From Corynebacterium jeikeium (lineage in GTDB: Bacteria; Actinomycetota; Actinomycetes; Mycobacteriales; Mycobacteriaceae), in assembly GCA_003955985.1 (NCBI GenBank), contig CP033784.1:496001-560000 (forward strand): DNA of 64,000 bases, given 5' to 3'. Below the pieces are notes generated by a model. The model made no database searches. It was not told the DNA's origin and saw only the letters and a program-made list of their open reading frames with translations. Below are positions 1-64,000 of this stretch, one piece after another (position 1 is the stretch's first letter; every line of letters starts with the position of its first letter). A program made the translations under genes and the position numbers.

Positions 1-80
1 ACAGATGGGGACGAGGCTTAAATGTGCAAGCTCTCGGTAATATTCCCTGAAGAAAGTGACCGTAGGAGGAGTGTTCGGTA

Positions 81-2222
81 GTGGTGTGGGCAATTGTTAG
101 CTTGGTTGCGCTGCTCGTAATCCCCGGCGCTGTTGTAGTGAGAGCCAGCGGCGTTCGTACTCCGTGGGCGCTGGCCCTCGGTCCTGCGGTGACGTTTGGT
201 ATCGCAGGCACCGCAGGGTGGGCGCTCGGCGCTATCGATGTGCGCTTCACCTTGGTCAGTGCGTCTATCTGCTGGGCCGTGACACTACTTCTCGCGCTTT
301 GCTGGAGTGGCGGCAGCGCTTTGATTCGGCGGCGGCGCGGTAGTGTCGGTCGCTCGGTGTCGGCCGAGGCGCAGCCGCTCGCCTCAGGTCGATGGCGCGA
401 GTTGGGCTATGGGCTAATCGCAAGTATCGGGGTCATCATCGCAGCGGCGGTTCTCACGTGGAGCGCTATCGGTCGCATCGCTTCAATGTCCGAGGGGATG
501 GCGACCATCCAGCAAGGCTGGGACACACTCTGGCATGCAAGTGTGCTCCGTTCGATTACGGAAGACGGCATGGCCTCGGCCACTAGGATGGGCGAGATCC
601 AGAATGTGGAAACTCAGGCGGTGTCCTACTATCCCGCCGCATGGCATGCGTTCGGTGCGCTTTGGATACTGATTGTCCGTCTACCAATCACCGAGGCAGT
701 CAATTACCTCGGCATTATCATTCCGGCCGTGACCATACCCACGGCGGCTGCGGCGCTCACCTGGAGAATTATTGATCGCCGAAAGCTGTCCACCGCCGTT
801 GCCGCGGGGGTTGCAGCGCTTGTTTCCGCAGCGCTTCCGGTATTGATGCCCGTCGGGGTCTTCGTGGGGGCCTGGCCGTACCAGGTCTCGATTGCACTAG
901 CGATTACCGTTTTTGCCTTTGTTACGTCGCTCCCGCACGCACCTCAGCGCATCTTGAGCGCCGCGCTTTCGATAATCGGTATCGGAGAGCTCCATCCGGC
1001 ATCGGTGCCTACAGTCGTTATGCTCGGTGCAATCTGGTGGTTGTGCTACCGCCTGCCGCGTCCCGCGCATCCTGAACTGGGTGCGGTTCGCGCCAGGCTT
1101 TACGACGTCGCGGTGATTGCAGCCGCCTTCGTGCCAGCAGTGGCAGTTCTCCTGCCGCAGTGGCTTACGGGAACTTCTCAGACCGAGGATGTGCGCGCGG
1201 TTAGTGCTGAAGTAGACGACCTCGATCGTTTCGATGCGTGGTATCGAGGCGCCACAATGCTGACTCGCCACACTGAGGAATTCCGGCCGTTCTGGCCAAT
1301 TATCATCCTTGGGTTCATCGGGATGGCGTTTTTGGTTTTCGCAGATACTTCGCGCCGACGGGTGTGGGTAGTACCGGCCTGGTTTGTTTCGGTGTTAATG
1401 ACGACCCACGCGCTCAATCATTTTGGTGGCGTGCCGGGCGATATTCTCGCGCTGTATACGGATCTTCACTATTCGACACCTCACCGGTTGGTGATGGTCA
1501 CCGCGTACCTGTATTCCGCGTTTGCGGGTATCGCCGTTGCGTGGGGCTGCGCGTGGGCGGCTCGAATTAGTGAGTCAAAGGTGCCATCGACGGGGCGGGT
1601 TCTGGGGTTGAGCTTAGCGACGGTGAGCTCTGCTGTACTTGTGGTCTATGGAGTGGCGTCTAATGCTAGCGCTGCGGATTTCGCCTACAAGAGCCCTAGG
1701 GAATGGCAAATCATTTCCAAGGCTGACTTGAAGGCATTTGATTGGTTGGCCGAGCAGCCGGAGGCACATAAGTACCGCACGTTTACCAATCCGCCGGAGG
1801 GGTCCAGCTGGGTGTACGCTCGCAATGACTTGCCGGTAGTGTTCCCGCACTATGACTGGCCAGTGGCGAATAAGTGGACTGCTACCTCAATGCTGTACTG
1901 GCACGCTGATTACCTCGGTTTTCCAGACCCCGACCGGCCGGATGGGGTGAACGATGTCGATCGCTCAGCCCGAAAGCTGAACGTGGGATTCATCTATTTG
2001 TCACCCCCGGGTATTTGGGATTCCAAGGAGGATTTAGAGTTTCCTGGTGAAGGGCTCTGGGTAGCTCCAGGGGTAACCCCTGTTTATCGGGATAGGGAAG
2101 TAACTATCTTCGCCTTCAATGACGTGATTACGCCAGAACGCATCGACGAGATGCGAGCTAGTTCTCCGGAAGTAATTCCTCCCTCGGCTACTAGGGGATG
2201 GAGCGATGGTCGGGTAGGTTAG
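81..2222 (+). CDS. Large polytopic membrane protein, DUF6541-like
   Basis: A 713-residue protein dominated by hydrophobic helices: two at the extreme N-terminus (about residues 1-80), then roughly ten more between residues 110 and 530. The last 170 residues are soluble and rich in Trp, Tyr and Pro, and probably face outside. This layout and length resemble the actinobacterial DUF6541 membrane proteins, which look like glycosyltransferase-C relatives; I assign no substrate. The GTG start at 81 is supported by AGGAGGA at 64-70. The lipoprotein gene begins only 6 bases after the stop, so the two are probably co-transcribed. The family call is from memory of sequence style and is moderate; that it is a membrane protein is certain. 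Confidence 0.7.
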   Translation: MVWAIVSLVALLVIPGAVVVRASGVRTPWALALGPAVTFGIAGTAGWALGAIDVRFTLVSASICWAVTLLLALCWSGGSALIRRRRGSVGRSVSAEAQPLASGRWRELGYGLIASIGVIIAAAVLTWSAIGRIASMSEGMATIQQGWDTLWHASVLRSITEDGMASATRMGEIQNVETQAVSYYPAAWHAFGALWILIVRLPITEAVNYLGIIIPAVTIPTAAAALTWRIIDRRKLSTAVAAGVAALVSAALPVLMPVGVFVGAWPYQVSIALAITVFAFVTSLPHAPQRILSAALSIIGIGELHPASVPTVVMLGAIWWLCYRLPRPAHPELGAVRARLYDVAVIAAAFVPAVAVLLPQWLTGTSQTEDVRAVSAEVDDLDRFDAWYRGATMLTRHTEEFRPFWPIIILGFIGMAFLVFADTSRRRVWVVPAWFVSVLMTTHALNHFGGVPGDILALYTDLHYSTPHRLVMVTAYLYSAFAGIAVAWGCAWAARISESKVPSTGRVLGLSLATVSSAVLVVYGVASNASAADFAYKSPREWQIISKADLKAFDWLAEQPEAHKYRTFTNPPEGSSWVYARNDLPVVFPHYDWPVANKWTATSMLYWHADYLGFPDPDRPDGVNDVDRSARKLNVGFIYLSPPGIWDSKEDLEFPGEGLWVAPGVTPVYRDREVTIFAFNDVITPERIDEMRASSPEVIPPSATRGWSDGRVG

Positions 2223-2228
2223 GACACC

Positions 2229-2984
2229 ATGCGGATGAATAAATTTATGGCAACGATCGCAGCCGGTGTGATGATGACTTTCGCGCTGGCCGGATGTGGA
2301 GACGACGAGCCGGCTAAGCCGGAAGTCTCGAATCGCTCCGTCAGTTCTTCCGCAAAGACCAAATCCTCGACTCCGCCGAAATCGACTGAGGAGTCGACGA
2401 CACCGACAAAATCAGAGACGCCGACGGAAACTCCTGCAATCACCCAGGTCAATGATGCGGATTACACCCCGGCGGACGGCCCAAATACTCGACTCTTTCA
2501 GTTGGAGGATGGCACGACACGCTGCTTCCTCAACGATCTGAGCGGTGACGCCTACTTGGCCTGCCAGGTGAATCTTGCCAATCCTCCGATGGTCGATGAC
2601 GGCACGGGAAACAAGGTTCCCGCCAATGCTGTGTCCTGGAACCCGGGGGGAGTTACTTACGAGGTCCTGACGTTCCCGCCGGCGGGTGAGATGAAGACGC
2701 TGCCAGCGAATTCTCAGTTGAGCGCATTCGGTTACAACTGCGCGGCCTATGGCCCGTCTACTCTGGAGTGCTCGGGACCAGCGGGCGCTGCCACTATCGA
2801 CAATGGCAATGTCACCGGTGCACAGATGCCGAAGGAGGATGTGCCTCCTGCAGCAGGCGGTCAGCCGGGTGGCCAAGAAAATGGCGCTCCGAATGACCCA
2901 GCGGGGCAGGGGGAGCCTGACGGCTCCCAGGCGCCGGGCGGTCTGCCAGATTTGGGTGCGTTGATTCCGGGCCTGAACCGCTAG
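2229..2984 (+). CDS. Secreted lipoprotein of unknown function
   Basis: The N-terminus is a lipoprotein signal peptide: positive residues, a hydrophobic stretch, and the lipobox LAGC with the acylated Cys near residue 23. A low-complexity Ser/Thr/Lys/Pro linker follows (about residues 35-70). A compact domain with four cysteines (about residues 80-200) comes next, and the C-terminal tail is rich in Gly, Pro and Gln. The gene starts 6 bases after the membrane-protein gene, suggesting one operon. ATG at 2235 is an alternative start. The last 173 bases overlap, tail to tail, the 3' end of the EccE-like gene on the other strand. I do not recognise the globular domain. Confidence 0.75.
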   Translation: MRMNKFMATIAAGVMMTFALAGCGDDEPAKPEVSNRSVSSSAKTKSSTPPKSTEESTTPTKSETPTETPAITQVNDADYTPADGPNTRLFQLEDGTTRCFLNDLSGDAYLACQVNLANPPMVDDGTGNKVPANAVSWNPGGVTYEVLTFPPAGEMKTLPANSQLSAFGYNCAAYGPSTLECSGPAGAATIDNGNVTGAQMPKEDVPPAAGGQPGGQENGAPNDPAGQGEPDGSQAPGGLPDLGALIPGLNR

Positions 2985-3966
2985 TTGCCCGCATAGCCAG
3001 TGGCTGCAGTTCATCGGTAGTGCGGGCGGTAGATAGCGTCCAGGTGAATTCGCCCATCGCCAGTCGAGGGCACGAAGCTGGCATTTCCGCTGCTGCTGCC
3101 GTGGGCGAACCTGTACGACTGACCTCGATGATTCTCGCGATTCCAGTACACAGGTCGGGCTCATACTCTTCGACAACAACCACATCGACGGTGTCGTCTC
3201 CAGCTCGCGCGAGAAGTACTGCGCCCAGATCAAGGGCCACAGTATAGAAATGTGGACGGGACGTGCGAATTCCGACTCGATAGCCGAGCGAGAGCATTCC
3301 GATGAGCAGCTCACAAAAGTCCTGATTTCCGCAGTCGACCTCCAATCGGGGGAGGTTCGCGGGACACATTGTGATGGTTTGTCCACTGCTCCCGGCTCCT
3401 ATGACCTGCGCCGGACCATTAGTGATAGCGATGTCGCGTTGTCGGCTTAACCACAGGTGCGGTTTGCGCCCCAACGCCGCCACATGATGAGAGCGTCCAG
3501 TGCGGCGCAGCTGCACTACCTCCGCAGAGCTCTCAGTCAGAGCACACTCCGGTGCCGTCAATCGCCGTGCGCGAATACCAAGGGTTCCCAGCCGGTGGAT
3601 GAGGAAGCGTAGGGCTTGGTCAGCGGAGGCTTCCACCGGAAGAGTTGCCACCAGATGTGTCCAGGGTTCAGGGGCTGTGCCGGAGCGCTCGGCTGCTCGG
3701 AAGTAGCGGTGCGCATGCTCTCCGCGGACTTCCGGCGCAATGTGATAAAAGCACAGCGCATCCAGGGTCACTGGGCTGTCGTCGGCAAGCGAGACGATAT
3801 CCGCAGCGCTTAGCTGGCTTCGCAGGCCTGGTGTGAGACGTAGTCCGATGAGTTGTCCTGGTTCGGTGCGTCGCAGGCGGTCACGAAGGCTGCGGCCGCG
3901 CACAGGGACATGCGCGCCTGCAGTGATGGTTATTGCTGTAATGAGTAGCCACAATGACAATGGCAT
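2812..3966 (-). CDS. eccE: EccE-like component of the type VII secretion system
   Basis: A 384-residue protein with one clear hydrophobic helix at the very N-terminus, then a soluble alpha/beta region to about residue 325. EccE proteins sit on the periphery of the type VII membrane complex and are the least conserved component. The call rests on the N-terminal membrane anchor, the size, and the position divergent from eccB inside a locus that otherwise lacks EccE. Its translation start is preceded by a GGGGGGATTTT block like that of eccC. The last 58 or so residues are Pro/His/Arg-rich and are encoded antisense to the lipoprotein gene, so they may be a recent extension. An unrelated membrane-anchored protein is the alternative. 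Confidence 0.6.
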   Translation of the reverse strand: MPLSLWLLITAITITAGAHVPVRGRSLRDRLRRTEPGQLIGLRLTPGLRSQLSAADIVSLADDSPVTLDALCFYHIAPEVRGEHAHRYFRAAERSGTAPEPWTHLVATLPVEASADQALRFLIHRLGTLGIRARRLTAPECALTESSAEVVQLRRTGRSHHVAALGRKPHLWLSRQRDIAITNGPAQVIGAGSSGQTITMCPANLPRLEVDCGNQDFCELLIGMLSLGYRVGIRTSRPHFYTVALDLGAVLLARAGDDTVDVVVVEEYEPDLCTGIARIIEVSRTGSPTAAAAEMPASCPRLAMGEFTWTLSTARTTDELQPLAMRATSGSGPESTHPNLADRPAPGSRQAPPAPLGHSERHFLGHPADRLLQEAHPPSASVHR

Positions 3967-4080
3967 GTGAAAATCCCCCCAATATGTTCCCCACTAAAAT
4001 TCCCCTGGTCGCACAGTAGCGCGGCCTGGCTTACTCTGCAGGGTAGAGATTATTTGGGGGAATAGTTTTGGGGGAAACTC

Positions 4081-5523
4081 ATGCCACGTACGCCGACTAC
4101 GCCTAGCCAGGTCAGCGGTCATCGATTCTTGATTCGTCGGATTGAGCACGCGCTTGTGCGTGCGGATTCGCGAATGCTGCACGATCCTCTGCGCACGCGT
4201 ACGCGAGCACTGTTTATCGGCTGTGCGCTGGTGGTTTTACTGGCCGCCGGCACTGCGGTGCTGTCGTTGGTGCGGCCGCAGGGCGGTTCGAGCTCCAATG
4301 AGCAGCTGATTGTCGTATCGGGGTCGGAGGGCCTGCATGTACGTGTCAATGGTCGATTGCATCCAGTCGCGAATCTCGCATCGGCGCGGTTAATTTTGGG
4401 CAATCCTGCTGAGCCGAAGCGGGTGCGCAGTAGCGAGTTGGACAAAGAGGACATCAGTTTTGCTGTCGGGATTGAGGGCGCACCAGCAGTTCCGGCCGCG
4501 CCGGCAGGCTCTGGTGCCTCGGGAGCTGCCAAGAGGGGCAGTGCAGGTGCGCCGGAGTTGGCACTGTCTTTATGCGAGCGGACGGTGCAAGACCTCGGGC
4601 AGCCGTGGATTGTTGCAGAGTCGCTTGCGCGTCTTGAAGAAGTCCGTGCGGAACCGCAGCAGCTTACCCGAACCCACTCGGACAGTGCCGTCGTTGCCGA
4701 TGGCCAAAACCTCTGGCTGATTACGCAGGGCTACCGCTCGCGGCTGGATGTCAACCACCCGGAGCACGCCGCTGTTTCTCGAGCGCTGGGGTTGGAACGC
4801 GCCGCAGTCCGGCCTGTCAGCCCTGCGTTGCTCAGAACGATTCCGGAGGTTCCGTTTCTGGCCGCGCCAGCAATCCCGAACCGCGGCGCACCCACGCACT
4901 TCGCCGCTCCATTCGACACAGTCGGCAATGTGGTTGAGGTCGGGCAGCGGCGCGTTATCGTGCTTGACGACGGTGCCGCGATTCTCTCCCCGGTGCTAGG
5001 AGAGCTATTAGCTGCGCATAGCCCAGTTCTGCAGGCCAGTGAGGGGCAGCTGGCGGCAGTTCCCGTTGCGAATGCGCCAGCAGTCCCGGGGCTACCTGAA
5101 AAGCCGCTGACGTTTGCCGATGCTGATGGCTGGTTGTGTGCCGGCCGGATAGCAGGACGGCCGCAAGCTCTCGTGCAGTGGTCGCAGCATGCTCCGGAGG
5201 GGCGGCACGTGGATTACCCACATGCCGACGGTTCGGGTGCGGCCGTCGACGGTTTCGTGGATGGTCGCAGCCGTGAGCGCAGCTCAATTGCAGTAAGCGT
5301 AAATGGGGCCGTACACGTCATTTCGCCAGAGGGGATGCGCTTTGCTGTGCACGATCGCACAACGCTGGCTGCCCTCGGGTTTAATGCATCAACCAATGCC
5401 GATAGCGGTGGCACGCGACCAGTGGACTGGGAAGTGCTGGCCGCGTTGCGCGGAGGCCCTGAGCTGAGTAAGCAGGCGGCGCTAGGGCCGCTGTCTGGGA
5501 CGCGAGAGCAACCAGGCACCTAG
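4081..5523 (+). CDS. eccB: Type VII secretion protein EccB
   Basis: EccB is a core subunit of the type VII secretion membrane complex, with a short cytosolic N-terminus, one membrane helix and a large repeat domain outside the membrane. The family signature is clear at residues 9-40: QVSG, RFLIRRIEHALVR, then MLHDPLR. A single helix follows at about residues 42-63. The remaining roughly 400 residues form the extracytoplasmic region. At 480 aa the length is normal. The start is preceded by two copies of TTTGGGGGAA (4053-4062 and 4067-4076), the second placed as a ribosome-binding site. The 3' end overlaps mycP on the opposite strand by 42 bases. Confidence 0.93.
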   Translation: MPRTPTTPSQVSGHRFLIRRIEHALVRADSRMLHDPLRTRTRALFIGCALVVLLAAGTAVLSLVRPQGGSSSNEQLIVVSGSEGLHVRVNGRLHPVANLASARLILGNPAEPKRVRSSELDKEDISFAVGIEGAPAVPAAPAGSGASGAAKRGSAGAPELALSLCERTVQDLGQPWIVAESLARLEEVRAEPQQLTRTHSDSAVVADGQNLWLITQGYRSRLDVNHPEHAAVSRALGLERAAVRPVSPALLRTIPEVPFLAAPAIPNRGAPTHFAAPFDTVGNVVEVGQRRVIVLDDGAAILSPVLGELLAAHSPVLQASEGQLAAVPVANAPAVPGLPEKPLTFADADGWLCAGRIAGRPQALVQWSQHAPEGRHVDYPHADGSGAAVDGFVDGRSRERSSIAVSVNGAVHVISPEGMRFAVHDRTTLAALGFNASTNADSGGTRPVDWEVLAALRGGPELSKQAALGPLSGTREQPGT

Positions 5524-6738
5524 GCCTAGCGCGCATATCAGGAGCAATCCAGTCGCCCGGAGCGGTGCATTGCGCTCCTGCGAAGAAAGCAGATCCGGCG
5601 GAGCCGGTGCGGCAGCGGGGTTGGCTGCGTGCTGCGCAGCGGTGTCTACAGTGGTCCAAATCAGAGCGTCATAAGGTGCAATGATGCCGCGACCAAGGCC
5701 GAGCCCGGAACTAATTGGGCTCGCGGAATTAAGGATGATGTCGCGAACCTGTGCTGGGGAAAGCTCTGGGTTTCGTGCCAGCAGCAGGGCAGCTGTGCCC
5801 GACACGGTTGGCGTGGCAAAGCTGGTGCCGGCAATCTGTTGATCTCGGGTGTTATCCCCGGACCCGAGCACGTGGCGGTCTATGAGACCGGTGGGGGTGC
5901 GCGGATCGGGACCGAGTACGGGGCCGCCGGGAGCGGAGACATTGACCCATTGTCCCGTGATTGCATACTCCGCGGGTTGTGCTTGGCCGGCATCGTCGAA
6001 CTGTACTGCTGATACTGCGATTACCTCCGGCAGAACTGCGGGCCACGCTACGGATCCGTCCTGACAGCTATCGCCCTTATTGCCTGCCGCTGCGACCACT
6101 ACTGCGCCTGAGACTTCCGCGCGTGCGACGCTCTCAGCAACATCTGTTGCACCTTGGGGCATTACGCCTGCCGGGGCACACGATGTGAGCGAGATATTGA
6201 TGACCCGCGCGCCCTCCGCGACGGCCCTGTCGATAGCTTGTGCCAGCGACTCCAAATTGCCTTCGCCATCGGCTGTTTGTCTTATCGACAACACGTGCGC
6301 GTCGGGCGCCAGTCCGGCGAAACCATCGGCACCGGGCCGGCCTGCAATAATGCCAGCTACTAGAGTTCCGTGACCGTCGCAGTCTACGAACCCGCTGTTG
6401 CCGTCGACAAAATCGCCACCGTCGAGAACCTCGCCCAGGCGCTCATTGGGTGAGACCCCGGTATCGATTACCGCCACCGTAATCCCCGCACCCGTCGTCA
6501 GTTGCCATGCTTGGCGAAACCGAAGCGCTTTTTCGATCACCGTCGGTTCATGCAGTGCGCTTTCCGACGACAGCATCGTGGCCACGCAGTCCTGGCTGTT
6601 CTGGGCAGCCGCTATTGGTGCGATGCCCGACGGTGCTACTGCGGTGGCCGCCGTCAACGTCGAGATAAGCACTGTGGAAAGTGCGGCCGTGGCGGTGAGA
6701 CGAGTTTTTATGGCATTCATGAAAAGTGGGTTTTTCAC
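5482..6738 (-). CDS. mycP: Mycosin, subtilisin-like protease of type VII secretion
   Basis: Mycosins are membrane-anchored serine proteases needed for the stability and function of type VII systems. A signal peptide covers about residues 8-45. The catalytic triad is visible: Asp92 (VIDTGV), His123 (DGHGT) and Ser306 (GTSFATP), with the oxyanion Asn220 (AAGN). A C-terminal membrane helix (about residues 392-411) is followed by a short basic tail, as the family requires. The GTG start overlaps the eccD stop by four bases (GTGA), indicating translational coupling; ATG at 6720 is an alternative start that removes six residues. At 418 aa it is of normal size. Confidence 0.93.
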   Translation of the reverse strand: MKNPLFMNAIKTRLTATAALSTVLISTLTAATAVAPSGIAPIAAAQNSQDCVATMLSSESALHEPTVIEKALRFRQAWQLTTGAGITVAVIDTGVSPNERLGEVLDGGDFVDGNSGFVDCDGHGTLVAGIIAGRPGADGFAGLAPDAHVLSIRQTADGEGNLESLAQAIDRAVAEGARVINISLTSCAPAGVMPQGATDVAESVARAEVSGAVVVAAAGNKGDSCQDGSVAWPAVLPEVIAVSAVQFDDAGQAQPAEYAITGQWVNVSAPGGPVLGPDPRTPTGLIDRHVLGSGDNTRDQQIAGTSFATPTVSGTAALLLARNPELSPAQVRDIILNSASPISSGLGLGRGIIAPYDALIWTTVDTAAQHAANPAAAPAPPDLLSSQERNAPLRATGLLLICALGLGAWLLSRPRQRP

Positions 6739-8126
6739 TGGAAGAACCCACTTACGAACTCAGGGAATTCGGCAATGATGGCCGCAATGGGCAAAATAAC
6801 GGCGATACTGCAGGCCTCGGTTAGCTCAGCTATGCGGCGCGTTGTAGGTGAGATGCGTGACGCGGGAAATGCGGCTAAGGCGGTGGCTGCAAGCATGGGG
6901 ACGACCAGGCCAGCGGCGACTGGCCAATTGCCCTCGAACCACTGTTGAAAGGCGACGGCCACAATGACGGCAAGACCAGCTAAAGCAGTACAGGTGGAAG
7001 CTACTTTCCGGGCTTGGCCACGGGAGTGAATTGCACAAAAGACTATGACAGCAGCAGCCATGCCTAGAGGCCACCACTTGTTCGCATAGGCTCCGGAGAA
7101 AAGTACCACCAGGGTGAAGATGCTGAGACTTCCGGTGCCACTGCAGAGGATGCCATCGAGAATCCACCCCGCTCGCTTAGGTGCGTTGTGGGATATTTCG
7201 GGAGTTTCGCTGTCATCGAAGCTCTCGCCGGCGGCAGGGACTTTGGGTACGCGAATACCGGCAGCCTTGATAGCGATGGAAGGTGCCAGCAGTATCAGGA
7301 TGACTGCACTAGCAGCGGTGAGCGCTCCTGATTGAACCGAGTTGTGGAAAAGTGCGACAGCCGCAGCGTAAATACCGAAGGTAACTGCAGCACTGAGACT
7401 CGTCGCGCCCAGGGTAACGGTGATGCGGTTGTCGCCGTCGCCGGTGTTGGAAATGAGAAAAATCAAACCGATGACGGCAAGCGCGACACTAATCGCAGCA
7501 GTCGGCGGCCAGTCGGTGAGTATGCGGTGTAGGTCGAGGCCAACGAAGCAGAGCCCCGAAGAGGTGCCCAGAATGAGCACTTGCAGCTCCAGGGACATGA
7601 CAATCGCCGGTTTTGCGCTACGCAACAGAGCCAGGCGCAGTCCACCGGCTACTGCCAGCAGCGCGATGAAGCTGATTGCCGCGGCCAGTGTGGAATCGGT
7701 ACTGCTCAAGCTCAATGAGGCAGCTGCGATTGAAGCTGTGGCCACGAGGGCTGCGGTACAGCCAACAACCAAATCAGCCGTCCCGATACCGTCGGTATAG
7801 GTGGTGTCGGTAATAGCATCGGCGGCATCGAAGAGCCGAGGTTTGGGCACGGGACCTGGGTCGTTGATAACAACCAGGCGTTCGCCTGGTGCAATACCGG
7901 CATCGTTCAGGGTGTCGTCGGCAAGCAAAATCGTGCCAGTGGCGGTCCGTAGCTGCCACTGTGCCAGCGGGAAGTCCGCAATGTCGATATCGAAAATTTG
8001 CAGGATATCCGGTACAAGTGCGGCGATTGCGACGTTGGTCGGTAACGCAAGGTCTGCGTGTGCTCGGTTGGTGTCTTCGGGCATGTGTGCGGCATCAATG
8101 CGCACGCGAATGAGTTCCCCCAGCAT
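6735..8126 (-). CDS. eccD: Type VII secretion membrane channel protein EccD
   Basis: EccD forms the bulk of the transmembrane part of the type VII complex. The first 85 or so residues have the ubiquitin-like cytosolic domain (RVRIDA at the start, LLADDTLNDAGIAPGERLVV at its end). About eleven hydrophobic helices fill the rest, ending at the C-terminus. I place the start at the ATG of 8126 because GGGGGAA lies just upstream, as in the other genes of this locus. An upstream in-frame ATG at 8150 has its own AGGGA and would add eight residues. It is divergent from eccC, with about 200 bases between for two promoters, and is coupled to mycP downstream. Confidence 0.92.
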   Translation of the reverse strand: MLGELIRVRIDAAHMPEDTNRAHADLALPTNVAIAALVPDILQIFDIDIADFPLAQWQLRTATGTILLADDTLNDAGIAPGERLVVINDPGPVPKPRLFDAADAITDTTYTDGIGTADLVVGCTAALVATASIAAASLSLSSTDSTLAAAISFIALLAVAGGLRLALLRSAKPAIVMSLELQVLILGTSSGLCFVGLDLHRILTDWPPTAAISVALAVIGLIFLISNTGDGDNRITVTLGATSLSAAVTFGIYAAAVALFHNSVQSGALTAASAVILILLAPSIAIKAAGIRVPKVPAAGESFDDSETPEISHNAPKRAGWILDGILCSGTGSLSIFTLVVLFSGAYANKWWPLGMAAAVIVFCAIHSRGQARKVASTCTALAGLAVIVAVAFQQWFEGNWPVAAGLVVPMLAATALAAFPASRISPTTRRIAELTEACSIAVILPIAAIIAEFPEFVSGFFQ

Positions 8127-8343
8127 GTATTTCCCCCATGAATTCTGCATGCTTTAGTCCCTCTAGAGTGTCGTACAACTCGCTAGAGCGCTACTCGGAG
8201 TAGTAACTGCGCGTGCCCCCGCTATCAGTTTCGGTCATGCGCTGCGAGAATCCGGAGTGTGATTTAAGCTATGCGTACACCGATTGGTCGGGGGATTGGC
8301 CGTCGAGTGAACACAAGGGGCGACACATAGCGGGGGGATTTTT

Positions 8344-11300
8344 GTGACTAGTGCACAGGCGGAGATTTCGGCTACCCGAAAAGCGGGGCCGCAGCCTATG
8401 ACAGGCACAATCGCGCCGGATGCGCCTCCAGAAGCGCCGGAGCCACAGCCGGTGCCGCTGATGCGTGCACTCATGCCGTTAATCATGGTCGTGGCGGTGG
8501 TCGGCATGGTGGTGTTGATGTTTGTCTCTGGGATGGGACGTAACCCGATGTCGTTTATGTTTCCGCTGATGATGGTGTTTTCCACTGTGGGCATGATGGT
8601 GTCGGGCGGGGCGGGAAATAAGGACATGGCACCGGCGCGGAAGGACTATCAGAGGCATTTGTCCAGTATTCGCCGCGCGGTGGCGAAAGCAGCGAGGATG
8701 CAGCGTGAATCGGCGCAGTTTATCCACCCTCGGCCTGGAACTCTGTGGCAGCTGGGGGCGATGGGGCGGGCGTGCGAGCGTCGAAAGGGGGACTCGGATT
8801 TCTTGCAGCTGCGCATCGGGGTGGCAACGCAGCAGCCCGCAACGCCTGTAACACCACCGGCAATTCCGGCGCCCGAGAAACTGGATCCGGTTTCCGCCGT
8901 AGCACTGCGGGAAGTTATTCGATCGGCTCGTCAGGTTGAGGGAGTGCCCTTTGCCATAGATGTGTCGGCCTTTGAGATTATCGCGCTCACTGGAGATACC
9001 GCGGCGCAGGGGCTGGCTCGAGCGATGGTCGCCCAAGCTGCTGCGCTGCATCATCCGGAGGATTGCCTGATTGCAGTTGTGGGAGATGAGTGGGAATGGC
9101 TGAAATGGACGCCACACCACGGACACCCCGCAGTTACTGATGCCTGTGGCCCAGCGCGGTTGCGGGCGGCGACGTGTGTGCAGCTGACTGAGCTGCTCAC
9201 GGCTATCGACACACTGCCAGCTGCTGTGCTGATTGTGCTGACGGATTCGAACGGACAGCTAGATGTCACTGAACTGACACCGATTTTTGACGCGACGGGG
9301 TCGGAGACCTCGGTAGTTTTGCTGACCGTCGTGGAAGCGCAGTCAACGTTGTGGGAGGCAGCGGTTCACCATGGCATCGCGCTGGTTGTTTCCACTACTG
9401 CTGTGCATGCGGAAACCGCGTCCGGACGGGAGGAGATTGGCGTACCTGATCAGCTGAGTCCAGCAGAAGCGGAGGTGCTTGGGCGGAGCTTGGCGCGTTT
9501 TGAAGTGCCAACAAGCGCAGATGATTCTGTTAAGACCTCGGAAGACCCGGTCATGGAGGAGCTCGGGCTGTACCCGCCTCCGACAACTCTGCGCTACCGA
9601 CCGCGCTACGGCAGTGCTCGTCTGCGCATTCCTGTTGGAGCTGATGACGGTGGTGCTCCGGTCTATCTGGATTTTAAGGAGAGTGCTGAGGGCGGCATGG
9701 GGCCACACGGTCTGTGCGTTGGTGCCACAGGGTCGGGTAAGTCGGAATTCCTCCGAACGACCGTGGTAGGGCTCGCAGCTACGCACAGCCCGGATCAGTT
9801 GAACTTTGTGCTGGTGGACTTCAAAGGCGGGGCGACGTTTCTGGGACTGGATCAATTGCCTCATGTCTCGGCGGTGATTACCAACTTGGAGCAGGAGCTT
9901 ATCCTGGTCAACCGCATGGAAGACGCACTGCGCGGTGAGATGACGCGGCGCCAAGAGCAGCTGCGCGCTGCAGGGAATTTCGCCGGTGTCAGCGATTATG
10001 AGCAAGCCCGGCGCGCTGGGCAGATAGATGCGCCACCCATGCCCGCGTTGCTGATTGTGGTGGATGAGTTTTCAGAGCTGCTCTCCGCACGCCCGGAGTT
10101 TGCTGAGCTCTTCGTTGCGATTGGTCGGTTGGGGCGCAGTTTGCACATGCATTTGCTGCTGGCCAGTCAGCGTCTGGAGGAAGGCCGCTTGCGCGGGCTG
10201 GAAAGCCATCTTTCCTATCGCATTGGGTTGAAGACCTTTTCCGTCGCGGAGTCCCGCAGCGTGCTAGGTGTTCCGGACGCCTATCATCTGCCGGCCATCC
10301 CGGGCATTGGGTATATCAAATCTGCTGCCGCCGAACCGGTGCGGTTTCGGTCGGCGTATGTTTCCGGCCCGGTGGTCCGTCCGCAGCCTATTGACGGTGC
10401 GACGGCTGGGGCAGAGCAGAGGCTGCAGGGGCAGGTCGCAGCTGTCACTGAATTTACCGCTGAAAATTGGACGCGGGAGGCTTTCGGTGCGTCGTTAAGC
10501 GATGGTGGAATGGTGGACCCGCCTGCGCAGACATCGGAGCAGACGGTGCTCGGTGCCGTGGTGGCAGCGGTGTCGCACGTACCGACACGTGCGCATCGGG
10601 TGTGGCTGCCGCCACTACCGGAGGCCATCGAGCTTCAGCCCGACGAGCAGCTGCCGCGACAGCGATTGACCGGTGTGATTGGGCTGGTGGACAAGCCGCT
10701 GTTTCAGCGTCAGGACCCACTGCGTATTGACCTGCGCACGACCGGCGGGCACATGGCAATCGTCGGAGCGCCGCGGTCAGGAAAGACCACTGCCGCACGC
10801 ACAGCGATCCTCGCGCTTGCCGACGGCATCAGCGCCCGTGACCTGCATTTTTATATCGTCGACTGTGGTGCGGGCGGCTTGAGCGACCTGGCTGAGTTGC
10901 CGCATGTCGCGTCGGTTGCACACCGCGGAGACGAGGAGCTTATTCGCCGTACGATTGGTTTTTTGCGTCGTGAGGTAAGTCGTCGGGAACAGCTCTTTCG
11001 CACTAATGGATGGCTCTCTCCGGAAGCAGCACGGGCGGCAGGGCAGCCGGATTCGGTGTTGGTCATTGACGGCTGGGGTGCGTTCAAAACGGAGTTTCCG
11101 GCGCTGAGCGACGATGTGCAGGCGCTGGTTGCAGATGGATTGGCGGTGGGAATTCATGTCCTGCTCACGGCCTATCGCTGGACGGACATGAGACCTGCCG
11201 TTCGCGACCTGATTGGTACGCGGATTGAGCTGCGGCAGGCGGAGTCGATGGATTCAATGATTGACCGTAAGGCAGCAGAGCTGGTGCCGGAGAGCCCAGG

Positions 11301-12171
11301 ACGCGGAGTCGCGCCGGGCGGGTTTGCGATGCTGGTAGCTCTCACCGGCGTTGCAGACGCTAAGCGGATTGCAGAGACAGCGCCGCACGGTGAGCAGGCA
11401 CCAAAGCTCCAGTTGTTGCCGCGGCGGATTGATATTGCGCGTTTGCCACGACCAGCGGCCGCGACGAGAGGTGCGATTGCAGTGGGGCTCGAAGAAGCCG
11501 GTCTGGGCGCGGTGATATTCCACCCAGAAAAGGATCGTCACCTACTGATATTCGGTTCGGCGGGCAGTGGCAGAACCGCCGCGCTGAGGGGCATCGTGCA
11601 CCAGCTGCGGTACTCGCAGTTGGACTCGAAATTCGTCGTGATTGACTACCGCCGTGGGCTCATGGAGGCCGTGCCCGAAGAGCGGCTGGCCGGCTATGCA
11701 GGCTCGGCTGCGGTGGCGACGCCCATGCTGGCAGAGCTGGCAGAGGTACTGAAGGCTCGTCTCCCGCAACCGGATATCACCCCAGCGCAGTTGAAGGCCC
11801 GAAATTGGTGGAGTGGTCCAACCATCAATGTCATCGTGGATGACTATGACCTCGTGGCTGGCTCACGGGGTAACCCCTTGCAGCCGCTGGTAGAAGTCAT
11901 CGCTCACGCCGCCGACATTGGGCTCAATATCTTTTTCGCCCGTCGAATCAGCGGGGCGTTGCGTTCCCTCCACGACCCGGTCATGGGGGCGGTTAAGGAT
12001 CAGGGCGCCAGCGTCTTTGTCATGGATGGCACACGCGACGACGGCCCCATCCTCGGCGTAAAGCCCTGCGAACAGCCTCCGGGTCGTGGCTATTGGGTGG
12101 CGCACGGCCAGAGTCCGCAGGTTGTGCAGTTGGGTTTGTTGGATACTGCTGGTGACCAGGAGGACAGTTGA
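8344..12171 (+). CDS. eccC: Type VII secretion ATPase EccC, full-length three-ATPase form
   Basis: EccC is the FtsK/SpoIIIE-type motor that recognises WXG100 substrates and energises secretion. Two membrane helices lie at about residues 40-83. Three ATPase domains follow, with P-loops at residues 460-467 (GATGSGKS), 808-815 (GAPRSGKT) and 1071-1078 (GSAGSGRT). In the third the Walker A lysine is Arg. The first has a normal Walker B (VVDE), the second VIDG and the third VDD. The protein is one 1275-residue chain, the ancestral unsplit form, rather than the EccCa/EccCb pair of ESX-1. The GTG start follows a run of six G at 8332-8337. Confidence 0.95.
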   Translation: MTSAQAEISATRKAGPQPMTGTIAPDAPPEAPEPQPVPLMRALMPLIMVVAVVGMVVLMFVSGMGRNPMSFMFPLMMVFSTVGMMVSGGAGNKDMAPARKDYQRHLSSIRRAVAKAARMQRESAQFIHPRPGTLWQLGAMGRACERRKGDSDFLQLRIGVATQQPATPVTPPAIPAPEKLDPVSAVALREVIRSARQVEGVPFAIDVSAFEIIALTGDTAAQGLARAMVAQAAALHHPEDCLIAVVGDEWEWLKWTPHHGHPAVTDACGPARLRAATCVQLTELLTAIDTLPAAVLIVLTDSNGQLDVTELTPIFDATGSETSVVLLTVVEAQSTLWEAAVHHGIALVVSTTAVHAETASGREEIGVPDQLSPAEAEVLGRSLARFEVPTSADDSVKTSEDPVMEELGLYPPPTTLRYRPRYGSARLRIPVGADDGGAPVYLDFKESAEGGMGPHGLCVGATGSGKSEFLRTTVVGLAATHSPDQLNFVLVDFKGGATFLGLDQLPHVSAVITNLEQELILVNRMEDALRGEMTRRQEQLRAAGNFAGVSDYEQARRAGQIDAPPMPALLIVVDEFSELLSARPEFAELFVAIGRLGRSLHMHLLLASQRLEEGRLRGLESHLSYRIGLKTFSVAESRSVLGVPDAYHLPAIPGIGYIKSAAAEPVRFRSAYVSGPVVRPQPIDGATAGAEQRLQGQVAAVTEFTAENWTREAFGASLSDGGMVDPPAQTSEQTVLGAVVAAVSHVPTRAHRVWLPPLPEAIELQPDEQLPRQRLTGVIGLVDKPLFQRQDPLRIDLRTTGGHMAIVGAPRSGKTTAARTAILALADGISARDLHFYIVDCGAGGLSDLAELPHVASVAHRGDEELIRRTIGFLRREVSRREQLFRTNGWLSPEAARAAGQPDSVLVIDGWGAFKTEFPALSDDVQALVADGLAVGIHVLLTAYRWTDMRPAVRDLIGTRIELRQAESMDSMIDRKAAELVPESPGRGVAPGGFAMLVALTGVADAKRIAETAPHGEQAPKLQLLPRRIDIARLPRPAAATRGAIAVGLEEAGLGAVIFHPEKDRHLLIFGSAGSGRTAALRGIVHQLRYSQLDSKFVVIDYRRGLMEAVPEERLAGYAGSAAVATPMLAELAEVLKARLPQPDITPAQLKARNWWSGPTINVIVDDYDLVAGSRGNPLQPLVEVIAHAADIGLNIFFARRISGALRSLHDPVMGAVKDQGASVFVMDGTRDDGPILGVKPCEQPPGRGYWVAHGQSPQVVQLGLLDTAGDQEDS

Positions 12172-13559
12172 TGATTCGGGTCGATTCTCCTGACACCACT
12201 CAGACCCCGACGCTGCGCCACGGTACCTGGCATCTGTGGGGACTCGCGGCACCTGCAGACACCACAGAACTGGCGGTGCATGGCCCTAGACCGCTTCTCG
12301 AGAGCATGCAAACAGTCATTGTGCCCAGCTATTGGGGTGCTGTGCGACAGTGCCGGCTGGCCTCCGCGCTATTGGCTGCCGAACTCAATCCGTACATCCT
12401 GACGCTTGCCGACGCCGTTGTGGAACTCGATGAGGCAACTGTGTCTCATAGCGTGTTGGTGGAAGTAGAGGAAACGCGTGTCTGTGTCACTCGTCTGAGC
12501 GGTGGGCACATTGCCAGTCGGATGACACATTTGGTCGGAGCGAACGACAGCGCACCGCTGGTGGAAACAGTCATTGCGCTGGCTTATCAGCTGACCATGT
12601 ATCCGGATGCGCCCCAGGGGATACCTGATGATGTGGAAGTTAGCGGTGGGCGCGGTATCACCGAGTATCCGCCCCGCTGGCAGGAGGATATCGAGTTCAT
12701 CGTCGGCGAAGTTCCACCTGGGCTAGCGAACCCGCGGCGAGCTCTACTAGTCGATCGTCTGCGCGATCGTGGTTTTTTAGTCTTCGACTGCCCAGCCTCG
12801 CGGCTCGGGGAGTGCGTAAATCCGGCCTGGTTGAAAAGCATCGGCGACGCTGAAGTCGGTGAAGTGGAGCAATTGGAGGATCTCGCGGGGAGGCGTCCTG
12901 CAGCCAGGGTAGAAGCCAGCGCAGTGTCGAATCAAAGCGCAGTTGTGTCAGTAGCTGCCGTTGGTTTGTTGACGGTGGTGGTGCTGATTGTTGGGATTGC
13001 TGCATGGCTCGTTAGTGGCGGCATAGGCAGGGAGAACGAGGGGAGGCAGAAGCAGCGTGAGACATCGCACGCACAGGCTCCTCCTGTAACTACGCCGCCT
13101 GTAACTACGCCACCACCCGCATCGAAACCGGTTCCCGATTCTGCTCCAATAGTCAAACTGACCAATGCGGGCGTGGAAGCTCGGTTTCCCGGCGGGTGGG
13201 AGCTTGATTCGGCAAGTCCGTTCGACCGTCTGATTGCGGTGGATGGCGGAGATATGCGCGTATTGGTGCTCGCTAGCCCGCTTTCGCAGGACATGGCGCT
13301 TGAACATCTAGCAGCAGCTTTGAGTAGCTCCGTTGCCGGGGATGAGACAAAGTCCGCGCCGGAACGCAGGCAAGTACTGGGCACCGATGTCGTAGTCGTA
13401 GAAGAGCGGCTGCCGTCAGGTAATTCGATAGTGCTCTGGCATCACAAAGTGATGGACGGAACTCAAGTCAGTGTGGGGTGCCAGTTCAGAGGAAGGACTA
13501 TTGCGCCGGTACGACCCGTATGCGACCAGGCAGTAGTAAGCGCTCGGCCGGTGCCGTAA
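12171..13559 (+). CDS. Type VII secretion-associated membrane protein, Rv3446c-like
   Basis: A 462-residue protein. A cytosolic N-terminal part (about residues 1-245) precedes one membrane helix (about residues 258-280). Beyond it are a Thr/Pro-rich linker with a repeated VTTPP unit and an extracytoplasmic C-terminal domain of about 140 residues. Its place between eccC and the esx pair matches Rv3446c in the M. tuberculosis ESX-4 locus, whose family is annotated only as type VII secretion-associated. The ATG at 12171 overlaps the eccC stop by one base (TGATG) and has AGGAGGA at 12158-12164, so it is translated with eccC. The role in secretion is not established. Confidence 0.8.
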   Translation: MIRVDSPDTTQTPTLRHGTWHLWGLAAPADTTELAVHGPRPLLESMQTVIVPSYWGAVRQCRLASALLAAELNPYILTLADAVVELDEATVSHSVLVEVEETRVCVTRLSGGHIASRMTHLVGANDSAPLVETVIALAYQLTMYPDAPQGIPDDVEVSGGRGITEYPPRWQEDIEFIVGEVPPGLANPRRALLVDRLRDRGFLVFDCPASRLGECVNPAWLKSIGDAEVGEVEQLEDLAGRRPAARVEASAVSNQSAVVSVAAVGLLTVVVLIVGIAAWLVSGGIGRENEGRQKQRETSHAQAPPVTTPPVTTPPPASKPVPDSAPIVKLTNAGVEARFPGGWELDSASPFDRLIAVDGGDMRVLVLASPLSQDMALEHLAAALSSSVAGDETKSAPERRQVLGTDVVVVEERLPSGNSIVLWHHKVMDGTQVSVGCQFRGRTIAPVRPVCDQAVVSARPVP

Positions 13560-13633
13560 CACGCAAGGGGCGTAGAGAAAGTGACTGGGGGATGGGCGGG
13601 GGTAGGCAGGGGTAAAGGTTGGAAAACCAAAAT

Positions 13634-13690
13634 GGAACCGAATCGGGGTTTTTCGCGCCAAACAATATGACGGGTTTTTAACGCGGGAAG
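13634..13690 (+). promoter_or_regulatory. Conserved upstream block of esxBA, shared with the 27.4 kb operon
   Basis: GGAACCGAATC (13634-13644), four variable bases, TTTTTCGCGCC (13649-13659), one variable base and AACA (13661-13664) recur at exactly the same spacing at 27443-27473. A weaker second part (GTTTTT, then CGCGGG and AAG) follows in both. GGAAC with a downstream CG-rich element resembles an extracytoplasmic-function sigma promoter. In M. tuberculosis, SigM controls the ESX-4 genes esxT and esxU, so a SigM-like promoter is a reasonable reading. A repressor or activator site is the alternative. It lies 128 bases before the esxB start. Confidence 0.6.
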
Positions 13691-13761
13691 CTGGCTGGCT
13701 CGCGCGGGGAGGTAAAAATGCCGTCGTTAATCAGTCACTCAACACGAATAAGGGGGAAACA

Positions 13762-14088
13762 GTGGCAAACCTATTTGCAGCCGAATCAGATCAAATGACC
13801 ACTACCGCGGGGGACGTCGATGGCGTCAACTCGGAAGTACAGGGCGAGCTGGGGCGCATTCGAGGCGTCGTGGACGGTCTGGCGGGGGAATGGAAGGGCC
13901 AGGCTAAAGACAGCTTCGATGATCTGATGCTTCGTTGGGATGACGCAGCTATGCGTCTATCCAATGCGCTGACGGATATCGCGGATAACATCCGCGCAAA
14001 TTCCAGCAGCTTCGATGCGGGCGAGGACGAGGGGGCGTCGTCGTTCAAGCAGGTGGCAGCAGCGGGTGCGTCGTTGCTGAACCTCTAA
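13762..14088 (+). CDS. esxB: WXG100 protein, EsxB/CFP-10-like type VII substrate
   Basis: A 108-residue helical-hairpin protein of the WXG100 family: helix, turn with W44-K45-G46, helix. Members are secreted as heterodimers with a partner through EccC. After the second helix the sequence reads FDAGE (84-88), which fits the position of the YxxxD/E secretion signal but with Phe in place of Tyr. The C-terminal tail is about 20 residues longer than in CFP-10. The GTG start has AGGGGGAAA upstream, like eccB. It is followed by a partner gene, as expected. Confidence 0.93.
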   Translation: MANLFAAESDQMTTTAGDVDGVNSEVQGELGRIRGVVDGLAGEWKGQAKDSFDDLMLRWDDAAMRLSNALTDIADNIRANSSSFDAGEDEGASSFKQVAAAGASLLNL

Positions 14089-14161
14089 ACGTTTTATCGA
14101 ATCGCACAACCACAACACTGAATCACACAACACACATCACCTTTTGGGGAAAGGGTTCTTA

Positions 14162-14449
14162 ATGCAACCAATTAGGTACAGTTTTGGCGGCATCGACGGT
14201 GCTGCCGATGACATTCGGTCCACTTCTGGCACCATCAACGGGCTGCTCGGAGATTTGAAGAAGCGCATCGCGCCGATGGTCTCTACGTGGGAGGGTGACT
14301 CTTCGGATTCTTACCAGGAGGCTCAGCGTGAATGGGACACAGCAGCGGAGGAGCTCAATATGATTCTCACGACTATCGCGGATACGGTCAGCGCAGGTAG
14401 CCAGCGAATGGCGGATATTAACCGCCGCGCGGCAGCTAGCTGGGGATAG
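14162..14449 (+). CDS. esxA: WXG100 protein, EsxA/ESAT-6-like type VII substrate
   Basis: A 95-residue helical-hairpin protein with the W43-E44-G45 turn, ending at the second helix without a long tail. This is typical of the ESAT-6-like partner that dimerises with EsxB and lacks its own YxxxD/E signal. ATG at 14162 is preceded by GGGGAAAGG at 14147-14155; a TTG at 14144 is in frame but lies inside that sequence. A strong intrinsic terminator follows at 14581. The esxB-esxA pair lies immediately before rplM, as in the ESX-4 loci of mycobacteria. Confidence 0.92.
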   Translation: MQPIRYSFGGIDGAADDIRSTSGTINGLLGDLKKRIAPMVSTWEGDSSDSYQEAQREWDTAAEELNMILTTIADTVSAGSQRMADINRRAAASWG

Positions 14450-14763
14450 CTTGGTTCCTGCTTGAGGCACTTTTGATTGAGCTATGTAACCGGGGGAGGG
14501 GAGGACATTGCTCAATTGAGATCTTCAGTTAGGTATCTGCCTTTGAAGTATTCTTGCTAGCAGCACTCCAGGGGGGAAAGGCCAGTCTCAGCAGTTTGCG
14601 GCTGAGACTGGCTTTGGCATTTTTTGTTCTAGTGCCATCTCAAGGTAGAGTAGTCAAACTGTGTGCGCACACGTGAATGTTGCCTCGGGTCTCCACCGGC
14701 CGCCGGGGAATAACAACAGTGTGCACGGTGGCTGGCAAATCTACACGGACCCTAAAAGGAGTC
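14450..14763. other. Intergenic region between esxA and rplM
   Basis: This 314-base stretch holds no gene that I can support. It contains the esxA terminator (14581-14625), then the presumed rplM-rpsI promoter region and leader. A 12-base palindrome GTGTGCGCACAC lies at about 14660-14671, of unknown meaning. Confidence 0.6.
14581..14625 (+). terminator. Intrinsic terminator after esxA
   Basis: A perfect 12-base-pair stem (GCCAGTCTCAGC pairing with GCTGAGACTGGC) with an 8-base loop, followed by TTTGGC and a run of six T. It closes the type VII operon and insulates rplM. Confidence 0.9.
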
Positions 14764-15210
14764 ATGTTGTCTACTTTCCATCCGAAGGACGGTGACATCG
14801 AGCGCAAGTGGTACGTCATCGACGCTACCGACGTTGTTCTCGGCCGTCTGGCTACTCACGCCGCAGACTTGCTGCGCGGTAAGGGCAAGGCTTACTTCGC
14901 CCCTAACGTCGACTGCGGTGACCACGTCATCATCATCAACGCCGATAAGGTGCACGTCTCCTCTAACAAGCGGGAACGTGAGATGCGCTACCGCCACTCG
15001 GGCTTCCCGGGCGGCCTGAAGTCGATGACCCTGGGTCGTTCCCTCGAGGTTCACCCGGAGCGCGTTATCGCTGAGGCTATTGAGGGCATGATGCCGCACA
15101 ACAAGCTTTCGCGTGCGTCCATCAAGAAGCTGCACGTCTTCGCCGGTTCCGAGCACCCGTTCGCCGGTCAGAAGCCTGAAAACTACGAGATCAAGGCGGT
15201 GGCACAGTGA
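14764..15210 (+). CDS. rplM: 50S ribosomal protein L13
   Basis: L13 is an early-assembling large-subunit protein. The N-terminal family sequence is clear ([16 protein letters not shown] at residues 16-31), as are the central [22 protein letters not shown] region and [17 protein letters not shown]. At 148 residues the length is normal. Two start codons are possible. ATG at 14764 is only two bases from AGGAG (14757-14761). TTG at 14767 has better spacing and gives the usual M-S-T-F-H-P-K beginning. The gene overlaps rpsI by four bases, and the pair forms the usual L13-S9 operon. Confidence 0.96.
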
Positions 15211-15767
15211 CCAACCCACAGGACGTCAATGAGAACCAGAACGTAGAGGCCACCGAGGCTTCCTACGATGATGTTCAGGCTGCCGCTGCTGCTGCCACTG
15301 AAGAGTTCACCTCTTCCATCGGCGACGCAGTTGCTACCGAGACCGAGGCTGAGGCTGCTCCGGCTGCACCGCTGACCCTGGATCGTCCGATTCAGACTGT
15401 CGGTCGTCGTAAGCGCGCTGTCGCCCGCGTCGTTCTGACCGCTGGTTCCGGCAAGATTGTCTGCAACGGCCGCGAGCTCGAGGATTACTTCCCGAACAAG
15501 CTGCACCAGCAGGAGATCAAGGATCCGCTGGTCCTGGTCGAGCGCGAGAGCCAGTTCGACATCAAGGCCAACATCAACGGTGGTGGCCCGTCCGGTCAGG
15601 CCGGTGCTCTGCGCCTGGCTATTGCTCGTGCCCTGAACGAGTTCAACCCGGAGGAGCGCAGCGTTCTCAAGAAGGCTGGCTTCCTCACCCGCGACGCTCG
15701 TGCTGTCGAGCGCAAGAAGGCTGGTCTGCACAAGGCCCGTCGCGCACCGCAGTACTCCAAGCGTTAA
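15207..15767 (+). CDS. rpsI: 30S ribosomal protein S9
   Basis: S9 contacts the P-site tRNA through its basic C-terminal tail, here ending YSKR as the family does. The conserved part begins at about residue 55 ([14 protein letters not shown]) and includes [20 protein letters not shown]. The first 55 or so residues are an acidic, Ala/Glu-rich extension of the sort seen in corynebacterial S9. The GTG start overlaps the rplM stop (GTGA), so translation is coupled. A strong terminator follows. Confidence 0.97.
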
Positions 15768-15782
15768 GCTTTACTGCTTCGA

Positions 15783-15828
15783 AAAGCACCTCAGTTTGCG
15801 TATTACACGCAAGCCGAGGTGCTTTTTT
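15783..15828 (+). terminator. Intrinsic terminator after rpsI
   Basis: AAAGCACCTC (15783-15792) pairs with GAGGTGCTTT, and an inner stem TTGCGT/ACGCAA extends the hairpin. A run of six T ends it. It closes the rplM-rpsI operon. Confidence 0.9.
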
Positions 15829-15929
15829 GGTTAAAGTCCGCAGTGACCAGGCATGGCTGCATTTTTGGGACAAGCCCCGTACGTTAGACTTTTATCCGTT
15901 AAAAACTGCCGCGAGAATCGTTTATCGCG

Positions 15930-15970
15930 GTGCGATTGCAGTGCGATGAAAGTGCGATTGCAGTGCGATG
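15930..15970. repeat. Two tandem copies of a 19-base sequence, 22-base period
   Basis: GTGCGATTGCAGTGCGATG occurs at 15930-15948 and 15952-15970, separated by AAA. Each copy itself contains GTGCGAT twice. It sits directly upstream of the acyltransferase ribosome-binding site, so it could be a regulator-binding array or a simple slippage duplication. Confidence 0.8.
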
Positions 15971-15986
15971 GGAAGAAGGAAACCGT

Positions 15987-17909
15987 ATGGCGGTGAGCAC
16001 CACAGCCACCAAGACCTCCGACGCGAAGAGCTCCTCTAGCTCGTCGTCGGTGGCGAAGCATCCCTTCCGCATTCGACGCGTACCAGGCATTGATGGGCTG
16101 CGCGGTCTGGCCGTTGCCACAGTGGTGATCTACCACTACTTCGATAATGTGCTGCCCGGTGGCTACATCGGTGTGGATATCTTCTTCGTGCTCTCCGGAT
16201 TTCTTATCACCTCGCTTCTGGTGCGCGAACGCGCGGTCACTGGGCGCATCGATCTAAAGGACTTCTGGCTCCGTCGACTGCGCCGCATCGCTCCGGCTGC
16301 GATGTTCGTGTTGTTTATTTCCATCGCCGTCGCAGGTCTGGTCGGCGGGGATCCCGCTGTTGGCTTGTCGACGCAGTTTCTCGGCACGGTCTTTTTCGTC
16401 AATAACTGGACGCAGATTGCGGGTTCTCAGTCCTATTTCGCGGATTCCGGAGTGCAGCTGTTAGCGCACTACTGGTCACTGTCGGTGGAGGAGCAGTTCT
16501 ACTTGCTCTGGCCATTGATCTTTGTGGCTCTTCTCGCCCTGAAGCTGGCATCTCGCAAGCTGGCAGCAGTGGCGGGCATTGGGGCGGTTGCTTCTTTCGT
16601 GTGGATGGTCTCGCTCTACGATCCGAAGGTCGACCCCACGAGGGTCTACTACGGTACCGATACTCACGCCTTTGGACTCCTGTTTGGCGCGGCCCTCGCA
16701 TTGTGGTTGACATCGACGTCGTCACGCGCAGAGGCGGACTCCTGGCCACGCACAGAACCCCTGCTGCGGGACTTCTTTGGCAGTTCTGCCCAAGCTTTCG
16801 TAGTGGCCTCGCTGCCTCTGATCTTCCTTTCGTTGGTTCTGCTGATGATGTCGGATACTGCGTCGGCGACTTACCGCGGTGGGTTGGTGTTCGCCTCGTT
16901 GCTGTCGGTGGCGATTCTCTATCTTGTCGTTCGCGGTGTCTCACCCGTGCGTCAGATTTTTGAGTTCAAGCCACTGTGCTGGCTGGGAAAGATTTCCTTC
17001 TCGCTGTACCTGTGGCACTGGCCGGTCATCGTGCTCATCCGCGAACTGCTGGAGCGCAATGAGGCCATGCAGTATGAGAACCTCGCTGCCTTCGCAGGCA
17101 TCGCGCTATCGCTGCTTTTGGCGAACTGGTCGTACAAGAATGTGGAATCGCCAATTCGCCGGATGGGTTACCGCCGTTGGATGTCGCAGTTTTCGGGCAC
17201 GCAGTTTGCCGGTTCCTGGAAGCCGCGCGTTGCAGCAGGGCTGGCGCTGGTCGTCGTGGTTGGTGCAGTTGTGGGAATGGCCACGGCGCCGAAGATGACG
17301 CGTTTGGAGGCACAGCTACAGGAGGCAGCTGAGCGCCGTGCACAGGCACAAAAGGCGGAGGAAGCCGAGTTGGCCAAGCGCGTTATGCCGCGTGGTGACC
17401 AGATCACCGCTATCGGCGACTCTGTGATGCTCGCCTCGGCGTCCGCGTTGGAAGAGAAGCTGCCCGGTATCTATATCGATGCGGCTGTTTCTCGTGGTTA
17501 TCCGGCTGCGCCAGAGATTATCGCCAGTATGAAGGCGGCGGGTACGCTCGATCCATTCGTCGTGCTGGGTCTTGGTATCAATCAGTCGGCTGCGGCATCG
17601 GACGAACACCTGTTGGATGAGATCCTCGATTCGCTGGGTGAAGACCGCATCATTGTCCTCATCAACCCGTACGGTGATCGTGTGTGGATGCCGCAGTCGG
17701 AGAGGGAAGTCCTCGACGCGGCAAAGAAGCGCGACAATGTCTATGTGTCTGACTGGTGTCATGGTGTGCGTGATGATTTGTCCAAGCTGCGCGCGGACCT
17801 TATCCACCCGACCCCGGATGGCGCCGAGGTCTATGCCAATGCCGTGGTCGATGCTTTCCAGCAGTATGCGAAGAACAAGAAACGCATTCCGGACACCTGC
17901 GGAATCTAA
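15987..17909 (+). CDS. Acyltransferase-3 membrane protein with C-terminal SGNH domain
   Basis: The N-terminal 400 or so residues are an OafA/YrhL-type acyltransferase-3 domain. It shows RVPGIDGLRGLAV near residue 30, YIGVDIFFVLSGFLI, FWLRRLRRI, SLSVEEQFYLLWP and about ten membrane helices. The C-terminal 200 residues form an outside SGNH domain with GDS (AIGDSVMLAS), an LGLGIN block and the DLIHPTPDGA catalytic Asp/His block. Such two-part proteins acetylate cell-wall polymers or glycolipids (OatA type). The exact substrate cannot be told here. ATG at 15987 has GGAAGAAGGAAA upstream; the longer frame running up through the tandem repeat is unlikely to be translated. Confidence 0.88.
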   Translation: MAVSTTATKTSDAKSSSSSSSVAKHPFRIRRVPGIDGLRGLAVATVVIYHYFDNVLPGGYIGVDIFFVLSGFLITSLLVRERAVTGRIDLKDFWLRRLRRIAPAAMFVLFISIAVAGLVGGDPAVGLSTQFLGTVFFVNNWTQIAGSQSYFADSGVQLLAHYWSLSVEEQFYLLWPLIFVALLALKLASRKLAAVAGIGAVASFVWMVSLYDPKVDPTRVYYGTDTHAFGLLFGAALALWLTSTSSRAEADSWPRTEPLLRDFFGSSAQAFVVASLPLIFLSLVLLMMSDTASATYRGGLVFASLLSVAILYLVVRGVSPVRQIFEFKPLCWLGKISFSLYLWHWPVIVLIRELLERNEAMQYENLAAFAGIALSLLLANWSYKNVESPIRRMGYRRWMSQFSGTQFAGSWKPRVAAGLALVVVVGAVVGMATAPKMTRLEAQLQEAAERRAQAQKAEEAELAKRVMPRGDQITAIGDSVMLASASALEEKLPGIYIDAAVSRGYPAAPEIIASMKAAGTLDPFVVLGLGINQSAAASDEHLLDEILDSLGEDRIIVLINPYGDRVWMPQSEREVLDAAKKRDNVYVSDWCHGVRDDLSKLRADLIHPTPDGAEVYANAVVDAFQQYAKNKKRIPDTCGI

Positions 17910-17946
17910 TAAAAATCTAGTTAGTAGTGTTTCCACGGTAAAGTAA

Positions 17947-19641
17947 GTGGCTGTGGCCAAACAAAAGTCTTCCTCCAGTCACCGTGGATTAAAGATTTTC
18001 CTCGGCATCGTCCTCGGTATCTTCGCACTCTTCGGTGTGTTTTACGCTGTCGATTACGTGCTGAACAAGGACCATGTCCCGCGCGGGTCTACCGTCGCGG
18101 GGATTGACATCAGCACGCTGAGCGCGAATCACGCTGAGGCGAAGCTCGAAGAGCAGCTCGGTGATCTTTCCACTCACCCAGTGGCGTTGCGTGCCGGCGA
18201 ACGCACGGCGGAGGTTCTGCCCGAGGAGGCGGGGCTGAGCATCGACTGGGAGAAGACGGTCGCGCAGGCGGGCAAGCAGACGGCAAACCCAGTTACCTGG
18301 GTGCGCAGTTTCTTTACTACCCGTGAGCTGGATTTGGTCAGCGATATCGATAACTCTAAGTTCGAGCCGCAGGTCGACCGTCTCGTCGGCGAACTGACTA
18401 TTGCTCCCGTCGATGGTGAGGTCAAGCTTGTCGACGGCCGCGTGGAAACAACTCCACCGGTCATCGGCCAAGATGTCGACCGCAATGCGGTCAGCGGGGA
18501 TTTGGCCGCCAAGTGGTTGTCGCCGGAGGGCATCGATGTAGAGACCACCGCGCACGACCCGGCTATCGGTGAGGAGCAGGTCCGTGAGGCAGCTGAGGGA
18601 GAGGCCGCCGATGCGGTGTCGGGCCCCATTGTTGCCAAGGGCCGTGATGGCAAAGATGGTGTAATTCCGCCGGAGCGCATGGCTGAAATCATCAGCTTTG
18701 TGCCGCGCGACGGCGGATTGGCCGCTGATATCAATGTCGACCGCGCACGCGAGATCCTCGAGGAGGGGCTGGCTGCTTCCGAGGTTGATAAGCGCAATGC
18801 GTCGATACGCTTTAGCGGTGGTGCGCGTGAAGTGGTCCCCTCGGTTGATGGCGTGGCCGTGAAGTGGGATGAAACTATGAAGGACTTCGCCGAGCGTGTG
18901 ACTTCGACGGATAAGCGCGAGTTCGATGCGGTCTACGAGGACAAGCCCGCCACCTACACCACCGAACAAGCGGAAAGTGCCACCTTCGATGATGTCATTG
19001 GTGAGTTCACCACCGGTGGCTTCAGCTCGGCATCGGGAACAAACATTGCCCTGGTGTCGCAGATGGTCAACGGCGCATTCGTGGCGCCGGGCGATACATT
19101 CAGTCTGAACGGCTACACGGGTCCGCGCGGTACTGCGCAGGGTTTTGTCGAGTCGGGCATCATCCTCAACGGCCATGCGGATAAGGCTGTCGGTGGTGGC
19201 ATTAGCCAGTTCGCCACCACTTTGTACAATGCTTCGTACTTTGCGGGCATGGAGGATGTCGCGCACACCCCGCACAGTTACTACATTTCGCGTTACCCGG
19301 CCGGCCGTGAGGCGACGGTGTACGAGGGTGCAATCGACCTAGCGTTTAAGAACAGTTCCGACACTCCGATTCTTATCGAGGCCGTTACTACTGGTTCCGA
19401 CGTCACTGTGCGCATCAAGGGTGTGAAGAAGGTCAACGTCGAGTCCATCAATGGTGGCCGTTGGGCATACACGCAACCACAGCGTATGCAGGTCAGTGGC
19501 AGCTCTTGCCAGCCGTCGTCGGGTGCGCAGGGCTTCACCACTTCTGATACACGCGTTATTCGGGACCTCTCGGGCGCGGAAATCTCGCGTGAAACTCAGA
19601 CTACGGTTTATGACCCGCAGCCAATTGTGTCCTGTGGCTAG
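17947..19641 (+). CDS. VanW-family cell-envelope protein
   Basis: A 564-residue protein anchored by an N-terminal membrane helix (about residues 15-38). The outside part contains peptidoglycan-binding-like repeats of the type found before YkuD domains (about residues 40-330). A VanW domain lies at about residues 355-500, recognisable from FSLNGYTGPRGTAQGF, the GGGISQFATTLYNA block and HSYYISRYPAGREATV. VanW proteins are associated with the cell wall and glycopeptide clusters, but their reaction is not known. The start is the GTG at 17947, with a second GTG at 17953; neither has a strong ribosome-binding site. No terminator separates it from the acyltransferase gene 37 bases upstream. Confidence 0.85.
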   Translation: MAVAKQKSSSSHRGLKIFLGIVLGIFALFGVFYAVDYVLNKDHVPRGSTVAGIDISTLSANHAEAKLEEQLGDLSTHPVALRAGERTAEVLPEEAGLSIDWEKTVAQAGKQTANPVTWVRSFFTTRELDLVSDIDNSKFEPQVDRLVGELTIAPVDGEVKLVDGRVETTPPVIGQDVDRNAVSGDLAAKWLSPEGIDVETTAHDPAIGEEQVREAAEGEAADAVSGPIVAKGRDGKDGVIPPERMAEIISFVPRDGGLAADINVDRAREILEEGLAASEVDKRNASIRFSGGAREVVPSVDGVAVKWDETMKDFAERVTSTDKREFDAVYEDKPATYTTEQAESATFDDVIGEFTTGGFSSASGTNIALVSQMVNGAFVAPGDTFSLNGYTGPRGTAQGFVESGIILNGHADKAVGGGISQFATTLYNASYFAGMEDVAHTPHSYYISRYPAGREATVYEGAIDLAFKNSSDTPILIEAVTTGSDVTVRIKGVKKVNVESINGGRWAYTQPQRMQVSGSSCQPSSGAQGFTTSDTRVIRDLSGAEISRETQTTVYDPQPIVSCG

Positions 19642-19743
19642 TCTGGATTCGCCTGCGCGACCGGCTAAAGTAATACAGCATTGACAATGCAATAGTCCGC
19701 GATACCAAAACTCATAAAACCCCCAAGGAGTGGTCTAGCAACA

Positions 19744-21087
19744 ATGGCACGTCTTTTCGGAACTGATGGCGTCCGCGGTTTGGCGAATAAGACTCTGACC
19801 GCACCGCTGGCAATGCGGCTGGGTGCTGCTGCGGCCACTGTGCTGACTAGCGGCACGAATCCGTCGGGGCGTCGTCCCCTGGCCATTGTTGGCCGCGATC
19901 CGCGTGTCTCCGGTGAGATGCTCGCCGCAGCGCTGTCTGCCGGCATGGCTTCCCAGGGCGTCGACGTTTTGCGTGTCGGCGTGCTGCCCACTCCGGCTGT
20001 CGCTTTCCTCACCGACGACTACGGTGCCGACATGGGTGTGATGATTTCGGCTTCTCACAACCCCATGCCGGACAACGGCATCAAGTTCTTCGCCGCGGGC
20101 GGCACCAAGCTTGACGACGCGGTGGAGAAGGAAATCGAACACGCTCTCCACAACCTGCCGGAGACCGGCCCCACGGGCACCGGAGTGGGGCGTGTCATCG
20201 AGGAGGCCCCAGACGGGCTCGACCGCTACCTGTTCCACCTCTCCCGTGCGGTCAGCACCAAGCTCGACGGCATTCGCGTCGTAGTGGATTGTGCAAATGG
20301 TGCTGCTTCGCAGGCCGCCCCCATGGCGTACGCGGCCGCCGGTGCCGACGTCGTCGCTATTCATGACAAGCCGAACTCCTACAACATCAACGACAACTGC
20401 GGTTCCACCCACATTGAGGTTTTGCGCGCGGCAGTGCTGGAGCACGGCGCGGATCTGGGTCTGGCTCACGATGGCGATGCCGACCGCTGCCTGGCTGTGG
20501 ACTCGCAGGGCAACATCGTCGATGGTGACCAAATCATGGCCATCCTGGCCGTCGCCATGAAGGAAGAGGGGCTACTGCACCACAACACGCTGGTGGCCAC
20601 TGTGATGAGTAACCTCGGCCTCAAGCTGGCGATGGAGGAAAACGATATCGCCCTGCGTACCACCAAGGTCGGCGACCGCTACGTGCTGGCAGATTTGAAC
20701 GCCGGCGGTTACTCGCTCGGCGGTGAGCAGTCGGGGCATGTGGTCATTCCGGATCACGCCACCACTGGTGACGGCACCCTCACCGGTCTGTACCTCATGG
20801 CGCGGATGGCACGCACCGGTAAGTCTCTGGCTGAGCTGGCCTCCGTAATGAAGGTGCTGCCGCAGACTCTTATCAACGTGCCGGTGTCCAACAAGGCCGC
20901 AATTCTGGAGTCTGATGAGGTCAAGGCCGCCATCGATGCAGCCGAGGAGAAGCTGGGTTCCACCGGTCGCGTGCTGTTGCGCCCGTCCGGCACCGAGGAG
21001 CTCTTCCGCGTCATGGTGGAGGCCGCCGATGCGGAATCGGCCCGCAAGATTGCCGGGGAGTTAGCTGCGGTTGTGGCCGCAGTCTAG
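19744..21087 (+). CDS. glmM: Phosphoglucosamine mutase
   Basis: GlmM converts glucosamine-6-phosphate to glucosamine-1-phosphate on the way to UDP-GlcNAc for peptidoglycan. The N-terminus [10 protein letters not shown], the phosphoserine loop ISASHNP (about residues 101-107), the metal-binding DGDADRC and the C-terminal phosphate-binding [12 protein letters not shown] are all present. At 447 aa it has normal length. AAGGAG lies upstream. The genes for the preceding step (glmS, at 30.4 kb) and for the whole mevalonate route follow; idi starts 16 bases after the stop. Confidence 0.97.
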
Positions 21088-21103
21088 AGTCAGGAGTGTG
21101 GAA

Positions 21104-21760
21104 ATGAATGACGCGCCAGAGGACATTAAAGCCCGCTTTGCCCCGGGTGAAGCCGACATCCAGGTAGAGGTGGTCGATCGTGACGGTCGGGTTCTCGGTA
21201 CCGTCGGCAAGCTTGAAGCACACGTTCCGCCGGGAATTTTGCACCGTGCTTTTTCTCTTTTCCTCTTCGATGAGCAGGGACGCATGCTGCTGCAGCGCCG
21301 TGCGGAGTCGAAGTATCACTCACCACTGCTACTGACGAATGCGACCTGCTCGCACCCACTGCCGGGGGAGCCGGTGGCCGATGCCGTTGAGCGTCGTGCG
21401 AAGGAAGAGCTCGGTGCGGATGTCTCCCAGTTGGAGGAAATCGGCATTGTTATCTACCAGGTCATCGATGATCGTTCGGGATTGGCGGAGCACGAGTACA
21501 ACCACGTGTACGCCGGCATCGTCGATCCGAAGTCGGTGGATATCAACCCCGATGAGGTCGATGAAGTGGTGTACGTGACTCCGCAGGAACTCGCAGAACG
21601 TCGCGCGAACGAACCGATGACGGAGTGGTTTAACCACGTCTGGGGTGTTGGGGCGGAGAAGTTCTCCAAGTACGGTTTCGACATTGCGGGTGTGCCGGGT
21701 ATCCATGGCCCAGCGGAGGCGCAGGCTGCCGCGCAGTCGGTTTCGGAAAAGGATGTGTAG
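21104..21760 (+). CDS. idi: Isopentenyl-diphosphate delta-isomerase, type 1 (Nudix)
   Basis: Interconverts IPP and DMAPP, an essential step when isoprenoids come from mevalonate. The type 1 features are visible: LLQRRAESKYHSPLLLTNATCSHP with the active-site Cys, PGEPVADAVERRAKEELG (Nudix-like helix), and EHEYNHVY with the metal-binding Glu. ATG at 21104 is chosen because CAGGAG lies seven bases upstream; longer in-frame starts overlap the ribosome-binding site. At 218 aa it is slightly long, with a C-terminal Ala-rich tail. It is the first gene of the mevalonate cluster and nearly touches the next kinase. Confidence 0.93.
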   Translation: MNDAPEDIKARFAPGEADIQVEVVDRDGRVLGTVGKLEAHVPPGILHRAFSLFLFDEQGRMLLQRRAESKYHSPLLLTNATCSHPLPGEPVADAVERRAKEELGADVSQLEEIGIVIYQVIDDRSGLAEHEYNHVYAGIVDPKSVDINPDEVDEVVYVTPQELAERRANEPMTEWFNHVWGVGAEKFSKYGFDIAGVPGIHGPAEAQAAAQSVSEKDV

Positions 21761-21764
21761 CTTC

Positions 21765-22790
21765 GTGACCAGCGTAGAAAACGCCAGCGTCGACGACTTT
21801 GGCCTCGACAAGTCCGAGGAATTGGAGACCGGGGAGTTCTATGCCCTGGCCAATGAACAGGGTGCCGCATTCGGTGAAGGCCATGCCAAGTCGATTTTGT
21901 TGGGTGAGCACTCTGTCGTCTACGGCAAGCCGGCTATCGCACTGCCGGTGACGTCGCTGCGCACGATGGCGTGGATTGACCGCGTGGAGGATTCTCCCGT
22001 CCTGTTTTCCATGGACGGCGAGGTCATCGACATCGACGAGCTGCCGGAGCGCTTTGCCTCCATCGCCGCTGCACTCCGCGCTGGCCTGCGCACCTTCGGT
22101 ATTCCCGAACGCGACCTGCTGGTTCGTCTCCGCTCCGGTATCCCACCCGCTGCAGGGCTGGGTGGTTCTGCCGCAGTGGCACATGCGCTTATCGACGCAG
22201 TGCGTGACCTCGCCGATGGCACTCTGACCGAGCGTCAGCGCTTTGACCTGGTGCAGGAAGCTGAGCGTCTGGCGCACGGTAACCCCTCTGGCCTGGATGC
22301 CACGGTTGCCCGCGCATCGCGTCCGGTTTACTTCAAGCAGGGTGAGTTCCATCCGCTGAAGGTGGCCAAGAAGATGTGGCTAGTGCTGGGGGATACCGGT
22401 GTGCGTGGTTCGACGTCGCTGGCCGTTGCCCGCGTGCGTGGTTTCGTCGATTCCCACCGAGTCCACGGCCAAGAGTTGCTGGACCACTTGGGGCAGCTGG
22501 CCGATGGCGCGGTGCACAACCTGGCCAAGGGCGATTTTGCCCGTCTGGGGCATCGCATGGACTCGGCGCAGGAAGCGCTAGAGGAACTAGGTGTTGGGCA
22601 TGAGTCCATCACCGATCTCGTCACTGCCGCCCGACTGGCAGGTGCCCACGGGGCAAAGCTCACTGGTGCCGGTTGCGGTGGCTGTGTGATGGCGCTGGCA
22701 GAGTCCGCCGATCACGCGGAACTGATTAGCCATGCCATGATGGGCGCCAATGCCGTTGCTACTTGGACTGTGGAGGTAAATCCCTCGTGA
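21765..22790 (+). CDS. mvk: Mevalonate kinase
   Basis: Phosphorylates mevalonate to 5-phosphomevalonate in the cytosol. It is a GHMP kinase: the N-terminal GEGHAKSILLGEHSVVYGKPAIALP motif is the mevalonate-kinase form. PPAAGLGGSAAVAHAL is the ATP-binding loop. The C-terminal GAKLTGAGCGGCVMAL is the third GHMP motif. GTG at 21765 gives 341 residues and sits eleven bases after AAAAGGA; ATG at 21753 inside the idi end is a possible alternative. It overlaps mvaD by four bases (GTGA), so the two are translationally coupled. With mvaD and the next kinase it forms the lower mevalonate pathway. Confidence 0.94.
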   Translation: MTSVENASVDDFGLDKSEELETGEFYALANEQGAAFGEGHAKSILLGEHSVVYGKPAIALPVTSLRTMAWIDRVEDSPVLFSMDGEVIDIDELPERFASIAAALRAGLRTFGIPERDLLVRLRSGIPPAAGLGGSAAVAHALIDAVRDLADGTLTERQRFDLVQEAERLAHGNPSGLDATVARASRPVYFKQGEFHPLKVAKKMWLVLGDTGVRGSTSLAVARVRGFVDSHRVHGQELLDHLGQLADGAVHNLAKGDFARLGHRMDSAQEALEELGVGHESITDLVTAARLAGAHGAKLTGAGCGGCVMALAESADHAELISHAMMGANAVATWTVEVNPS

Positions 22791-23764
22791 CCACGACCGC
22801 TACCGCCGTCGCTCATCCCAACATCGCCCTGATTAAATACTGGGGCAAGCGCGATGAGGCCGTGCAGCTACCGGCCACAGGTTCGCTGTCCCTTACTCTG
22901 GGCATCGCTCCGACGACGACCACGGTGTCGCTTATCGACGATCCCAGCGTCACCGCCGACTCGGGCACTCTGAACGGCCAGGAGATGGTGGGCAAGGACC
23001 TCTCCCGTGTCCAGAAGTTTTTGGATTTGGTCCGCGAGCGTGCGGGCAGCACTAGCTTCGCAGAGGTGACCAGCACCAACGAGATTCCGACGGGTGCGGG
23101 TCTGGCTTCGTCCGCGTCGGGTTTTGGCGCTCTCGCGCTGGCCGCGGCGAAGGCCTACGGCCTGGACTACACCCCGGAACAGCTCTCGGCTCTGGCCCGT
23201 CGCGGTTCGGGCTCGGCCTGTCGCTCTATTTTCGGCGGCCTCGTTGAGTGGCTGCCCGGCGATGACGATGCTTCCAGCCACGCAGTGGCTCTGCCGGATT
23301 CCGGCCTGGACCTCTCCCTGGTCGTGGCGGTTTTGGCCCCGGGGCGCAAGAAGATTGACAGCCGTGCCGCCATGCGTCGCACGGTCGAGACATCACCGTT
23401 CTTCCCGGCCTGGGTGGAGCAGGTGCCCCGCGATATCGAGGACATGAAGGCCGCCATCGCCGCTGCGGACTTCACGGCGGTCGGCGAGCTTGCCGAGGCC
23501 AACGCCATGCGCATGCACGCCACTATGCTGGGGGCTCTTCCTCCGGTGCGGTACTGGAATCCGGATTCGGTGGCGGCTCTCGATCTCGTCGCTACGCTGC
23601 GTGACGAGGGCACCGAGTGCTACGCCACCATGGATGCCGGGCCGAACGTGAAGGTGCTGTGCCGCAGCGGCGATGCCGAGACCATCGCGGATCGTTTCCG
23701 CGCAGAGTTCGAGGATATTGACGTGCTGGTTTCCGGCTCCGGCCCCGGCGCTTACCTGGTGTAG
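22787..23764 (+). CDS. mvaD: Diphosphomevalonate decarboxylase
   Basis: Converts 5-diphosphomevalonate to IPP with ATP hydrolysis and loss of CO2. The family-specific start AHPNIALIKYWGKRD is at residues 9-23. The ATP loop region reads PTGAGLASSASGFGALALA, and the ARRGSGSACRSIFGG motif with FGG and WLPG is diagnostic. At 325 aa the length is normal. The start is the GTG overlapping the mevalonate kinase stop. The position between the two mevalonate kinases matches the gene order known from streptococcal and Streptomyces mevalonate clusters. Confidence 0.96.
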   Translation: MTTTATAVAHPNIALIKYWGKRDEAVQLPATGSLSLTLGIAPTTTTVSLIDDPSVTADSGTLNGQEMVGKDLSRVQKFLDLVRERAGSTSFAEVTSTNEIPTGAGLASSASGFGALALAAAKAYGLDYTPEQLSALARRGSGSACRSIFGGLVEWLPGDDDASSHAVALPDSGLDLSLVVAVLAPGRKKIDSRAAMRRTVETSPFFPAWVEQVPRDIEDMKAAIAAADFTAVGELAEANAMRMHATMLGALPPVRYWNPDSVAALDLVATLRDEGTECYATMDAGPNVKVLCRSGDAETIADRFRAEFEDIDVLVSGSGPGAYLV

Positions 23765-23776
23765 CTGGGGGAGTAG

Positions 23777-24874
23777 TTGAGCAACGCTAAAGGCGGACCT
23801 ATCGAAGGCGAGTCCATCGGCCGTGGCTGCGGCAAGCTGTACCTCACTGGTGAGTATGCGGTGATGGATGTCGAGGGGCTGGCCGTCATCGCAGGAGTCG
23901 ACCGCTATGTGACAGTTCGGTGCCGCGATGCCGAACCATCGCAGCCGGTCTCTCGCGTGTACTCCAGCTATTACGGCCCGCAGGGGCGCGTCATTGATAT
24001 CGATGCACCAGATGACATCGCTACCCATACGATTTCCCTGGTCTATCGCATTGCTGCGGGCGAGTTGGAAAACACCCCAGAGCGCCCCATAAATATCGTC
24101 ATTGAATCAGACCTCGATGACGCCGACAGTGGTGCGAAGTATGGCCTGGGATCCTCCGGGGCTGTCGCTGTGGCTGTAACTCGTGCGCTGGGGACGCACC
24201 TGGGTCTGGAGCTGGATTCACTGGACGTGTACAAGATTGCGATGGTGGCCACGCTTCTGGCTGGTGCAGCTGGTTCCGGCGGCGATATCGCGTGCTCCGC
24301 GCACGGCGGGGTGGTGCTCTATCGCCGGCCGAATCCGACGGCGCTCGCAGAGCTCGTGGCGGCTGATCCTGTCGCTGCCGTGGCGGCACCGTGGCCGAAT
24401 CTTCGCATTGACGCCCGCACCGACCTCGGTGGGCTACAACTGTTGGTCGGCTGGACGGGCAGTCCGGTGAAGACGGACTCGCAGTTGAAGAAGGCCGGTG
24501 GCGCAGACCGTGATTTTGTGCGCGGGGTCTCGTCGATAAGCGAAAGACTCTGGCAGGCGCTTGCCGACGGCGACCACACCGCGGCGTTTGCCTGCCTGCG
24601 TGAGAATCGGACGCTGCTGCAGGACTATGAGCGTGAGCGTGCTGTATGCATCGAGACGGAGAAACTGAAAGCGCTCGCCGACATCGCCGATGGCGCGGGG
24701 GCCGCGGGCAAGAGCAGCGGCTCCGGTGGTGGTGACTGCGGAATCGCGCTGGTGGGAGTCTCAGATGGTGTCGATGCTGAGAGTTCGACCCGAGAGACTG
24801 CCGCGGACATCACCGCGCGCTGGCAAGCAGCTGGCATCCGGCCGTTGCCGCTGAAGCTGGCCGCTCAACTTTGA
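23777..24874 (+). CDS. mvaK2: Phosphomevalonate kinase
   Basis: Phosphorylates 5-phosphomevalonate to the diphosphate. GHMP-kinase features: an N-terminal GRGCGKLYLTGEYAVMDV motif, KYGLGSSGAVAVAVTRALG as the ATP loop, and GGDCGIALV near the C-terminus (GHMP motif 3). At 365 aa it matches bacterial phosphomevalonate kinases. The start is a TTG at 23777 with GGGGGAG just upstream; no better in-frame start exists, as the conserved motif begins by residue 15. It lies 12 bases after mvaD and 93 bases before the HMG-CoA reductase gene. Confidence 0.93.
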   Translation: MSNAKGGPIEGESIGRGCGKLYLTGEYAVMDVEGLAVIAGVDRYVTVRCRDAEPSQPVSRVYSSYYGPQGRVIDIDAPDDIATHTISLVYRIAAGELENTPERPINIVIESDLDDADSGAKYGLGSSGAVAVAVTRALGTHLGLELDSLDVYKIAMVATLLAGAAGSGGDIACSAHGGVVLYRRPNPTALAELVAADPVAAVAAPWPNLRIDARTDLGGLQLLVGWTGSPVKTDSQLKKAGGADRDFVRGVSSISERLWQALADGDHTAAFACLRENRTLLQDYERERAVCIETEKLKALADIADGAGAAGKSSGSGGGDCGIALVGVSDGVDAESSTRETAADITARWQAAGIRPLPLKLAAQL

Positions 24875-24967
24875 CCACAATTTTTAGACCGTAGAATTTA
24901 AGACAGCTGGAATTTACAGAAGCTGGGAACCGAAGCTGCATGCAGCTAGAAAGGGTCGCATAGGACA

Positions 24968-26023
24968 ATGGCTGAAAAGAGCTCGCACGACCTGGAATAT
25001 GCACACGTACCGCTGAGCTGGATTGGTCCGGTGCGCATTAGTGGCAACGTCATGAATGACGAGGTGAAGATTCCGCTGGCGACTTACGAGACCCCGCTGT
25101 GGCCGTCGTGTGGTCGCGGTGCGAAGGTCTCCCGCATGATCGAAGGTGGCATTACCTGCACTTTCGTCGGTGAGAAGATGACCCGATCGGTGATTTTCAC
25201 TCTCGACTCGGCAGCGGATGCCGTCATTGCGCGCGACAACATCCTGTCTCGTTATGACGAGCTGAAGAAGGTCGTGGAGTCCTCCTCGCGTTTTGCCAAG
25301 CTGGTAGATATTCACTTCCAGATCGCATCGCGTCTTCTCTTTGTCCGCTTTGACTTCTTCTCCGGTGATGCCTCGGGCCACAACATGGCCACGCTGGCGT
25401 CTGAGCGTTTGATGTCCTACCTGATGGAGCAGATGCCAGAGTTGGGCTATGGCTCCATCTCGGGCAACTACTGCACCGATAAGAAGACCTCCGCAGTCAA
25501 TGGCATTCTGGGCCGCGGTAAGTACGTAATCGCCGAGGCCGTCATTCCGGAGCCGGTTGTCCGCGAGCGTCTGCGCACAACTGCCAAGCGCCTGGCTGAG
25601 CTCAACGAACGCAAGAACCTCGTCGGCTCCATCATGGCCGGTTCGCTGCGCAGCGGTAATGCGCACTACGCCAATATGCTGCTGGGCTTTTACCTCGCTA
25701 CCGGTCAGGACGCTGCGAATATCGTCGAAGGCTCGCAGGGGCTGACGCAGGTAGAGGCGCTTGACGACGGCTCCGTGCGCTTTAGCTGCACCCTGCCACA
25801 TTTGATCGTCGGTTCCGTGGGCAACGGCAAGGGCTTGGACTTCGTGGAGAAGAATCTCACAGCGCTGGGCTGCAAGGAGGACCGTGAGCCGGGCGAGAAT
25901 GCCCGTCGTCTAGCAGCGTGCTGCGCGGCAATCGTCTGGTGTGGTGAGCTTTCCCTGCTCGCGGCACAGACGAACCCGGGGGAGCTGATGGAGGCGCACG
26001 TTTCTATCGAGCGTGCGAAGTAG
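24968..26023 (+). CDS. mvaA: HMG-CoA reductase, class I-like
   Basis: Reduces HMG-CoA to mevalonate, the committed step. The four catalytic residues can be placed: Glu59 (MIEGGI), Lys172 or Lys173 (NYCTDKKTSAVN), Asp248 (GQDAAN) and His344 near the C-terminus (MEAHVSIER). The dinucleotide-binding GDASGHNM is at 133-140. NYCTDKK and GRGKYVIAEAVIP are of the class I type found in archaea and streptomycetes, so NADPH use is likely. At 351 aa it is the compact soluble catalytic domain, without membrane anchor. ATG at 24968 is preceded by AGAAAGG. A 197-base gap before mvaS probably contains another promoter. Confidence 0.95.
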   Translation: MAEKSSHDLEYAHVPLSWIGPVRISGNVMNDEVKIPLATYETPLWPSCGRGAKVSRMIEGGITCTFVGEKMTRSVIFTLDSAADAVIARDNILSRYDELKKVVESSSRFAKLVDIHFQIASRLLFVRFDFFSGDASGHNMATLASERLMSYLMEQMPELGYGSISGNYCTDKKTSAVNGILGRGKYVIAEAVIPEPVVRERLRTTAKRLAELNERKNLVGSIMAGSLRSGNAHYANMLLGFYLATGQDAANIVEGSQGLTQVEALDDGSVRFSCTLPHLIVGSVGNGKGLDFVEKNLTALGCKEDREPGENARRLAACCAAIVWCGELSLLAAQTNPGELMEAHVSIERAK

Positions 26024-26220
26024 TGCTTTGCAACAATTCGCAAAACCTAAGACAAATCTCAGGTAAACGCGCTAGATTTCTGTAGTAGGCAATTAACATT
26101 TTGTGGGCAAAATCTCCCGTGGTCTGATGACTGCTCTGATGGTCGCTCTGATGACATGGGGGATGTTTCGTTGCCCGTTATTTCTTAAAAATCTGTAGAG
26201 GTAGTGAAGGCACGGTTTTG

Positions 26221-27411
26221 ATGACAACAAGCAATGTGACCCCGATCGGTATTGATGACATCGCCTTTGCGACGGGTTCGTACTGCATTGACCTCGCCGA
26301 TATTGCGCCCCGACTCGGAGCGGAACCGGCAAAGTACCACAAGGGCCTGGGGCAGGAACGCTCCAGCGTGGTTGCCTCTGATGAAGATCCGGTGACGATG
26401 GCCGCGGCCGCGGTGAAGAAGATCGTTGACCGCCACGGTATCGACGGCGTGCGCACCATCATGTTCGCCACTGAGACCGGTATCGACCAGTCGAAGGCCG
26501 CTGCTGTCTATGTCCACGAGCTGGTCGGTCTTGACCCGCACGCGCGATCTGTCGAGCTGAAGCAGGCTTGCTACTCCGGTACCGCGGCGCTGCAGTTCGC
26601 GTGCGCTTTGGTGGCCCGCAATCCGGAGGAGAAGGTCATCGTTGTCGCCTCCGACATTGCCCGCTATGACCTGGACTCCGCTGCGGAGCCGACCCAGGGC
26701 GCAGGTGCTGTAGCCATGCTGGTGACCGCTAATCCGCGCATCCTGGCTATCGATGCGGCTTCGGGCGTCTTTACCCGCGAAGTTATGGACTTCTGGCGGC
26801 CGAACCACCGCAGCCAGGCGTTGGTGGAGGGCAAGCTCTCTATTAGCGCTTACATTGACGCTGTTCAGGGTGCTTATGAGGACTACCGTGCCCGCGGCGG
26901 CGTGGACTTCAGCGAGATTGACTACTTCAGCTACCACCAGCCGTTTACCAAGATGGCCTACAAGGCGCACCGGCAGCTTTCGGCCAATAACGGTGTGGAG
27001 CTCACCGCAGAGGATGAGGCCCGCCAGCTCGGCCCAACCACTGAGTACAACCGCATCATCGGTAACTCCTACACCGCATCGGCCTACTTCGGCCTGCTCT
27101 CGCTGCTGGACACCGAGAAGGACCTGGCTGGTAAGAAGGTCGCTGTTGTCTCCTATGGTTCCGGCTCGGTTGCTGAGTTCCTCACCGGCAATGTGGTCGA
27201 GGGCTACGAGTCCCAGCTGCGCGCCGCAGATAATGCGCGTGAACTGGCTGAACGCGTGAAGCTCGATGATCCGACCTACTACCGCCACGCTCAGGTGACG
27301 CATGAAGATCCGGGTGAGTACTCCAACCTGGGAGACGACGCCCTGATTGGCACCGGCCCATTCAGCTTCACCGGTGTTGAGGGGTGTAAGCGCATCTACC
27401 GCGCTCGTTAG
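26221..27411 (+). CDS. mvaS: HMG-CoA synthase
   Basis: Condenses acetyl-CoA with acetoacetyl-CoA to HMG-CoA. The acetylated cysteine is Cys117 (LKQACYSGTAAL), the general base is Glu85 (ATETGIDQSK), and His about 239 sits in YFSYHQPFTKMAYKA. At 396 aa it has normal bacterial length, and GNSYTASAYFGLLSLL is the typical C-terminal block. The TTG three bases before the ATG is unlikely to be used. It is the last gene of the mevalonate cluster; no acetoacetyl-CoA thiolase is present in the window. The next gene downstream belongs to the unassigned three-gene operon, which has its own promoter block. Confidence 0.96.
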   Translation: MTTSNVTPIGIDDIAFATGSYCIDLADIAPRLGAEPAKYHKGLGQERSSVVASDEDPVTMAAAAVKKIVDRHGIDGVRTIMFATETGIDQSKAAAVYVHELVGLDPHARSVELKQACYSGTAALQFACALVARNPEEKVIVVASDIARYDLDSAAEPTQGAGAVAMLVTANPRILAIDAASGVFTREVMDFWRPNHRSQALVEGKLSISAYIDAVQGAYEDYRARGGVDFSEIDYFSYHQPFTKMAYKAHRQLSANNGVELTAEDEARQLGPTTEYNRIIGNSYTASAYFGLLSLLDTEKDLAGKKVAVVSYGSGSVAEFLTGNVVEGYESQLRAADNARELAERVKLDDPTYYRHAQVTHEDPGEYSNLGDDALIGTGPFSFTGVEGCKRIYRAR

Positions 27412-27442
27412 CCCCCGGGGGCACCCGCGCTAGTACTTAGAC

Positions 27443-27500
27443 GGAACCGAATCCTCTTTTTTCGCGCCTAACAGTAATAAGAACTGTTTTTCGCGGGGAA
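27443..27500 (+). promoter_or_regulatory. Second copy of the esxBA upstream block
   Basis: GGAACCGAATC (27443-27453), four variable bases, TTTTTCGCGCC (27458-27468), one variable base and AACA (27470-27473) match 13634-13664 in sequence and spacing. GTTTTT, CGCGGG and GAAG follow in both. The distance to the start codon here is 69 bases. It begins 31 bases after the mvaS stop, so it marks the operon as independent of the mevalonate genes. Confidence 0.6.
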
Positions 27501-27511
27501 GGGGATTTTTC

Positions 27512-27847
27512 GTGTCCGCACGTTTTACTGGAGGCAGTGGCGGAGGCTTGCTGCACTTTTCGGAAGATGCAGTGACAGCGGCTGCCCGAGAGATCGAGCA
27601 GCGCGGCCGTGAAGGCCATGAGCGGTGGGGAAGCGCTCCTGATATTTCCGCAGCAGATTGTGGCCAGGGTTTTGCCGCCCAGGGGCGCCGTCTGCAGCAG
27701 GCGGCAGCGAGGCTGCGTGAGCACGGGCAATCGATGTACGCGGGACTTGGCAATCATGCTCCGGCAGTGCGGGAACAGTGGCGTGTCTTTGCAGGCTGTG
27801 ACAGCGCCGGGAGCGCCGACCTCGGTGGAATTGAGGTAGTGGACTGA
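27512..27847 (+). CDS. Small helical protein, candidate type VII secretion target (EspC/WXG100-like)
   Basis: A 111-residue protein with a Gly-rich start. A helix (about residues 16-40) leads to a turn containing W39-G40. A second long helix (about 54-92) and a short disordered tail follow. Size and helical-hairpin layout resemble the WXG100 and EspC-type (DUF2580) type VII targets. The tail begins with F93-A-G-C-D97, an F-x3-D like the F84-x3-E88 of EsxB. Two Cys are unusual for this class. The GTG start has GGGGAAGGGGATTTTTC upstream, nearly the same as the eccC start region. The stop overlaps the next start by one base. A chaperone or adaptor for the next protein is an alternative. Confidence 0.55.
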   Translation: MSARFTGGSGGGLLHFSEDAVTAAAREIEQRGREGHERWGSAPDISAADCGQGFAAQGRRLQQAAARLREHGQSMYAGLGNHAPAVREQWRVFAGCDSAGSADLGGIEVVD

Positions 27848-29160
27848 TGCCATGGGTTGCTCGAATTCTTCCGATATTGGTGCGTGTTATTGGCCGTGGA
27901 AGCCGTATTGGAGCCAAGCGCGGGGTTGGCGGCATCGGCAAGAATCTGCCCAAAGTCTTGGATAAGGTGCGACGCGCTGACGGCTGGAAGGGCAGCGCCC
28001 TGTCCAAGTTCTCTAACTCCGTGGGGTTGATAGCCTCCGCGATAACTATTGCTATGGCTTTCGATTGGGGCGGTTTGAAAGGCGATGCCGCCGACGCCGC
28101 CAAGGAGCGCTGCGATAAAGCTGCGCAGGACTGTGCGAATCAGGATGAGCAGTCCGCCAATGGCGCGCAGAGCGTCGGCGAGTGCGGCAAGAAAGTCGAC
28201 GAGGTCCTTGAGGATTGCGAGAAGCAGGCCGAAGATATGGCTGAGCAAACCGACGGCATCCTCTCTCAGTGCGAAGCGCTTGTCGACGATCCGGAGGTCG
28301 GCGCCGAAGCCGCACAAGTGGCCCAGCAGGTGTGTAACAGTCTCGTCGACTCCACTGGTCAGCTCTACGATGCGCGTAATAGTTGCATCGAGCAGTGTCT
28401 TGAGCAGGCAGCGTGTGACACTGAGGCCGCGGTGGTCGCCACCCCGCCGCAGCCTCCTACTGTTCCAGCCAGTTCGGGTGCTACCTCGGCGGCCTGTGCA
28501 GAGGTGGCTGAGTCTGGGAGTGGCGAAGGAGCTACTGTAACCGGTGGCAACGGTGCTACCGCTGGTGGAATTGGGGTCGTTGCCAACGTTGATATTGGGA
28601 TAGAGGCAGGCGTTGCTGCTGGAATATCCGTTGGAGGTGCCATTGGCGCTGCCGGGGCGGCCAGTATCGCTGGAATTGCGGGAGCTGTCGGGGTTGCAGG
28701 CAGTGTCGCGTCCTCACTGCTCAACTTAGACATGTGCACGGAGACGGAAGAGCCAGTGTGCGAACAGGCACCTGCGCCAGCACCAGCACCAGCACCAGCT
28801 CCTGCGCCGGAGGACTGTGTGCCGGAACCCGAACCAGAACCCAAGCCCGAACCTGAACCCAAGCCCGAACCTGAACCCAAGCCCGAACCTGAACCCGAGC
28901 CCGAACCTGAAAATGTTCCTGAACCGCCTCCTCCAGCTGAGAAACTAAAGCACTTGGGAATCGAGCTGCCACAGGAGACGCAAGCAGAACAGCGAGCGGA
29001 ACCGCAGCCAGAACCACAAGCAGAGCCGCAGCCAGCACCAGCCCAGGATTCGGCAGCATCAGTGCAGGAATCTGCTTCAGCTGTGCCCGAGCCCCCTGAG
29101 CAGCCCAACGCCCAGGAGCTTGTGGGCGCGGTCAATTCGCCAACGGCAGGTGAGTGGTAA
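27847..29160 (+). CDS. Ala/Cys-rich protein with glycine-rich hydrophobic segment and Pro-Glu/Lys repeat, unknown function
   Basis: I do not recognise this 437-residue protein. In order it has a basic amphipathic start (1-50) and a hydrophobic stretch (about 58-75). An acidic helical region with regularly spaced cysteines runs from 80 to 195. A Gly/Ala-rich hydrophobic segment of about 55 residues resembles a glycine zipper (240-295). Ala-Pro repeats and a PEPEPK-type repeat (about 310-355) precede a Gln/Glu/Ala-rich tail. I count 13 cysteines, which suggests disulfides outside the cytoplasm. There is no classical signal peptide. ATG at 27847 overlaps the previous stop (TGATG) and the stop overlaps the next start (TAATG). 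I infer a type VII-exported effector or surface protein. Confidence 0.6.
   Translation: MPWVARILPILVRVIGRGSRIGAKRGVGGIGKNLPKVLDKVRRADGWKGSALSKFSNSVGLIASAITIAMAFDWGGLKGDAADAAKERCDKAAQDCANQDEQSANGAQSVGECGKKVDEVLEDCEKQAEDMAEQTDGILSQCEALVDDPEVGAEAAQVAQQVCNSLVDSTGQLYDARNSCIEQCLEQAACDTEAAVVATPPQPPTVPASSGATSAACAEVAESGSGEGATVTGGNGATAGGIGVVANVDIGIEAGVAAGISVGGAIGAAGAASIAGIAGAVGVAGSVASSLLNLDMCTETEEPVCEQAPAPAPAPAPAPAPEDCVPEPEPEPKPEPEPKPEPEPKPEPEPEPEPENVPEPPPPAEKLKHLGIELPQETQAEQRAEPQPEPQAEPQPAPAQDSAASVQESASAVPEPPEQPNAQELVGAVNSPTAGEW
28837..28908 (+). repeat. Four tandem copies of an 18-base unit
   Basis: The unit GAACCCAAGCCCGAACCT is repeated at 28837, 28855 and 28873, and once more at 28891 with one change (AAG to GAG). 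It encodes E-P-K-P-E-P in frame. The identical synonymous codons point to recent expansion by slippage or unequal exchange, so the copy number probably differs between strains. Confidence 0.9.
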
Positions 29161-29441
29161 TGGGGAGTAAGCATGCCGCGAAATATGACCGGATTGGGCA
29201 GGCCTATTACGACGCTGCTGCAATGACTAGGCAGGAGTTCGATACGGCGGTACAGAGGGCACAGAAAGAATTGCAGGGTTTGGAGGAGCGTCGTAAAGCA
29301 CGCGAAATTAAGGAGAGGGAGGTGGCGGCGGGCGTCGAAAAGCAACAAAAAACCGCCCGACCGAAGGGAACCGTTACGCGGTTGTTCGGGCGGGCGGGGA
29401 AAGGGACGCCGACGGTGAAGTCGATTCGGGGCGTGTCCTGA
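29160..29441 (+). CDS. Small coiled-coil basic protein, third gene of the unassigned operon
   Basis: A 93-residue hydrophilic protein: a charged helix with coiled-coil character (about residues 20-62), then a basic tail. ATG at 29160 overlaps the preceding stop (TAATG), so it is translated with the 437-residue protein; the in-frame GTG at 29154 would lie inside that gene. The tail (about residues 65-78) is encoded by the stem-loop that serves as terminator for the gene on the opposite strand, so this part may be fixed by RNA structure rather than protein function. I recognise no family. An immunity or chaperone role for the operon is conceivable but unsupported. Confidence 0.55.
   Translation: MGSKHAAKYDRIGQAYYDAAAMTRQEFDTAVQRAQKELQGLEERRKAREIKEREVAAGVEKQQKTARPKGTVTRLFGRAGKGTPTVKSIRGVS
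29346..29393 (-). terminator. Intrinsic terminator of the hydrolase-like gene, inside the convergent coding region
   Basis: Read on the minus strand, CCGCCCGA pairs with TCGGGCGG, an inner stem AACCG/CGGTT strengthens it, and six T follow. It ends the gene at 29457-30308, yet lies within the last third of the small convergent gene. Confidence 0.8.
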
Positions 29442-29456
29442 AGCGTGGCCTAGTGA

Positions 29457-30308
29457 CTACTTGCCGGGAATCAGCGAGTGCTCCGGGTTTTCCGGCAGCT
29501 CCTTGATGAGCCACTCCATGTCGCGGTTAGTTGTGCCCTTGATAGTGGCGGTCGGGTCTGCGAAATCTGAGTACTTCTTGTCGTCACCGACCGTGGCCAG
29601 CAGGAAGCCTGTGAGTGCGGCGCGCGCGACCTCCTGGTACTTCACCTTGGAGGAAGAGAAGCCCGCTAGACGACGGAGAAGAGTTGTTTCCGAGAAGCTG
29701 CCCTGGTCAGCCTTGTCTACTTCGCGGTAAACGACATCGCCCTTCCACTGAACAGCCAGGCGAGCCGGGTTGCCGCGATCGAGCCACTGATCCTCGCCAG
29801 GGGCCAGGACGAGGCCCGGGGCCGAGACATTAGTTGCAGCGGCGCTGGAGGAAGGCGCGGTAGTTGCGGGGAAGACGCAGCCAACGCCGGAGATGAGGTC
29901 GTGACCAGCAGCGGCGAGGACGGCTACACCCGCGCCCATGCCGTGGCCGGCAACGCCGAGTTTCTTCGGGTGGACGACGACCTTGCCCTCTCCGAGGCGG
30001 ACACCAGCGAGAATCTGGAGCGCTGTCTCCAAATCGTTGGCGAGACCACGGTGGTCTGCCACGATGCCATTTTCGGTGTCCGGAGCAGCGACCGCGATGC
30101 CCCACGAAGCTAGGTGACGCAGCGTGGCGTGGTACTCCTCAATCGGTGTGCGCCAATCGTGTGCGAAGGCGATACCGGGGATGCCATTGCCCTCGGCAGG
30201 CGTGTAGACCTTTCCCGGCAGGCCAGTAAAAGCGAGATCACCGACCATGACGCGGTGCGGTCCACGCTTGGAAAGATTAGATGTCAGAGTCTTCAAGTTG
30301 TCAGCCAC
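29457..30308 (-). CDS. Alpha/beta-hydrolase-fold protein lacking the nucleophilic serine
   Basis: About 283 residues with the fold of dienelactone-hydrolase or cutinase-like proteins: PGIAFAHDW after strand 3, then VAAPDTENG, and the nucleophile-elbow region GVAGHGMGAG. In that elbow the usual G-x-S-x-G reads G-H-G-M-G, so the catalytic serine is replaced by glycine; the bases confirm this. It is therefore likely to be non-catalytic, perhaps a binding or regulatory protein. The GTG at 30308 begins the conserved part and has a TATAGT upstream that could drive a leaderless transcript; an ATG at 30335 would add nine residues. It is divergent from glmS and closed by the terminator at 29346-29393. 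Confidence 0.75.
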   Translation of the reverse strand: MADNLKTLTSNLSKRGPHRVMVGDLAFTGLPGKVYTPAEGNGIPGIAFAHDWRTPIEEYHATLRHLASWGIAVAAPDTENGIVADHRGLANDLETALQILAGVRLGEGKVVVHPKKLGVAGHGMGAGVAVLAAAGHDLISGVGCVFPATTAPSSSAAATNVSAPGLVLAPGEDQWLDRGNPARLAVQWKGDVVYREVDKADQGSFSETTLLRRLAGFSSSKVKYQEVARAALTGFLLATVGDDKKYSDFADPTATIKGTTNRDMEWLIKELPENPEHSLIPGK

Positions 30309-30419
30309 AGTGAATAGCTTAACTATAAGGTGCATACCTTTGCTGAAAAAGTGCCAGGATGAGCGAGAATGTCTATTTCGTTATGACGATTTTCCGCTTC
30401 GCGGGTTATTCTGTAGGGC

Positions 30420-32294
30420 ATGTGTGGAATCGTTGGATATGTGGGCCATCAGCCCGCCCTGGATATTGCTGTCGATGCGCTACGACGCATGGAATACCGT
30501 GGCTATGACTCCGCGGGTGTTGCCATTGTCGACGATCAGGGGCATATCACTGTAGAGAAGAAGGCCGGTAAACTCGCCAACCTCGAGGCTGCCCTTGATG
30601 CGGATGGGCGCGACAAAATCACTGGAACCACCGGAATTGGGCACACCCGCTGGGCTACCCACGGTCGCCCAATTGATGAGAATGCCCACCCACACCAGTC
30701 CTATGACGGCAAGGTGGCTATCGTCCACAACGGCATTATCGAGAACTTTGCTCCGCTACGTCAGGAGCTGGAGGATGCCGGCATTGAGCTGAAGTCCGAA
30801 ACCGACTCCGAGGTCGCCGCGCACATGCTCGCCCGTGCCCTGGACGGTTCCGACGGCGGATCTACCGCTGGTGATTTCGAGGCCTCTGCGCTGTCCGTGC
30901 TCAACCGCCTCGAGGGTGCTTTTACGCTGCTGTTTACTCATGCAGACCACCCGGATCGCATCATCGCTGCTCGTCGCTCCACTCCGCTGATTGTCGGTGT
31001 GGGCGAAAACGAAATGTTCCTCGGCTCCGATGTTGCGGCTTTCATCGCGCACACCCGCGAGGCCGTGGAGCTGGGCCAGGACAACGTCGTCATCATCACC
31101 GCAGATGATTACCGCATCCTGGATTTCGCCGGCAATGAGCAGCAGGGTCGACCATTCACCATCGACTGGGATCTCGCCGCAGCCGAAAAGGGTGGCTATG
31201 ACTCCTTCATGATGAAGGAAATCCACGAGCAGGCTGCCGCCGTCCGCGATACGTTGGCCGGTCACCTCGTTGACGGCCGCATCGTTCTCGACGAGTCTCG
31301 CCTGAGTGACCAAGATCTGCGTGACATCGAGAAGGTCTTCGTCGTCGCCTGTGGTACCGCATACCACTCTGGTTTGTTGGCCAAGTACGCCATTGAGCAC
31401 TGGGTTCGTATCCCGGTCGAGATTGAGGTCGCTTCCGAGTTCCGCTACCGCGATCCGGTGCTGGACCGCCAGACGCTGGTGGTCGCTATTTCGCAGTCGG
31501 GCGAGACTGCTGACACCCTTGAGGCCGTGCGACACGCAAAGAGCCAGGGCGCCCGCGTGCTGGCTGTCTGTAATACCAACGGTGCACAGATTCCGCGTGA
31601 GTCTGACGCCGTGCTCTACACGCACGCCGGCCCGGAGATTGGTGTTGCTGCAACTAAGTCGTTCCTGGCGCAGGTAGCCGCAAACTACCTGGTCGGATTG
31701 GCTCTTGCCCAGGCACGCGGCACTAAGTACCCGGATGAGGTCACTCGCGAGTTTGAAGAGCTGGAGACCATCCCGGCACTGATTGACAAGGTCGTCGCTA
31801 AGGGCGATGAGTTCATCGACATGGCCAAGGAAATCGGTGCTATTCCGACGATGCTCTTCCTCGGCCGTCACGTTGGTTTCCCAGTCGCACTTGAGGGTGC
31901 GCTGAAGCTCAAGGAGCTTGCCTACATTCACGCAGAGGGGTTCCCGGCAGGCGAGCTCAAGCATGGCCCAATTGCACTCATCGAGGATGATCTTCCGGTC
32001 GTCGTCGTAGTGCCATCGCCGAAGGGGCGCGCCGTGCTGCACTCCAAGATTGTCTCCAACATCCAGGAGATTCGAGCCCGAGGTGCCAAGACCATCGTGA
32101 TTGCCGAAGAAGGGGATCAGTCGGTGGTTCCTTTTGCGAACTACCTGATTGAAATCCCGGAGACGTCCACGCTGCTCCAGCCGCTGTTGTCTACGATTCC
32201 GATGCAGTTCCTGGCAGCTGAGATCGCTCGCCAGTGCGGTAACGAGGACATCGATAAGCCGCGCAACCTGGCTAAGTCAGTCACCGTCGAGTAG
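30420..32294 (+). CDS. glmS: Glutamine-fructose-6-phosphate aminotransferase (isomerizing)
   Basis: Makes glucosamine-6-phosphate from fructose-6-phosphate and glutamine, the entry to UDP-GlcNAc. Cys2 (MCGIVGYVG) is the glutaminase nucleophile. EYRGYDSAGVAI and GIGHTRWATHG belong to the N-terminal domain. The two SIS domains carry SQSGETADTLEA and the later ELKHGPIALI, and the end KSVTVE is typical. At 624 aa it has normal length. A TTATTCT element ends seven or so bases before the ATG and no ribosome-binding site is seen, so translation may be leaderless. The 3' end overlaps the convergent HNH gene by 18 bases. Confidence 0.97.
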   Translation: MCGIVGYVGHQPALDIAVDALRRMEYRGYDSAGVAIVDDQGHITVEKKAGKLANLEAALDADGRDKITGTTGIGHTRWATHGRPIDENAHPHQSYDGKVAIVHNGIIENFAPLRQELEDAGIELKSETDSEVAAHMLARALDGSDGGSTAGDFEASALSVLNRLEGAFTLLFTHADHPDRIIAARRSTPLIVGVGENEMFLGSDVAAFIAHTREAVELGQDNVVIITADDYRILDFAGNEQQGRPFTIDWDLAAAEKGGYDSFMMKEIHEQAAAVRDTLAGHLVDGRIVLDESRLSDQDLRDIEKVFVVACGTAYHSGLLAKYAIEHWVRIPVEIEVASEFRYRDPVLDRQTLVVAISQSGETADTLEAVRHAKSQGARVLAVCNTNGAQIPRESDAVLYTHAGPEIGVAATKSFLAQVAANYLVGLALAQARGTKYPDEVTREFEELETIPALIDKVVAKGDEFIDMAKEIGAIPTMLFLGRHVGFPVALEGALKLKELAYIHAEGFPAGELKHGPIALIEDDLPVVVVVPSPKGRAVLHSKIVSNIQEIRARGAKTIVIAEEGDQSVVPFANYLIEIPETSTLLQPLLSTIPMQFLAAEIARQCGNEDIDKPRNLAKSVTVE

Positions 32295-33629
32295 TTCGTC
32301 CTGCTTTCGTCGGTACTGCTCAATCTCCGCATCGAGTTCTTCATCCGTGAGGGACTCGATGCGTTTTTCTTCTTCCTCGGATAGGTCCCAGACCTCATCG
32401 GATACATGGCAAAATGACAACATCCAATCGAGGTTGCGTTTCTGAATCGTCTTCATCTTCCGTGTCACACGCTGATGAAAAGTTTGCTTGCCGACGTTCT
32501 TTAGCGGCCCAACCGGAACGCTAGTCGCGGTGTCCCCATTACGGGAAGTCCACACTTCTGTTCCGTCGGGGTATCTGTCGATATCCCAGCCCTCGTGCGT
32601 TTTTAGATTGTGGTGTCGGCGGCAGAGACAGTGCAGATTCTCCGTGTCAGTCGGCCCGCCCTGCTCGGGATTGTCGTGGTTGTACGGCTGAATATGGTCC
32701 AGGTCGCACTTGGCTGCCGGGACGTCGCAGCCGGGGAAGCGGCAGGTACCGTCACGCCCACGGACGCGAGCCACCTGGCTCTCAGTGGGGCGGTAACCAT
32801 CCACCTTGCTGTCGGCGGAGATACGGATGTGAGTTGCGCGAGCAAGCCATTCTTCGGTGGCTACCTCGCTCAACCAGCCGACGCCATCAATCCATGCTGG
32901 CCCACCACCGACCTCGCGGTAGACATTGATGACAATCTCGGCATTGGTCGAATTCTGTGCCAGCTGTAGTAGCGCTTCCGCCTGCGTGCACTGTTCACCG
33001 CGATTGATTGCTGTGTTGCGAATCCCCTGAATCCTGGCCATGAGCTCGGTCGCGCGGTCGTTTTCAAGGATTGCTGTGACCTTTTTGTGCTTGCCATCGC
33101 CCGTGTCGGCGAGTGCGACCGCTTCGCCTTCTGGAACCCGTTGGGTGCCGTCGTTGCGGGCGCAGTCGTTGTACTCAGAAACCAAGTCGCCGATTAGACG
33201 AGACAGCGTGTAGACACCAACCATTGCTTGTCGAGGTCGCGTCGGAGTGAGCATTTCCAAAAGATGGGGCTCTACCGTGTCGAACTGATCTGGTGACAGC
33301 CCGGCAACGCCATTGGCGATGGCGCGGAGATGGGCTAACGAGAAACAGAAGGTGGATTCGATGAGAGCCCGGACTTTTGGTAGGCGCTCGAACATCAGCG
33401 CAATTTCGCAGAGCGTAGAGCACTTGCCGCGGCTAAGACCGGTTCGAATGCTTATGCGGGCAAGATGGTGATTGACATCGACCTCCTCACCGGGAGCGCA
33501 GATATCGATCAGTTGAAGGTCTGCGGCGTTGATGGCACGGGCCGCGCTGCTAATGGGATCGTCGGATTGCTGGTTGGCCCATGAGGGCTTTTGACCTGGA
33601 GCTGGAAGTTCTGTGGGCGACGATGACAT
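32277..33629 (-). CDS. HNH endonuclease with DUF222 (13E12-type) domain
   Basis: A 450-residue protein of the actinobacterial 13E12 repeat family. The N-terminal 300 or so residues are the DUF222 region, ending in the motif DGYRPTESQVARVRGRD. The HNH nuclease domain follows, with CRFPGC, CDLDHIQPYNH and LCRRHHNLKTH containing the zinc cysteines and the catalytic histidines. Such genes occur in many copies in actinobacteria and behave as semi-mobile units; the target DNA is unknown. The ATG has AGGGGGA upstream. A near-perfect promoter lies about 150 bases upstream. It converges on glmS with an 18-base overlap. Confidence 0.9.
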   Translation of the reverse strand: MSSSPTELPAPGQKPSWANQQSDDPISSAARAINAADLQLIDICAPGEEVDVNHHLARISIRTGLSRGKCSTLCEIALMFERLPKVRALIESTFCFSLAHLRAIANGVAGLSPDQFDTVEPHLLEMLTPTRPRQAMVGVYTLSRLIGDLVSEYNDCARNDGTQRVPEGEAVALADTGDGKHKKVTAILENDRATELMARIQGIRNTAINRGEQCTQAEALLQLAQNSTNAEIVINVYREVGGGPAWIDGVGWLSEVATEEWLARATHIRISADSKVDGYRPTESQVARVRGRDGTCRFPGCDVPAAKCDLDHIQPYNHDNPEQGGPTDTENLHCLCRRHHNLKTHEGWDIDRYPDGTEVWTSRNGDTATSVPVGPLKNVGKQTFHQRVTRKMKTIQKRNLDWMLSFCHVSDEVWDLSEEEEKRIESLTDEELDAEIEQYRRKQDELLDGD

Positions 33630-33781
33630 TGGTTATCCCCCTGATTACTACGTGTCCGCCGGAGAATTGAAGATTGAGTTCTGTGTTGGAGAGAAGCATG
33701 GAGAGGCTGTGTCAACCAGTCCCGCCAACCCCTGTGCACCGGACAAAGAACTTTCGCTTACAAATTTTCCCTACAACCCAA

Positions 33782-33809
33782 ATCGTACACCTGTTTGAAA
33801 AACTGTCAA
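33782..33809 (-). promoter_or_regulatory. Vegetative-type promoter upstream of the HNH gene
   Basis: On the minus strand TTGACA (33804-33809) and TACGAT (33782-33787) are separated by 16 bases, a good match to a housekeeping sigma promoter. It would give a leader of about 145 bases before the HNH start. The rest of the 218-base gap to the lipase-like gene is AT-rich and holds nothing else I can name. Confidence 0.55.
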
Positions 33810-33847
33810 TAGAATTCTGGAAATATGTTCTAAAATTCTGTGCTGAA

Positions 33848-34909
33848 TTAGATCCGGCCCCTCCGCCCGAGCCTCCTCCGTCCGAGGCCCCTCGGCAGGG
33901 CGCCGTACAAAGGCAGGACTCGCTGTCGCGGATGATGCGGAACATCACCAGCTTCAGCGCCATCCAGTTCCTCCAAGAACTCGTGAATGCGTTCGAGCGT
34001 ATTGGGGGAGTAGAGCAGTGCGAGGTGATCAGACCAGTCGCCACCGCCAGTGGCATTGTTGACGTTCGTAATGTGGTGACCCTCTTGTTCGGGCAAAAAG
34101 GCGCCGGTCCACGGGCGAACCACGGTGTCGAAAGGGGTGCCGATATTCAGGTAGTGCGGACCACGTCGGGTAATGCCACGCGCTGCGCGGTTCAGAGTCG
34201 CAATGTAGTCAGAGTCCAGCAGCTGTTGAATGCAGGCACGGCCGACAAGGCGGTCGACGAGCTTGTGCATCGGTAGGCCGCATCGCTCAAGGGCACTGAG
34301 CCTTCGGCGCATGCCCCACGCAGTAGTGCCGCGATGGTTTCCCGCAAGCGAGATCACTGCCCGCACGGGGCTGTTGTCGGAGGCGTACTGCTCGGCTTCT
34401 TCTTCGTTGAGGCCATGGTTGAGGGCGTCGTCGTAAAGCGAATCGATGCTCGCGTTGGCGTAACTGCGACAGTGCAGACCGCCCTGGGAATGACCGATGA
34501 GGTCGATGCGGGGAAGGGAGAGTTGGGCTCGGAAGCGGTCGAGAAGGTCGGTGACTTCGGCGAGCGCATCGCTTAAATCGGTGGTGGCTTTGACGCTACG
34601 GAGACGGCTGACCAGCGCGGCGGGGTCGGAGCCGTAATCGAGTGAGAATACGGGGCGATTCCGGGCGAGGAACGGCCCCAACATGGCGAAGGAGTTGAAC
34701 GAGTTCATCCAGGTGCCGTGAACCAGGACAATTGGTATGCGACCGTTGTATCTGTCCAGGTCGGGAGTGATTTTGCCGTCGAGGATTTCGCGAACGTCCT
34801 GCACGCCGTGGGGGATCCATTCGGGATGACGCAACGAGCGCAGGTATGCCTGGGGAAAGGCGCGCAGTAGAGGGCCGAAAACTCGCGTGCTCGGGGAGTA
34901 GTCATCCAT
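33848..34909 (-). CDS. Triacylglycerol lipase-like alpha/beta hydrolase
   Basis: About 353 residues. After a 50-residue N-terminal part comes IPIVLVHGTWMNSFNSF (oxyanion-hole strand). The nucleophile elbow is GHSQGG, with Ser as nucleophile. Later Asp- and His-containing loops (TPFDTVV and WSDHLAL) complete the triad. The family is the EstA/lipase-2-like group; the substrate is probably a lipid ester, and no signal peptide is seen, so it may be cytosolic. ATG at 34909 is chosen over the longer frame because nnr starts 25 bases away on the other strand and a TACGAT lies just upstream of this start. The C-terminus ends in a short Arg/Gly-rich tail. Confidence 0.82.
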   Translation of the reverse strand: MDDYSPSTRVFGPLLRAFPQAYLRSLRHPEWIPHGVQDVREILDGKITPDLDRYNGRIPIVLVHGTWMNSFNSFAMLGPFLARNRPVFSLDYGSDPAALVSRLRSVKATTDLSDALAEVTDLLDRFRAQLSLPRIDLIGHSQGGLHCRSYANASIDSLYDDALNHGLNEEEAEQYASDNSPVRAVISLAGNHRGTTAWGMRRRLSALERCGLPMHKLVDRLVGRACIQQLLDSDYIATLNRAARGITRRGPHYLNIGTPFDTVVRPWTGAFLPEQEGHHITNVNNATGGGDWSDHLALLYSPNTLERIHEFLEELDGAEAGDVPHHPRQRVLPLYGALPRGLGRRRLGRRGRI

Positions 34910-34933
34910 AGGGGCTAATCGTAGGCTGGGTTT

Positions 34934-36604
34934 ATGACGTACTGCTACACAGCTGCCGAAATTCGCGCCGCGGAACAGCCCTATCTGGACGCACAAACGC
35001 GTGACGACGAACTCATGCGCCACGCAGCCGCCGCTGTGTCGGAGGTGGCGGAGCGGATGCTCTCAGAGGCATCTCCGGAGCCTGGTCGCGGTCGCGTGCT
35101 GCTGTTGGTTGGATCGGGAGGCAATGGTGGCGATGCACTCTATGCTGGCCGAAACTTGTCCTCGGATGGGCATGGCGTGGATGCGGTTTTGCTGGGCTCG
35201 AAGCCACACGAGCGGGCACTGAAAGCTTTTGAACTCGCAGGTGGGCGGGTGCTGCCGTTGGGGTGTGACCGGGAGACGGATTTATCGAAGATTCTGTGGT
35301 CGATTAGTGAAGACTACGCACTGATCATCGACGGCATCGTGGGGCTCGGAGGTCACGGCGCGCTGCGTGAAGAGGCCGCGTGGTTGGTGCGCGAAGCGCG
35401 GTTGGGCAAAGTTCCCATTCTCGCGGTTGATGTGCCGAGCGGCGTAGAAACCGATACTGGGCGTGCTTTTGACCCGCCTGCCCAGACCATCAATCCAGAC
35501 CCTGATTTGGAGGAGAGACAGAACCCGTACTTGCCATCTCACGTGGAGGCCACGACAACGGTGACTTTCGGCGGTCTGCGCTACGCGCACTCGCTGTCCG
35601 AATCCTGTGGCACCGTCGAATTACACGAAATTGCGCTCGATGCCTTCTCCCTCGAACTTCCAGGACTGGGGCAGACGCTCTATGAAAACGGTACCTACAA
35701 TGCCGTCCACCACCAGACTCCGACCGTGGAGTTCTACGAAGCCCTAGGCGGGAGCTTTCCGGCACCACTTGGCGCGATGACCCCGCTCGAACCCGGTGCA
35801 GCTGACCACAAGTACTCCACTGGAGTTACAGGAATCGCTGCCGGAAGCGAAGCGTATCCGGGCGCAGGTCAGCTGTGCGCCACCGCTGCCGTGCATGCGA
35901 CCAGTCCCGCGGTCATCTATGTCGGCGACGCGGCCGCACGCAACCGCATCACCGCAGCCTTGCCGACGGTCATTGCGCAGCAGGACTCGGTGGATCGCAA
36001 AGAGGTACGCGTCGATGCCTGGGTCGTCGGTCCCGGTCGGGGCACTGATGAGAAAGCCGCCGAGGAACTGCGAGACATTCTGACCACTGACAAACCAGTG
36101 GTCATCGACGCTGACGCACTGACACTGCTGTCGAAGCATGAGGACATCCGACAGCTCGTTCGTGAGCGCGGCCAGGAGCGCAACCTGCGCACTGTTCTCA
36201 CGCCGCACGCCGGTGAATTCGAGCGCCTGACCGGGCACGAGGTCACTAACCCCATCGCAGATGCGCGTGAACTTGCCGAGCAGTTCTCCTCCGAAGTGTT
36301 GCTCAAGGGACGCCGCACTGTGATGGTCAATCCGACAACGCAGCGCACAGTCGTGGTTGACGCGGGTAGCTCCTGGGCAGCCACGCCGGGCTCTGGCGAT
36401 GTACTGTCCGGGCTCCTCGGCGCCTGGGTAGCGCGTGGCGAAGCCCTCTATCTACCAGCAATTATTCATGCGCGCGCCGCATTTTTGGCCGCGCAGACAG
36501 AGTTCGGACCAGCACCCTGCAGCGCCCAGGACATCGCCGAATCCATCCGAGATGCCACCGCATGGTTCACCAACGAAGGCAGCAGTGGCAAAATACGGCT
36601 ATGA
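34934..36604 (+). CDS. nnr: Bifunctional NAD(P)H-hydrate epimerase and dehydratase
   Basis: Repairs hydrated NADH and NADPH. The N-terminal epimerase (YjeF_N, about residues 1-220) shows GSGGNGGDALYAGRNL and IIDGIVGLGGHG. The C-terminal ribokinase-like dehydratase (about residues 270-550) shows VIDADALTLL, LTPHAGEFERLTG and the GSGDVLSGLLGAW active-site motif, and uses ADP. At 556 aa it is the normal fused form. The start lacks a ribosome-binding site and is probably leaderless. The stop overlaps the alr start (ATGA), so the pair is translationally coupled, as commonly seen in actinobacteria. Confidence 0.93.
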   Translation: MTYCYTAAEIRAAEQPYLDAQTRDDELMRHAAAAVSEVAERMLSEASPEPGRGRVLLLVGSGGNGGDALYAGRNLSSDGHGVDAVLLGSKPHERALKAFELAGGRVLPLGCDRETDLSKILWSISEDYALIIDGIVGLGGHGALREEAAWLVREARLGKVPILAVDVPSGVETDTGRAFDPPAQTINPDPDLEERQNPYLPSHVEATTTVTFGGLRYAHSLSESCGTVELHEIALDAFSLELPGLGQTLYENGTYNAVHHQTPTVEFYEALGGSFPAPLGAMTPLEPGAADHKYSTGVTGIAAGSEAYPGAGQLCATAAVHATSPAVIYVGDAAARNRITAALPTVIAQQDSVDRKEVRVDAWVVGPGRGTDEKAAEELRDILTTDKPVVIDADALTLLSKHEDIRQLVRERGQERNLRTVLTPHAGEFERLTGHEVTNPIADARELAEQFSSEVLLKGRRTVMVNPTTQRTVVVDAGSSWAATPGSGDVLSGLLGAWVARGEALYLPAIIHARAAFLAAQTEFGPAPCSAQDIAESIRDATAWFTNEGSSGKIRL

Positions 36605-38214
36605 CTTCCTCGGCACCAGCCATCCTGACCCATACCGTTAATCTCGACGCGATCACCCACAATGTGAAGACCGTCAAGGCCATCGCAGGGGTGTCGGAAT
36701 TCATGGCCGTCGTCAAGGCGGACGGCTACTCGCAGGGTGCGCTGCAGACCGCGCGTGCCGCGCTGGCCGGCGGGGCAACGCAGCTCGGTGTCGCAACAAT
36801 CGACGAGGCGCTCTCCCTCCGCGAGGAACTCCGCGCCACGCTTGACGACGGCCACACCATCCCCATCCTCGCCTGGATCTGGGACGCAGCAGCCACCTCG
36901 TTGGTGCAGCGCGCTGTGGCTGCAGATATTGACCTCGGTCTGCCGTCGATGGCTCATGCGCTGGCCGTGGCCAATGCCGGGCGGGCGCTGTCGGTGACAC
37001 CACGTGTGACGGTGATGGTCGATACGGGTTTGGGCCGCTCGGGATTCTCTATGGCCAATGGGGACTTTGAGCATGCGGTCGCTCAGCTGGTTGAGCTGCA
37101 CAAGACCGGTGCTCTGAATATCACCGGTGCTTTCACGCACTTTGCGTGCGCGGATGAGCCGGGCAACGAGAGCGTCGATAAGCAGGCGCAGAATTTCCGT
37201 GCTGCGATTGCGGCACTGCGTGAGGCGGGGCTGGACGAGCTGATTAACCATGCGGCGAATTCGCCGGCATCGTTGTCGCGTCCGGACCTGGCCTTCGACA
37301 TGGTGCGCCCAGGGCTGGCGATTTATGGTGGCGAGCCAATTGTGGGTGCCACCCATGGATTGCGTCCGGCGATGCGGTGGGAGGCGTCGGTCATTTTGGT
37401 CAAGAAGCTGCCGGCGGGGCAGTCGGTGTCCTACGGGCAGACGTGGACAGCTGACCGCGATACCACCGTCGGCATCGTGCCCTGTGGCTATGCCGACGGC
37501 ATGATGCGCTCGGCCTCCGGGCATTTCGAGGTCAGCATCAATGGCACACGCTATCCGCAGGTAGGGCGCGTGTGTATGGATCAATTCGTCGTCGACCTGG
37601 GACCCGACACCGATGTCGAGGCCGGCGACACTGCGGTTATCGTTGGTGATCCCGCACTGGGGGAGCCCGGTCTCGATGACCTCGCGAAGGCATCCGGCAC
37701 CATTAACTACGAAATCCTCACTGCGCCAAAGGGACGCAGCGAGCGAAAGTGGGTGCGCAGCCGCATCGCGCCAACCGCAGAGGACATGCGTGACCTCGGC
37801 GAGGAAATTGGCCGGGAGTTGGCAGCTGGGGATCTGGTGATTCTCGATGGCCCACTCGGCGCGGGCAAAACGACCCTCACGCAGGGCATCGCCCGCGGCA
37901 TGAATGTGCGCGGTCGCGTGACGTCGCCGACGTTCACCATCGCCCGCGAGCACCGTCCGCTGGCAACCGACGGCGTCACCCTCATCCACGTCGACGCCTA
38001 TCGACTCTTCGGCGAAGAGGGACCCGGCTCCGATGGCGAGGCCTTCGATGCGCTGGACTCGCTCGATTTGGACACCGACCTTGAGGACAGCGTCGTGGTC
38101 GCCGAGTGGGGAATGGGGCTCGCCGAGGTGCTCTCCGAGCGCTATCTACAGGTGAGCATCGATCGTTCGCGTGACGACGATGCCCGCGTCGTCACCTGGA
38201 CGTGGAGCAAGTAG
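36601..38214 (+). CDS. alr-tsaE: Fusion of alanine racemase and TsaE ATPase
   Basis: One 537-residue frame carries two normally separate proteins. Residues 1 to about 378 are alanine racemase, which makes D-alanine for peptidoglycan. Lys39 (VVKADGY) binds PLP, and Tyr in VSYGQTW is the second base. MVRPGLAIYGG and the C-terminal GTINYEILT are also present. Residues about 385-537 are TsaE, the ATPase of tRNA t6A synthesis, with Walker A GPLGAGKT at 417-424, SPTFTIAREH and IHVDAYRL. Nothing obvious is lost from either half; only the stop of alr is missing. tsaB, rimI and tsaD follow, the usual t6A neighbours. A sequencing indel is the alternative. Confidence 0.88.
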   Translation: MTSSAPAILTHTVNLDAITHNVKTVKAIAGVSEFMAVVKADGYSQGALQTARAALAGGATQLGVATIDEALSLREELRATLDDGHTIPILAWIWDAAATSLVQRAVAADIDLGLPSMAHALAVANAGRALSVTPRVTVMVDTGLGRSGFSMANGDFEHAVAQLVELHKTGALNITGAFTHFACADEPGNESVDKQAQNFRAAIAALREAGLDELINHAANSPASLSRPDLAFDMVRPGLAIYGGEPIVGATHGLRPAMRWEASVILVKKLPAGQSVSYGQTWTADRDTTVGIVPCGYADGMMRSASGHFEVSINGTRYPQVGRVCMDQFVVDLGPDTDVEAGDTAVIVGDPALGEPGLDDLAKASGTINYEILTAPKGRSERKWVRSRIAPTAEDMRDLGEEIGRELAAGDLVILDGPLGAGKTTLTQGIARGMNVRGRVTSPTFTIAREHRPLATDGVTLIHVDAYRLFGEEGPGSDGEAFDALDSLDLDTDLEDSVVVAEWGMGLAEVLSERYLQVSIDRSRDDDARVVTWTWSK

Positions 38215-38244
38215 CTTCAAGTCGGTTCAAGTAGGTTACTGAGT

Positions 38245-38895
38245 ATGAACATTTTGGCCGTTGACACATCGACTCCACAGGTCACCGCGGGAATTGTCCG
38301 CGATGGTGAAACCGTGGCCGAAAAGCTGCACCTGGATGCCCGTGCGCACAACGAGGTGCTGGTGCCGCTGATTCAGCAGTGCCTCACTGACAGTGGGGTG
38401 GCGGCAACCGAGCTAGATGCCGTGGTTGTCGGCTGTGGGCCGGGGCCGTTTACGGGCTTGCGCGTTGGTATGGCCACCGCAGCCTCCTTCGCCGACGCTC
38501 TGGGAATTCCCTGCTACGGCATCTGCAGCCTGGATTCGCTTGCGGGTGGGGTTGGCGATGAACTGGTCGTCACCGATGCCCGCCGCCGCGAGGTGTACTT
38601 CGCCGCCTACCGCGATGGCCAGCGGGTTTTCGGTCCGGCAGTGGCCAAGCCAGCCGACGTCATGGAGCTGCTCAAGGAAGAACTTGCAGCAGAAGCCGCC
38701 GACTTCGCGCCGAGCCAGGCCCGCGGCAGTCTCAGCCACATCGAGCAAATTGCCGGGCTTGAGGTTGCTGCCGAACAAGTCTTTCCCACTCCGACAGCCA
38801 TGGTTGAAGCGGTCGACTTTGACTCCGCGCCGGGCCCACTGGTGCCGCTGTACTTGCGCCGTCCGGATGCCGTTGTCCCGAAGGCTATGAGATGA
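38245..38895 (+). CDS. tsaB: tRNA threonylcarbamoyladenosine biosynthesis protein TsaB
   Basis: TsaB is the inactive-kinase-fold partner that stabilises TsaD and binds TsaE in t6A synthesis. The N-terminus ILAVDTSTPQVTAGIV, the GCGPGPFTGLRVGMATA block and VTDARRREVYFAAY are typical. At 216 aa it is of normal size. It starts 30 bases after the alr-tsaE fusion and overlaps rimI by four bases. The ribosome-binding site is weak. Confidence 0.94.
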   Translation: MNILAVDTSTPQVTAGIVRDGETVAEKLHLDARAHNEVLVPLIQQCLTDSGVAATELDAVVVGCGPGPFTGLRVGMATAASFADALGIPCYGICSLDSLAGGVGDELVVTDARRREVYFAAYRDGQRVFGPAVAKPADVMELLKEELAAEAADFAPSQARGSLSHIEQIAGLEVAAEQVFPTPTAMVEAVDFDSAPGPLVPLYLRRPDAVVPKAMR

Positions 38896-39371
38896 GCGTC
38901 GTCAAGCTAGTGCGTCTCGGACCTCCTGCGGCCAAGGCGTGTGCGGCGATTGAGGCGGAGCTGTTTGCCGGCGACGATCCCTGGCCGGAATCGGCCTTTA
39001 TGGCAGAGCTGGCCGCGCCGAACAGTTTCTACGTCGGGCTGATTGCAGATGTAGACGAGGACGAAGAACTGTGCGGCTATGCGGGGATTACCAAGCTGGG
39101 GCCTGCGGGGGCCGCCGAATACGAGATTCACACCATCGGGGTGGGGAAGAAGTGGCAGCGCCGGGGCTTTGGGACGCAGCTGATGGACGCGCTGATGGCA
39201 GCTGTGGCGGAGGATCCGGGCCCGGTGTTTTTGGAAGTTCGCACAGATAACGAACCCGCAATCGCTATGTATCGGCGCTATGGCTTCGAAAATATGGGGC
39301 TGCGAAAGAACTATTATCCGGGCTCTGGGGCGGATGCGTACACGATGTGTCGGCCTGAGTTGGCCAGCTAG
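38892..39371 (+). CDS. rimI: Ribosomal protein S18-alanine N-acetyltransferase, GNAT family
   Basis: A 159-residue GNAT acetyltransferase with the acetyl-CoA loop KKWQRRGFGTQLMDAL (about residues 97-112) and the C-terminal NEPAIAMYRRYGFENMGLRKNYYP, which matches RimI. RimI acetylates the N-terminal alanine of ribosomal protein S18, and its gene travels with tsaB and tsaD across actinobacteria. The ATG overlaps the tsaB stop (ATGA). The expected next gene, tsaD, is displaced by two genes. Confidence 0.9.
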   Translation: MSVVKLVRLGPPAAKACAAIEAELFAGDDPWPESAFMAELAAPNSFYVGLIADVDEDEELCGYAGITKLGPAGAAEYEIHTIGVGKKWQRRGFGTQLMDALMAAVAEDPGPVFLEVRTDNEPAIAMYRRYGFENMGLRKNYYPGSGADAYTMCRPELAS

Positions 39372-39409
39372 ATGTTGACGTATTGACTAATCTGCGTTAA
39401 ACCAGGCAC

Positions 39410-41146
39410 ATGGCTAAAACCTTTGCAAAACAGCTCGTAGAAACCCTAGAGAAGCAGGGGGTCAAGCGAATCTTCGGACTCGTTGGAGATAGTTTGAACC
39501 CCATTGTCGACGCTGTGCGCGAGTCCTCCATTGAGTGGGTGCACGTTCGCAACGAAGAGGCTGCCGCCTTCGCCGCCGGCGCGGAGTCCCTGGTCACCGG
39601 CGAATTAGCAGTGTGTGCGGCCTCCTGCGGCCCGGGTAATACCCACCTCATTCAGGGCCTGTATGACTCCCACCGCAACGGCGCAAAGGTGCTGGCGCTG
39701 GCATCGCACATTCCTTCCCGCCAGATTGGCTCGAACTTCTTCCAGGAGACCCATCCGGAGTTCATCTTCAACGAGTGCTCCGGTTACTGCGAGATGGTCA
39801 ACTCCGCTGAGCAGGGTGGCGTTGTTTTGCATCACGCTATCCAGTCGACCATGACTGGCCACGGTGTTTCCGTGCTGGTTCTGCCGGGCGACATTACAAC
39901 GCATGAAGTGGAAAATGATGAGTTCGTCACCTCCACAATCAGCAGCGGTCGCCCAGTCGTATTCCCTGACGCCGGTCAGGCCGCCGCGCTTGCCGACGCA
40001 ATCAACGAGGCTAAAACGGTCACGCTTTTCTGTGGCGCAGGCGTGAAGGACGCCCGCGAACAGGTGCTCAAGCTTGCGGAGAAAATTAAGTCGCCGGTGG
40101 GACATGCGCTGGGTGGCAAGATGTACATCCAGTACGACAACCCCTATGACGTCGGTATGTCCGGCCTGCTGGGCTACGGCGCCTGCCACGATGCCTCCAA
40201 CGATGCTGATCTGTTGATTCTGCTCGGTACTGACTTCCCGTACAACGACTTCCTGCCGACTAAGAACGTCGCACAGGTCGATATCGATGGTCGTGCCATC
40301 GGTCGTCGTACCACGGTGAAGTACCCAGTCGTCGGCGATGTGGCTGCCACAATCGAAACCATCCTGCCGCACCTGGATGAAAAGACCGATCGCTCCTTCC
40401 TGGACAAGCAGCTGCGGAACCACGAGCGCCTGCTCAGCCACGTCATCGAGGCATACACCCACGACGTTGAGAACATGCGCCCGATTCACCCGGAGTATGT
40501 AGCCGACCTGATTGATAAGTACGCCGATGACGATGCCGTCTTCACCGTCGATACCGGTATGGGCAATGTCTGGGCTGCACGCTACGTCACGCCGAATGGC
40601 AAGCGAGAGCAGATTGGTTCTTTCCGTCACGGCACTATGGCCAATGCACTGTCGCAGGCCATTGGTGTGCAGGCTGCTGACCGGGACCGTCAGGTCATTA
40701 CCTTCAACGGTGACGGTGGCCTGTCAATGCTGCTCGGTGAGCTCATCACCGTGAAGCAGGAGCAGCTACCCATCAAGATGTTTGTGTTCAACAACTCCTC
40801 GCTCGGCATGGTCAAGCTGGAAATGCTGGTTCAGGGGCTGCCGGAGCACGAGACCGATCACGACGCAGTGGACTACGCCGGAGTCGCAGAGTCGTTGGGT
40901 ATCAAGGCCATCCGAATTGAAGATCCGGCCGATGCGCCTCGCCTGATTCAGGAGGCGCTGGCATACGACGGCCCGGTGCTGGTGGACATGATCACCGACC
41001 CGAATGCCCTGTCCATCCCGGCAAATATCACCTGGGACATGCTGATGGGATTCTCCAAGGCCGCTACTCGCACCGTCTTCGGCGGCGGCGTTGGTCAGAT
41101 GATCAACATGGCACGGTCGAACCTCCGCAACATCCCGCGGCCATAG
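39410..41146 (+). CDS. poxB: Pyruvate dehydrogenase (quinone), pyruvate oxidase type
   Basis: Oxidatively decarboxylates pyruvate to acetate and CO2, passing electrons to the quinone pool; needs thiamine diphosphate and FAD. The thiamine domain motifs are present: VRNEEAAAFAAGAES with the catalytic Glu near residue 48, and the C-terminal NGDGGLSMLLGELITVKQ followed by FNNSSLGMVKLEM. At 578 aa it matches PoxB/Pqo, including a C-terminal segment that in E. coli PoxB binds membrane. It interrupts the usual rimI-tsaD pair. Acetolactate synthase is a relative, but the PoxB-like FAD-region and ends favour the oxidase. Confidence 0.88.
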   Translation: MAKTFAKQLVETLEKQGVKRIFGLVGDSLNPIVDAVRESSIEWVHVRNEEAAAFAAGAESLVTGELAVCAASCGPGNTHLIQGLYDSHRNGAKVLALASHIPSRQIGSNFFQETHPEFIFNECSGYCEMVNSAEQGGVVLHHAIQSTMTGHGVSVLVLPGDITTHEVENDEFVTSTISSGRPVVFPDAGQAAALADAINEAKTVTLFCGAGVKDAREQVLKLAEKIKSPVGHALGGKMYIQYDNPYDVGMSGLLGYGACHDASNDADLLILLGTDFPYNDFLPTKNVAQVDIDGRAIGRRTTVKYPVVGDVAATIETILPHLDEKTDRSFLDKQLRNHERLLSHVIEAYTHDVENMRPIHPEYVADLIDKYADDDAVFTVDTGMGNVWAARYVTPNGKREQIGSFRHGTMANALSQAIGVQAADRDRQVITFNGDGGLSMLLGELITVKQEQLPIKMFVFNNSSLGMVKLEMLVQGLPEHETDHDAVDYAGVAESLGIKAIRIEDPADAPRLIQEALAYDGPVLVDMITDPNALSIPANITWDMLMGFSKAATRTVFGGGVGQMINMARSNLRNIPRP

Positions 41147-41201
41147 TGGGGGTAGCGCTCTCGAGATGCGGGAGCGGGTGCGGTGCGGTACCTCTGTTTC
41201 C

Positions 41202-41630
41202 ATGATTAAAGGTTTTCTGGTGAACCCTGACCTGACGCATCGCATCGTCGAATTTGAGTTGGAGGCCGCTGCTACATTCCTCGGCGGAGTTTCCTCCGAC
41301 CGTGTTTCGGTGGCATTCCAAGAAGACGGCGCCGATTACGCCGCTCTCTACAACCCGACGGCCAAGGCTGAGGGCGCTGAACCGAATCCGGTCGCGTCCC
41401 TCGGCCGCAATGAGGCTGCTACGGGCAACTCGGCTTTCTTTACCGACCCCACCACCGCAATTTGCGGAACGGTCGTATTTGTCGACGCCGAGGGCAAGGA
41501 TATCGGCGACGAGGAAATCGAGCGTATTAAGCACGGTATGCGCGCCGTGCGTCACTACCGCGATGACTACCCAGAGGAATACGCTCTCTGGCGTGCCGCT
41601 GTGCGGAACCTCGGTCGCCTCGAAATTTAA
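41202..41630 (+). CDS. Small conserved-looking protein of unknown function
   Basis: About 142 residues, mixed alpha/beta and acidic, with no signal peptide or membrane helix. I do not recognise the family. The ATG at 41202 gives the natural-looking start MIKGFLV; the frame extends 12 residues further up to an ATG at 41166. Codon use resembles its neighbours. It lies between poxB and tsaD, 55 bases after poxB, and came in at the same place that splits rimI from tsaD. The end YALWRAAVRNLGRL suggests a terminal helix. Confidence 0.6.
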   Translation: MIKGFLVNPDLTHRIVEFELEAAATFLGGVSSDRVSVAFQEDGADYAALYNPTAKAEGAEPNPVASLGRNEAATGNSAFFTDPTTAICGTVVFVDAEGKDIGDEEIERIKHGMRAVRHYRDDYPEEYALWRAAVRNLGRLEI

Positions 41631-41670
41631 ACTCGGTCGCTGGTAAGTGACCCGGTGGTGCGCTAGTACC

Positions 41671-42768
41671 ATGACTGCTATGACCGAGTTGACCCTGCTG
41701 GCAATCGAGAGTTCCTGCGATGAGACTGGCGCTGCAGTGATGCGTGTGCGCTACGACGACACCGACACCAGCACCCCCGCCATTCCCGAGGTGGAAGTGC
41801 TTGCCGACGTCGTCGCATCCTCCATGGAACAGCACGCCCGCTTCGGCGGTGTGGTTCCGGAGATTGCTTCCCGCGCTCATTTGGAAGCCCTGCAGCCAGT
41901 AGTCTCCGAGGCGCGCGCGCAAGCAGCTGCCAAGCTCGGTATCGATACTTTTATCCCAGATGCCGTCGCCGCTACCGTGGGACCCGGTCTCGCCGGTGCG
42001 CTGCTGGTCGGTTCGGCAGGCGCGAAGGCTTATGCCGCCGCCTGGGGTGTGCCTTTCTACGGCATTAATCACCTTGGTGGCCACGTTGCTGTCGGAGCTC
42101 TCGACGGCGCGGATCTATCCAACGCAGTGGCGCTGCTAGTTTCCGGCGGGCACACGCAGCTGCTGCGCGTGCAGGGGGTTGGTCGTCCGATGGAGGAGCT
42201 CGGATCGACGCTTGACGACGCAGCCGGAGAGGCATACGACAAGGTTTCGAGGTTGCTTGGGTTGGGTTACCCGGGCGGACCGATTATCGATAAGTTGGCT
42301 AAGCAGGGAAATCGCAAGGCCATCGCGTTTCCTCGCGCCATGATGCGCCAGCAGGATGCGCGCCATGACTTCTCCTTCTCCGGCTTGAAAACCGCCGTGG
42401 CCCGCTATGTCGAAGCGGCAGAGAAGGAAGGTCGTGAATACTCCGTAGAGGACGTCTGTGCTTCCTTCCAGGAGGCGGTCTGCGATGTATTGACCAAGAA
42501 GGCCGTTCGCGCAGCTCAGGATGTGGGGGCCACTACGCTGCTGCTCGGTGGTGGTGTGGCTGCGAACTCGAGGTTGCGTGAACTCGCAGCGGCGCGAGCT
42601 ACCTCGGCAGGAATTACGCTGCACGTGCCACCGATTAAGCTGTGCACCGACAACGGTGTCATGATTGGCGCAGCTGCCGCCTACCTCATTGCCGCGGGGG
42701 TCAAGCCCTCTGGCTACGCCTGCCCGACCGACCCCTCCATGCCTGTGGAAGATCCTGTAATGCAATAA
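41671..42768 (+). CDS. tsaD: tRNA N6-adenosine threonylcarbamoyltransferase TsaD
   Basis: Transfers threonylcarbamoyl to A37 of ANN-decoding tRNAs. The start [15 protein letters not shown] is typical of the fold. The iron-binding histidines are in HLGGHVAVG (residues about 130-140). [27 protein letters not shown] and the C-terminal [12 protein letters not shown] are present. At 365 aa it has normal length. Two ATG codons, 41671 and 41680, are possible; neither has a clear ribosome-binding site, and TAGTAC just upstream may indicate a leaderless message. Confidence 0.95.
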
Positions 42769-42871
42769 GCAGTGATTGCCCCTCGGATCCATGTTAAATT
42801 TCGTTAACTGACTTTGACTTGTTTCTCTGCCATGGATCGCAGGACAATTACAGGAAAGCGCTTGCCCAAAA

Positions 42872-43513
42872 ATGAGTAAAGACTACAGCGAGTGGGAACT
42901 TCAGCCATCCGATAATTCGCATAATCAGACTGAGCTGTTTGCGCCGCAGGGTGAACTGCAAACAACGCAAGCACCGCAAGTTGAACATCAGCGCGGTCGT
43001 GCTCGGGGAGTGCTATGGGCAGTCATCGCGCTGCTGCTTGTGGTGATTGTCGCTGTAGCGGCGGTGCTTTACCTAGTTGTGAGTGGTCGAGGTGAGCAAT
43101 GGTTTGGTGCAGGTGCCAAGGATGAAGTAACGCCGAAGCTCACTGTTACTGCGACTGCGACGGAGACCGTGAAGGTGAAGTCGCCGGAGAAAGCCAAGAA
43201 GGAAACTACGAGTACGGCTACGCCCGATTATCCGATTAGTGGGGATTGCGAGGCATCGGCGTTCCCGACTACGGAGGAAAACTTTACGATTGTCGCCTGT
43301 GACGGATGGTGGGCGCTGGGTGGGCGCGCAAACAGTGGTGGACTTGCGGTTTACCAATGGGACGAAGGTGCCTGGCAAAGGAGGGAGCCAGACAGTCGTT
43401 ACACAACCGGTTCTGGTGGCCCGTGCTTTAGCGATGAGTACATCAAGGAACACAGAATGACGGTTACTGTGTTCGGTCGTATGGCGTGTAACCCCGACAA
43501 GCTGACCAATTAG
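42872..43513 (+). CDS. Single-pass membrane protein of unknown function
   Basis: A 213-residue protein: a polar, Gln-rich cytosolic N-terminus of about 45 residues, a membrane helix (about 47-70), a Thr/Lys/Glu-rich stalk (about 85-115), and an outside C-terminal domain of about 95 residues with four Cys. The soluble end shows no motif I recognise. ATG at 42872 follows AGGAAAG. It sits between tsaD and groES; the groES operator lies just after its stop, so it is probably transcribed separately. An inverted repeat, GATCCATG with CATGGATC (42786 and 42831), lies in the upstream gap. Confidence 0.7.
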   Translation: MSKDYSEWELQPSDNSHNQTELFAPQGELQTTQAPQVEHQRGRARGVLWAVIALLLVVIVAVAAVLYLVVSGRGEQWFGAGAKDEVTPKLTVTATATETVKVKSPEKAKKETTSTATPDYPISGDCEASAFPTTEENFTIVACDGWWALGGRANSGGLAVYQWDEGAWQRREPDSRYTTGSGGPCFSDEYIKEHRMTVTVFGRMACNPDKLTN

Positions 43514-43515
43514 CA

Positions 43516-43565
43516 TTAGCGCTCACTATTGTTGAGTGTTAGCACTTGCAGGGGTAGAGTGCTAA
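43516..43565. promoter_or_regulatory. Two overlapping CIRCE (HrcA) operators before groES
   Basis: TTAGCACTT, nine bases, GAGTGCTAA (43539-43565) differs from the CIRCE consensus at one base of the stem. A second, poorer copy TTAGCGCTC, nine bases, GAGTGTTAG (43516-43542) overlaps it by four bases. HrcA binds such elements to repress groESL until heat stress. Confidence 0.85.
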
Positions 43566-43669
43566 CGAAGGTTGTTTGACACACAGTTGTTCACCCGCGA
43601 CGACGGCTGTGCACGGCAGACCAACCGGCACAAGAACATCACATCACCGCATGTATGGAGGAATTCATC

Positions 43670-45593
<1,924 letters not shown>

Positions 45594-45628
45594 TTGCGAG
45601 TGAGCTAGTGCCCTGGCCTTTGGCACGT

Positions 45629-45677
45629 AAAATGCTCCCCACCTTTCAATCTGAGGGTGGGGAGCATTTTGGTTTTT
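45629..45677 (+). terminator. Intrinsic terminator after groEL
   Basis: A 15-base perfect stem (AAAATGCTCCCCACC with GGTGGGGAGCATTTT) with a 12-base loop, then T-rich sequence. The A-run on its left side makes it able to act in both directions, serving also the convergent whiB gene, which ends at 45713. Confidence 0.9.
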
Positions 45678-45712
45678 ATGTGAACTGGCTGGAGTCCGAG
45701 AGAGGAGAGGGA

Positions 45713-46036
45713 CTACATGGCAGTAACTAGAACGCGTTCAAGTTCGCGTTCACGTGCGGCCGGCTTAGCTCGAAGGATTTCATTTCGTTCAGATTCGCTG
45801 AGACCGCCCCAGACACCGTATGGCTCACCAACCTTGAGTGCGTGACTACGGCACTGCATAAGAACAGGGCAAGAACGGCAGATAGCCTTCGCACGGGCTT
45901 CACGCAGGCTGCGTGCGCGTCCGCGCTCGCCTTCCGGGTGGAAGAAGGTCGCGGAGTCCTGCCCGCGGCAAGAGCCGTGCAGCTGCCAATCCCACAAATC
46001 CGCATTGGGCCCGGGCAAGTGGTCGATGTACGTCAT
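45713..46036 (-). CDS. whiB3: WhiB-family iron-sulfur regulator, WhiB3-like
   Basis: WhiB proteins bind a [4Fe-4S] cluster and act with the housekeeping sigma factor; WhiB3 responds to redox state. Four conserved cysteines occur as one C, then CxxC and C (SCRGQD, ICRSCPVLMQC), followed by the turn GVWGGLSESER and a basic Ala/Arg tail. The start at 46036 gives LPGPNADLWDWQLHG near the N-terminus, which matches WhiB3 closely. Longer starts at 46057 (ATG) and 46084 (TTG) exist. Its place after groEL1 corresponds to whiB3 in M. tuberculosis. Confidence 0.9.
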   Translation of the reverse strand: MTYIDHLPGPNADLWDWQLHGSCRGQDSATFFHPEGERGRARSLREARAKAICRSCPVLMQCRSHALKVGEPYGVWGGLSESERNEILRAKPAARERELERVLVTAM

Positions 46037-46173
46037 CGGAATTGATGTCTCCTTCATTGAGCTTTCTTGAAGCAGTGAGCTCAAGTGTGGAGGCCAACAA
46101 TGAACGGTTGGTAAACCTAAGGAGGCCAGTCGGGATACTACGCAAACAATTCCGTCAAACTCTTACCAAATTT

Positions 46174-46542
46174 TTAGAAACGGCCAGGTCGTCGAGAACG
46201 CAGACCGTCGACAAAGCCTGCGCAGTAGTCCCATGGGGCGTAACGGGAGGGGTCTGGATCGAATTGTGGCTCGTGAACCGGAGATGCCTGTCCAGACAGG
46301 AGCATCAGGTAGTGGTTTTCCAAAACCTCCCAGTTATAAAAGTGCTCGTCACCGCAGTCCTCACACAACATGCAGACGCCCAGTAATCCCTCTGGGCTCA
46401 AAGCGGTGCGGAATAGGCGAACTGCGGCCAGATCTTCAAGAACCTCTCGACGTTCCTGGTCTGTCAGTGGAGCAAACGGCTCATCCGGCTCGAGAAAGCT
46501 TGCCGGGTCATTGGGATCTCCTTCGAACGGATCCCGCGGCAT
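46174..46542 (-). CDS. DUF5319 family protein
   Basis: An acidic protein of about 122 residues, ordinarily found just upstream of guaB2 in Corynebacteriales. PFEGDPNDPASFLEPDEP at the start, then the block with two CxxC-like pairs (CMLCEDCGDEHFYNWEVL), and WDYCAGFVDGLRS identify the family. The Cys residues could bind metal; the role is unknown. ATG at 46542 is chosen for similarity to the family start; the frame runs open to 46617, and no ribosome-binding site is evident. In C. glutamicum sigD and rsdA lie between this gene and the WhiB gene; here the two genes are only about 140 bases apart. Confidence 0.82.
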   Translation of the reverse strand: MPRDPFEGDPNDPASFLEPDEPFAPLTDQERREVLEDLAAVRLFRTALSPEGLLGVCMLCEDCGDEHFYNWEVLENHYLMLLSGQASPVHEPQFDPDPSRYAPWDYCAGFVDGLRSRRPGRF

Positions 46543-46658
46543 GGATGAGAAAAAGTTGTGGTTCACAACCACTACCGTAACAGCTCTGTACGGCAATCCT
46601 GTCGATTGGCGATGCACTTAGTTGGGGTTTAGTTCACCTTGGAATAACCCTCAGCTAG

Positions 46659-48335
<1,677 letters not shown>

Positions 48336-48385
48336 ACTGGCTTAGTCGAGTTAAATTCCACGGAAAGGGCATGTGAGGAAAGCTC

Positions 48386-49534
48386 ATGCGCGACATCGTT
48401 GAAATCGGTATTGGCCGCGAGGCACGCCGGACCTACGAGTTGGACGATATTGCACTCGTTCCCACTCGTCGTACCCGGTCGTCCAAGGACGTCGATACCT
48501 CCTGGCGAATTGATGCCTACGATTTCGAACTCCCGATGATGATGCATCCGACAGATGCCATCGCCAGCCCGGAATCCGTCGCTGAGTTTGCTCGCCTGGG
48601 CGGCTTGGCGGTTCTCAACGCCGAGGGCATCTGGGCCCGTCATGCCGATGCGCAGGACAAGATCGCCGAGCTGGTGGAGTTGGCAAAGAATGCCGCCACC
48701 AAGCGTGAATCCGAGGCAGTGAACCGCAAGCTGCAGGAACTGCACTCTGCTTCAATTGATACTGACCTGTTGGTTGAGCGCATCAAGGAGATTCGCGCAA
48801 CCGGCGCGATCACTGCAGTTCGTGTCTCCCCGCAGCATGCCCGTGAGCTGGCTCCGCTGGCTATCAAGGCCGGCATCGACTTGTTGGTTATCCAGGGCAC
48901 GCTGATTTCCGCAGAGCATGTCACGGCTCAGGGTGAACCACTAAACCTCAAGGACTTCATCGGCAGCCTGGACGTTCCAGTTATCGCCGGTGGCGTTGTC
49001 GACTACCAGACTGCGCTGCATCTGATGCGTTCAGGTGCCGCTGGTGTGATTGTCGGTACGGGCTTTACGACGTCCCCGGATGCGCTCGGTATCGATGTGC
49101 CAATGGCTACCGCTATTGCGGATGCTGCAGCTGCTCGTAAGGACTACCTCGATGAGACCGAGGGGCGCTACGTCCACATCATTGCCGATGGCGGCATTGA
49201 TACCGTCGGTGACATTGCCAAGGCAATCGCCTGCGGTGCGGATGCTGTGGCACTGTCCAGTGTGCTGGCAACCGTCCACGAAGCTCCGGGGCAGGGCTAC
49301 GCCTGGCCGTCTGTTGCGGCACACCCGAAGTACCCGCGCGGTGCGGTGTGGCCGGTCGTCGACGATGAGAAGGAATTGGTCAGCCTGGAAGAGGCTCTGT
49401 TTGGCCCTTCCGCTTCGCCGTTCGGTGACCGCAATCTCGCCGGTGGCCTGCGTCGCGCAATGGCCAAGTGCGGCTTTACCAACCTGAAGTCCTTCCACCG
49501 CGTTGAGCTGTCGGTACGTCCAAAGGGTTTTTAA
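48386..49534 (+). CDS. guaB3: GuaB3 family IMP dehydrogenase-related protein
   Basis: A 382-residue TIM-barrel relative of IMP dehydrogenase without CBS domains. EIGIGREARRTYELDDIALVPTRRTRSSKDV at the start (residues 4-35) and the barrel blocks VIAGGVVDYQTALHLM and IADGGIDTVGDIAKAIACGADAV identify the family, annotated as GuaB3 in actinobacteria. Its reaction is unproven here and it may act on a related purine nucleotide. It follows guaB2 by 50 bases. The next gene has a structured leader. Confidence 0.93.
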   Translation: MRDIVEIGIGREARRTYELDDIALVPTRRTRSSKDVDTSWRIDAYDFELPMMMHPTDAIASPESVAEFARLGGLAVLNAEGIWARHADAQDKIAELVELAKNAATKRESEAVNRKLQELHSASIDTDLLVERIKEIRATGAITAVRVSPQHARELAPLAIKAGIDLLVIQGTLISAEHVTAQGEPLNLKDFIGSLDVPVIAGGVVDYQTALHLMRSGAAGVIVGTGFTTSPDALGIDVPMATAIADAAAARKDYLDETEGRYVHIIADGGIDTVGDIAKAIACGADAVALSSVLATVHEAPGQGYAWPSVAAHPKYPRGAVWPVVDDEKELVSLEEALFGPSASPFGDRNLAGGLRRAMAKCGFTNLKSFHRVELSVRPKGF

Positions 49535-49575
49535 TTAAAGTAATCGGATAGTTTTTTCGCAAAACTACCTTACTG

Positions 49576-49650
49576 AAAAGCCACCTCCGCTTAGGGTTAG
49601 GAACATGAGTTCCGCGCATTAGCGTTACGCCCTTAGAGAAGGTGGCTTTT
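49576..49650 (+). promoter_or_regulatory. Structured leader before the GMC oxidoreductase gene
   Basis: AAAAGCCACCT (49576-49586) pairs perfectly with AGGTGGCTTTT (49640-49650). The 53-base loop contains a second stem, GGAAC-ATGA-GTTCC. The right arm covers the start codon's upstream AGAAGG and is followed by TTTTCCC. It may be a terminator with a long loop, or a switch that hides the ribosome-binding site. Confidence 0.5.
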
Positions 49651-49653
49651 CCC

Positions 49654-51402
49654 ATGAGTAAACAACGCGATTTCGATGTTGTAATCGTCGGTTCCGGTTT
49701 CGGTGGTTCTGTTTCTGCTTTGCGGTTGACTGAAAAGGGCTACCGAGTGGCAGTTCTCGAAGCTGGTCGACGGTTCGAAGATAAAGACTTTGCCAAGACC
49801 AGCTGGCGGCTTCACAAGTACCTGTGGGCTCCTAAGCTGGGGCTCTTTGGTGTCCAGCGTGTGCACATGTTGAAAGATGTCATGATTCTCGCTGGTGCCG
49901 GCGTCGGCGGTGGTTCTCTTAACTACGCAAACACTCTGTATAAGCCGGGTACTGAATACTTCCAGCACCGTCAGTGGGGGCACATTACCGACTGGGAGTC
50001 AGAACTCACTCCGCACTATGACAATGCATCTCGCATGCTCGGGGTGGTCACCAACCCATCCGACACGCCTGCCGACGTCGTCATGCGTGAAGTAGCCGAA
50101 GATATGGGGGTGGGGCATACTTTCCGCTCGACTCCGGTGGGGGTGTTCTTTGGCGCCAAGACCGGTGGTCAGGGTGCGCCGGGGCAAACAGTTTCCGATC
50201 CTTACTTCGGGGGGATTGGCCCGGACCGTACTGCTTGTACGGAATGTGGTGAGTGCATGACTGGTTGCCGTCACAATGCTAAGAACACCCTGGTTAAGAA
50301 CTACCTCTACTTGGCGGAGAAGTTTGGTGCGCAGGTCTTTGACCGCACTACCGTTACCGGTCTGCATCCTCAGGCTGATGGCTCCTGGGTTATTGACACT
50401 GAGCGCACTGGTCGTTGGGTAGCTAAGGGCAAGCAGCAGTTTAGCGCTAAGCGCGTCATTCTCGCCGCCGGTGCATGGGGCACCCAGAATTTGCTGCATC
50501 GCCAGCAGGCCGATGGGCACTTGCCGCTGCTGCCGAAGTCTTTGGGCAAGCTGACCCGCACTAACTCCGAGGCTATTTTGGGCGCGATGGGTACGAAGGT
50601 GGACCCGGAAAATGACTTCTCTAACGGTGTAGCCATCACTTCGTCATTCTTCCCAGATGAGGACACCCATATCGAGCCAGTGCGCTATGGCAAGGGTTCT
50701 AATGCCATCGCAATGCTGCAGATGATTATGACCGAAGGAGGTCGTGCAACTCCGCGTTGGCTGCAGGCTGTGGGAACCGTCGTAAAGCATCCTAACTACC
50801 TGACGCAGCTCGTGAATCTGCGTAAGTGGTCGCAGCGCACCGTGATTTCTCTGGTGATGCAGAATCGCGACAACTCGATTACGACGTACCTGCAGAAGAT
50901 TGGGCCGGTGCGTTTCCTGATGAGTAAGCAGGGCGAGGGGGAGCCGAATCCGACGTGGATTCCGTCGGGTAACGAAGCTACGCAACGTGCGGCGGACAAG
51001 CTCAGTGCACGTAGTCGGAATGGTCGTGTGCTAGCGGGTGGCACTATCGGTGAGTTGGCAAATATTCCTTTGACAGCTCACTTCATTGGCGGTGCGACGA
51101 TTTCGGATTCGCCTGAAAACGGCGTCGTTGATCCGTACTTGCGTGTGTGGGGTTACCCGACGCTCTCGATTCACGACGGTTCGGCGATGGCAGCCAACCC
51201 GGGAGTGAACCCGTCACTGTCGATTTCCGCGAATGCGGAGCGTGCAACGTCGCTGTGGCCGAATAAGGGTGAGGAAGATCAGCGTCCGGCGCAGGGTGAG
51301 TCCTACGTGCGCCTGGATCCGATTGCTCCGGTGAACCCGGCTGTGCCGGAAGATGCTCCGGCTGCACTGAACCTGGGTATGCCTGCAGTCCGTAAGTCTT
51401 GA
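49654..51402 (+). CDS. GMC-family FAD oxidoreductase, ChoD-like
   Basis: A 582-residue FAD enzyme. The dinucleotide-binding motif is at the N-terminus (VVIVGSGFGGSVSALRL). A Cys-rich block CTECGECMTGCRHNAKNTL lies at about residues 193-211. The GMC C-terminal part includes GGATISDSPENGVVDPYLRVWGYP with the catalytic-region His and NPSLSISANAERATS. The family includes M. tuberculosis ChoD, found at this same place between guaB3 and guaA; whether it oxidises cholesterol is not known for ChoD-like proteins. ATG at 49654 is preferred over GTG at 49642. No signal peptide is evident. Confidence 0.85.
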   Translation: MSKQRDFDVVIVGSGFGGSVSALRLTEKGYRVAVLEAGRRFEDKDFAKTSWRLHKYLWAPKLGLFGVQRVHMLKDVMILAGAGVGGGSLNYANTLYKPGTEYFQHRQWGHITDWESELTPHYDNASRMLGVVTNPSDTPADVVMREVAEDMGVGHTFRSTPVGVFFGAKTGGQGAPGQTVSDPYFGGIGPDRTACTECGECMTGCRHNAKNTLVKNYLYLAEKFGAQVFDRTTVTGLHPQADGSWVIDTERTGRWVAKGKQQFSAKRVILAAGAWGTQNLLHRQQADGHLPLLPKSLGKLTRTNSEAILGAMGTKVDPENDFSNGVAITSSFFPDEDTHIEPVRYGKGSNAIAMLQMIMTEGGRATPRWLQAVGTVVKHPNYLTQLVNLRKWSQRTVISLVMQNRDNSITTYLQKIGPVRFLMSKQGEGEPNPTWIPSGNEATQRAADKLSARSRNGRVLAGGTIGELANIPLTAHFIGGATISDSPENGVVDPYLRVWGYPTLSIHDGSAMAANPGVNPSLSISANAERATSLWPNKGEEDQRPAQGESYVRLDPIAPVNPAVPEDAPAALNLGMPAVRKS

Positions 51403-51415
51403 TAAGCTTTAGGGC

Positions 51416-52990
51416 GTGTCTGAACAGGTGACTAAGCCCGTCCTCGTCGTGGACTTCGGTGCGCAGTATGCGCAGCTCATCGCGCGACGTGTGCGCGAGG
51501 CAAAAATTTATTCCGAAGTGGTCTCGCATGATGCGACGACCGAAGAAATTAAGGCCAAGAACCCGGCTGCGCTGGTGCTGTCCGGCGGCCCGTCCAGTGC
51601 CTACGCCGAAGGTGCCCCGAAGCTCAACCCAGAGTGGCTTGAGCTGGGCATTCCGGTGTTTGGTATTTGCTACGGCTTCCAGGCGATGACTGAGGTGCTC
51701 GGCGGCACGATCGCTGCTACCGGTGACCGTGAGTACGGCCGCACGCAGCTGAACGTCGTCGATGGTGGCGGTGTCGCTCACACTGGTGTGCCGGAGACAC
51801 ACGAGGTGTGGATGAGCCACGGTGACGCGGTGTCTAAGGCACCGGAGGGCTTCACCGTTACGGCGTCCACCAAGGGTGCTCCGGTAGCGGCTTTCGAGTG
51901 CTTGGAAAAGCGCATGGCCGGTGTGCAGTACCACCCGGAGGTCAACCACTCGCCGTATGGTCAGCAGGTTCTGGAGAAGTTCCTGTATGAGATTGCTGGC
52001 CTGGAGCCGGACTGGACTGCCGCTAACATCGCGGAAGAGCTGATTGAGCAGGTCCGTAATCAGGTCGGTGAGACCGGTCGCGCAATTTGCGGTCTGTCTG
52101 GCGGCGTTGACTCCGCAGTTGCCGCCGCGCTTGTGCAACGCGCTATTGGTGACCGTCTGACCTGTGTCTTCGTCGACCATGGGCTGCTGCGCCAGGGCGA
52201 GCGCGAGCAGGTTGAGAAGGATTTCGTTGCCGCCACTGGTGCGAAGCTGATTACCGTCGACGATTCCAGGGTCTTCCTGGATGCTCTGGCTGGTATCACC
52301 GATCCGGAGACCAAACGTAAGACCATCGGCCGTGAGTTCATCCGCTCCTTCGAGCGCGCTGTCGCACAGGCGCTGGAGGGCGCTCCGGAGGGCGAGACCG
52401 TGGACTTCCTGGTCCAGGGCACCCTGTACCCGGATGTGGTTGAGTCCGGTGGCGGTTCTGGTACCGCCAACATTAAGAGCCACCACAACGTCGGCGGTCT
52501 GCCGGATGACGTTGAGTTCACCCTCGTTGAGCCGCTGCGCCTGCTGTTCAAGGACGAGGTCCGTGCGGTCGGCCGCGAACTGGGGCTGCCGGAAGAAATC
52601 GTCGCTCGCCAGCCGTTCCCGGGCCCGGGTCTTGGTATCCGCATCATCGGCGCTGTCGATGAGGAGCGTCTGGATACCCTCCGTCGCGCCGACGCCATTG
52701 CACGCGAGGAAATGACGGCCGCAGGTATGGACGAGGTTGTCTGGCAGTGCCCGGTCGTCCTGCTTGCCGACGTCCGCTCGGTCGGTGTCCAGGGCGATGG
52801 TCGTACTTATGGCCACCCAATCGTGCTGCGCCCGGTTTCCTCTGAGGATGCGATGACCGCTGACTGGACCCGCGTTCCGTACGACACTTTGGAGAAAATC
52901 TCCACTCGTATCACCAACGAGGTGCCTGAGGTCAACCGCGTGGTCCTGGATGTGACTTCCAAGCCACCGGGAACCATTGAGTGGGAGTAA
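51416..52990 (+). CDS. guaA: GMP synthase (glutamine-hydrolyzing)
   Basis: Converts XMP to GMP using glutamine. The N-terminal glutaminase (about residues 1-200) has the nucleophilic Cys in GICYGFQ and the triad His in [11 protein letters not shown]. The ATP pyrophosphatase domain has the P-loop [14 protein letters not shown]. The C-terminal dimerisation domain ends KPPGTIEWE. At 524 aa it has normal length. The start is a GTG 13 bases after the previous stop, with TTTAGGG upstream, so it is probably in the same transcript as the GMC gene. Confidence 0.97.
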
Positions 52991-52994
52991 GCCA

Positions 52995-53756
52995 CTAGTT
53001 GGCAAGGGCCGTGTCTGTGAGTTGTGCAAACTCGCGGGCACGGCCCTTTTCCGTCAGGGCCGAATTGTTCTTGGCGATGGTGATGCGCTTATCGGCGGCT
53101 AGGGTGTGGAGAGCTGCGCTCACGGTATCGTCGTCAAGCATGGCGAAATAGGGGAGCTGGTCGGTGAAGAAGACGTAGCCGTCGCGTAGACGTGCGATGA
53201 AGAGGACTGTGAGGATGCGGGCCTCTGGTGAGTCGGCGGGGTAGGGGCAGCGCTGGGCGAAATTGTCAGGAAGATGCGCGGCGAGAGGGAGGAATCCGAA
53301 TTGCCGCGGCAGGATTGCGCAGGTAGCGGTGATGGCGGACAGAACTAGGGTCATTATGCAGGCGACCGGTGTAGAGGAAATTCGTTCGGCGACGGCGGCA
53401 ATGATCCATGCTCCGGGGAAGATGAGCAGCACGCTTATACTGCTATTCCACGAGATGTCGTTTGGTGACTCACGCATCGGCTCTGCGAAGTAGGAGGGCC
53501 GAGTTTCTTTGGTGGGTGTTTTTGCCTGGCGCACGAAAAGTGTGGTGCCGATGAGTACCAGTAAAAGCGCTATCATGATCCACCAGCCAATGGAGCCGAT
53601 GATGTGGGCTTTAAGCAATGCGAGCAGTGCGATCACTGCGGTGGTGACGCCAATTGCCGTCCCCAGGCGCACGGGACTATTGATAAATTTTGTCGTGCGT
53701 TCGGCCCCGTCTTGGTAAGAGCCTGAAGAGTGTTGGTGCCGGCTGGAATCTGTCAT
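52995..53756 (-). CDS. Membrane protein with C-terminal winged-helix-like domain
   Basis: A 253-residue protein. After a polar N-terminus of about 30 residues come two membrane helices (about 32-80), a loop, and two more helices (about 108-150). A soluble C-terminal 90 residues, with ILTVLFIARLRDGYVFFTDQLPYF and ALHTLAADKRITI, looks like a winged helix. I do not know the family. It converges with guaA, with only four bases between stops. Confidence 0.65.
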   Translation of the reverse strand: MTDSSRHQHSSGSYQDGAERTTKFINSPVRLGTAIGVTTAVIALLALLKAHIIGSIGWWIMIALLLVLIGTTLFVRQAKTPTKETRPSYFAEPMRESPNDISWNSSISVLLIFPGAWIIAAVAERISSTPVACIMTLVLSAITATCAILPRQFGFLPLAAHLPDNFAQRCPYPADSPEARILTVLFIARLRDGYVFFTDQLPYFAMLDDDTVSAALHTLAADKRITIAKNNSALTEKGRAREFAQLTDTALAN

Positions 53757-53821
53757 ACTTCTTAATTTTAGTAGCGATGGAACTATAGATTGTTGAGAGT
53801 TGTGTGGCTAGTGTTATGACC

Positions 53822-54127
53822 ATGAGCATTGTAAAAATTAACGCTATTACCGTTCCTGAGGGTGCGGGAGAAGAGCTCGAACGTCGCTTTTCCGCTAACT
53901 CTTCAAAGATGACCGATGTGCCGGGTTTCATTGGTTTCCAACTGCTGCGTCCGACTGCAGGAGAGAGCCGCTACTTCGTCTTTACCGAGTGGGAGAGTGA
54001 GGAGGCCTACCAGGGGTGGCGTGAGGGCCGTGCCTTCAAGGCTTCGCATGAGGGCGAAAAGCGCAAGCCGGTGTCGTCGTCGGCTGATTTGCTCGAATTC
54101 GATGTAGTTCTCGATGTGAAGGCCTAA
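53822..54127 (+). CDS. MhuD-like heme-degrading monooxygenase, ABM fold
   Basis: A 101-residue protein of the antibiotic-biosynthesis-monooxygenase fold. The residues that matter in the heme oxygenase MhuD of M. tuberculosis (Asn7, Trp66, His75) correspond here to Asn7, Trp66 and His76, counted from the ATG at 53822, so breakdown of heme for iron is likely. MhuD-type enzymes make mycobilins rather than biliverdin; which product forms here cannot be told. An ATG at 53816 would add two residues. No obvious DtxR box is seen upstream. Confidence 0.78.
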   Translation: MSIVKINAITVPEGAGEELERRFSANSSKMTDVPGFIGFQLLRPTAGESRYFVFTEWESEEAYQGWREGRAFKASHEGEKRKPVSSSADLLEFDVVLDVKA

Positions 54128-54203
54128 GTAGTACGAAATGTAGTACTCGGCTGAGGTTAGAGCGTCGCGCGGTGGTGTGCGGCGCTTTTCTTCGCACATT
54201 AAT

Positions 54204-54219
54204 ATCGAACGTACGTGCT
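54204..54219. promoter_or_regulatory. Weak SOS-box-like site before imuA'
   Basis: TCGAAC, four bases, GTGCTA. The left half matches the LexA half-site of Actinobacteria (TCGAAC-N4-GTTCGA) and the right half matches at four of six bases. It lies 113 bases before imuA'. A second partial site TCGAGCAGTGTTCGT (54260-54274) is one base short. Confidence 0.4.
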
Positions 54220-54331
54220 ATTTAGGGTAGTGTTTAATCCGCTTGTTGGGAAAGAATATTCGAGCAGTGTTCGTGGTGGGCAGGGCAGTGAGATGGCAGT
54301 GGGATAGCAGTGGGATGAGGTGGAATAAGAA

Positions 54332-55027
54332 GTGACAACGGCGGTCAATATTGCTGCGGGGCAGTCTAGGGAACAGACTATTGCGGCATTGCGGCAGGCG
54401 ATGGCAGCCCAGTCTGGTGGGACTGCAACTGGTGCAACCTTTGGGCTCGGTGAGGCTCTGCCGGTGCCGGAGGCGTTGGAAAATACGTTGGCGGGAGCAG
54501 TGCGAAAAGGGGCTGTCAGTGTCATTGAACAGCCCGGTGCGGTATTGGCAGGCCTAATCGCGGAAGTTACGAAGACAGGTCATGTTGCGCTAGTTGGACT
54601 CGCTGAACAGGGGTTGCTCTCCGTAGTGGAGTTGGGCGGGAAGCTATCGAACATTGTCTGTGTACCAGATCCTGGAATGCAGCCACTTGAAGTAATTGGG
54701 CTGTTGGCGGACGGCGTTGACTTGGTGGTGGCTTCGTTGGCGCGCACTCCGCCGCCGTCGCAGGCACGTCCGCTGCAGGCACGACTGCGCACGAGTGGTT
54801 GTGCTCTGGTTTTTGTCGGGCAGCAGTGGCCGGGCGCTGCTGCGGAAATTTCCAGCTCTGTCGCTGGTGTTTCCGGGCTTGGCACTGGTTATGGCCGGAT
54901 TCGAGCAGTGGATTACCAAGTCAGTGTGTCGGGGACGCGGTTTCCGCGGAGGCAGTGCCGTTGGCGGGTGGGGGAACAGGTGGAACAGAACAATGTGGTC
55001 GCGTTTCCCGCGCAGAGGAGGTCCTAG
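54332..55027 (+). CDS. imuA': ImuA'-like RecA-fold protein of the mutagenic translesion system
   Basis: A 231-residue protein resembling the ImuA' (Rv3395c-like) partner of ImuB and DnaE2. It has a RecA-like layout with weak nucleotide-binding motifs, AVLAGLIAEV near residue 70 and a central VALVGLAEQGLLSVVELG. The assignment depends mostly on the coupled ImuB gene: the stop TAG overlaps the ImuB GTG by one base. In M. tuberculosis the three proteins carry out LexA-induced error-prone repair. An SOS-like box lies upstream. GTG at 54332 is the chosen start; no strong ribosome-binding site is visible. Confidence 0.7.
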   Translation: MTTAVNIAAGQSREQTIAALRQAMAAQSGGTATGATFGLGEALPVPEALENTLAGAVRKGAVSVIEQPGAVLAGLIAEVTKTGHVALVGLAEQGLLSVVELGGKLSNIVCVPDPGMQPLEVIGLLADGVDLVVASLARTPPPSQARPLQARLRTSGCALVFVGQQWPGAAAEISSSVAGVSGLGTGYGRIRAVDYQVSVSGTRFPRRQCRWRVGEQVEQNNVVAFPAQRRS

Positions 55028-56691
55028 TGGTAGCGGCGGAATCGAGCCGTGTGGTGGCGCTATGGCTTCCTGATTGGCCAGTGCAGGCAGCACATCTAGC
55101 ATCTGTGACGTCGCAGGCTAATCCGCTCAGTCCAGTTGCGATTGTGGGTGATAGCGGAGTAGCTGCTTGTTCTCCGAGTGCGCGCCGTGCAGGGGTACGG
55201 CGCGGGCAAAGCCGTCGCCATGCGGAAGCGTTGTGCCCGGAGCTGGAGGTTGTCGAGGAAAGTGCGGTGCGCGACGCTGCAGAATTCGAGTCCGTGCTGC
55301 AACGGTTGGAGGCGGTGGCAGCTGGGGTCGAAGCTCTACGGCCAGGCTTGGCGGTTGTGGCAGCGCGAGGGGTAATGCGTTATTACGGCGGACAGGATGT
55401 GGCCTTGGAAAAGCTGCTTGATGCCGCTGCGGTACCGGGCGTGGACTGCAGCTTGGGGCTCGCGGACGATATTGTGACAGCTATTTTGGCAGCGCGCAGG
55501 GGAGTGCTGGTAGCTCCCGGGGAAGATGAAGGCAAAAGATTTCGGCAGGGAATCTCTCTGGTGGAGCTGAGGGCGGAAAGTGCACTGGAGATGCCCGCAG
55601 AGCTTGCGAAGTCGTGGCAGGAACTCGGCCTGCGCACATTGGGGGATGTCGCTGCGTTACCGAAGCGGGATATAGCCAACAGGTTTGGGGCGCAGGGGGC
55701 TAGATGGCACGATTTGGCCTGCCGTGGGGAAGTGCGGTTGGTGGCGCCGCGATCTTTGCCGCCAGGACTGGCGGTGAGCTACCAGTCTTGGGAGAGTCCA
55801 CTCCGAAGAGTGGATGAGGCCTCATTCGTCGCGCGCTTTCTAGCTGGGCAACTGCATGAACAGCTTTTTAGCCATGGGTATTCGTGTTACCGCTTAGCGG
55901 TGGTGGCGCAGTTTAGTGACGGCTCAGAGGTGCGCAGAGTATGGCGCTGCACTGAGCCACTGGCAGAACAGACTACGGCTGACAGAGTTCGGTGGCAGCT
56001 CGATGGCTGGCTGAATAACAGGAATCGGCAGCAGCCACGAGGGAACAGTGGCACTGTTGCTGGAGTTGTTGACGGCGCTGAGGAAAACGACGGAGATGAT
56101 AGCCGCGGAATTGTAGAGCTGCAGTTAGAGCCACTGGATGTGGTCGCCGCCGGGGCCGTAAAGCAGGATCTGTGGCACGGTAGTGATGATGCGCGAGCCA
56201 AAGCGCGCCGGGCTGCCGAGCGTGTGCAGGGGTTACTGGGGTCAGAGGCAGTACAGCAACCAATCATGCAGGGCGGGCGTGGCCCAGGGGAAAGAGTGGG
56301 ATTTGTCGCTTTCGGAGAAAACCCCAAAAACACAAAAACCGCGGAAAATAATCAGCCGTGGCCGGGAGCCGTTCTTGCTCCCAATCCGGCAACTATTCCC
56401 GCGACTGCTAATGCTGAGGTGGAAGTGCTCGATGCCAATGGGCAGATCGTGGGCGTAACTGGGCGAGCGACCATGACGGCGGAACCATCTCTGGTGCGGC
56501 ATGGAGTGACAACGTACCGCGTGTCATCGTGGGCTGGGCCCTGGCCGATTGACGAGCGCTGGTGGGTACCCGATGAGGCTCGCCGAGCGGCAAGACTACA
56601 AATCCGTGCGGTAGCGCATGACGGTACCATCGCCGCCTGGTTGCTCATAGGGCATGCCGGCGCATGGAGAATCGAGGGGGCTTACGCGTAG
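55027..56691 (+). CDS. imuB: ImuB, Y-family polymerase homologue of the DnaE2 mutasome
   Basis: A 554-residue Y-family-like protein. In mycobacteria ImuB is catalytically inactive and links DnaE2 to the beta clamp. RVVALWLPDWPVQAA at the start and SARRAGVRRGQSRRHAEALCPEL show the Y-family beginning; the usual acidic D-x-D of active polymerases is replaced by LPDW. RTLGDVAALPKRDIANRFG is the helix-hairpin-helix. GTG at 55027 follows GAGGAGG (55015-55021). The C-terminal 80 or so residues form a Trp-rich end found in ImuB. DnaE2 lies 4.7 kb downstream. Confidence 0.88.
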   Translation: MVAAESSRVVALWLPDWPVQAAHLASVTSQANPLSPVAIVGDSGVAACSPSARRAGVRRGQSRRHAEALCPELEVVEESAVRDAAEFESVLQRLEAVAAGVEALRPGLAVVAARGVMRYYGGQDVALEKLLDAAAVPGVDCSLGLADDIVTAILAARRGVLVAPGEDEGKRFRQGISLVELRAESALEMPAELAKSWQELGLRTLGDVAALPKRDIANRFGAQGARWHDLACRGEVRLVAPRSLPPGLAVSYQSWESPLRRVDEASFVARFLAGQLHEQLFSHGYSCYRLAVVAQFSDGSEVRRVWRCTEPLAEQTTADRVRWQLDGWLNNRNRQQPRGNSGTVAGVVDGAEENDGDDSRGIVELQLEPLDVVAAGAVKQDLWHGSDDARAKARRAAERVQGLLGSEAVQQPIMQGGRGPGERVGFVAFGENPKNTKTAENNQPWPGAVLAPNPATIPATANAEVEVLDANGQIVGVTGRATMTAEPSLVRHGVTTYRVSSWAGPWPIDERWWVPDEARRAARLQIRAVAHDGTIAAWLLIGHAGAWRIEGAYA

Positions 56692-56731
56692 AGGCGTAGC
56701 GAGGGGCCGGCACCGGGGATGGGCAACCCGA

Positions 56732-57412
56732 TTACTTCGATTGGAAGTCAATAACCAGGCGGTTCGGATTGCTCAACGAGAAAACCTTGAATGGGGTCTT
56801 ATCTCCCTTGAGCCCGACGACATACTGAGTCTGTCCCTCGAAGGTGCCGGCGCCGACGACTTCCTTAATAACGGAAGTTGATGTCGGCTTGACCGAGTCA
56901 GAGGGGAAGTCCTCCATCTGGAAATCAAAGGGGTAGCCCATGCCCCGCAAGTCGATTACCAGCTTGGCTGTGCCGTCGACAGAAATCGGCTTGCCGGAGC
57001 CCTGCTGGGTTGGGACATCCTCGTAACGGACGAAGTATCCCGGTGTGCCCTCGCCGGTGAGTTCAAAGACAATACGGTCATAACCGTCGTGGGAACCGAC
57101 GCGGACATCTTGAATACCCAAGTAAGCGCCATCGGAAGGAGCAGCTTCTGCAGAAGAGCTATTGAAATCGCCCTCCGGAGCAGCATCGTCATCCATGGTG
57201 GTCTGCGCCGCCGCAGACGAGCTAGTGGAGCTGCTAGAGCTGCTCGACAAATCGGAGGTGCCAGCGGTTGAGTCAGTTTTCATAGACAGTGCAGCAGCCG
57301 AGTCTGAGGAGGAGTCAGAGGAGCAGGCACCGAGAGCTAGACCCAATGCGAGGCACAGGGATGCCGCGATACGGGTACGAGTGCGCGAAGCATCCAGCGA
57401 TTTCGTATTCAT
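56732..57412 (-). CDS. Lipoprotein with AMIN-like domain
   Basis: About 226 residues. A signal peptide ends in LGAC (lipobox) near residue 30. A Ser/Asp/Ala-rich linker of about 65 residues follows. The AMIN-like domain (about 95-226) is marked by GYDRIVFELTG, PGYFVRYEDVP, LVIDLRGMGYP and the end NRLVIDF. The domain is found on envelope-bound proteins and is thought to bind peptidoglycan or other wall polymers. ATG at 57412 is the likely start, since the signal peptide begins there; the frame continues up to 57463. It stands alone and converges with imuB. Confidence 0.85.
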   Translation of the reverse strand: MNTKSLDASRTRTRIAASLCLALGLALGACSSDSSSDSAAALSMKTDSTAGTSDLSSSSSSSTSSSAAAQTTMDDDAAPEGDFNSSSAEAAPSDGAYLGIQDVRVGSHDGYDRIVFELTGEGTPGYFVRYEDVPTQQGSGKPISVDGTAKLVIDLRGMGYPFDFQMEDFPSDSVKPTSTSVIKEVVGAGTFEGQTQYVVGLKGDKTPFKVFSLSNPNRLVIDFQSK

Positions 57413-57575
57413 ACGTCCGACGGTATGTGCGCAGTTGCGGAATTTCAACAAGTTGAACTGCAAAAGTCGAGGTCAAAGTTATTTGTTGTCAAAGTGTTGC
57501 ACAATAGTAATAAAACAGGGGTGAACGCTGCGACCTAAGACCCAATCGCAGAGGCACTCAATTACGCTTAGGCGT

Positions 57576-58487
57576 ATGAGCCAGGCCAAATTTGATACCA
57601 CCTGTTCCGCTCAGATGGCTGAGCCGCTTCCCGGTACTGCAAAAGCCGGAAAGCTCTTTATTGCGTTGGAGCACCAACTCGGTTGGTCGCACGATATTTT
57701 TGACGGCGGGGTATGGGGAGCAGAGATCACCGGTCGATTAGAAGCCTGGTTGTCCGAACGCGGCGGCGCGTTGCAACTGATTCGCAAACCGGGCCGAATC
57801 GGCCAGCAGCCGTGTGATGGCGTTAACGTCTATATCGCGCATTGTGAATCAGTGGATGGCTCTGAGGTTTTTCTCGAACATCGCATGGTTGCCGATGTTG
57901 AAGACCTGATGACTCTGGATATCCGCCCTGGCCAGCCCACCGAGGGGGCCACTCGTCTGGACCATCCACTGTTTCTCATCTGTACGCACGGTAAGCGCGA
58001 TCGTTGCTGTGCGATTAAAGGTCGCCCGCTCGCTGCTGCGATGCACAATCTCTACCCAGAGGTTGTGTGGGAAACCTCGCACTCTAAGGGGCACCGCTTT
58101 GCGCCGGCCAGCGTGCTGTTGCCATGGAATTACAGCTTTGGACGTCTGAGTGCGGTGGATGCCAAGGGGGTCATCGAAGACGCTCAGCAGGGCATCGTGC
58201 ATGCAGAGGGCTGCCGCGGCCGTGGTATCTACACCCCGCAGGGGCAGGCGGCCGAGTTGGCTGTGCGTCGTCAAGCCGATACGTGGGGCGTAGACGATGT
58301 CGCACGCGTTGACGTCGACGGCACGACTGCAGTCGTCGCGCTTTACGACGGCCCCAGCGACCGCGACAAGGTCGTGGAATATGAAGTGGCCCTGGAGAAA
58401 ATCACCACGGAAGGCGTTGTGTCTTCCTGCGGTGATGCTCCAGGGCCAAAGAAGGGCTGGGCTGCGGTCGAAGTAACCCGCCGCTAG
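57576..58487 (+). CDS. Sucrase/ferredoxin-like protein
   Basis: A 303-residue member of the sucraseferredoxin-like family, which has a thioredoxin-like [2Fe-2S] domain. LICTHGKRDRCCAIKGRPLA at about residues 135-153 carries the clustered cysteines. TSHSKGHRFAPASVLLPW (about 171-188) is the second conserved block, with the histidine of the H-x3-F-A-P-type motif. The function in bacteria is not known. ATG at 57576 begins at the conserved start. A dyad (58485-58501) follows its stop before the convergent metI. Confidence 0.85.
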   Translation: MSQAKFDTTCSAQMAEPLPGTAKAGKLFIALEHQLGWSHDIFDGGVWGAEITGRLEAWLSERGGALQLIRKPGRIGQQPCDGVNVYIAHCESVDGSEVFLEHRMVADVEDLMTLDIRPGQPTEGATRLDHPLFLICTHGKRDRCCAIKGRPLAAAMHNLYPEVVWETSHSKGHRFAPASVLLPWNYSFGRLSAVDAKGVIEDAQQGIVHAEGCRGRGIYTPQGQAAELAVRRQADTWGVDDVARVDVDGTTAVVALYDGPSDRDKVVEYEVALEKITTEGVVSSCGDAPGPKKGWAAVEVTRR

Positions 58488-58511
58488 CTAGTGGCTAGCT
58501 AATGTGCGCGG

Positions 58512-59213
58512 CTACCTGCGCATAATCTTCTTGGAGAGCCAGTTGCCGAAGATCTGCGCCAACTGGACGATGAAGATGATGACCAGGGTTGTCACCAGGG
58601 TGACGTTCCAGTCGAATGCCTGGTAACCGTAGGTGATTGCGAAGTTGCCCAGTCCGCCACCGCCGATGTAGCCGGCCATAGCTGACATGTCGACCACGGC
58701 GATGAATGCGAAGGTGTAGCCCAGTACCAGCGGGCCCAGTGCCTCCGGCACGACGACCGTGCGGATGATGCGCCACGGACTTGCGCCCATCGCACGGGCG
58801 GCCTCAATCACGCCGGGGTCGATGGACATCAAGTTCTGCTCCACCAGGCGCGCGATGGCGAAGGTGGCGGCAATCGACATGACGAACACTGCGGCTTCGG
58901 TGCCGATCGTGGTGCCGACCACGTTCTTTGTCAGTGGGCCGATGGCTGTAACCAAGATGATGAACGGGATTGGTCGAACAAAGTTAATCAGGACATTGAG
59001 GACCTGGTAGACAAACCTGTTGCGCAGTACGCCACCATCGCGGGTGGTGTAGAGCAGCACGCCGATTGCCAGACCTGCGACACCACCAATCAGCATGGCG
59101 ACACAGACCATGTAGAGCGTCTGGCCGAATGCCTCGCCCAGCATCGGGCCGAGGCTATCCCAGTTGGTGTCCTTGCCACTCACTGATGGCAGAGAGTTTA
59201 AGAGACCAATCAT
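58512..59213 (-). CDS. metI: Methionine ABC transporter permease
   Basis: A 233-residue integral membrane protein with about five helices and the ABC-permease loop EAARAMGASPWRIIRTVVVPEALGP (about residues 138-162), which contacts the ATPase. MAGYIGGGGLGNFAITYGYQ is typical of MetI. It imports D- or L-methionine with MetN and MetQ. The start overlaps the metN stop by four bases (ATGA). Confidence 0.95.
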   Translation of the reverse strand: MIGLLNSLPSVSGKDTNWDSLGPMLGEAFGQTLYMVCVAMLIGGVAGLAIGVLLYTTRDGGVLRNRFVYQVLNVLINFVRPIPFIILVTAIGPLTKNVVGTTIGTEAAVFVMSIAATFAIARLVEQNLMSIDPGVIEAARAMGASPWRIIRTVVVPEALGPLVLGYTFAFIAVVDMSAMAGYIGGGGLGNFAITYGYQAFDWNVTLVTTLVIIFIVQLAQIFGNWLSKKIMRR

Positions 59214-60259
59214 GATGCAAGCTCCTCTACCTGTGTCAGTTCGGAAATAGCAGCAATGGCGGCATCGAAATCAGAGGGATCCGAGGCGGAATTGCCTGTC
59301 AGCGGAGTCAATCGCAAAGTAAGGCGGCCGTAGGACTTCGCCTGCACATTGGCGACCGCGCCGTGTGCCACCGAGGCGGCGACACCGTGGGCACTAGTGG
59401 CCTGTGCCAGGGCGCCGAGGTCAACACCGTCATTGATAGTGATGGTGACCAGGCGAGCCGCTGCGCTCTCGGCAGACTGATTCACCGAATCGCGTTCACG
59501 GCCAATTGGAACATCGCGCAGTGCGGTGGTGGCGAAGCGGCGGCCAACCTCAGTCTTGGGGTTGGCAAAGACCTCGTGGACCGTACCGGTTTCGACGATG
59601 TGACCATTTTCCATGATGGCCATGCGGTCAGCGATACCGCGTACAACCGACATGTCATGAGTAATCAGCACGATAGTGACACCCATTTCGCGATTGATGC
59701 GACGCAGCAGATCCAGGACGCCGGAAGTAGTTTCCGGGTCGAGTGCCGAGGTGGCTTCGTCGGCAAGCAAGAGCGTCGGTTCGGTGGCGAGCGCACGGGC
59801 GATGCCGACACGCTGCTTCTGCCCACCCGAGAGCTGCTCGGGGAAGGACTCCGCCTTGTCGCCGAGACCGACGAACTCCAGCAGTTCCTGGGCGCGAGCG
59901 CGGCGCTTGGCCTTCGGCATACCGGTCAGTTCCAGCGGATATTCAACGTTGCGAATCGCGTTGCGCGAATGGAAGAGGTTGAAGTGCTGGAAAATCATGC
60001 CGATATTACGGCGTAGGCCCCGTAGCTGGCGCTCGGAGATGCCGACGATGTCGGTGTCATCTAGCAAAACCTGCCCGGAGGTTGGCTTTTCCAGGCCGTT
60101 AATCATACGGATGAGCGTTGATTTACCAGCGCCGGAATAACCGATGACGCCGAGGATTTCGCCGGGTTCAACGGTTAGGTTGATGTCGGCGAGCGCGGTG
60201 ACGTCGCCGAATTGCTTGTTCAGCTCGCGGAATTCGAGCTTCGTTCCCTTGTTGGTCAC
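59210..60259 (-). CDS. metN: Methionine ABC transporter ATPase
   Basis: A 349-residue ABC ATPase: Walker A GYSGAGKST (about residues 38-46), signature LSGGQKQRVGIARAL, and Walker B LLLADEATSALDPETT, whose SALDPETT is characteristic of MetN. A C-terminal NIL domain (about residues 260-345) binds methionine and inhibits transport when the amino acid is plentiful. The gene lies 64 bases after metQ and is coupled to metI. Confidence 0.96.
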   Translation of the reverse strand: MTNKGTKLEFRELNKQFGDVTALADINLTVEPGEILGVIGYSGAGKSTLIRMINGLEKPTSGQVLLDDTDIVGISERQLRGLRRNIGMIFQHFNLFHSRNAIRNVEYPLELTGMPKAKRRARAQELLEFVGLGDKAESFPEQLSGGQKQRVGIARALATEPTLLLADEATSALDPETTSGVLDLLRRINREMGVTIVLITHDMSVVRGIADRMAIMENGHIVETGTVHEVFANPKTEVGRRFATTALRDVPIGRERDSVNQSAESAAARLVTITINDGVDLGALAQATSAHGVAASVAHGAVANVQAKSYGRLTLRLTPLTGNSASDPSDFDAAIAAISELTQVEELAS

Positions 60260-60323
60260 GAGTGAATCAGTGCCCCTTGGTCTGTGTTCCCTGGTGTTGG
60301 GCGGTGCTTAGGTGGCAGTGGCG

Positions 60324-61190
60324 TTAGTTCTGCTCGCGCTGCTGCTCTTCGACGCGATCCAGAATGTCCTGCAGCTCCTTAGCCGAACGGTCAACCGGAA
60401 CCGAGGTGCCCTTGGAGTCCTCAGCGACTGCGTCCTGGACCTCCTTGGAGTGCCAGATCTTGGAGAGCTCCGCGTACTTCGGGTTGTCAGCATTTTCAGC
60501 CTTGGTGACAAAGACGTTGATGTACGGCTCTGCCTCCGTGGAGTTCGGGTCATCCTGGAAGATGGCGGTGTTCGGGTCGATGCCGGCGCGGTCCAGGAAG
60601 GAGTTATTGATAATGGCGGGCTTACCCTCGCCGTAGGCGGCCGGAGTCTGAGCGGCATCCACCGGCAGAACCGTGACCTTGGAAGCTTCCTTATCGATGT
60701 CAGCAGGGGACGGGGTCAGCAGGTCATCCTGCTTCAGCTTCAGCAGGCCAGCCTGAACCAGCACGTTAATAGCGCGGCCCTGGTTGGACGGGTCGTTCGG
60801 GATGACGACCTCGGTGCCCTTCTCCAGCTCATCAACCGACTTGTGGTCCTTCCAGAACAGAGCCAGCGGGACAATTTCGCTCGAGCCAATCGGAGTCAGG
60901 TCCGACTTAGCGCCGACGTTGTACTCAGCCAAGAACTTGATGTGCTGGAAGAGATTGACGTCGAGCTGGCCCTCATCGAGTGCGCGGTTCGGGGTCTGGT
61001 AGTCGGAGAAGGGCTGAACATCCAGATCGATGCCCTGTTCGGAAGCCTTCTGCTCGAAAACGGTCCAGGCCTTCTTGCCGGCATCCGTGGTGCCGATGCG
61101 AATGGCATCATCCGAGCTGCCACAGGCGGTAAGGCCGGTTGCGGCGAACGCGACAGTAAGTACACCGGCGGAAAAACGCTTGAGGTTCAT
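60324..61190 (-). CDS. metQ: Methionine-binding lipoprotein
   Basis: A 288-residue NlpA/MetQ-type substrate-binding protein. The signal peptide ends in LTAC at about residue 23, followed by GSSDD. The domain contains QPFSDYQTPNRALDEGQLDVNLFQHIKFL, typical for the family, and IPNDPSNQGRAINVL. It hands methionine to MetNI. A GGAG sequence lies before the start, and a probable McbR operator about 55 bases upstream controls the operon. Confidence 0.96.
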   Translation of the reverse strand: MNLKRFSAGVLTVAFAATGLTACGSSDDAIRIGTTDAGKKAWTVFEQKASEQGIDLDVQPFSDYQTPNRALDEGQLDVNLFQHIKFLAEYNVGAKSDLTPIGSSEIVPLALFWKDHKSVDELEKGTEVVIPNDPSNQGRAINVLVQAGLLKLKQDDLLTPSPADIDKEASKVTVLPVDAAQTPAAYGEGKPAIINNSFLDRAGIDPNTAIFQDDPNSTEAEPYINVFVTKAENADNPKYAELSKIWHSKEVQDAVAEDSKGTSVPVDRSAKELQDILDRVEEQQREQN

Positions 61191-61243
61191 CGAGGGGTCT
61201 CCTTATTTAATGGGATTTGTTAGCTGAAGTTTTAAGGCAGAAC

Positions 61244-61259
61244 TAGACCAAGCTGTCTT
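61244..61259. promoter_or_regulatory. Candidate McbR operator upstream of metQNI
   Basis: TAGAC, six bases, GTCTT differs by one base from the McbR consensus TAGAC-N6-GTCTA of C. glutamicum, where McbR represses sulfur-amino-acid genes including metQNI. It lies in the gap just upstream of the metQ start. Confidence 0.65.
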
Positions 61260-61388
61260 TAATTCTGGGGTTAAGGCTAGCACTTGCCCAGGTAGTGCTG
61301 AAAATTCAACTTCAGCCTAAACAGTCGAACGTGGCTGAGGTGTGACTTACGGATGCGTCCCGGGGGTGGCGCTTAATGCACATACTAA

Positions 61389-61404
61389 TCGAAAATACGT
61401 TTGA
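61389..61404. promoter_or_regulatory. SOS box (LexA site) before dnaE2
   Basis: TCGAAA, four bases, GTTTGA matches the actinobacterial LexA consensus TCGAAC-N4-GTTCGA at ten of twelve bases. It ends 33 bases before the dnaE2 ATG, a normal operator position. Confidence 0.7.
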
Positions 61405-61437
61405 ATGCAGTCCGTAGGGTGGGTTAATGTTCATGGC

Positions 61438-64000
61438 ATGGAAAACATCTCGGACGGACAGTCGGAGCAGTCCGGTCGGCCACTGAACTGGTCGCGGATT
61501 GAGCGTATTCTATCGGGTAAATTTTCAGGAAAACTACAGCCTAATGGCAGCTTCAATGGCTGGCGGGGGCAGCTGTCAGATTCCATCGTTGGGGCTTTTG
61601 AAGCTCCGGAAAGCGGTGTTAGTGGCGGAGGTGGCGTGTCATTTTCGCCTGCGGATATTAAGGCGGAATTGCACTGTCGTTCGAGCTATTCATTCCTGCA
61701 TGGCGCATCGGATCCGGAAGAATTGGTGTCCGAGGCTGCGCGTTTGGGGTTAAACGTGTTGGGGCTCGCAGATCGCGATGGTTTCTATGGAATCGCTCGT
61801 TTTGCCGAGGCTGCAGCGGAGGCTGGTATCGCCACAATCATCGGCGCGGAGCTGGGGCTTCCGCAGCGGCCCCTCACAGTGCTGGGGCGGGGGCCCGAGG
61901 GCTATCGGCGCCTGAGCCACACGCTGTGTGATGCGCATATGTCGGCAGGGGAGAAGTCCGTCGTCCGCTATCCCTCGCTGCCAGAGTTAGGGGAGGCCGC
62001 AGGTGGTTTCTGGCAGGTGCTTGCCGACGTCAGCTGGGTCGGCGACTTGGAAGAGCTCATTGCGGCCTTCGGTGCGGAGAACGTGGCGCTCGAGCACCGC
62101 CTGAGCTCCACAGCAGAGGCGGCCGATGATGAGGAGGCTATTTCGGCCGCAGCTGTGAAGTATGGCCTGCGGGAGGTGGTTTCCTCTGCTGCGACGGCGG
62201 CCTCGCCTGCGGCAAGCCGGTTGGCCGGGGCGAAGCAGGCCCTTGCTGTGCGGGAGGACTTAGACGGGTTCGAGTCACGGCTGGAGCCCGCAGGCGGAGC
62301 TTGGTTGCGTTCGTGGGAGGAGCTATCGGCGGCAACACGGTATCTGGGGGCGCAGGTGCTGCAGGCAACACAGGACATTGCAGGTGAGTGTGCTTTTACG
62401 CTTGATCTCATTGCGCCTGAGTTGCCTCGCTGGGAGGTTCCTGCTGGTCACGATGAGGATTCGTGGCTACGGGAAATTGCTCGTGCGGGGGCGCGGCGGC
62501 GGTATGGTCCGGCCGATGGAGCTGGGGATAGCTCCGTGCAAGCGCGGGCGTGGGCGCAGTTAGAGAATGAGCTGACTGTGATTCGAGAGCTGGGTTTTCC
62601 AGGCTACTTCCTCATCGTGCATGACCTCTGTGAGTTCTGTCGCCGGGCGGGAATTCTGGCGCAGGGGCGCGGTTCGGCCGCTAACTCGGTGGTGTGTTTT
62701 GCGCTGGGGATCACCAATGTTGACCCCATTAGTGCCGGGCTGTTGTTCGAGAGGTTTTTGTCGCCAGAACGGGATGGGCCACCGGATATCGATGTAGACA
62801 TTGAGTCTGGTCGTAGGGAAGAGGTCATCCAATACGTCTATGAAAAGTATGGTCGTGACAATGCCGCGCAGGTGGCCAATGTCATTACCTACCGGCGGCG
62901 CGGTGCATTGCGCGATGCGGCGCGGGTGTTGGGGTACTCGCCGGGCGTTATCGATGCGTGGGTCAGAGACCGGGAGGCGTGCCCGCCGGAGCCGGTGCAG
63001 CAACTGGCGGAGCAGCTTCGTGGGCAGCCTCGGCATCTAGGTATTCACTCTGGCGGAATGGTGATTTGTGATCGGCCGATTGCGGATGTCGTGCCAGTGG
63101 AATGGGCACGCATGGAAGGTCGCTCGGTAGTGCAGTGGGATAAGGATGACTGTGCGGCAGCGGGACTGGTGAAGTTCGACCTGCTTGGCCTCGGAATGCT
63201 GGAGGCCATCCACCATTGCATTGACTTGGTCTATGAACAGCATGGGCGCCGAGTGAACCTGTGGGAGATTGATGTCGCTGAACCGGAGGTTTACGAGATG
63301 TTGGCACGCGCGGACGCGGTGGGCGTGTTTCAGGTGGAATCGCGCGCGCAGCTGGCCACCTTGCCCCGACTGAAGCCGAGGGAGTTCTTTGATCTGGTGG
63401 TGGAGGTGGCACTCATTCGCCCAGGCCCCATTCAAGGCGGTAGCGTGCACCCCTACATTCGCCGCCGAAATGGACTCGAACCGGTGACCTATGAGCATCC
63501 GGTGTTGGAGAAGTCCCTCGGGAAGACACTGGGCATTCCGCTATTTCAAGAGCAGCTGATGCAAATGGCCGTCGATGCGGCGGGTTTCAGTGGGGCGGAA
63601 GCGGACTCGCTGCGTCGCGCTATGGGGTCGAAGCGCTCAGTGGCCAAAATGGAAGCGCTTCATGCCCGTTTTCTGGCTGGGCTGGAGCGCACCAGTGGCA
63701 TTGATGCGGATATTGGGGAACAACTGTGGAACAAGATAGTGGCCTTTGCCGCCTACGGTTTCCCGGAATCACACGCGCAGTCGTTTGCCTCCTTGGTGTA
63801 TTTCTCGGCTTGGTTTAAGTACCACTATCCGGCGGAGTTCTGTGTCGCATTGCTCCGTGCCCAGCCCATGGGGTTTTACTCTCCGCAGTCGTTGATTGCC
63901 GATGCTCGCCGGCACGGTATCGGCTGCGATGGTCCGGATATCTCGGTTTCAGGCGTGGAAGCCAGCGTCATCGATGGGCGTATTCGGTTGGGGCTCGGTG
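61438..64000 (+). CDS. dnaE2: Error-prone DNA polymerase DnaE2 (N-terminal part, runs off the end)
   Basis: The frame is open from ATG 61438 to the window end, about 854 codons of a protein normally near 1080. A 70-residue N-terminal extension precedes the PHP domain (AELHCRSSYSFLHGAS near residues 76-92, with its His near 79). The polymerase palm has GRGSAANSVVCFALGIT and PERDGPPDIDVDIE with the catalytic aspartates near residues 447-452. VFQVESRAQL, AYGFPESHA and SFASLVYFSAWFKYHYP are DnaE2-type blocks. DnaE2 carries out induced mutagenic repair with ImuA' and ImuB, encoded 4.7 kb upstream. The SOS box supports LexA control. Confidence 0.95.
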   Translation, partial: MENISDGQSEQSGRPLNWSRIERILSGKFSGKLQPNGSFNGWRGQLSDSIVGAFEAPESGVSGGGGVSFSPADIKAELHCRSSYSFLHGASDPEELVSEAARLGLNVLGLADRDGFYGIARFAEAAAEAGIATIIGAELGLPQRPLTVLGRGPEGYRRLSHTLCDAHMSAGEKSVVRYPSLPELGEAAGGFWQVLADVSWVGDLEELIAAFGAENVALEHRLSSTAEAADDEEAISAAAVKYGLREVVSSAATAASPAASRLAGAKQALAVREDLDGFESRLEPAGGAWLRSWEELSAATRYLGAQVLQATQDIAGECAFTLDLIAPELPRWEVPAGHDEDSWLREIARAGARRRYGPADGAGDSSVQARAWAQLENELTVIRELGFPGYFLIVHDLCEFCRRAGILAQGRGSAANSVVCFALGITNVDPISAGLLFERFLSPERDGPPDIDVDIESGRREEVIQYVYEKYGRDNAAQVANVITYRRRGALRDAARVLGYSPGVIDAWVRDREACPPEPVQQLAEQLRGQPRHLGIHSGGMVICDRPIADVVPVEWARMEGRSVVQWDKDDCAAAGLVKFDLLGLGMLEAIHHCIDLVYEQHGRRVNLWEIDVAEPEVYEMLARADAVGVFQVESRAQLATLPRLKPREFFDLVVEVALIRPGPIQGGSVHPYIRRRNGLEPVTYEHPVLEKSLGKTLGIPLFQEQLMQMAVDAAGFSGAEADSLRRAMGSKRSVAKMEALHARFLAGLERTSGIDADIGEQLWNKIVAFAAYGFPESHAQSFASLVYFSAWFKYHYPAEFCVALLRAQPMGFYSPQSLIADARRHGIGCDGPDISVSGVEASVIDGRIRLGLG

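What the first reader, a model, noticed from the sequence alone, without database searches (positions are those of the whole stretch)
27512..29441. Candidate new type VII substrate module: three overlapping genes between the mevalonate cluster and glmS
Three genes overlap by single bases (TGATG, TAATG), so are made together. The first encodes a small helical protein, the second a 437-residue Cys/Gly/Pro-rich protein without a signal peptide, the third a small coiled-coil protein. The promoter block and the G-rich translation start match those of the type VII locus. The arrangement (small helical partner, large multi-domain protein, small accessory protein) resembles effector operons of other type VII systems, but none of the three proteins is one I recognise. 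ESX-4 substrates other than the EsxAB pair are poorly known.
Basis: inference. Interest (0 to 1): 0.83.

Follow-up and report, generated by a model that had tools for sequence, protein, structure and literature searches.

The report
ESX-4-linked export-type gene cassette
Three overlapping genes beside a bacterial secretion machine are the fast-evolving Corynebacterium version of a cassette found across the mycobacterial family, and they share a promoter-like element with the machine's own small cargo proteins, which makes them likely but unproven cargo of that machine.

Summary
Three overlapping genes lie at 27512-29441, between a mevalonate cluster inserted after glmM and a hydrolase plus glmS. 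No Pfam or NCBIfam model recognises them. The cassette is not local: it was found between glmM and glmS in 28 of 28 Corynebacterium regions, in 45 of 56 regions of other genera of the family, and as a pair after glmM in named mycobacteria, matching Rv3440c-Rv3439c by position (numbers partly recalled). Many gene 1 orthologues match the EspC family, and 66 of 67 mycobacterial copies carry the export motif YxxxD/E. Gene 2 orthologues have a WXG-type helical head, a proline-rich tail and a conserved C-terminus. A 26-bp ECF-like promoter element has three perfect copies in the genome: before the cassette, the ESX-4 esx pair and a small-protein plus NlpC/P60 operon. So "type VII substrate module" is well supported as a kind; export through ESX-4 is untested. 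Against it: one Corynebacterium without EccC keeps all three genes, the cassette stays at glmM-glmS where ESX-4 lies elsewhere, and Corynebacterium gene 1 lacks YxxxD/E. Rv3439c (Ppr2) reportedly binds the Rip1 PDZ domain, so a regulatory role remains open.

The parts
27443..27468 (+). promoter-like element GGAACCGAATC-N4-TTTTTCGCGCC (ECF-type -35 GGAAC, recalled), 43 bases before the start codon of gene 1
   Evidence: one of three perfect copies in the genome; present before the cassette in 7 of the 7 genomes that have any copy, out of 11 asked
27512..27847 (+). gene 1: 111-aa protein, divergent orthologue of EspC-family partners
   Evidence: profile comparison with non-Corynebacterium copies 96.7 percent, E 4.5e-10; no Pfam hit of its own
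27847..29160 (+). gene 2: 437-aa protein: N-terminal helical domain (residues 1 to about 200), Pro-rich tail, conserved C-terminus
   Evidence: profile comparison of N-terminal domain with other genera 94.0 percent, E 1.4e-7, 92.1 percent; own model poor overall (mean pLDDT 49.4)
29146..29157 (+). C-terminal AGEW of gene 2; 28 of 28 Corynebacterium copies end in W or WS
29154..29441 (+). gene 3: 95 aa (or 93 aa from 29160), small basic protein
   Evidence: homology to gene 3 of other genera not shown (10.0 percent)
13634..13659 (+). second perfect copy of the element, before the esx pair
13762..14088 (+). ESX-4 WXG100 protein
   Evidence: TIGR03930, 74.4 bits
14144..14449 (+). ESX-4 second WXG100 protein
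   Evidence: TIGR03930, 82.2 bits
4081..13559 (.). ESX-4 core: eccB +, mycP -, eccD -, eccC +, Rv3446c-type gene +
   Evidence: TIGR03919, TIGR03921, TIGR03920, TIGR03924/5, TIGR03931, all above cut-off; the label ESX-4 comes from gene order and recall
19744..21087 (+). glmM, upstream anchor of the conserved position
   Evidence: TIGR01455
21071..27411 (+). mevalonate-type cluster inserted between glmM and the cassette
   Evidence: gene content read, same genes in L013 and L051; HMG-CoA synthase confirmed by Pfam, the other names by eye
29457..30335 (-). dienelactone-hydrolase-like gene, downstream anchor (Rv3438 position, recalled)
   Evidence: PF01738 23.2 bits, cut-off 21; conserved place
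30420..32294 (+). glmS, downstream anchor
   Evidence: TIGR01135

Best explanation
The operon makes a type VII export-type pair plus an accessory protein. Gene 1 is a divergent EspC-like helical partner. Gene 2 is the large cargo: a WXG/PPE-like helical head that pairs with gene 1, a long flexible proline-rich tail, and a conserved C-terminal end that serves as a docking tag. Gene 3 is a small basic protein made last, probably a cytoplasmic helper. An ECF-type sigma factor switches the operon on together with the ESX-4 esx pair and a small-protein plus NlpC/P60 wall-hydrolase operon, and ESX-4 carries the pair into the cell envelope. Shown here: gene order, family-wide conserved place, EspC/WXG relationship of the orthologues, conserved C-terminus, shared promoter-like element. 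Inferred: promoter activity and sigma factor, pairing of genes 1 and 2, export through ESX-4, the docking role of the C-terminus, the role of gene 3.
For: EspC family in orthologues: 11 of 44 at E up to 0.05, best 2e-8; 42.2 and 23.0 bits against cut-off 23.5 in two named mycobacteria. WXG100 in gene 2 orthologues: 7 of 41. The Corynebacterium profiles join these families: gene 1 E 4.5e-10 (96.7 percent), gene 2 E 1.4e-7 (94.0 percent); as comparison, esxA and esxB profiles scored 47.3 and 0.3 percent against gene 1 and 1.5 and 3.9 percent against gene 2. YxxxD/E in the last 38 residues of gene 1 in 66 of 67 mycobacterial copies (shuffles: mean 10.8, maximum 18) and 13 of 46 in other genera (mean 2.1, maximum 6). 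The mycobacterial gene 2 head is modelled with pLDDT 92.5; Foldseek gives PPE41 chain 4w4k_B probability 0.99 and target TM 0.59, the highest of the 50 rows shown. Shared element: 3 perfect genome copies, before the esx pair, the cassette and a small-protein plus NlpC/P60 operon, control 0; of 32 hits in 7 genomes, 7 stand before the cassette, 6 before esxA, 7 before the NlpC/P60 operon, 7 before an HNH nuclease, 3 before a SAF-domain gene and 2 elsewhere. Gene 1 found in 158 of 161 and EccC in 159 of 161 Corynebacterium.
Confidence: 0.6

Rival explanations
1. The cassette belongs to envelope stress signalling: gene 2 is a ligand or adaptor for the PDZ domain of the site-2 protease Rip1 and tunes release of an ECF sigma factor; its link to ESX-4 is regulatory.
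For: A review passage states that Rv3439c (Ppr2) was found in a yeast two-hybrid screen with the Rip1 PDZ domain. Rip1 cuts the anti-SigM factor RsmA (review passage) and SigM activates esx-4 genes (passages). The own genome has an M50 protease with a PDZ domain. The C-terminus of Corynebacterium gene 2 is strongly conserved (28 of 28 end in W or WS), as a C-terminal PDZ ligand would be. The cassette survives loss of EccC in G258.
Against: Mycobacterial copies mostly end in G plus Q, E or G, not a classical hydrophobic PDZ ligand (recalled). Rip1 PDZ domains are taken to be extracytoplasmic (recalled for Rip1; stated for RseP), so gene 2 would still need export without a Sec signal. The EspC and WXG relationship is not explained.
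Confidence: 0.15
2. The proteins are structural or assembly parts of the ESX-4 machine (pore, chaperone or scaffold) rather than cargo.
For: Near-universal company of ESX-4 (gene 1 in 158 of 161, EccC in 159 of 161) and a common promoter-like element with the esx pair.
Against: Fast sequence change and gene 2 lengths from 186 to 847 aa; genus g19 has ESX-4 without it at the places read.
Confidence: 0.12
3. The cassette serves amino-sugar or cell wall synthesis with glmM and glmS and is unrelated to secretion.
For: Fixed place between glmM and glmS even where ESX-4 lies elsewhere.
Against: Own promoter-like element shared with type VII genes; EspC and WXG matches of orthologues; no credible cassette in g19 and in 13 of 14 regions outside the family, although glmM is there.
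Confidence: 0.08

Closest known systems
Rv3440c-Rv3439c of M. tuberculosis and their mycobacterial orthologues (Ppr2 = Rv3439c)
   Same: Place after glmM (Rv3441c is GlmM, search listing of PMC3414508): glmM lies in 65 of the 70 named mycobacterial loci and esxA in 35 of 70 (the loci reach about 6 kb each side or less). Small EspC-type protein plus Pro-rich protein of about 450 aa with a conserved C-terminus.
   Different: No third gene was called in the two mycobacterial regions L078 and L091 and none was sought in the 70 loci; C-terminus PCEIAADELPQ[AV]G instead of [AS]GxW; too far for a direct profile match. The equation with the Rv numbers rests on numbering and recall; no M. tuberculosis sequence was fetched.
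EspA-EspC-EspD substrate operon of ESX-1 (recalled)
   Same: Small EspC protein, large partner, small accessory protein in one operon.
   Different: Linked to ESX-4; no comparison with EspA was run; gene order differs (recalled).
PE/PPE and EspB-type substrates
   Same: All-helical head with a WXG turn in the orthologues, Pro-rich tail; Foldseek and VIA rows for PPE41 and PPE15.
   Different: No PPE Pfam match; structural matches tied with BAR domains; partner is EspC-like, not PE.
ExsI (Cgl0579) of C. glutamicum
   Same: WXG100 substrate of the single C. glutamicum ESX locus, not detected in the supernatant of an eccD deletion (PMC12607788: section 7, passages).
   Different: Corresponds by description to the esx genes at 13762-14449, not to the cassette; the passages seen do not mention genes after glmM, and glmM does not occur in its text.

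Membership tests
EspC family (PF10824) for gene 1 | Pfam model match of the window protein | tested here: not met
   0 families; hence not filed as a member, only as a divergent orthologue
EspC family (PF10824) for gene 1 | Pfam match of orthologues at the same place | tested here: met
   11 of 44 at E up to 0.05; L160 42.2 bits, L144 23.0 bits, cut-off 23.5
EspC family (PF10824) for gene 1 | C-terminal YxxxD/E | tested here: not met
   Corynebacterium 1 of 29 (one of the 29, L014, is a doubtful gene call); mycobacteria 66 of 67; other genera 13 of 46
WXG100/PPE-type domain for gene 2 | Pfam WXG100 or PPE match of the window protein | tested here: not met
   only a low-complexity hit; W74-G-G76 lies near the expected turn but does not fall on the aligned W in the profile alignment
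WXG100/PPE-type domain for gene 2 | helical head with WXG turn in orthologues | tested here: met
   WXG100 in 7 of 41 at E up to 0.01; mycobacterial model H57-91, W92, H95-148, pLDDT 92.5
WXG100/PPE-type domain for gene 2 | PPE fold | tested here: inconclusive
ESX-4 substrate | secretion lost without EccC/EccD | not testable with these tools
   needs an experiment
ESX-4 substrate | co-occurrence with EccC | tested here: inconclusive
   gene 1 in 158 of 161, EccC in 159 of 161; G258 has the cassette without EccC; g19 has EccC without a cassette near glmM or ESX-4
ESX-4 substrate | co-regulation with the esx pair | tested here: inconclusive
   perfect shared element in the own genome, by sequence only; both sites at up to 3 mismatches in 6 of the 7 genomes with any copy, out of 11 asked; looser pattern at only 5 of 28 cassettes across Corynebacterium; no expression data

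The most novel reading that the evidence does not exclude
Probability: 0.08. Interest if true: 0.88.

Novelty: new variant of a known kind. Interest (0 to 1): 0.6.

Why it matters
ESX-4 is regarded as the ancestral ESX system (stated in PMC12607788, passage), and a 2025 paper still says that ESX-4 substrates beyond the esx pair remain to be identified (PMC11791044 passages). A conserved EspC-plus-large-protein cassette in its neighbourhood, under the same promoter-like element as the esx pair, is a concrete candidate that can be tested in laboratory Corynebacterium. The same element also marks a linked wall hydrolase and a nuclease, which points at what the system does in the envelope.

Tried and rejected
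Single-sequence searches found few and close relatives plus low-complexity proline-rich hits; the place between glmM and glmS, not sequence, revealed the family. One search hits outside the family (L009, L011) were not after glmM and were dropped. One search compared two alignments that both held the window protein and is discounted; one search repeats it without shared sequences. Gene 3: no demonstrable homology between Corynebacterium and other genera. The idea that the gene 2 C-terminus copies the EsxB C-terminus (both have a late W in Corynebacterium) was looked at and dropped, since it does not hold in other genera. The model of the window's own gene 2 is poor (mean pLDDT 49.4) and was not searched. 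Absence of other folds is no evidence.

Literature: one search lists all six held papers that name Rv3439c or Rv3440c; I saw passages of three and only the listing of the other three. None of the listings and passages seen ties either gene to ESX-4; only an open-licence library was searched. Two SigM papers looked up by id are not held; the original Rip1 two-hybrid paper was not looked up.

Rows dropped: glmM was matched in 40 of 41 relatives; I took regions of 38, leaving out the own genome and G036 (contig end). In the family draw it was matched in 90 of 91; I took 60. Of these 98 regions the script proposed a cassette in 85. I set aside 11 picks by hand (L038, L040, L045, L050, L067, L081, L082, L095, L097, L101, L105); one search shows a plausible pair in L081, L095 and L101 all the same. 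That leaves 74: 28 of 28 Corynebacterium regions, 45 of 56 other regions of the family, 1 of 14 outside it. Among the 28, the gene 1 pick of L014 is doubtful (its genome G013 is one of three without a gene 1 profile hit), and the third gene is cut or missing at the region end in L013 and L051. L064, L066 and L073 (short g29 versions) were left out of most alignments. The mycobacterial set was found by gene 2 itself, so its 70 loci say nothing on frequency; 4 of 66 complete frames lack the C-terminal motif (L140, L148, L150, L177), apparently frame-shifted, and were only described.

Full report
What is there. Three overlapping plus-strand genes at 27512-29441 were confirmed. Gene 3 may start at the GTG at 29154, as 11 of 27 Corynebacterium copies were called with the same 7-base overlap. 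None of the three proteins matches Pfam or NCBIfam beyond weak or compositional hits below cut-off. Upstream in the window lie an ESX locus (EccB, mycosin, EccD, EccC, the Rv3446c-type protein and two WXG100 proteins, all above cut-off; ESX-4 by gene order, recalled), rplM, rpsI, an acyltransferase and another gene (names by eye), glmM and a mevalonate-type cluster; downstream a hydrolase on the other strand and glmS.

The place is conserved. Anchoring on glmM in 38 related genomes and 60 more, from 30 genera of the family, showed the same small gene, large gene and, mostly, small third gene between glmM and the hydrolase or glmS: 28 of 28 Corynebacterium regions, 45 of 56 other family regions, 1 of 14 outside the family, with 11 picks set aside by hand. 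In the window and in L013 and L051 the mevalonate cluster separates glmM from the cassette. A scan of named genomes with two mycobacterial large proteins gave 70 Mycobacterium and Mycolicibacterium loci; gene 1 was called in 67, glmM matched in 65, rplM and rpsI in 63, esxA in 35 of the 70, many of which are cut by their length. Because Rv3441c is GlmM (listing), Rv3440c and Rv3439c are by number the corresponding genes; that step is numbering plus recall.

What the proteins are. The window proteins are too diverged for family models, but their positional orthologues are not. Gene 1: PF10824 EspC in 11 of 44 (best E 2e-8) and WXG100 in 6 of 44 (best only 0.0055); 42.2 bits against a cut-off of 23.5 in M. 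kyorinense, 23.0 in M. gordonae. The Corynebacterium profile joins the other-genera profile at 96.7 percent, E 4.5e-10, with no shared sequences; against esxA it reaches 47.3 percent, against esxB 0.3. YxxxD/E is found in the last 38 residues of gene 1 in 66 of 67 mycobacterial, 13 of 46 other and only 1 of 29 Corynebacterium copies. Gene 2: WXG100 in 7 of 41; Corynebacterium against other genera 94.0 percent, E 1.4e-7 or 92.1 percent; other genera against mycobacteria 99.8 percent; the direct Corynebacterium-mycobacteria comparison gives 3.9 percent, no better than the esxB comparison. The mycobacterial head is modelled at pLDDT 92.5 as long helices with the WXG turn at 92-94. Among the 50 Foldseek rows shown PPE41 chain 4w4k_B has the highest target TM-score (0.59, probability 0.99, E 0.38), but other PPE41 chains reach only 0.31-0.41, and by Z PPE41 is tied with BAR domains, so a PPE fold is plausible and not proved. 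The last residues of gene 2 are strongly conserved: W or WS in 28 of 28 Corynebacterium copies, an end like AGPL or AGDR in 23 of 43 other copies, PCEIAADELPQ[AV]G-like in 62 of 66 complete mycobacterial frames.

Co-regulation. The element GGAACCGAATC-N4-TTTTTCGCGCC stands before the esx pair and the cassette. The whole own genome has three perfect copies and two with two mismatches, the reversed control none. The third perfect copy precedes a 134-aa protein (no family match) and a 348-aa NlpC/P60 protein whose genes overlap by four bases, laid out like the cassette; the two weaker copies precede a 213-aa HNH nuclease and a 204-aa SAF-domain protein, each with nine bases between element and start codon. 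Of ten other Corynebacterium genomes asked, chosen as the nearest by EccC score, six have copies and four have none; of all 32 hits in seven genomes 30 stand before these five gene sets. Across 28 Corynebacterium regions a looser pattern is found at 5 of 28 cassettes and 8 of 26 esx genes (shuffled expectation 0.76 and 0.52), at 0 of 28 glmM, 0 of 26 rplM and 2 of 19 glmS, so the element is clear in the window's clade and not shown elsewhere. GGAAC is the -35 type of ECF sigma factors such as SigM (recalled); the sigma factor here is unknown, and promoter activity was not tested.

Company of ESX-4. EccC is found in 159 of 161 Corynebacterium and 90 of 91 family genomes; gene 1 in 158 of 161. 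Three kinds of exception count against a strict link. G258 has no EccC, and tblastn over the 34 kb read around the place shows only an eccB piece, yet genes 1, 2 (276 aa, ending EAGQW) and 3 (88 aa) are intact. G212 also fails the EccC search, but its region holds an eccC piece and one N, so it is unclear. Genus g19 has EccC away from glmM in four of five genomes and no cassette beside glmM (5 regions) or beside ESX-4 (4 regions). In genomes of g33, g23 and g29 EccC lies on another contig or megabases from glmM while a cassette, a short version in g29, stays. Since both are nearly universal, co-occurrence is weak evidence either way.

Reading. The simplest account is a type VII substrate pair with a helper, switched on with the ESX-4 esx pair. 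The main rival comes from the literature: a review states that Rv3439c, as Ppr2, was found with the PDZ domain of Rip1 in a two-hybrid screen (one passage seen). The own genome has such a protease with a PDZ domain. Rip1 acts on the anti-sigma factor of SigM, and SigM raises esx-4 expression. The two readings can be joined, as set out in the novel case, but nothing here tests that.

Limits. Gene calls in the regions are by script, with starts chosen by rule. Export, pairing and binding are inferences.

Noticed in passing
own genome G000:C1:584988 (minus), L231:3387-4834 minus, outside the window: A two-gene operon (134 aa plus 348 aa NlpC/P60) under the same perfect element: a possible further type VII wall-hydrolase substrate pair.
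   Followed up: partly
L202:853-1491 minus; found before the same element in 7 of 7 genomes with any copy: HNH/GmrSD_C nuclease of 213 aa with a hydrophobic start (by eye secreted), start codon nine bases after the element, suggesting a leaderless transcript.
   Followed up: partly
L203:1536-2147: SAF-domain protein (PF08666) with the element nine bases before its start codon; in three of the seven genomes.
   Followed up: no
window 21071-27411: Mevalonate-type cluster inserted between glmM and the cassette, seen also in L013 and L051 and not in the other Corynebacterium regions compared.
   Followed up: no
L112 (G258): A Corynebacterium without EccC in which only an eccB piece of ESX-4 was found: a natural test case for ESX-4-dependent genes.
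   Followed up: partly
L037 (G037): Outside the family, ESX genes before glmM and, after it, a 107/847/175 aa set and a second 113/789 aa pair at the same place.
   Followed up: no
L148 (M. lepraemurium): Gene 2 frame stops after 179 aa and gene 1 was not found: apparently decayed; described only.
   Followed up: no
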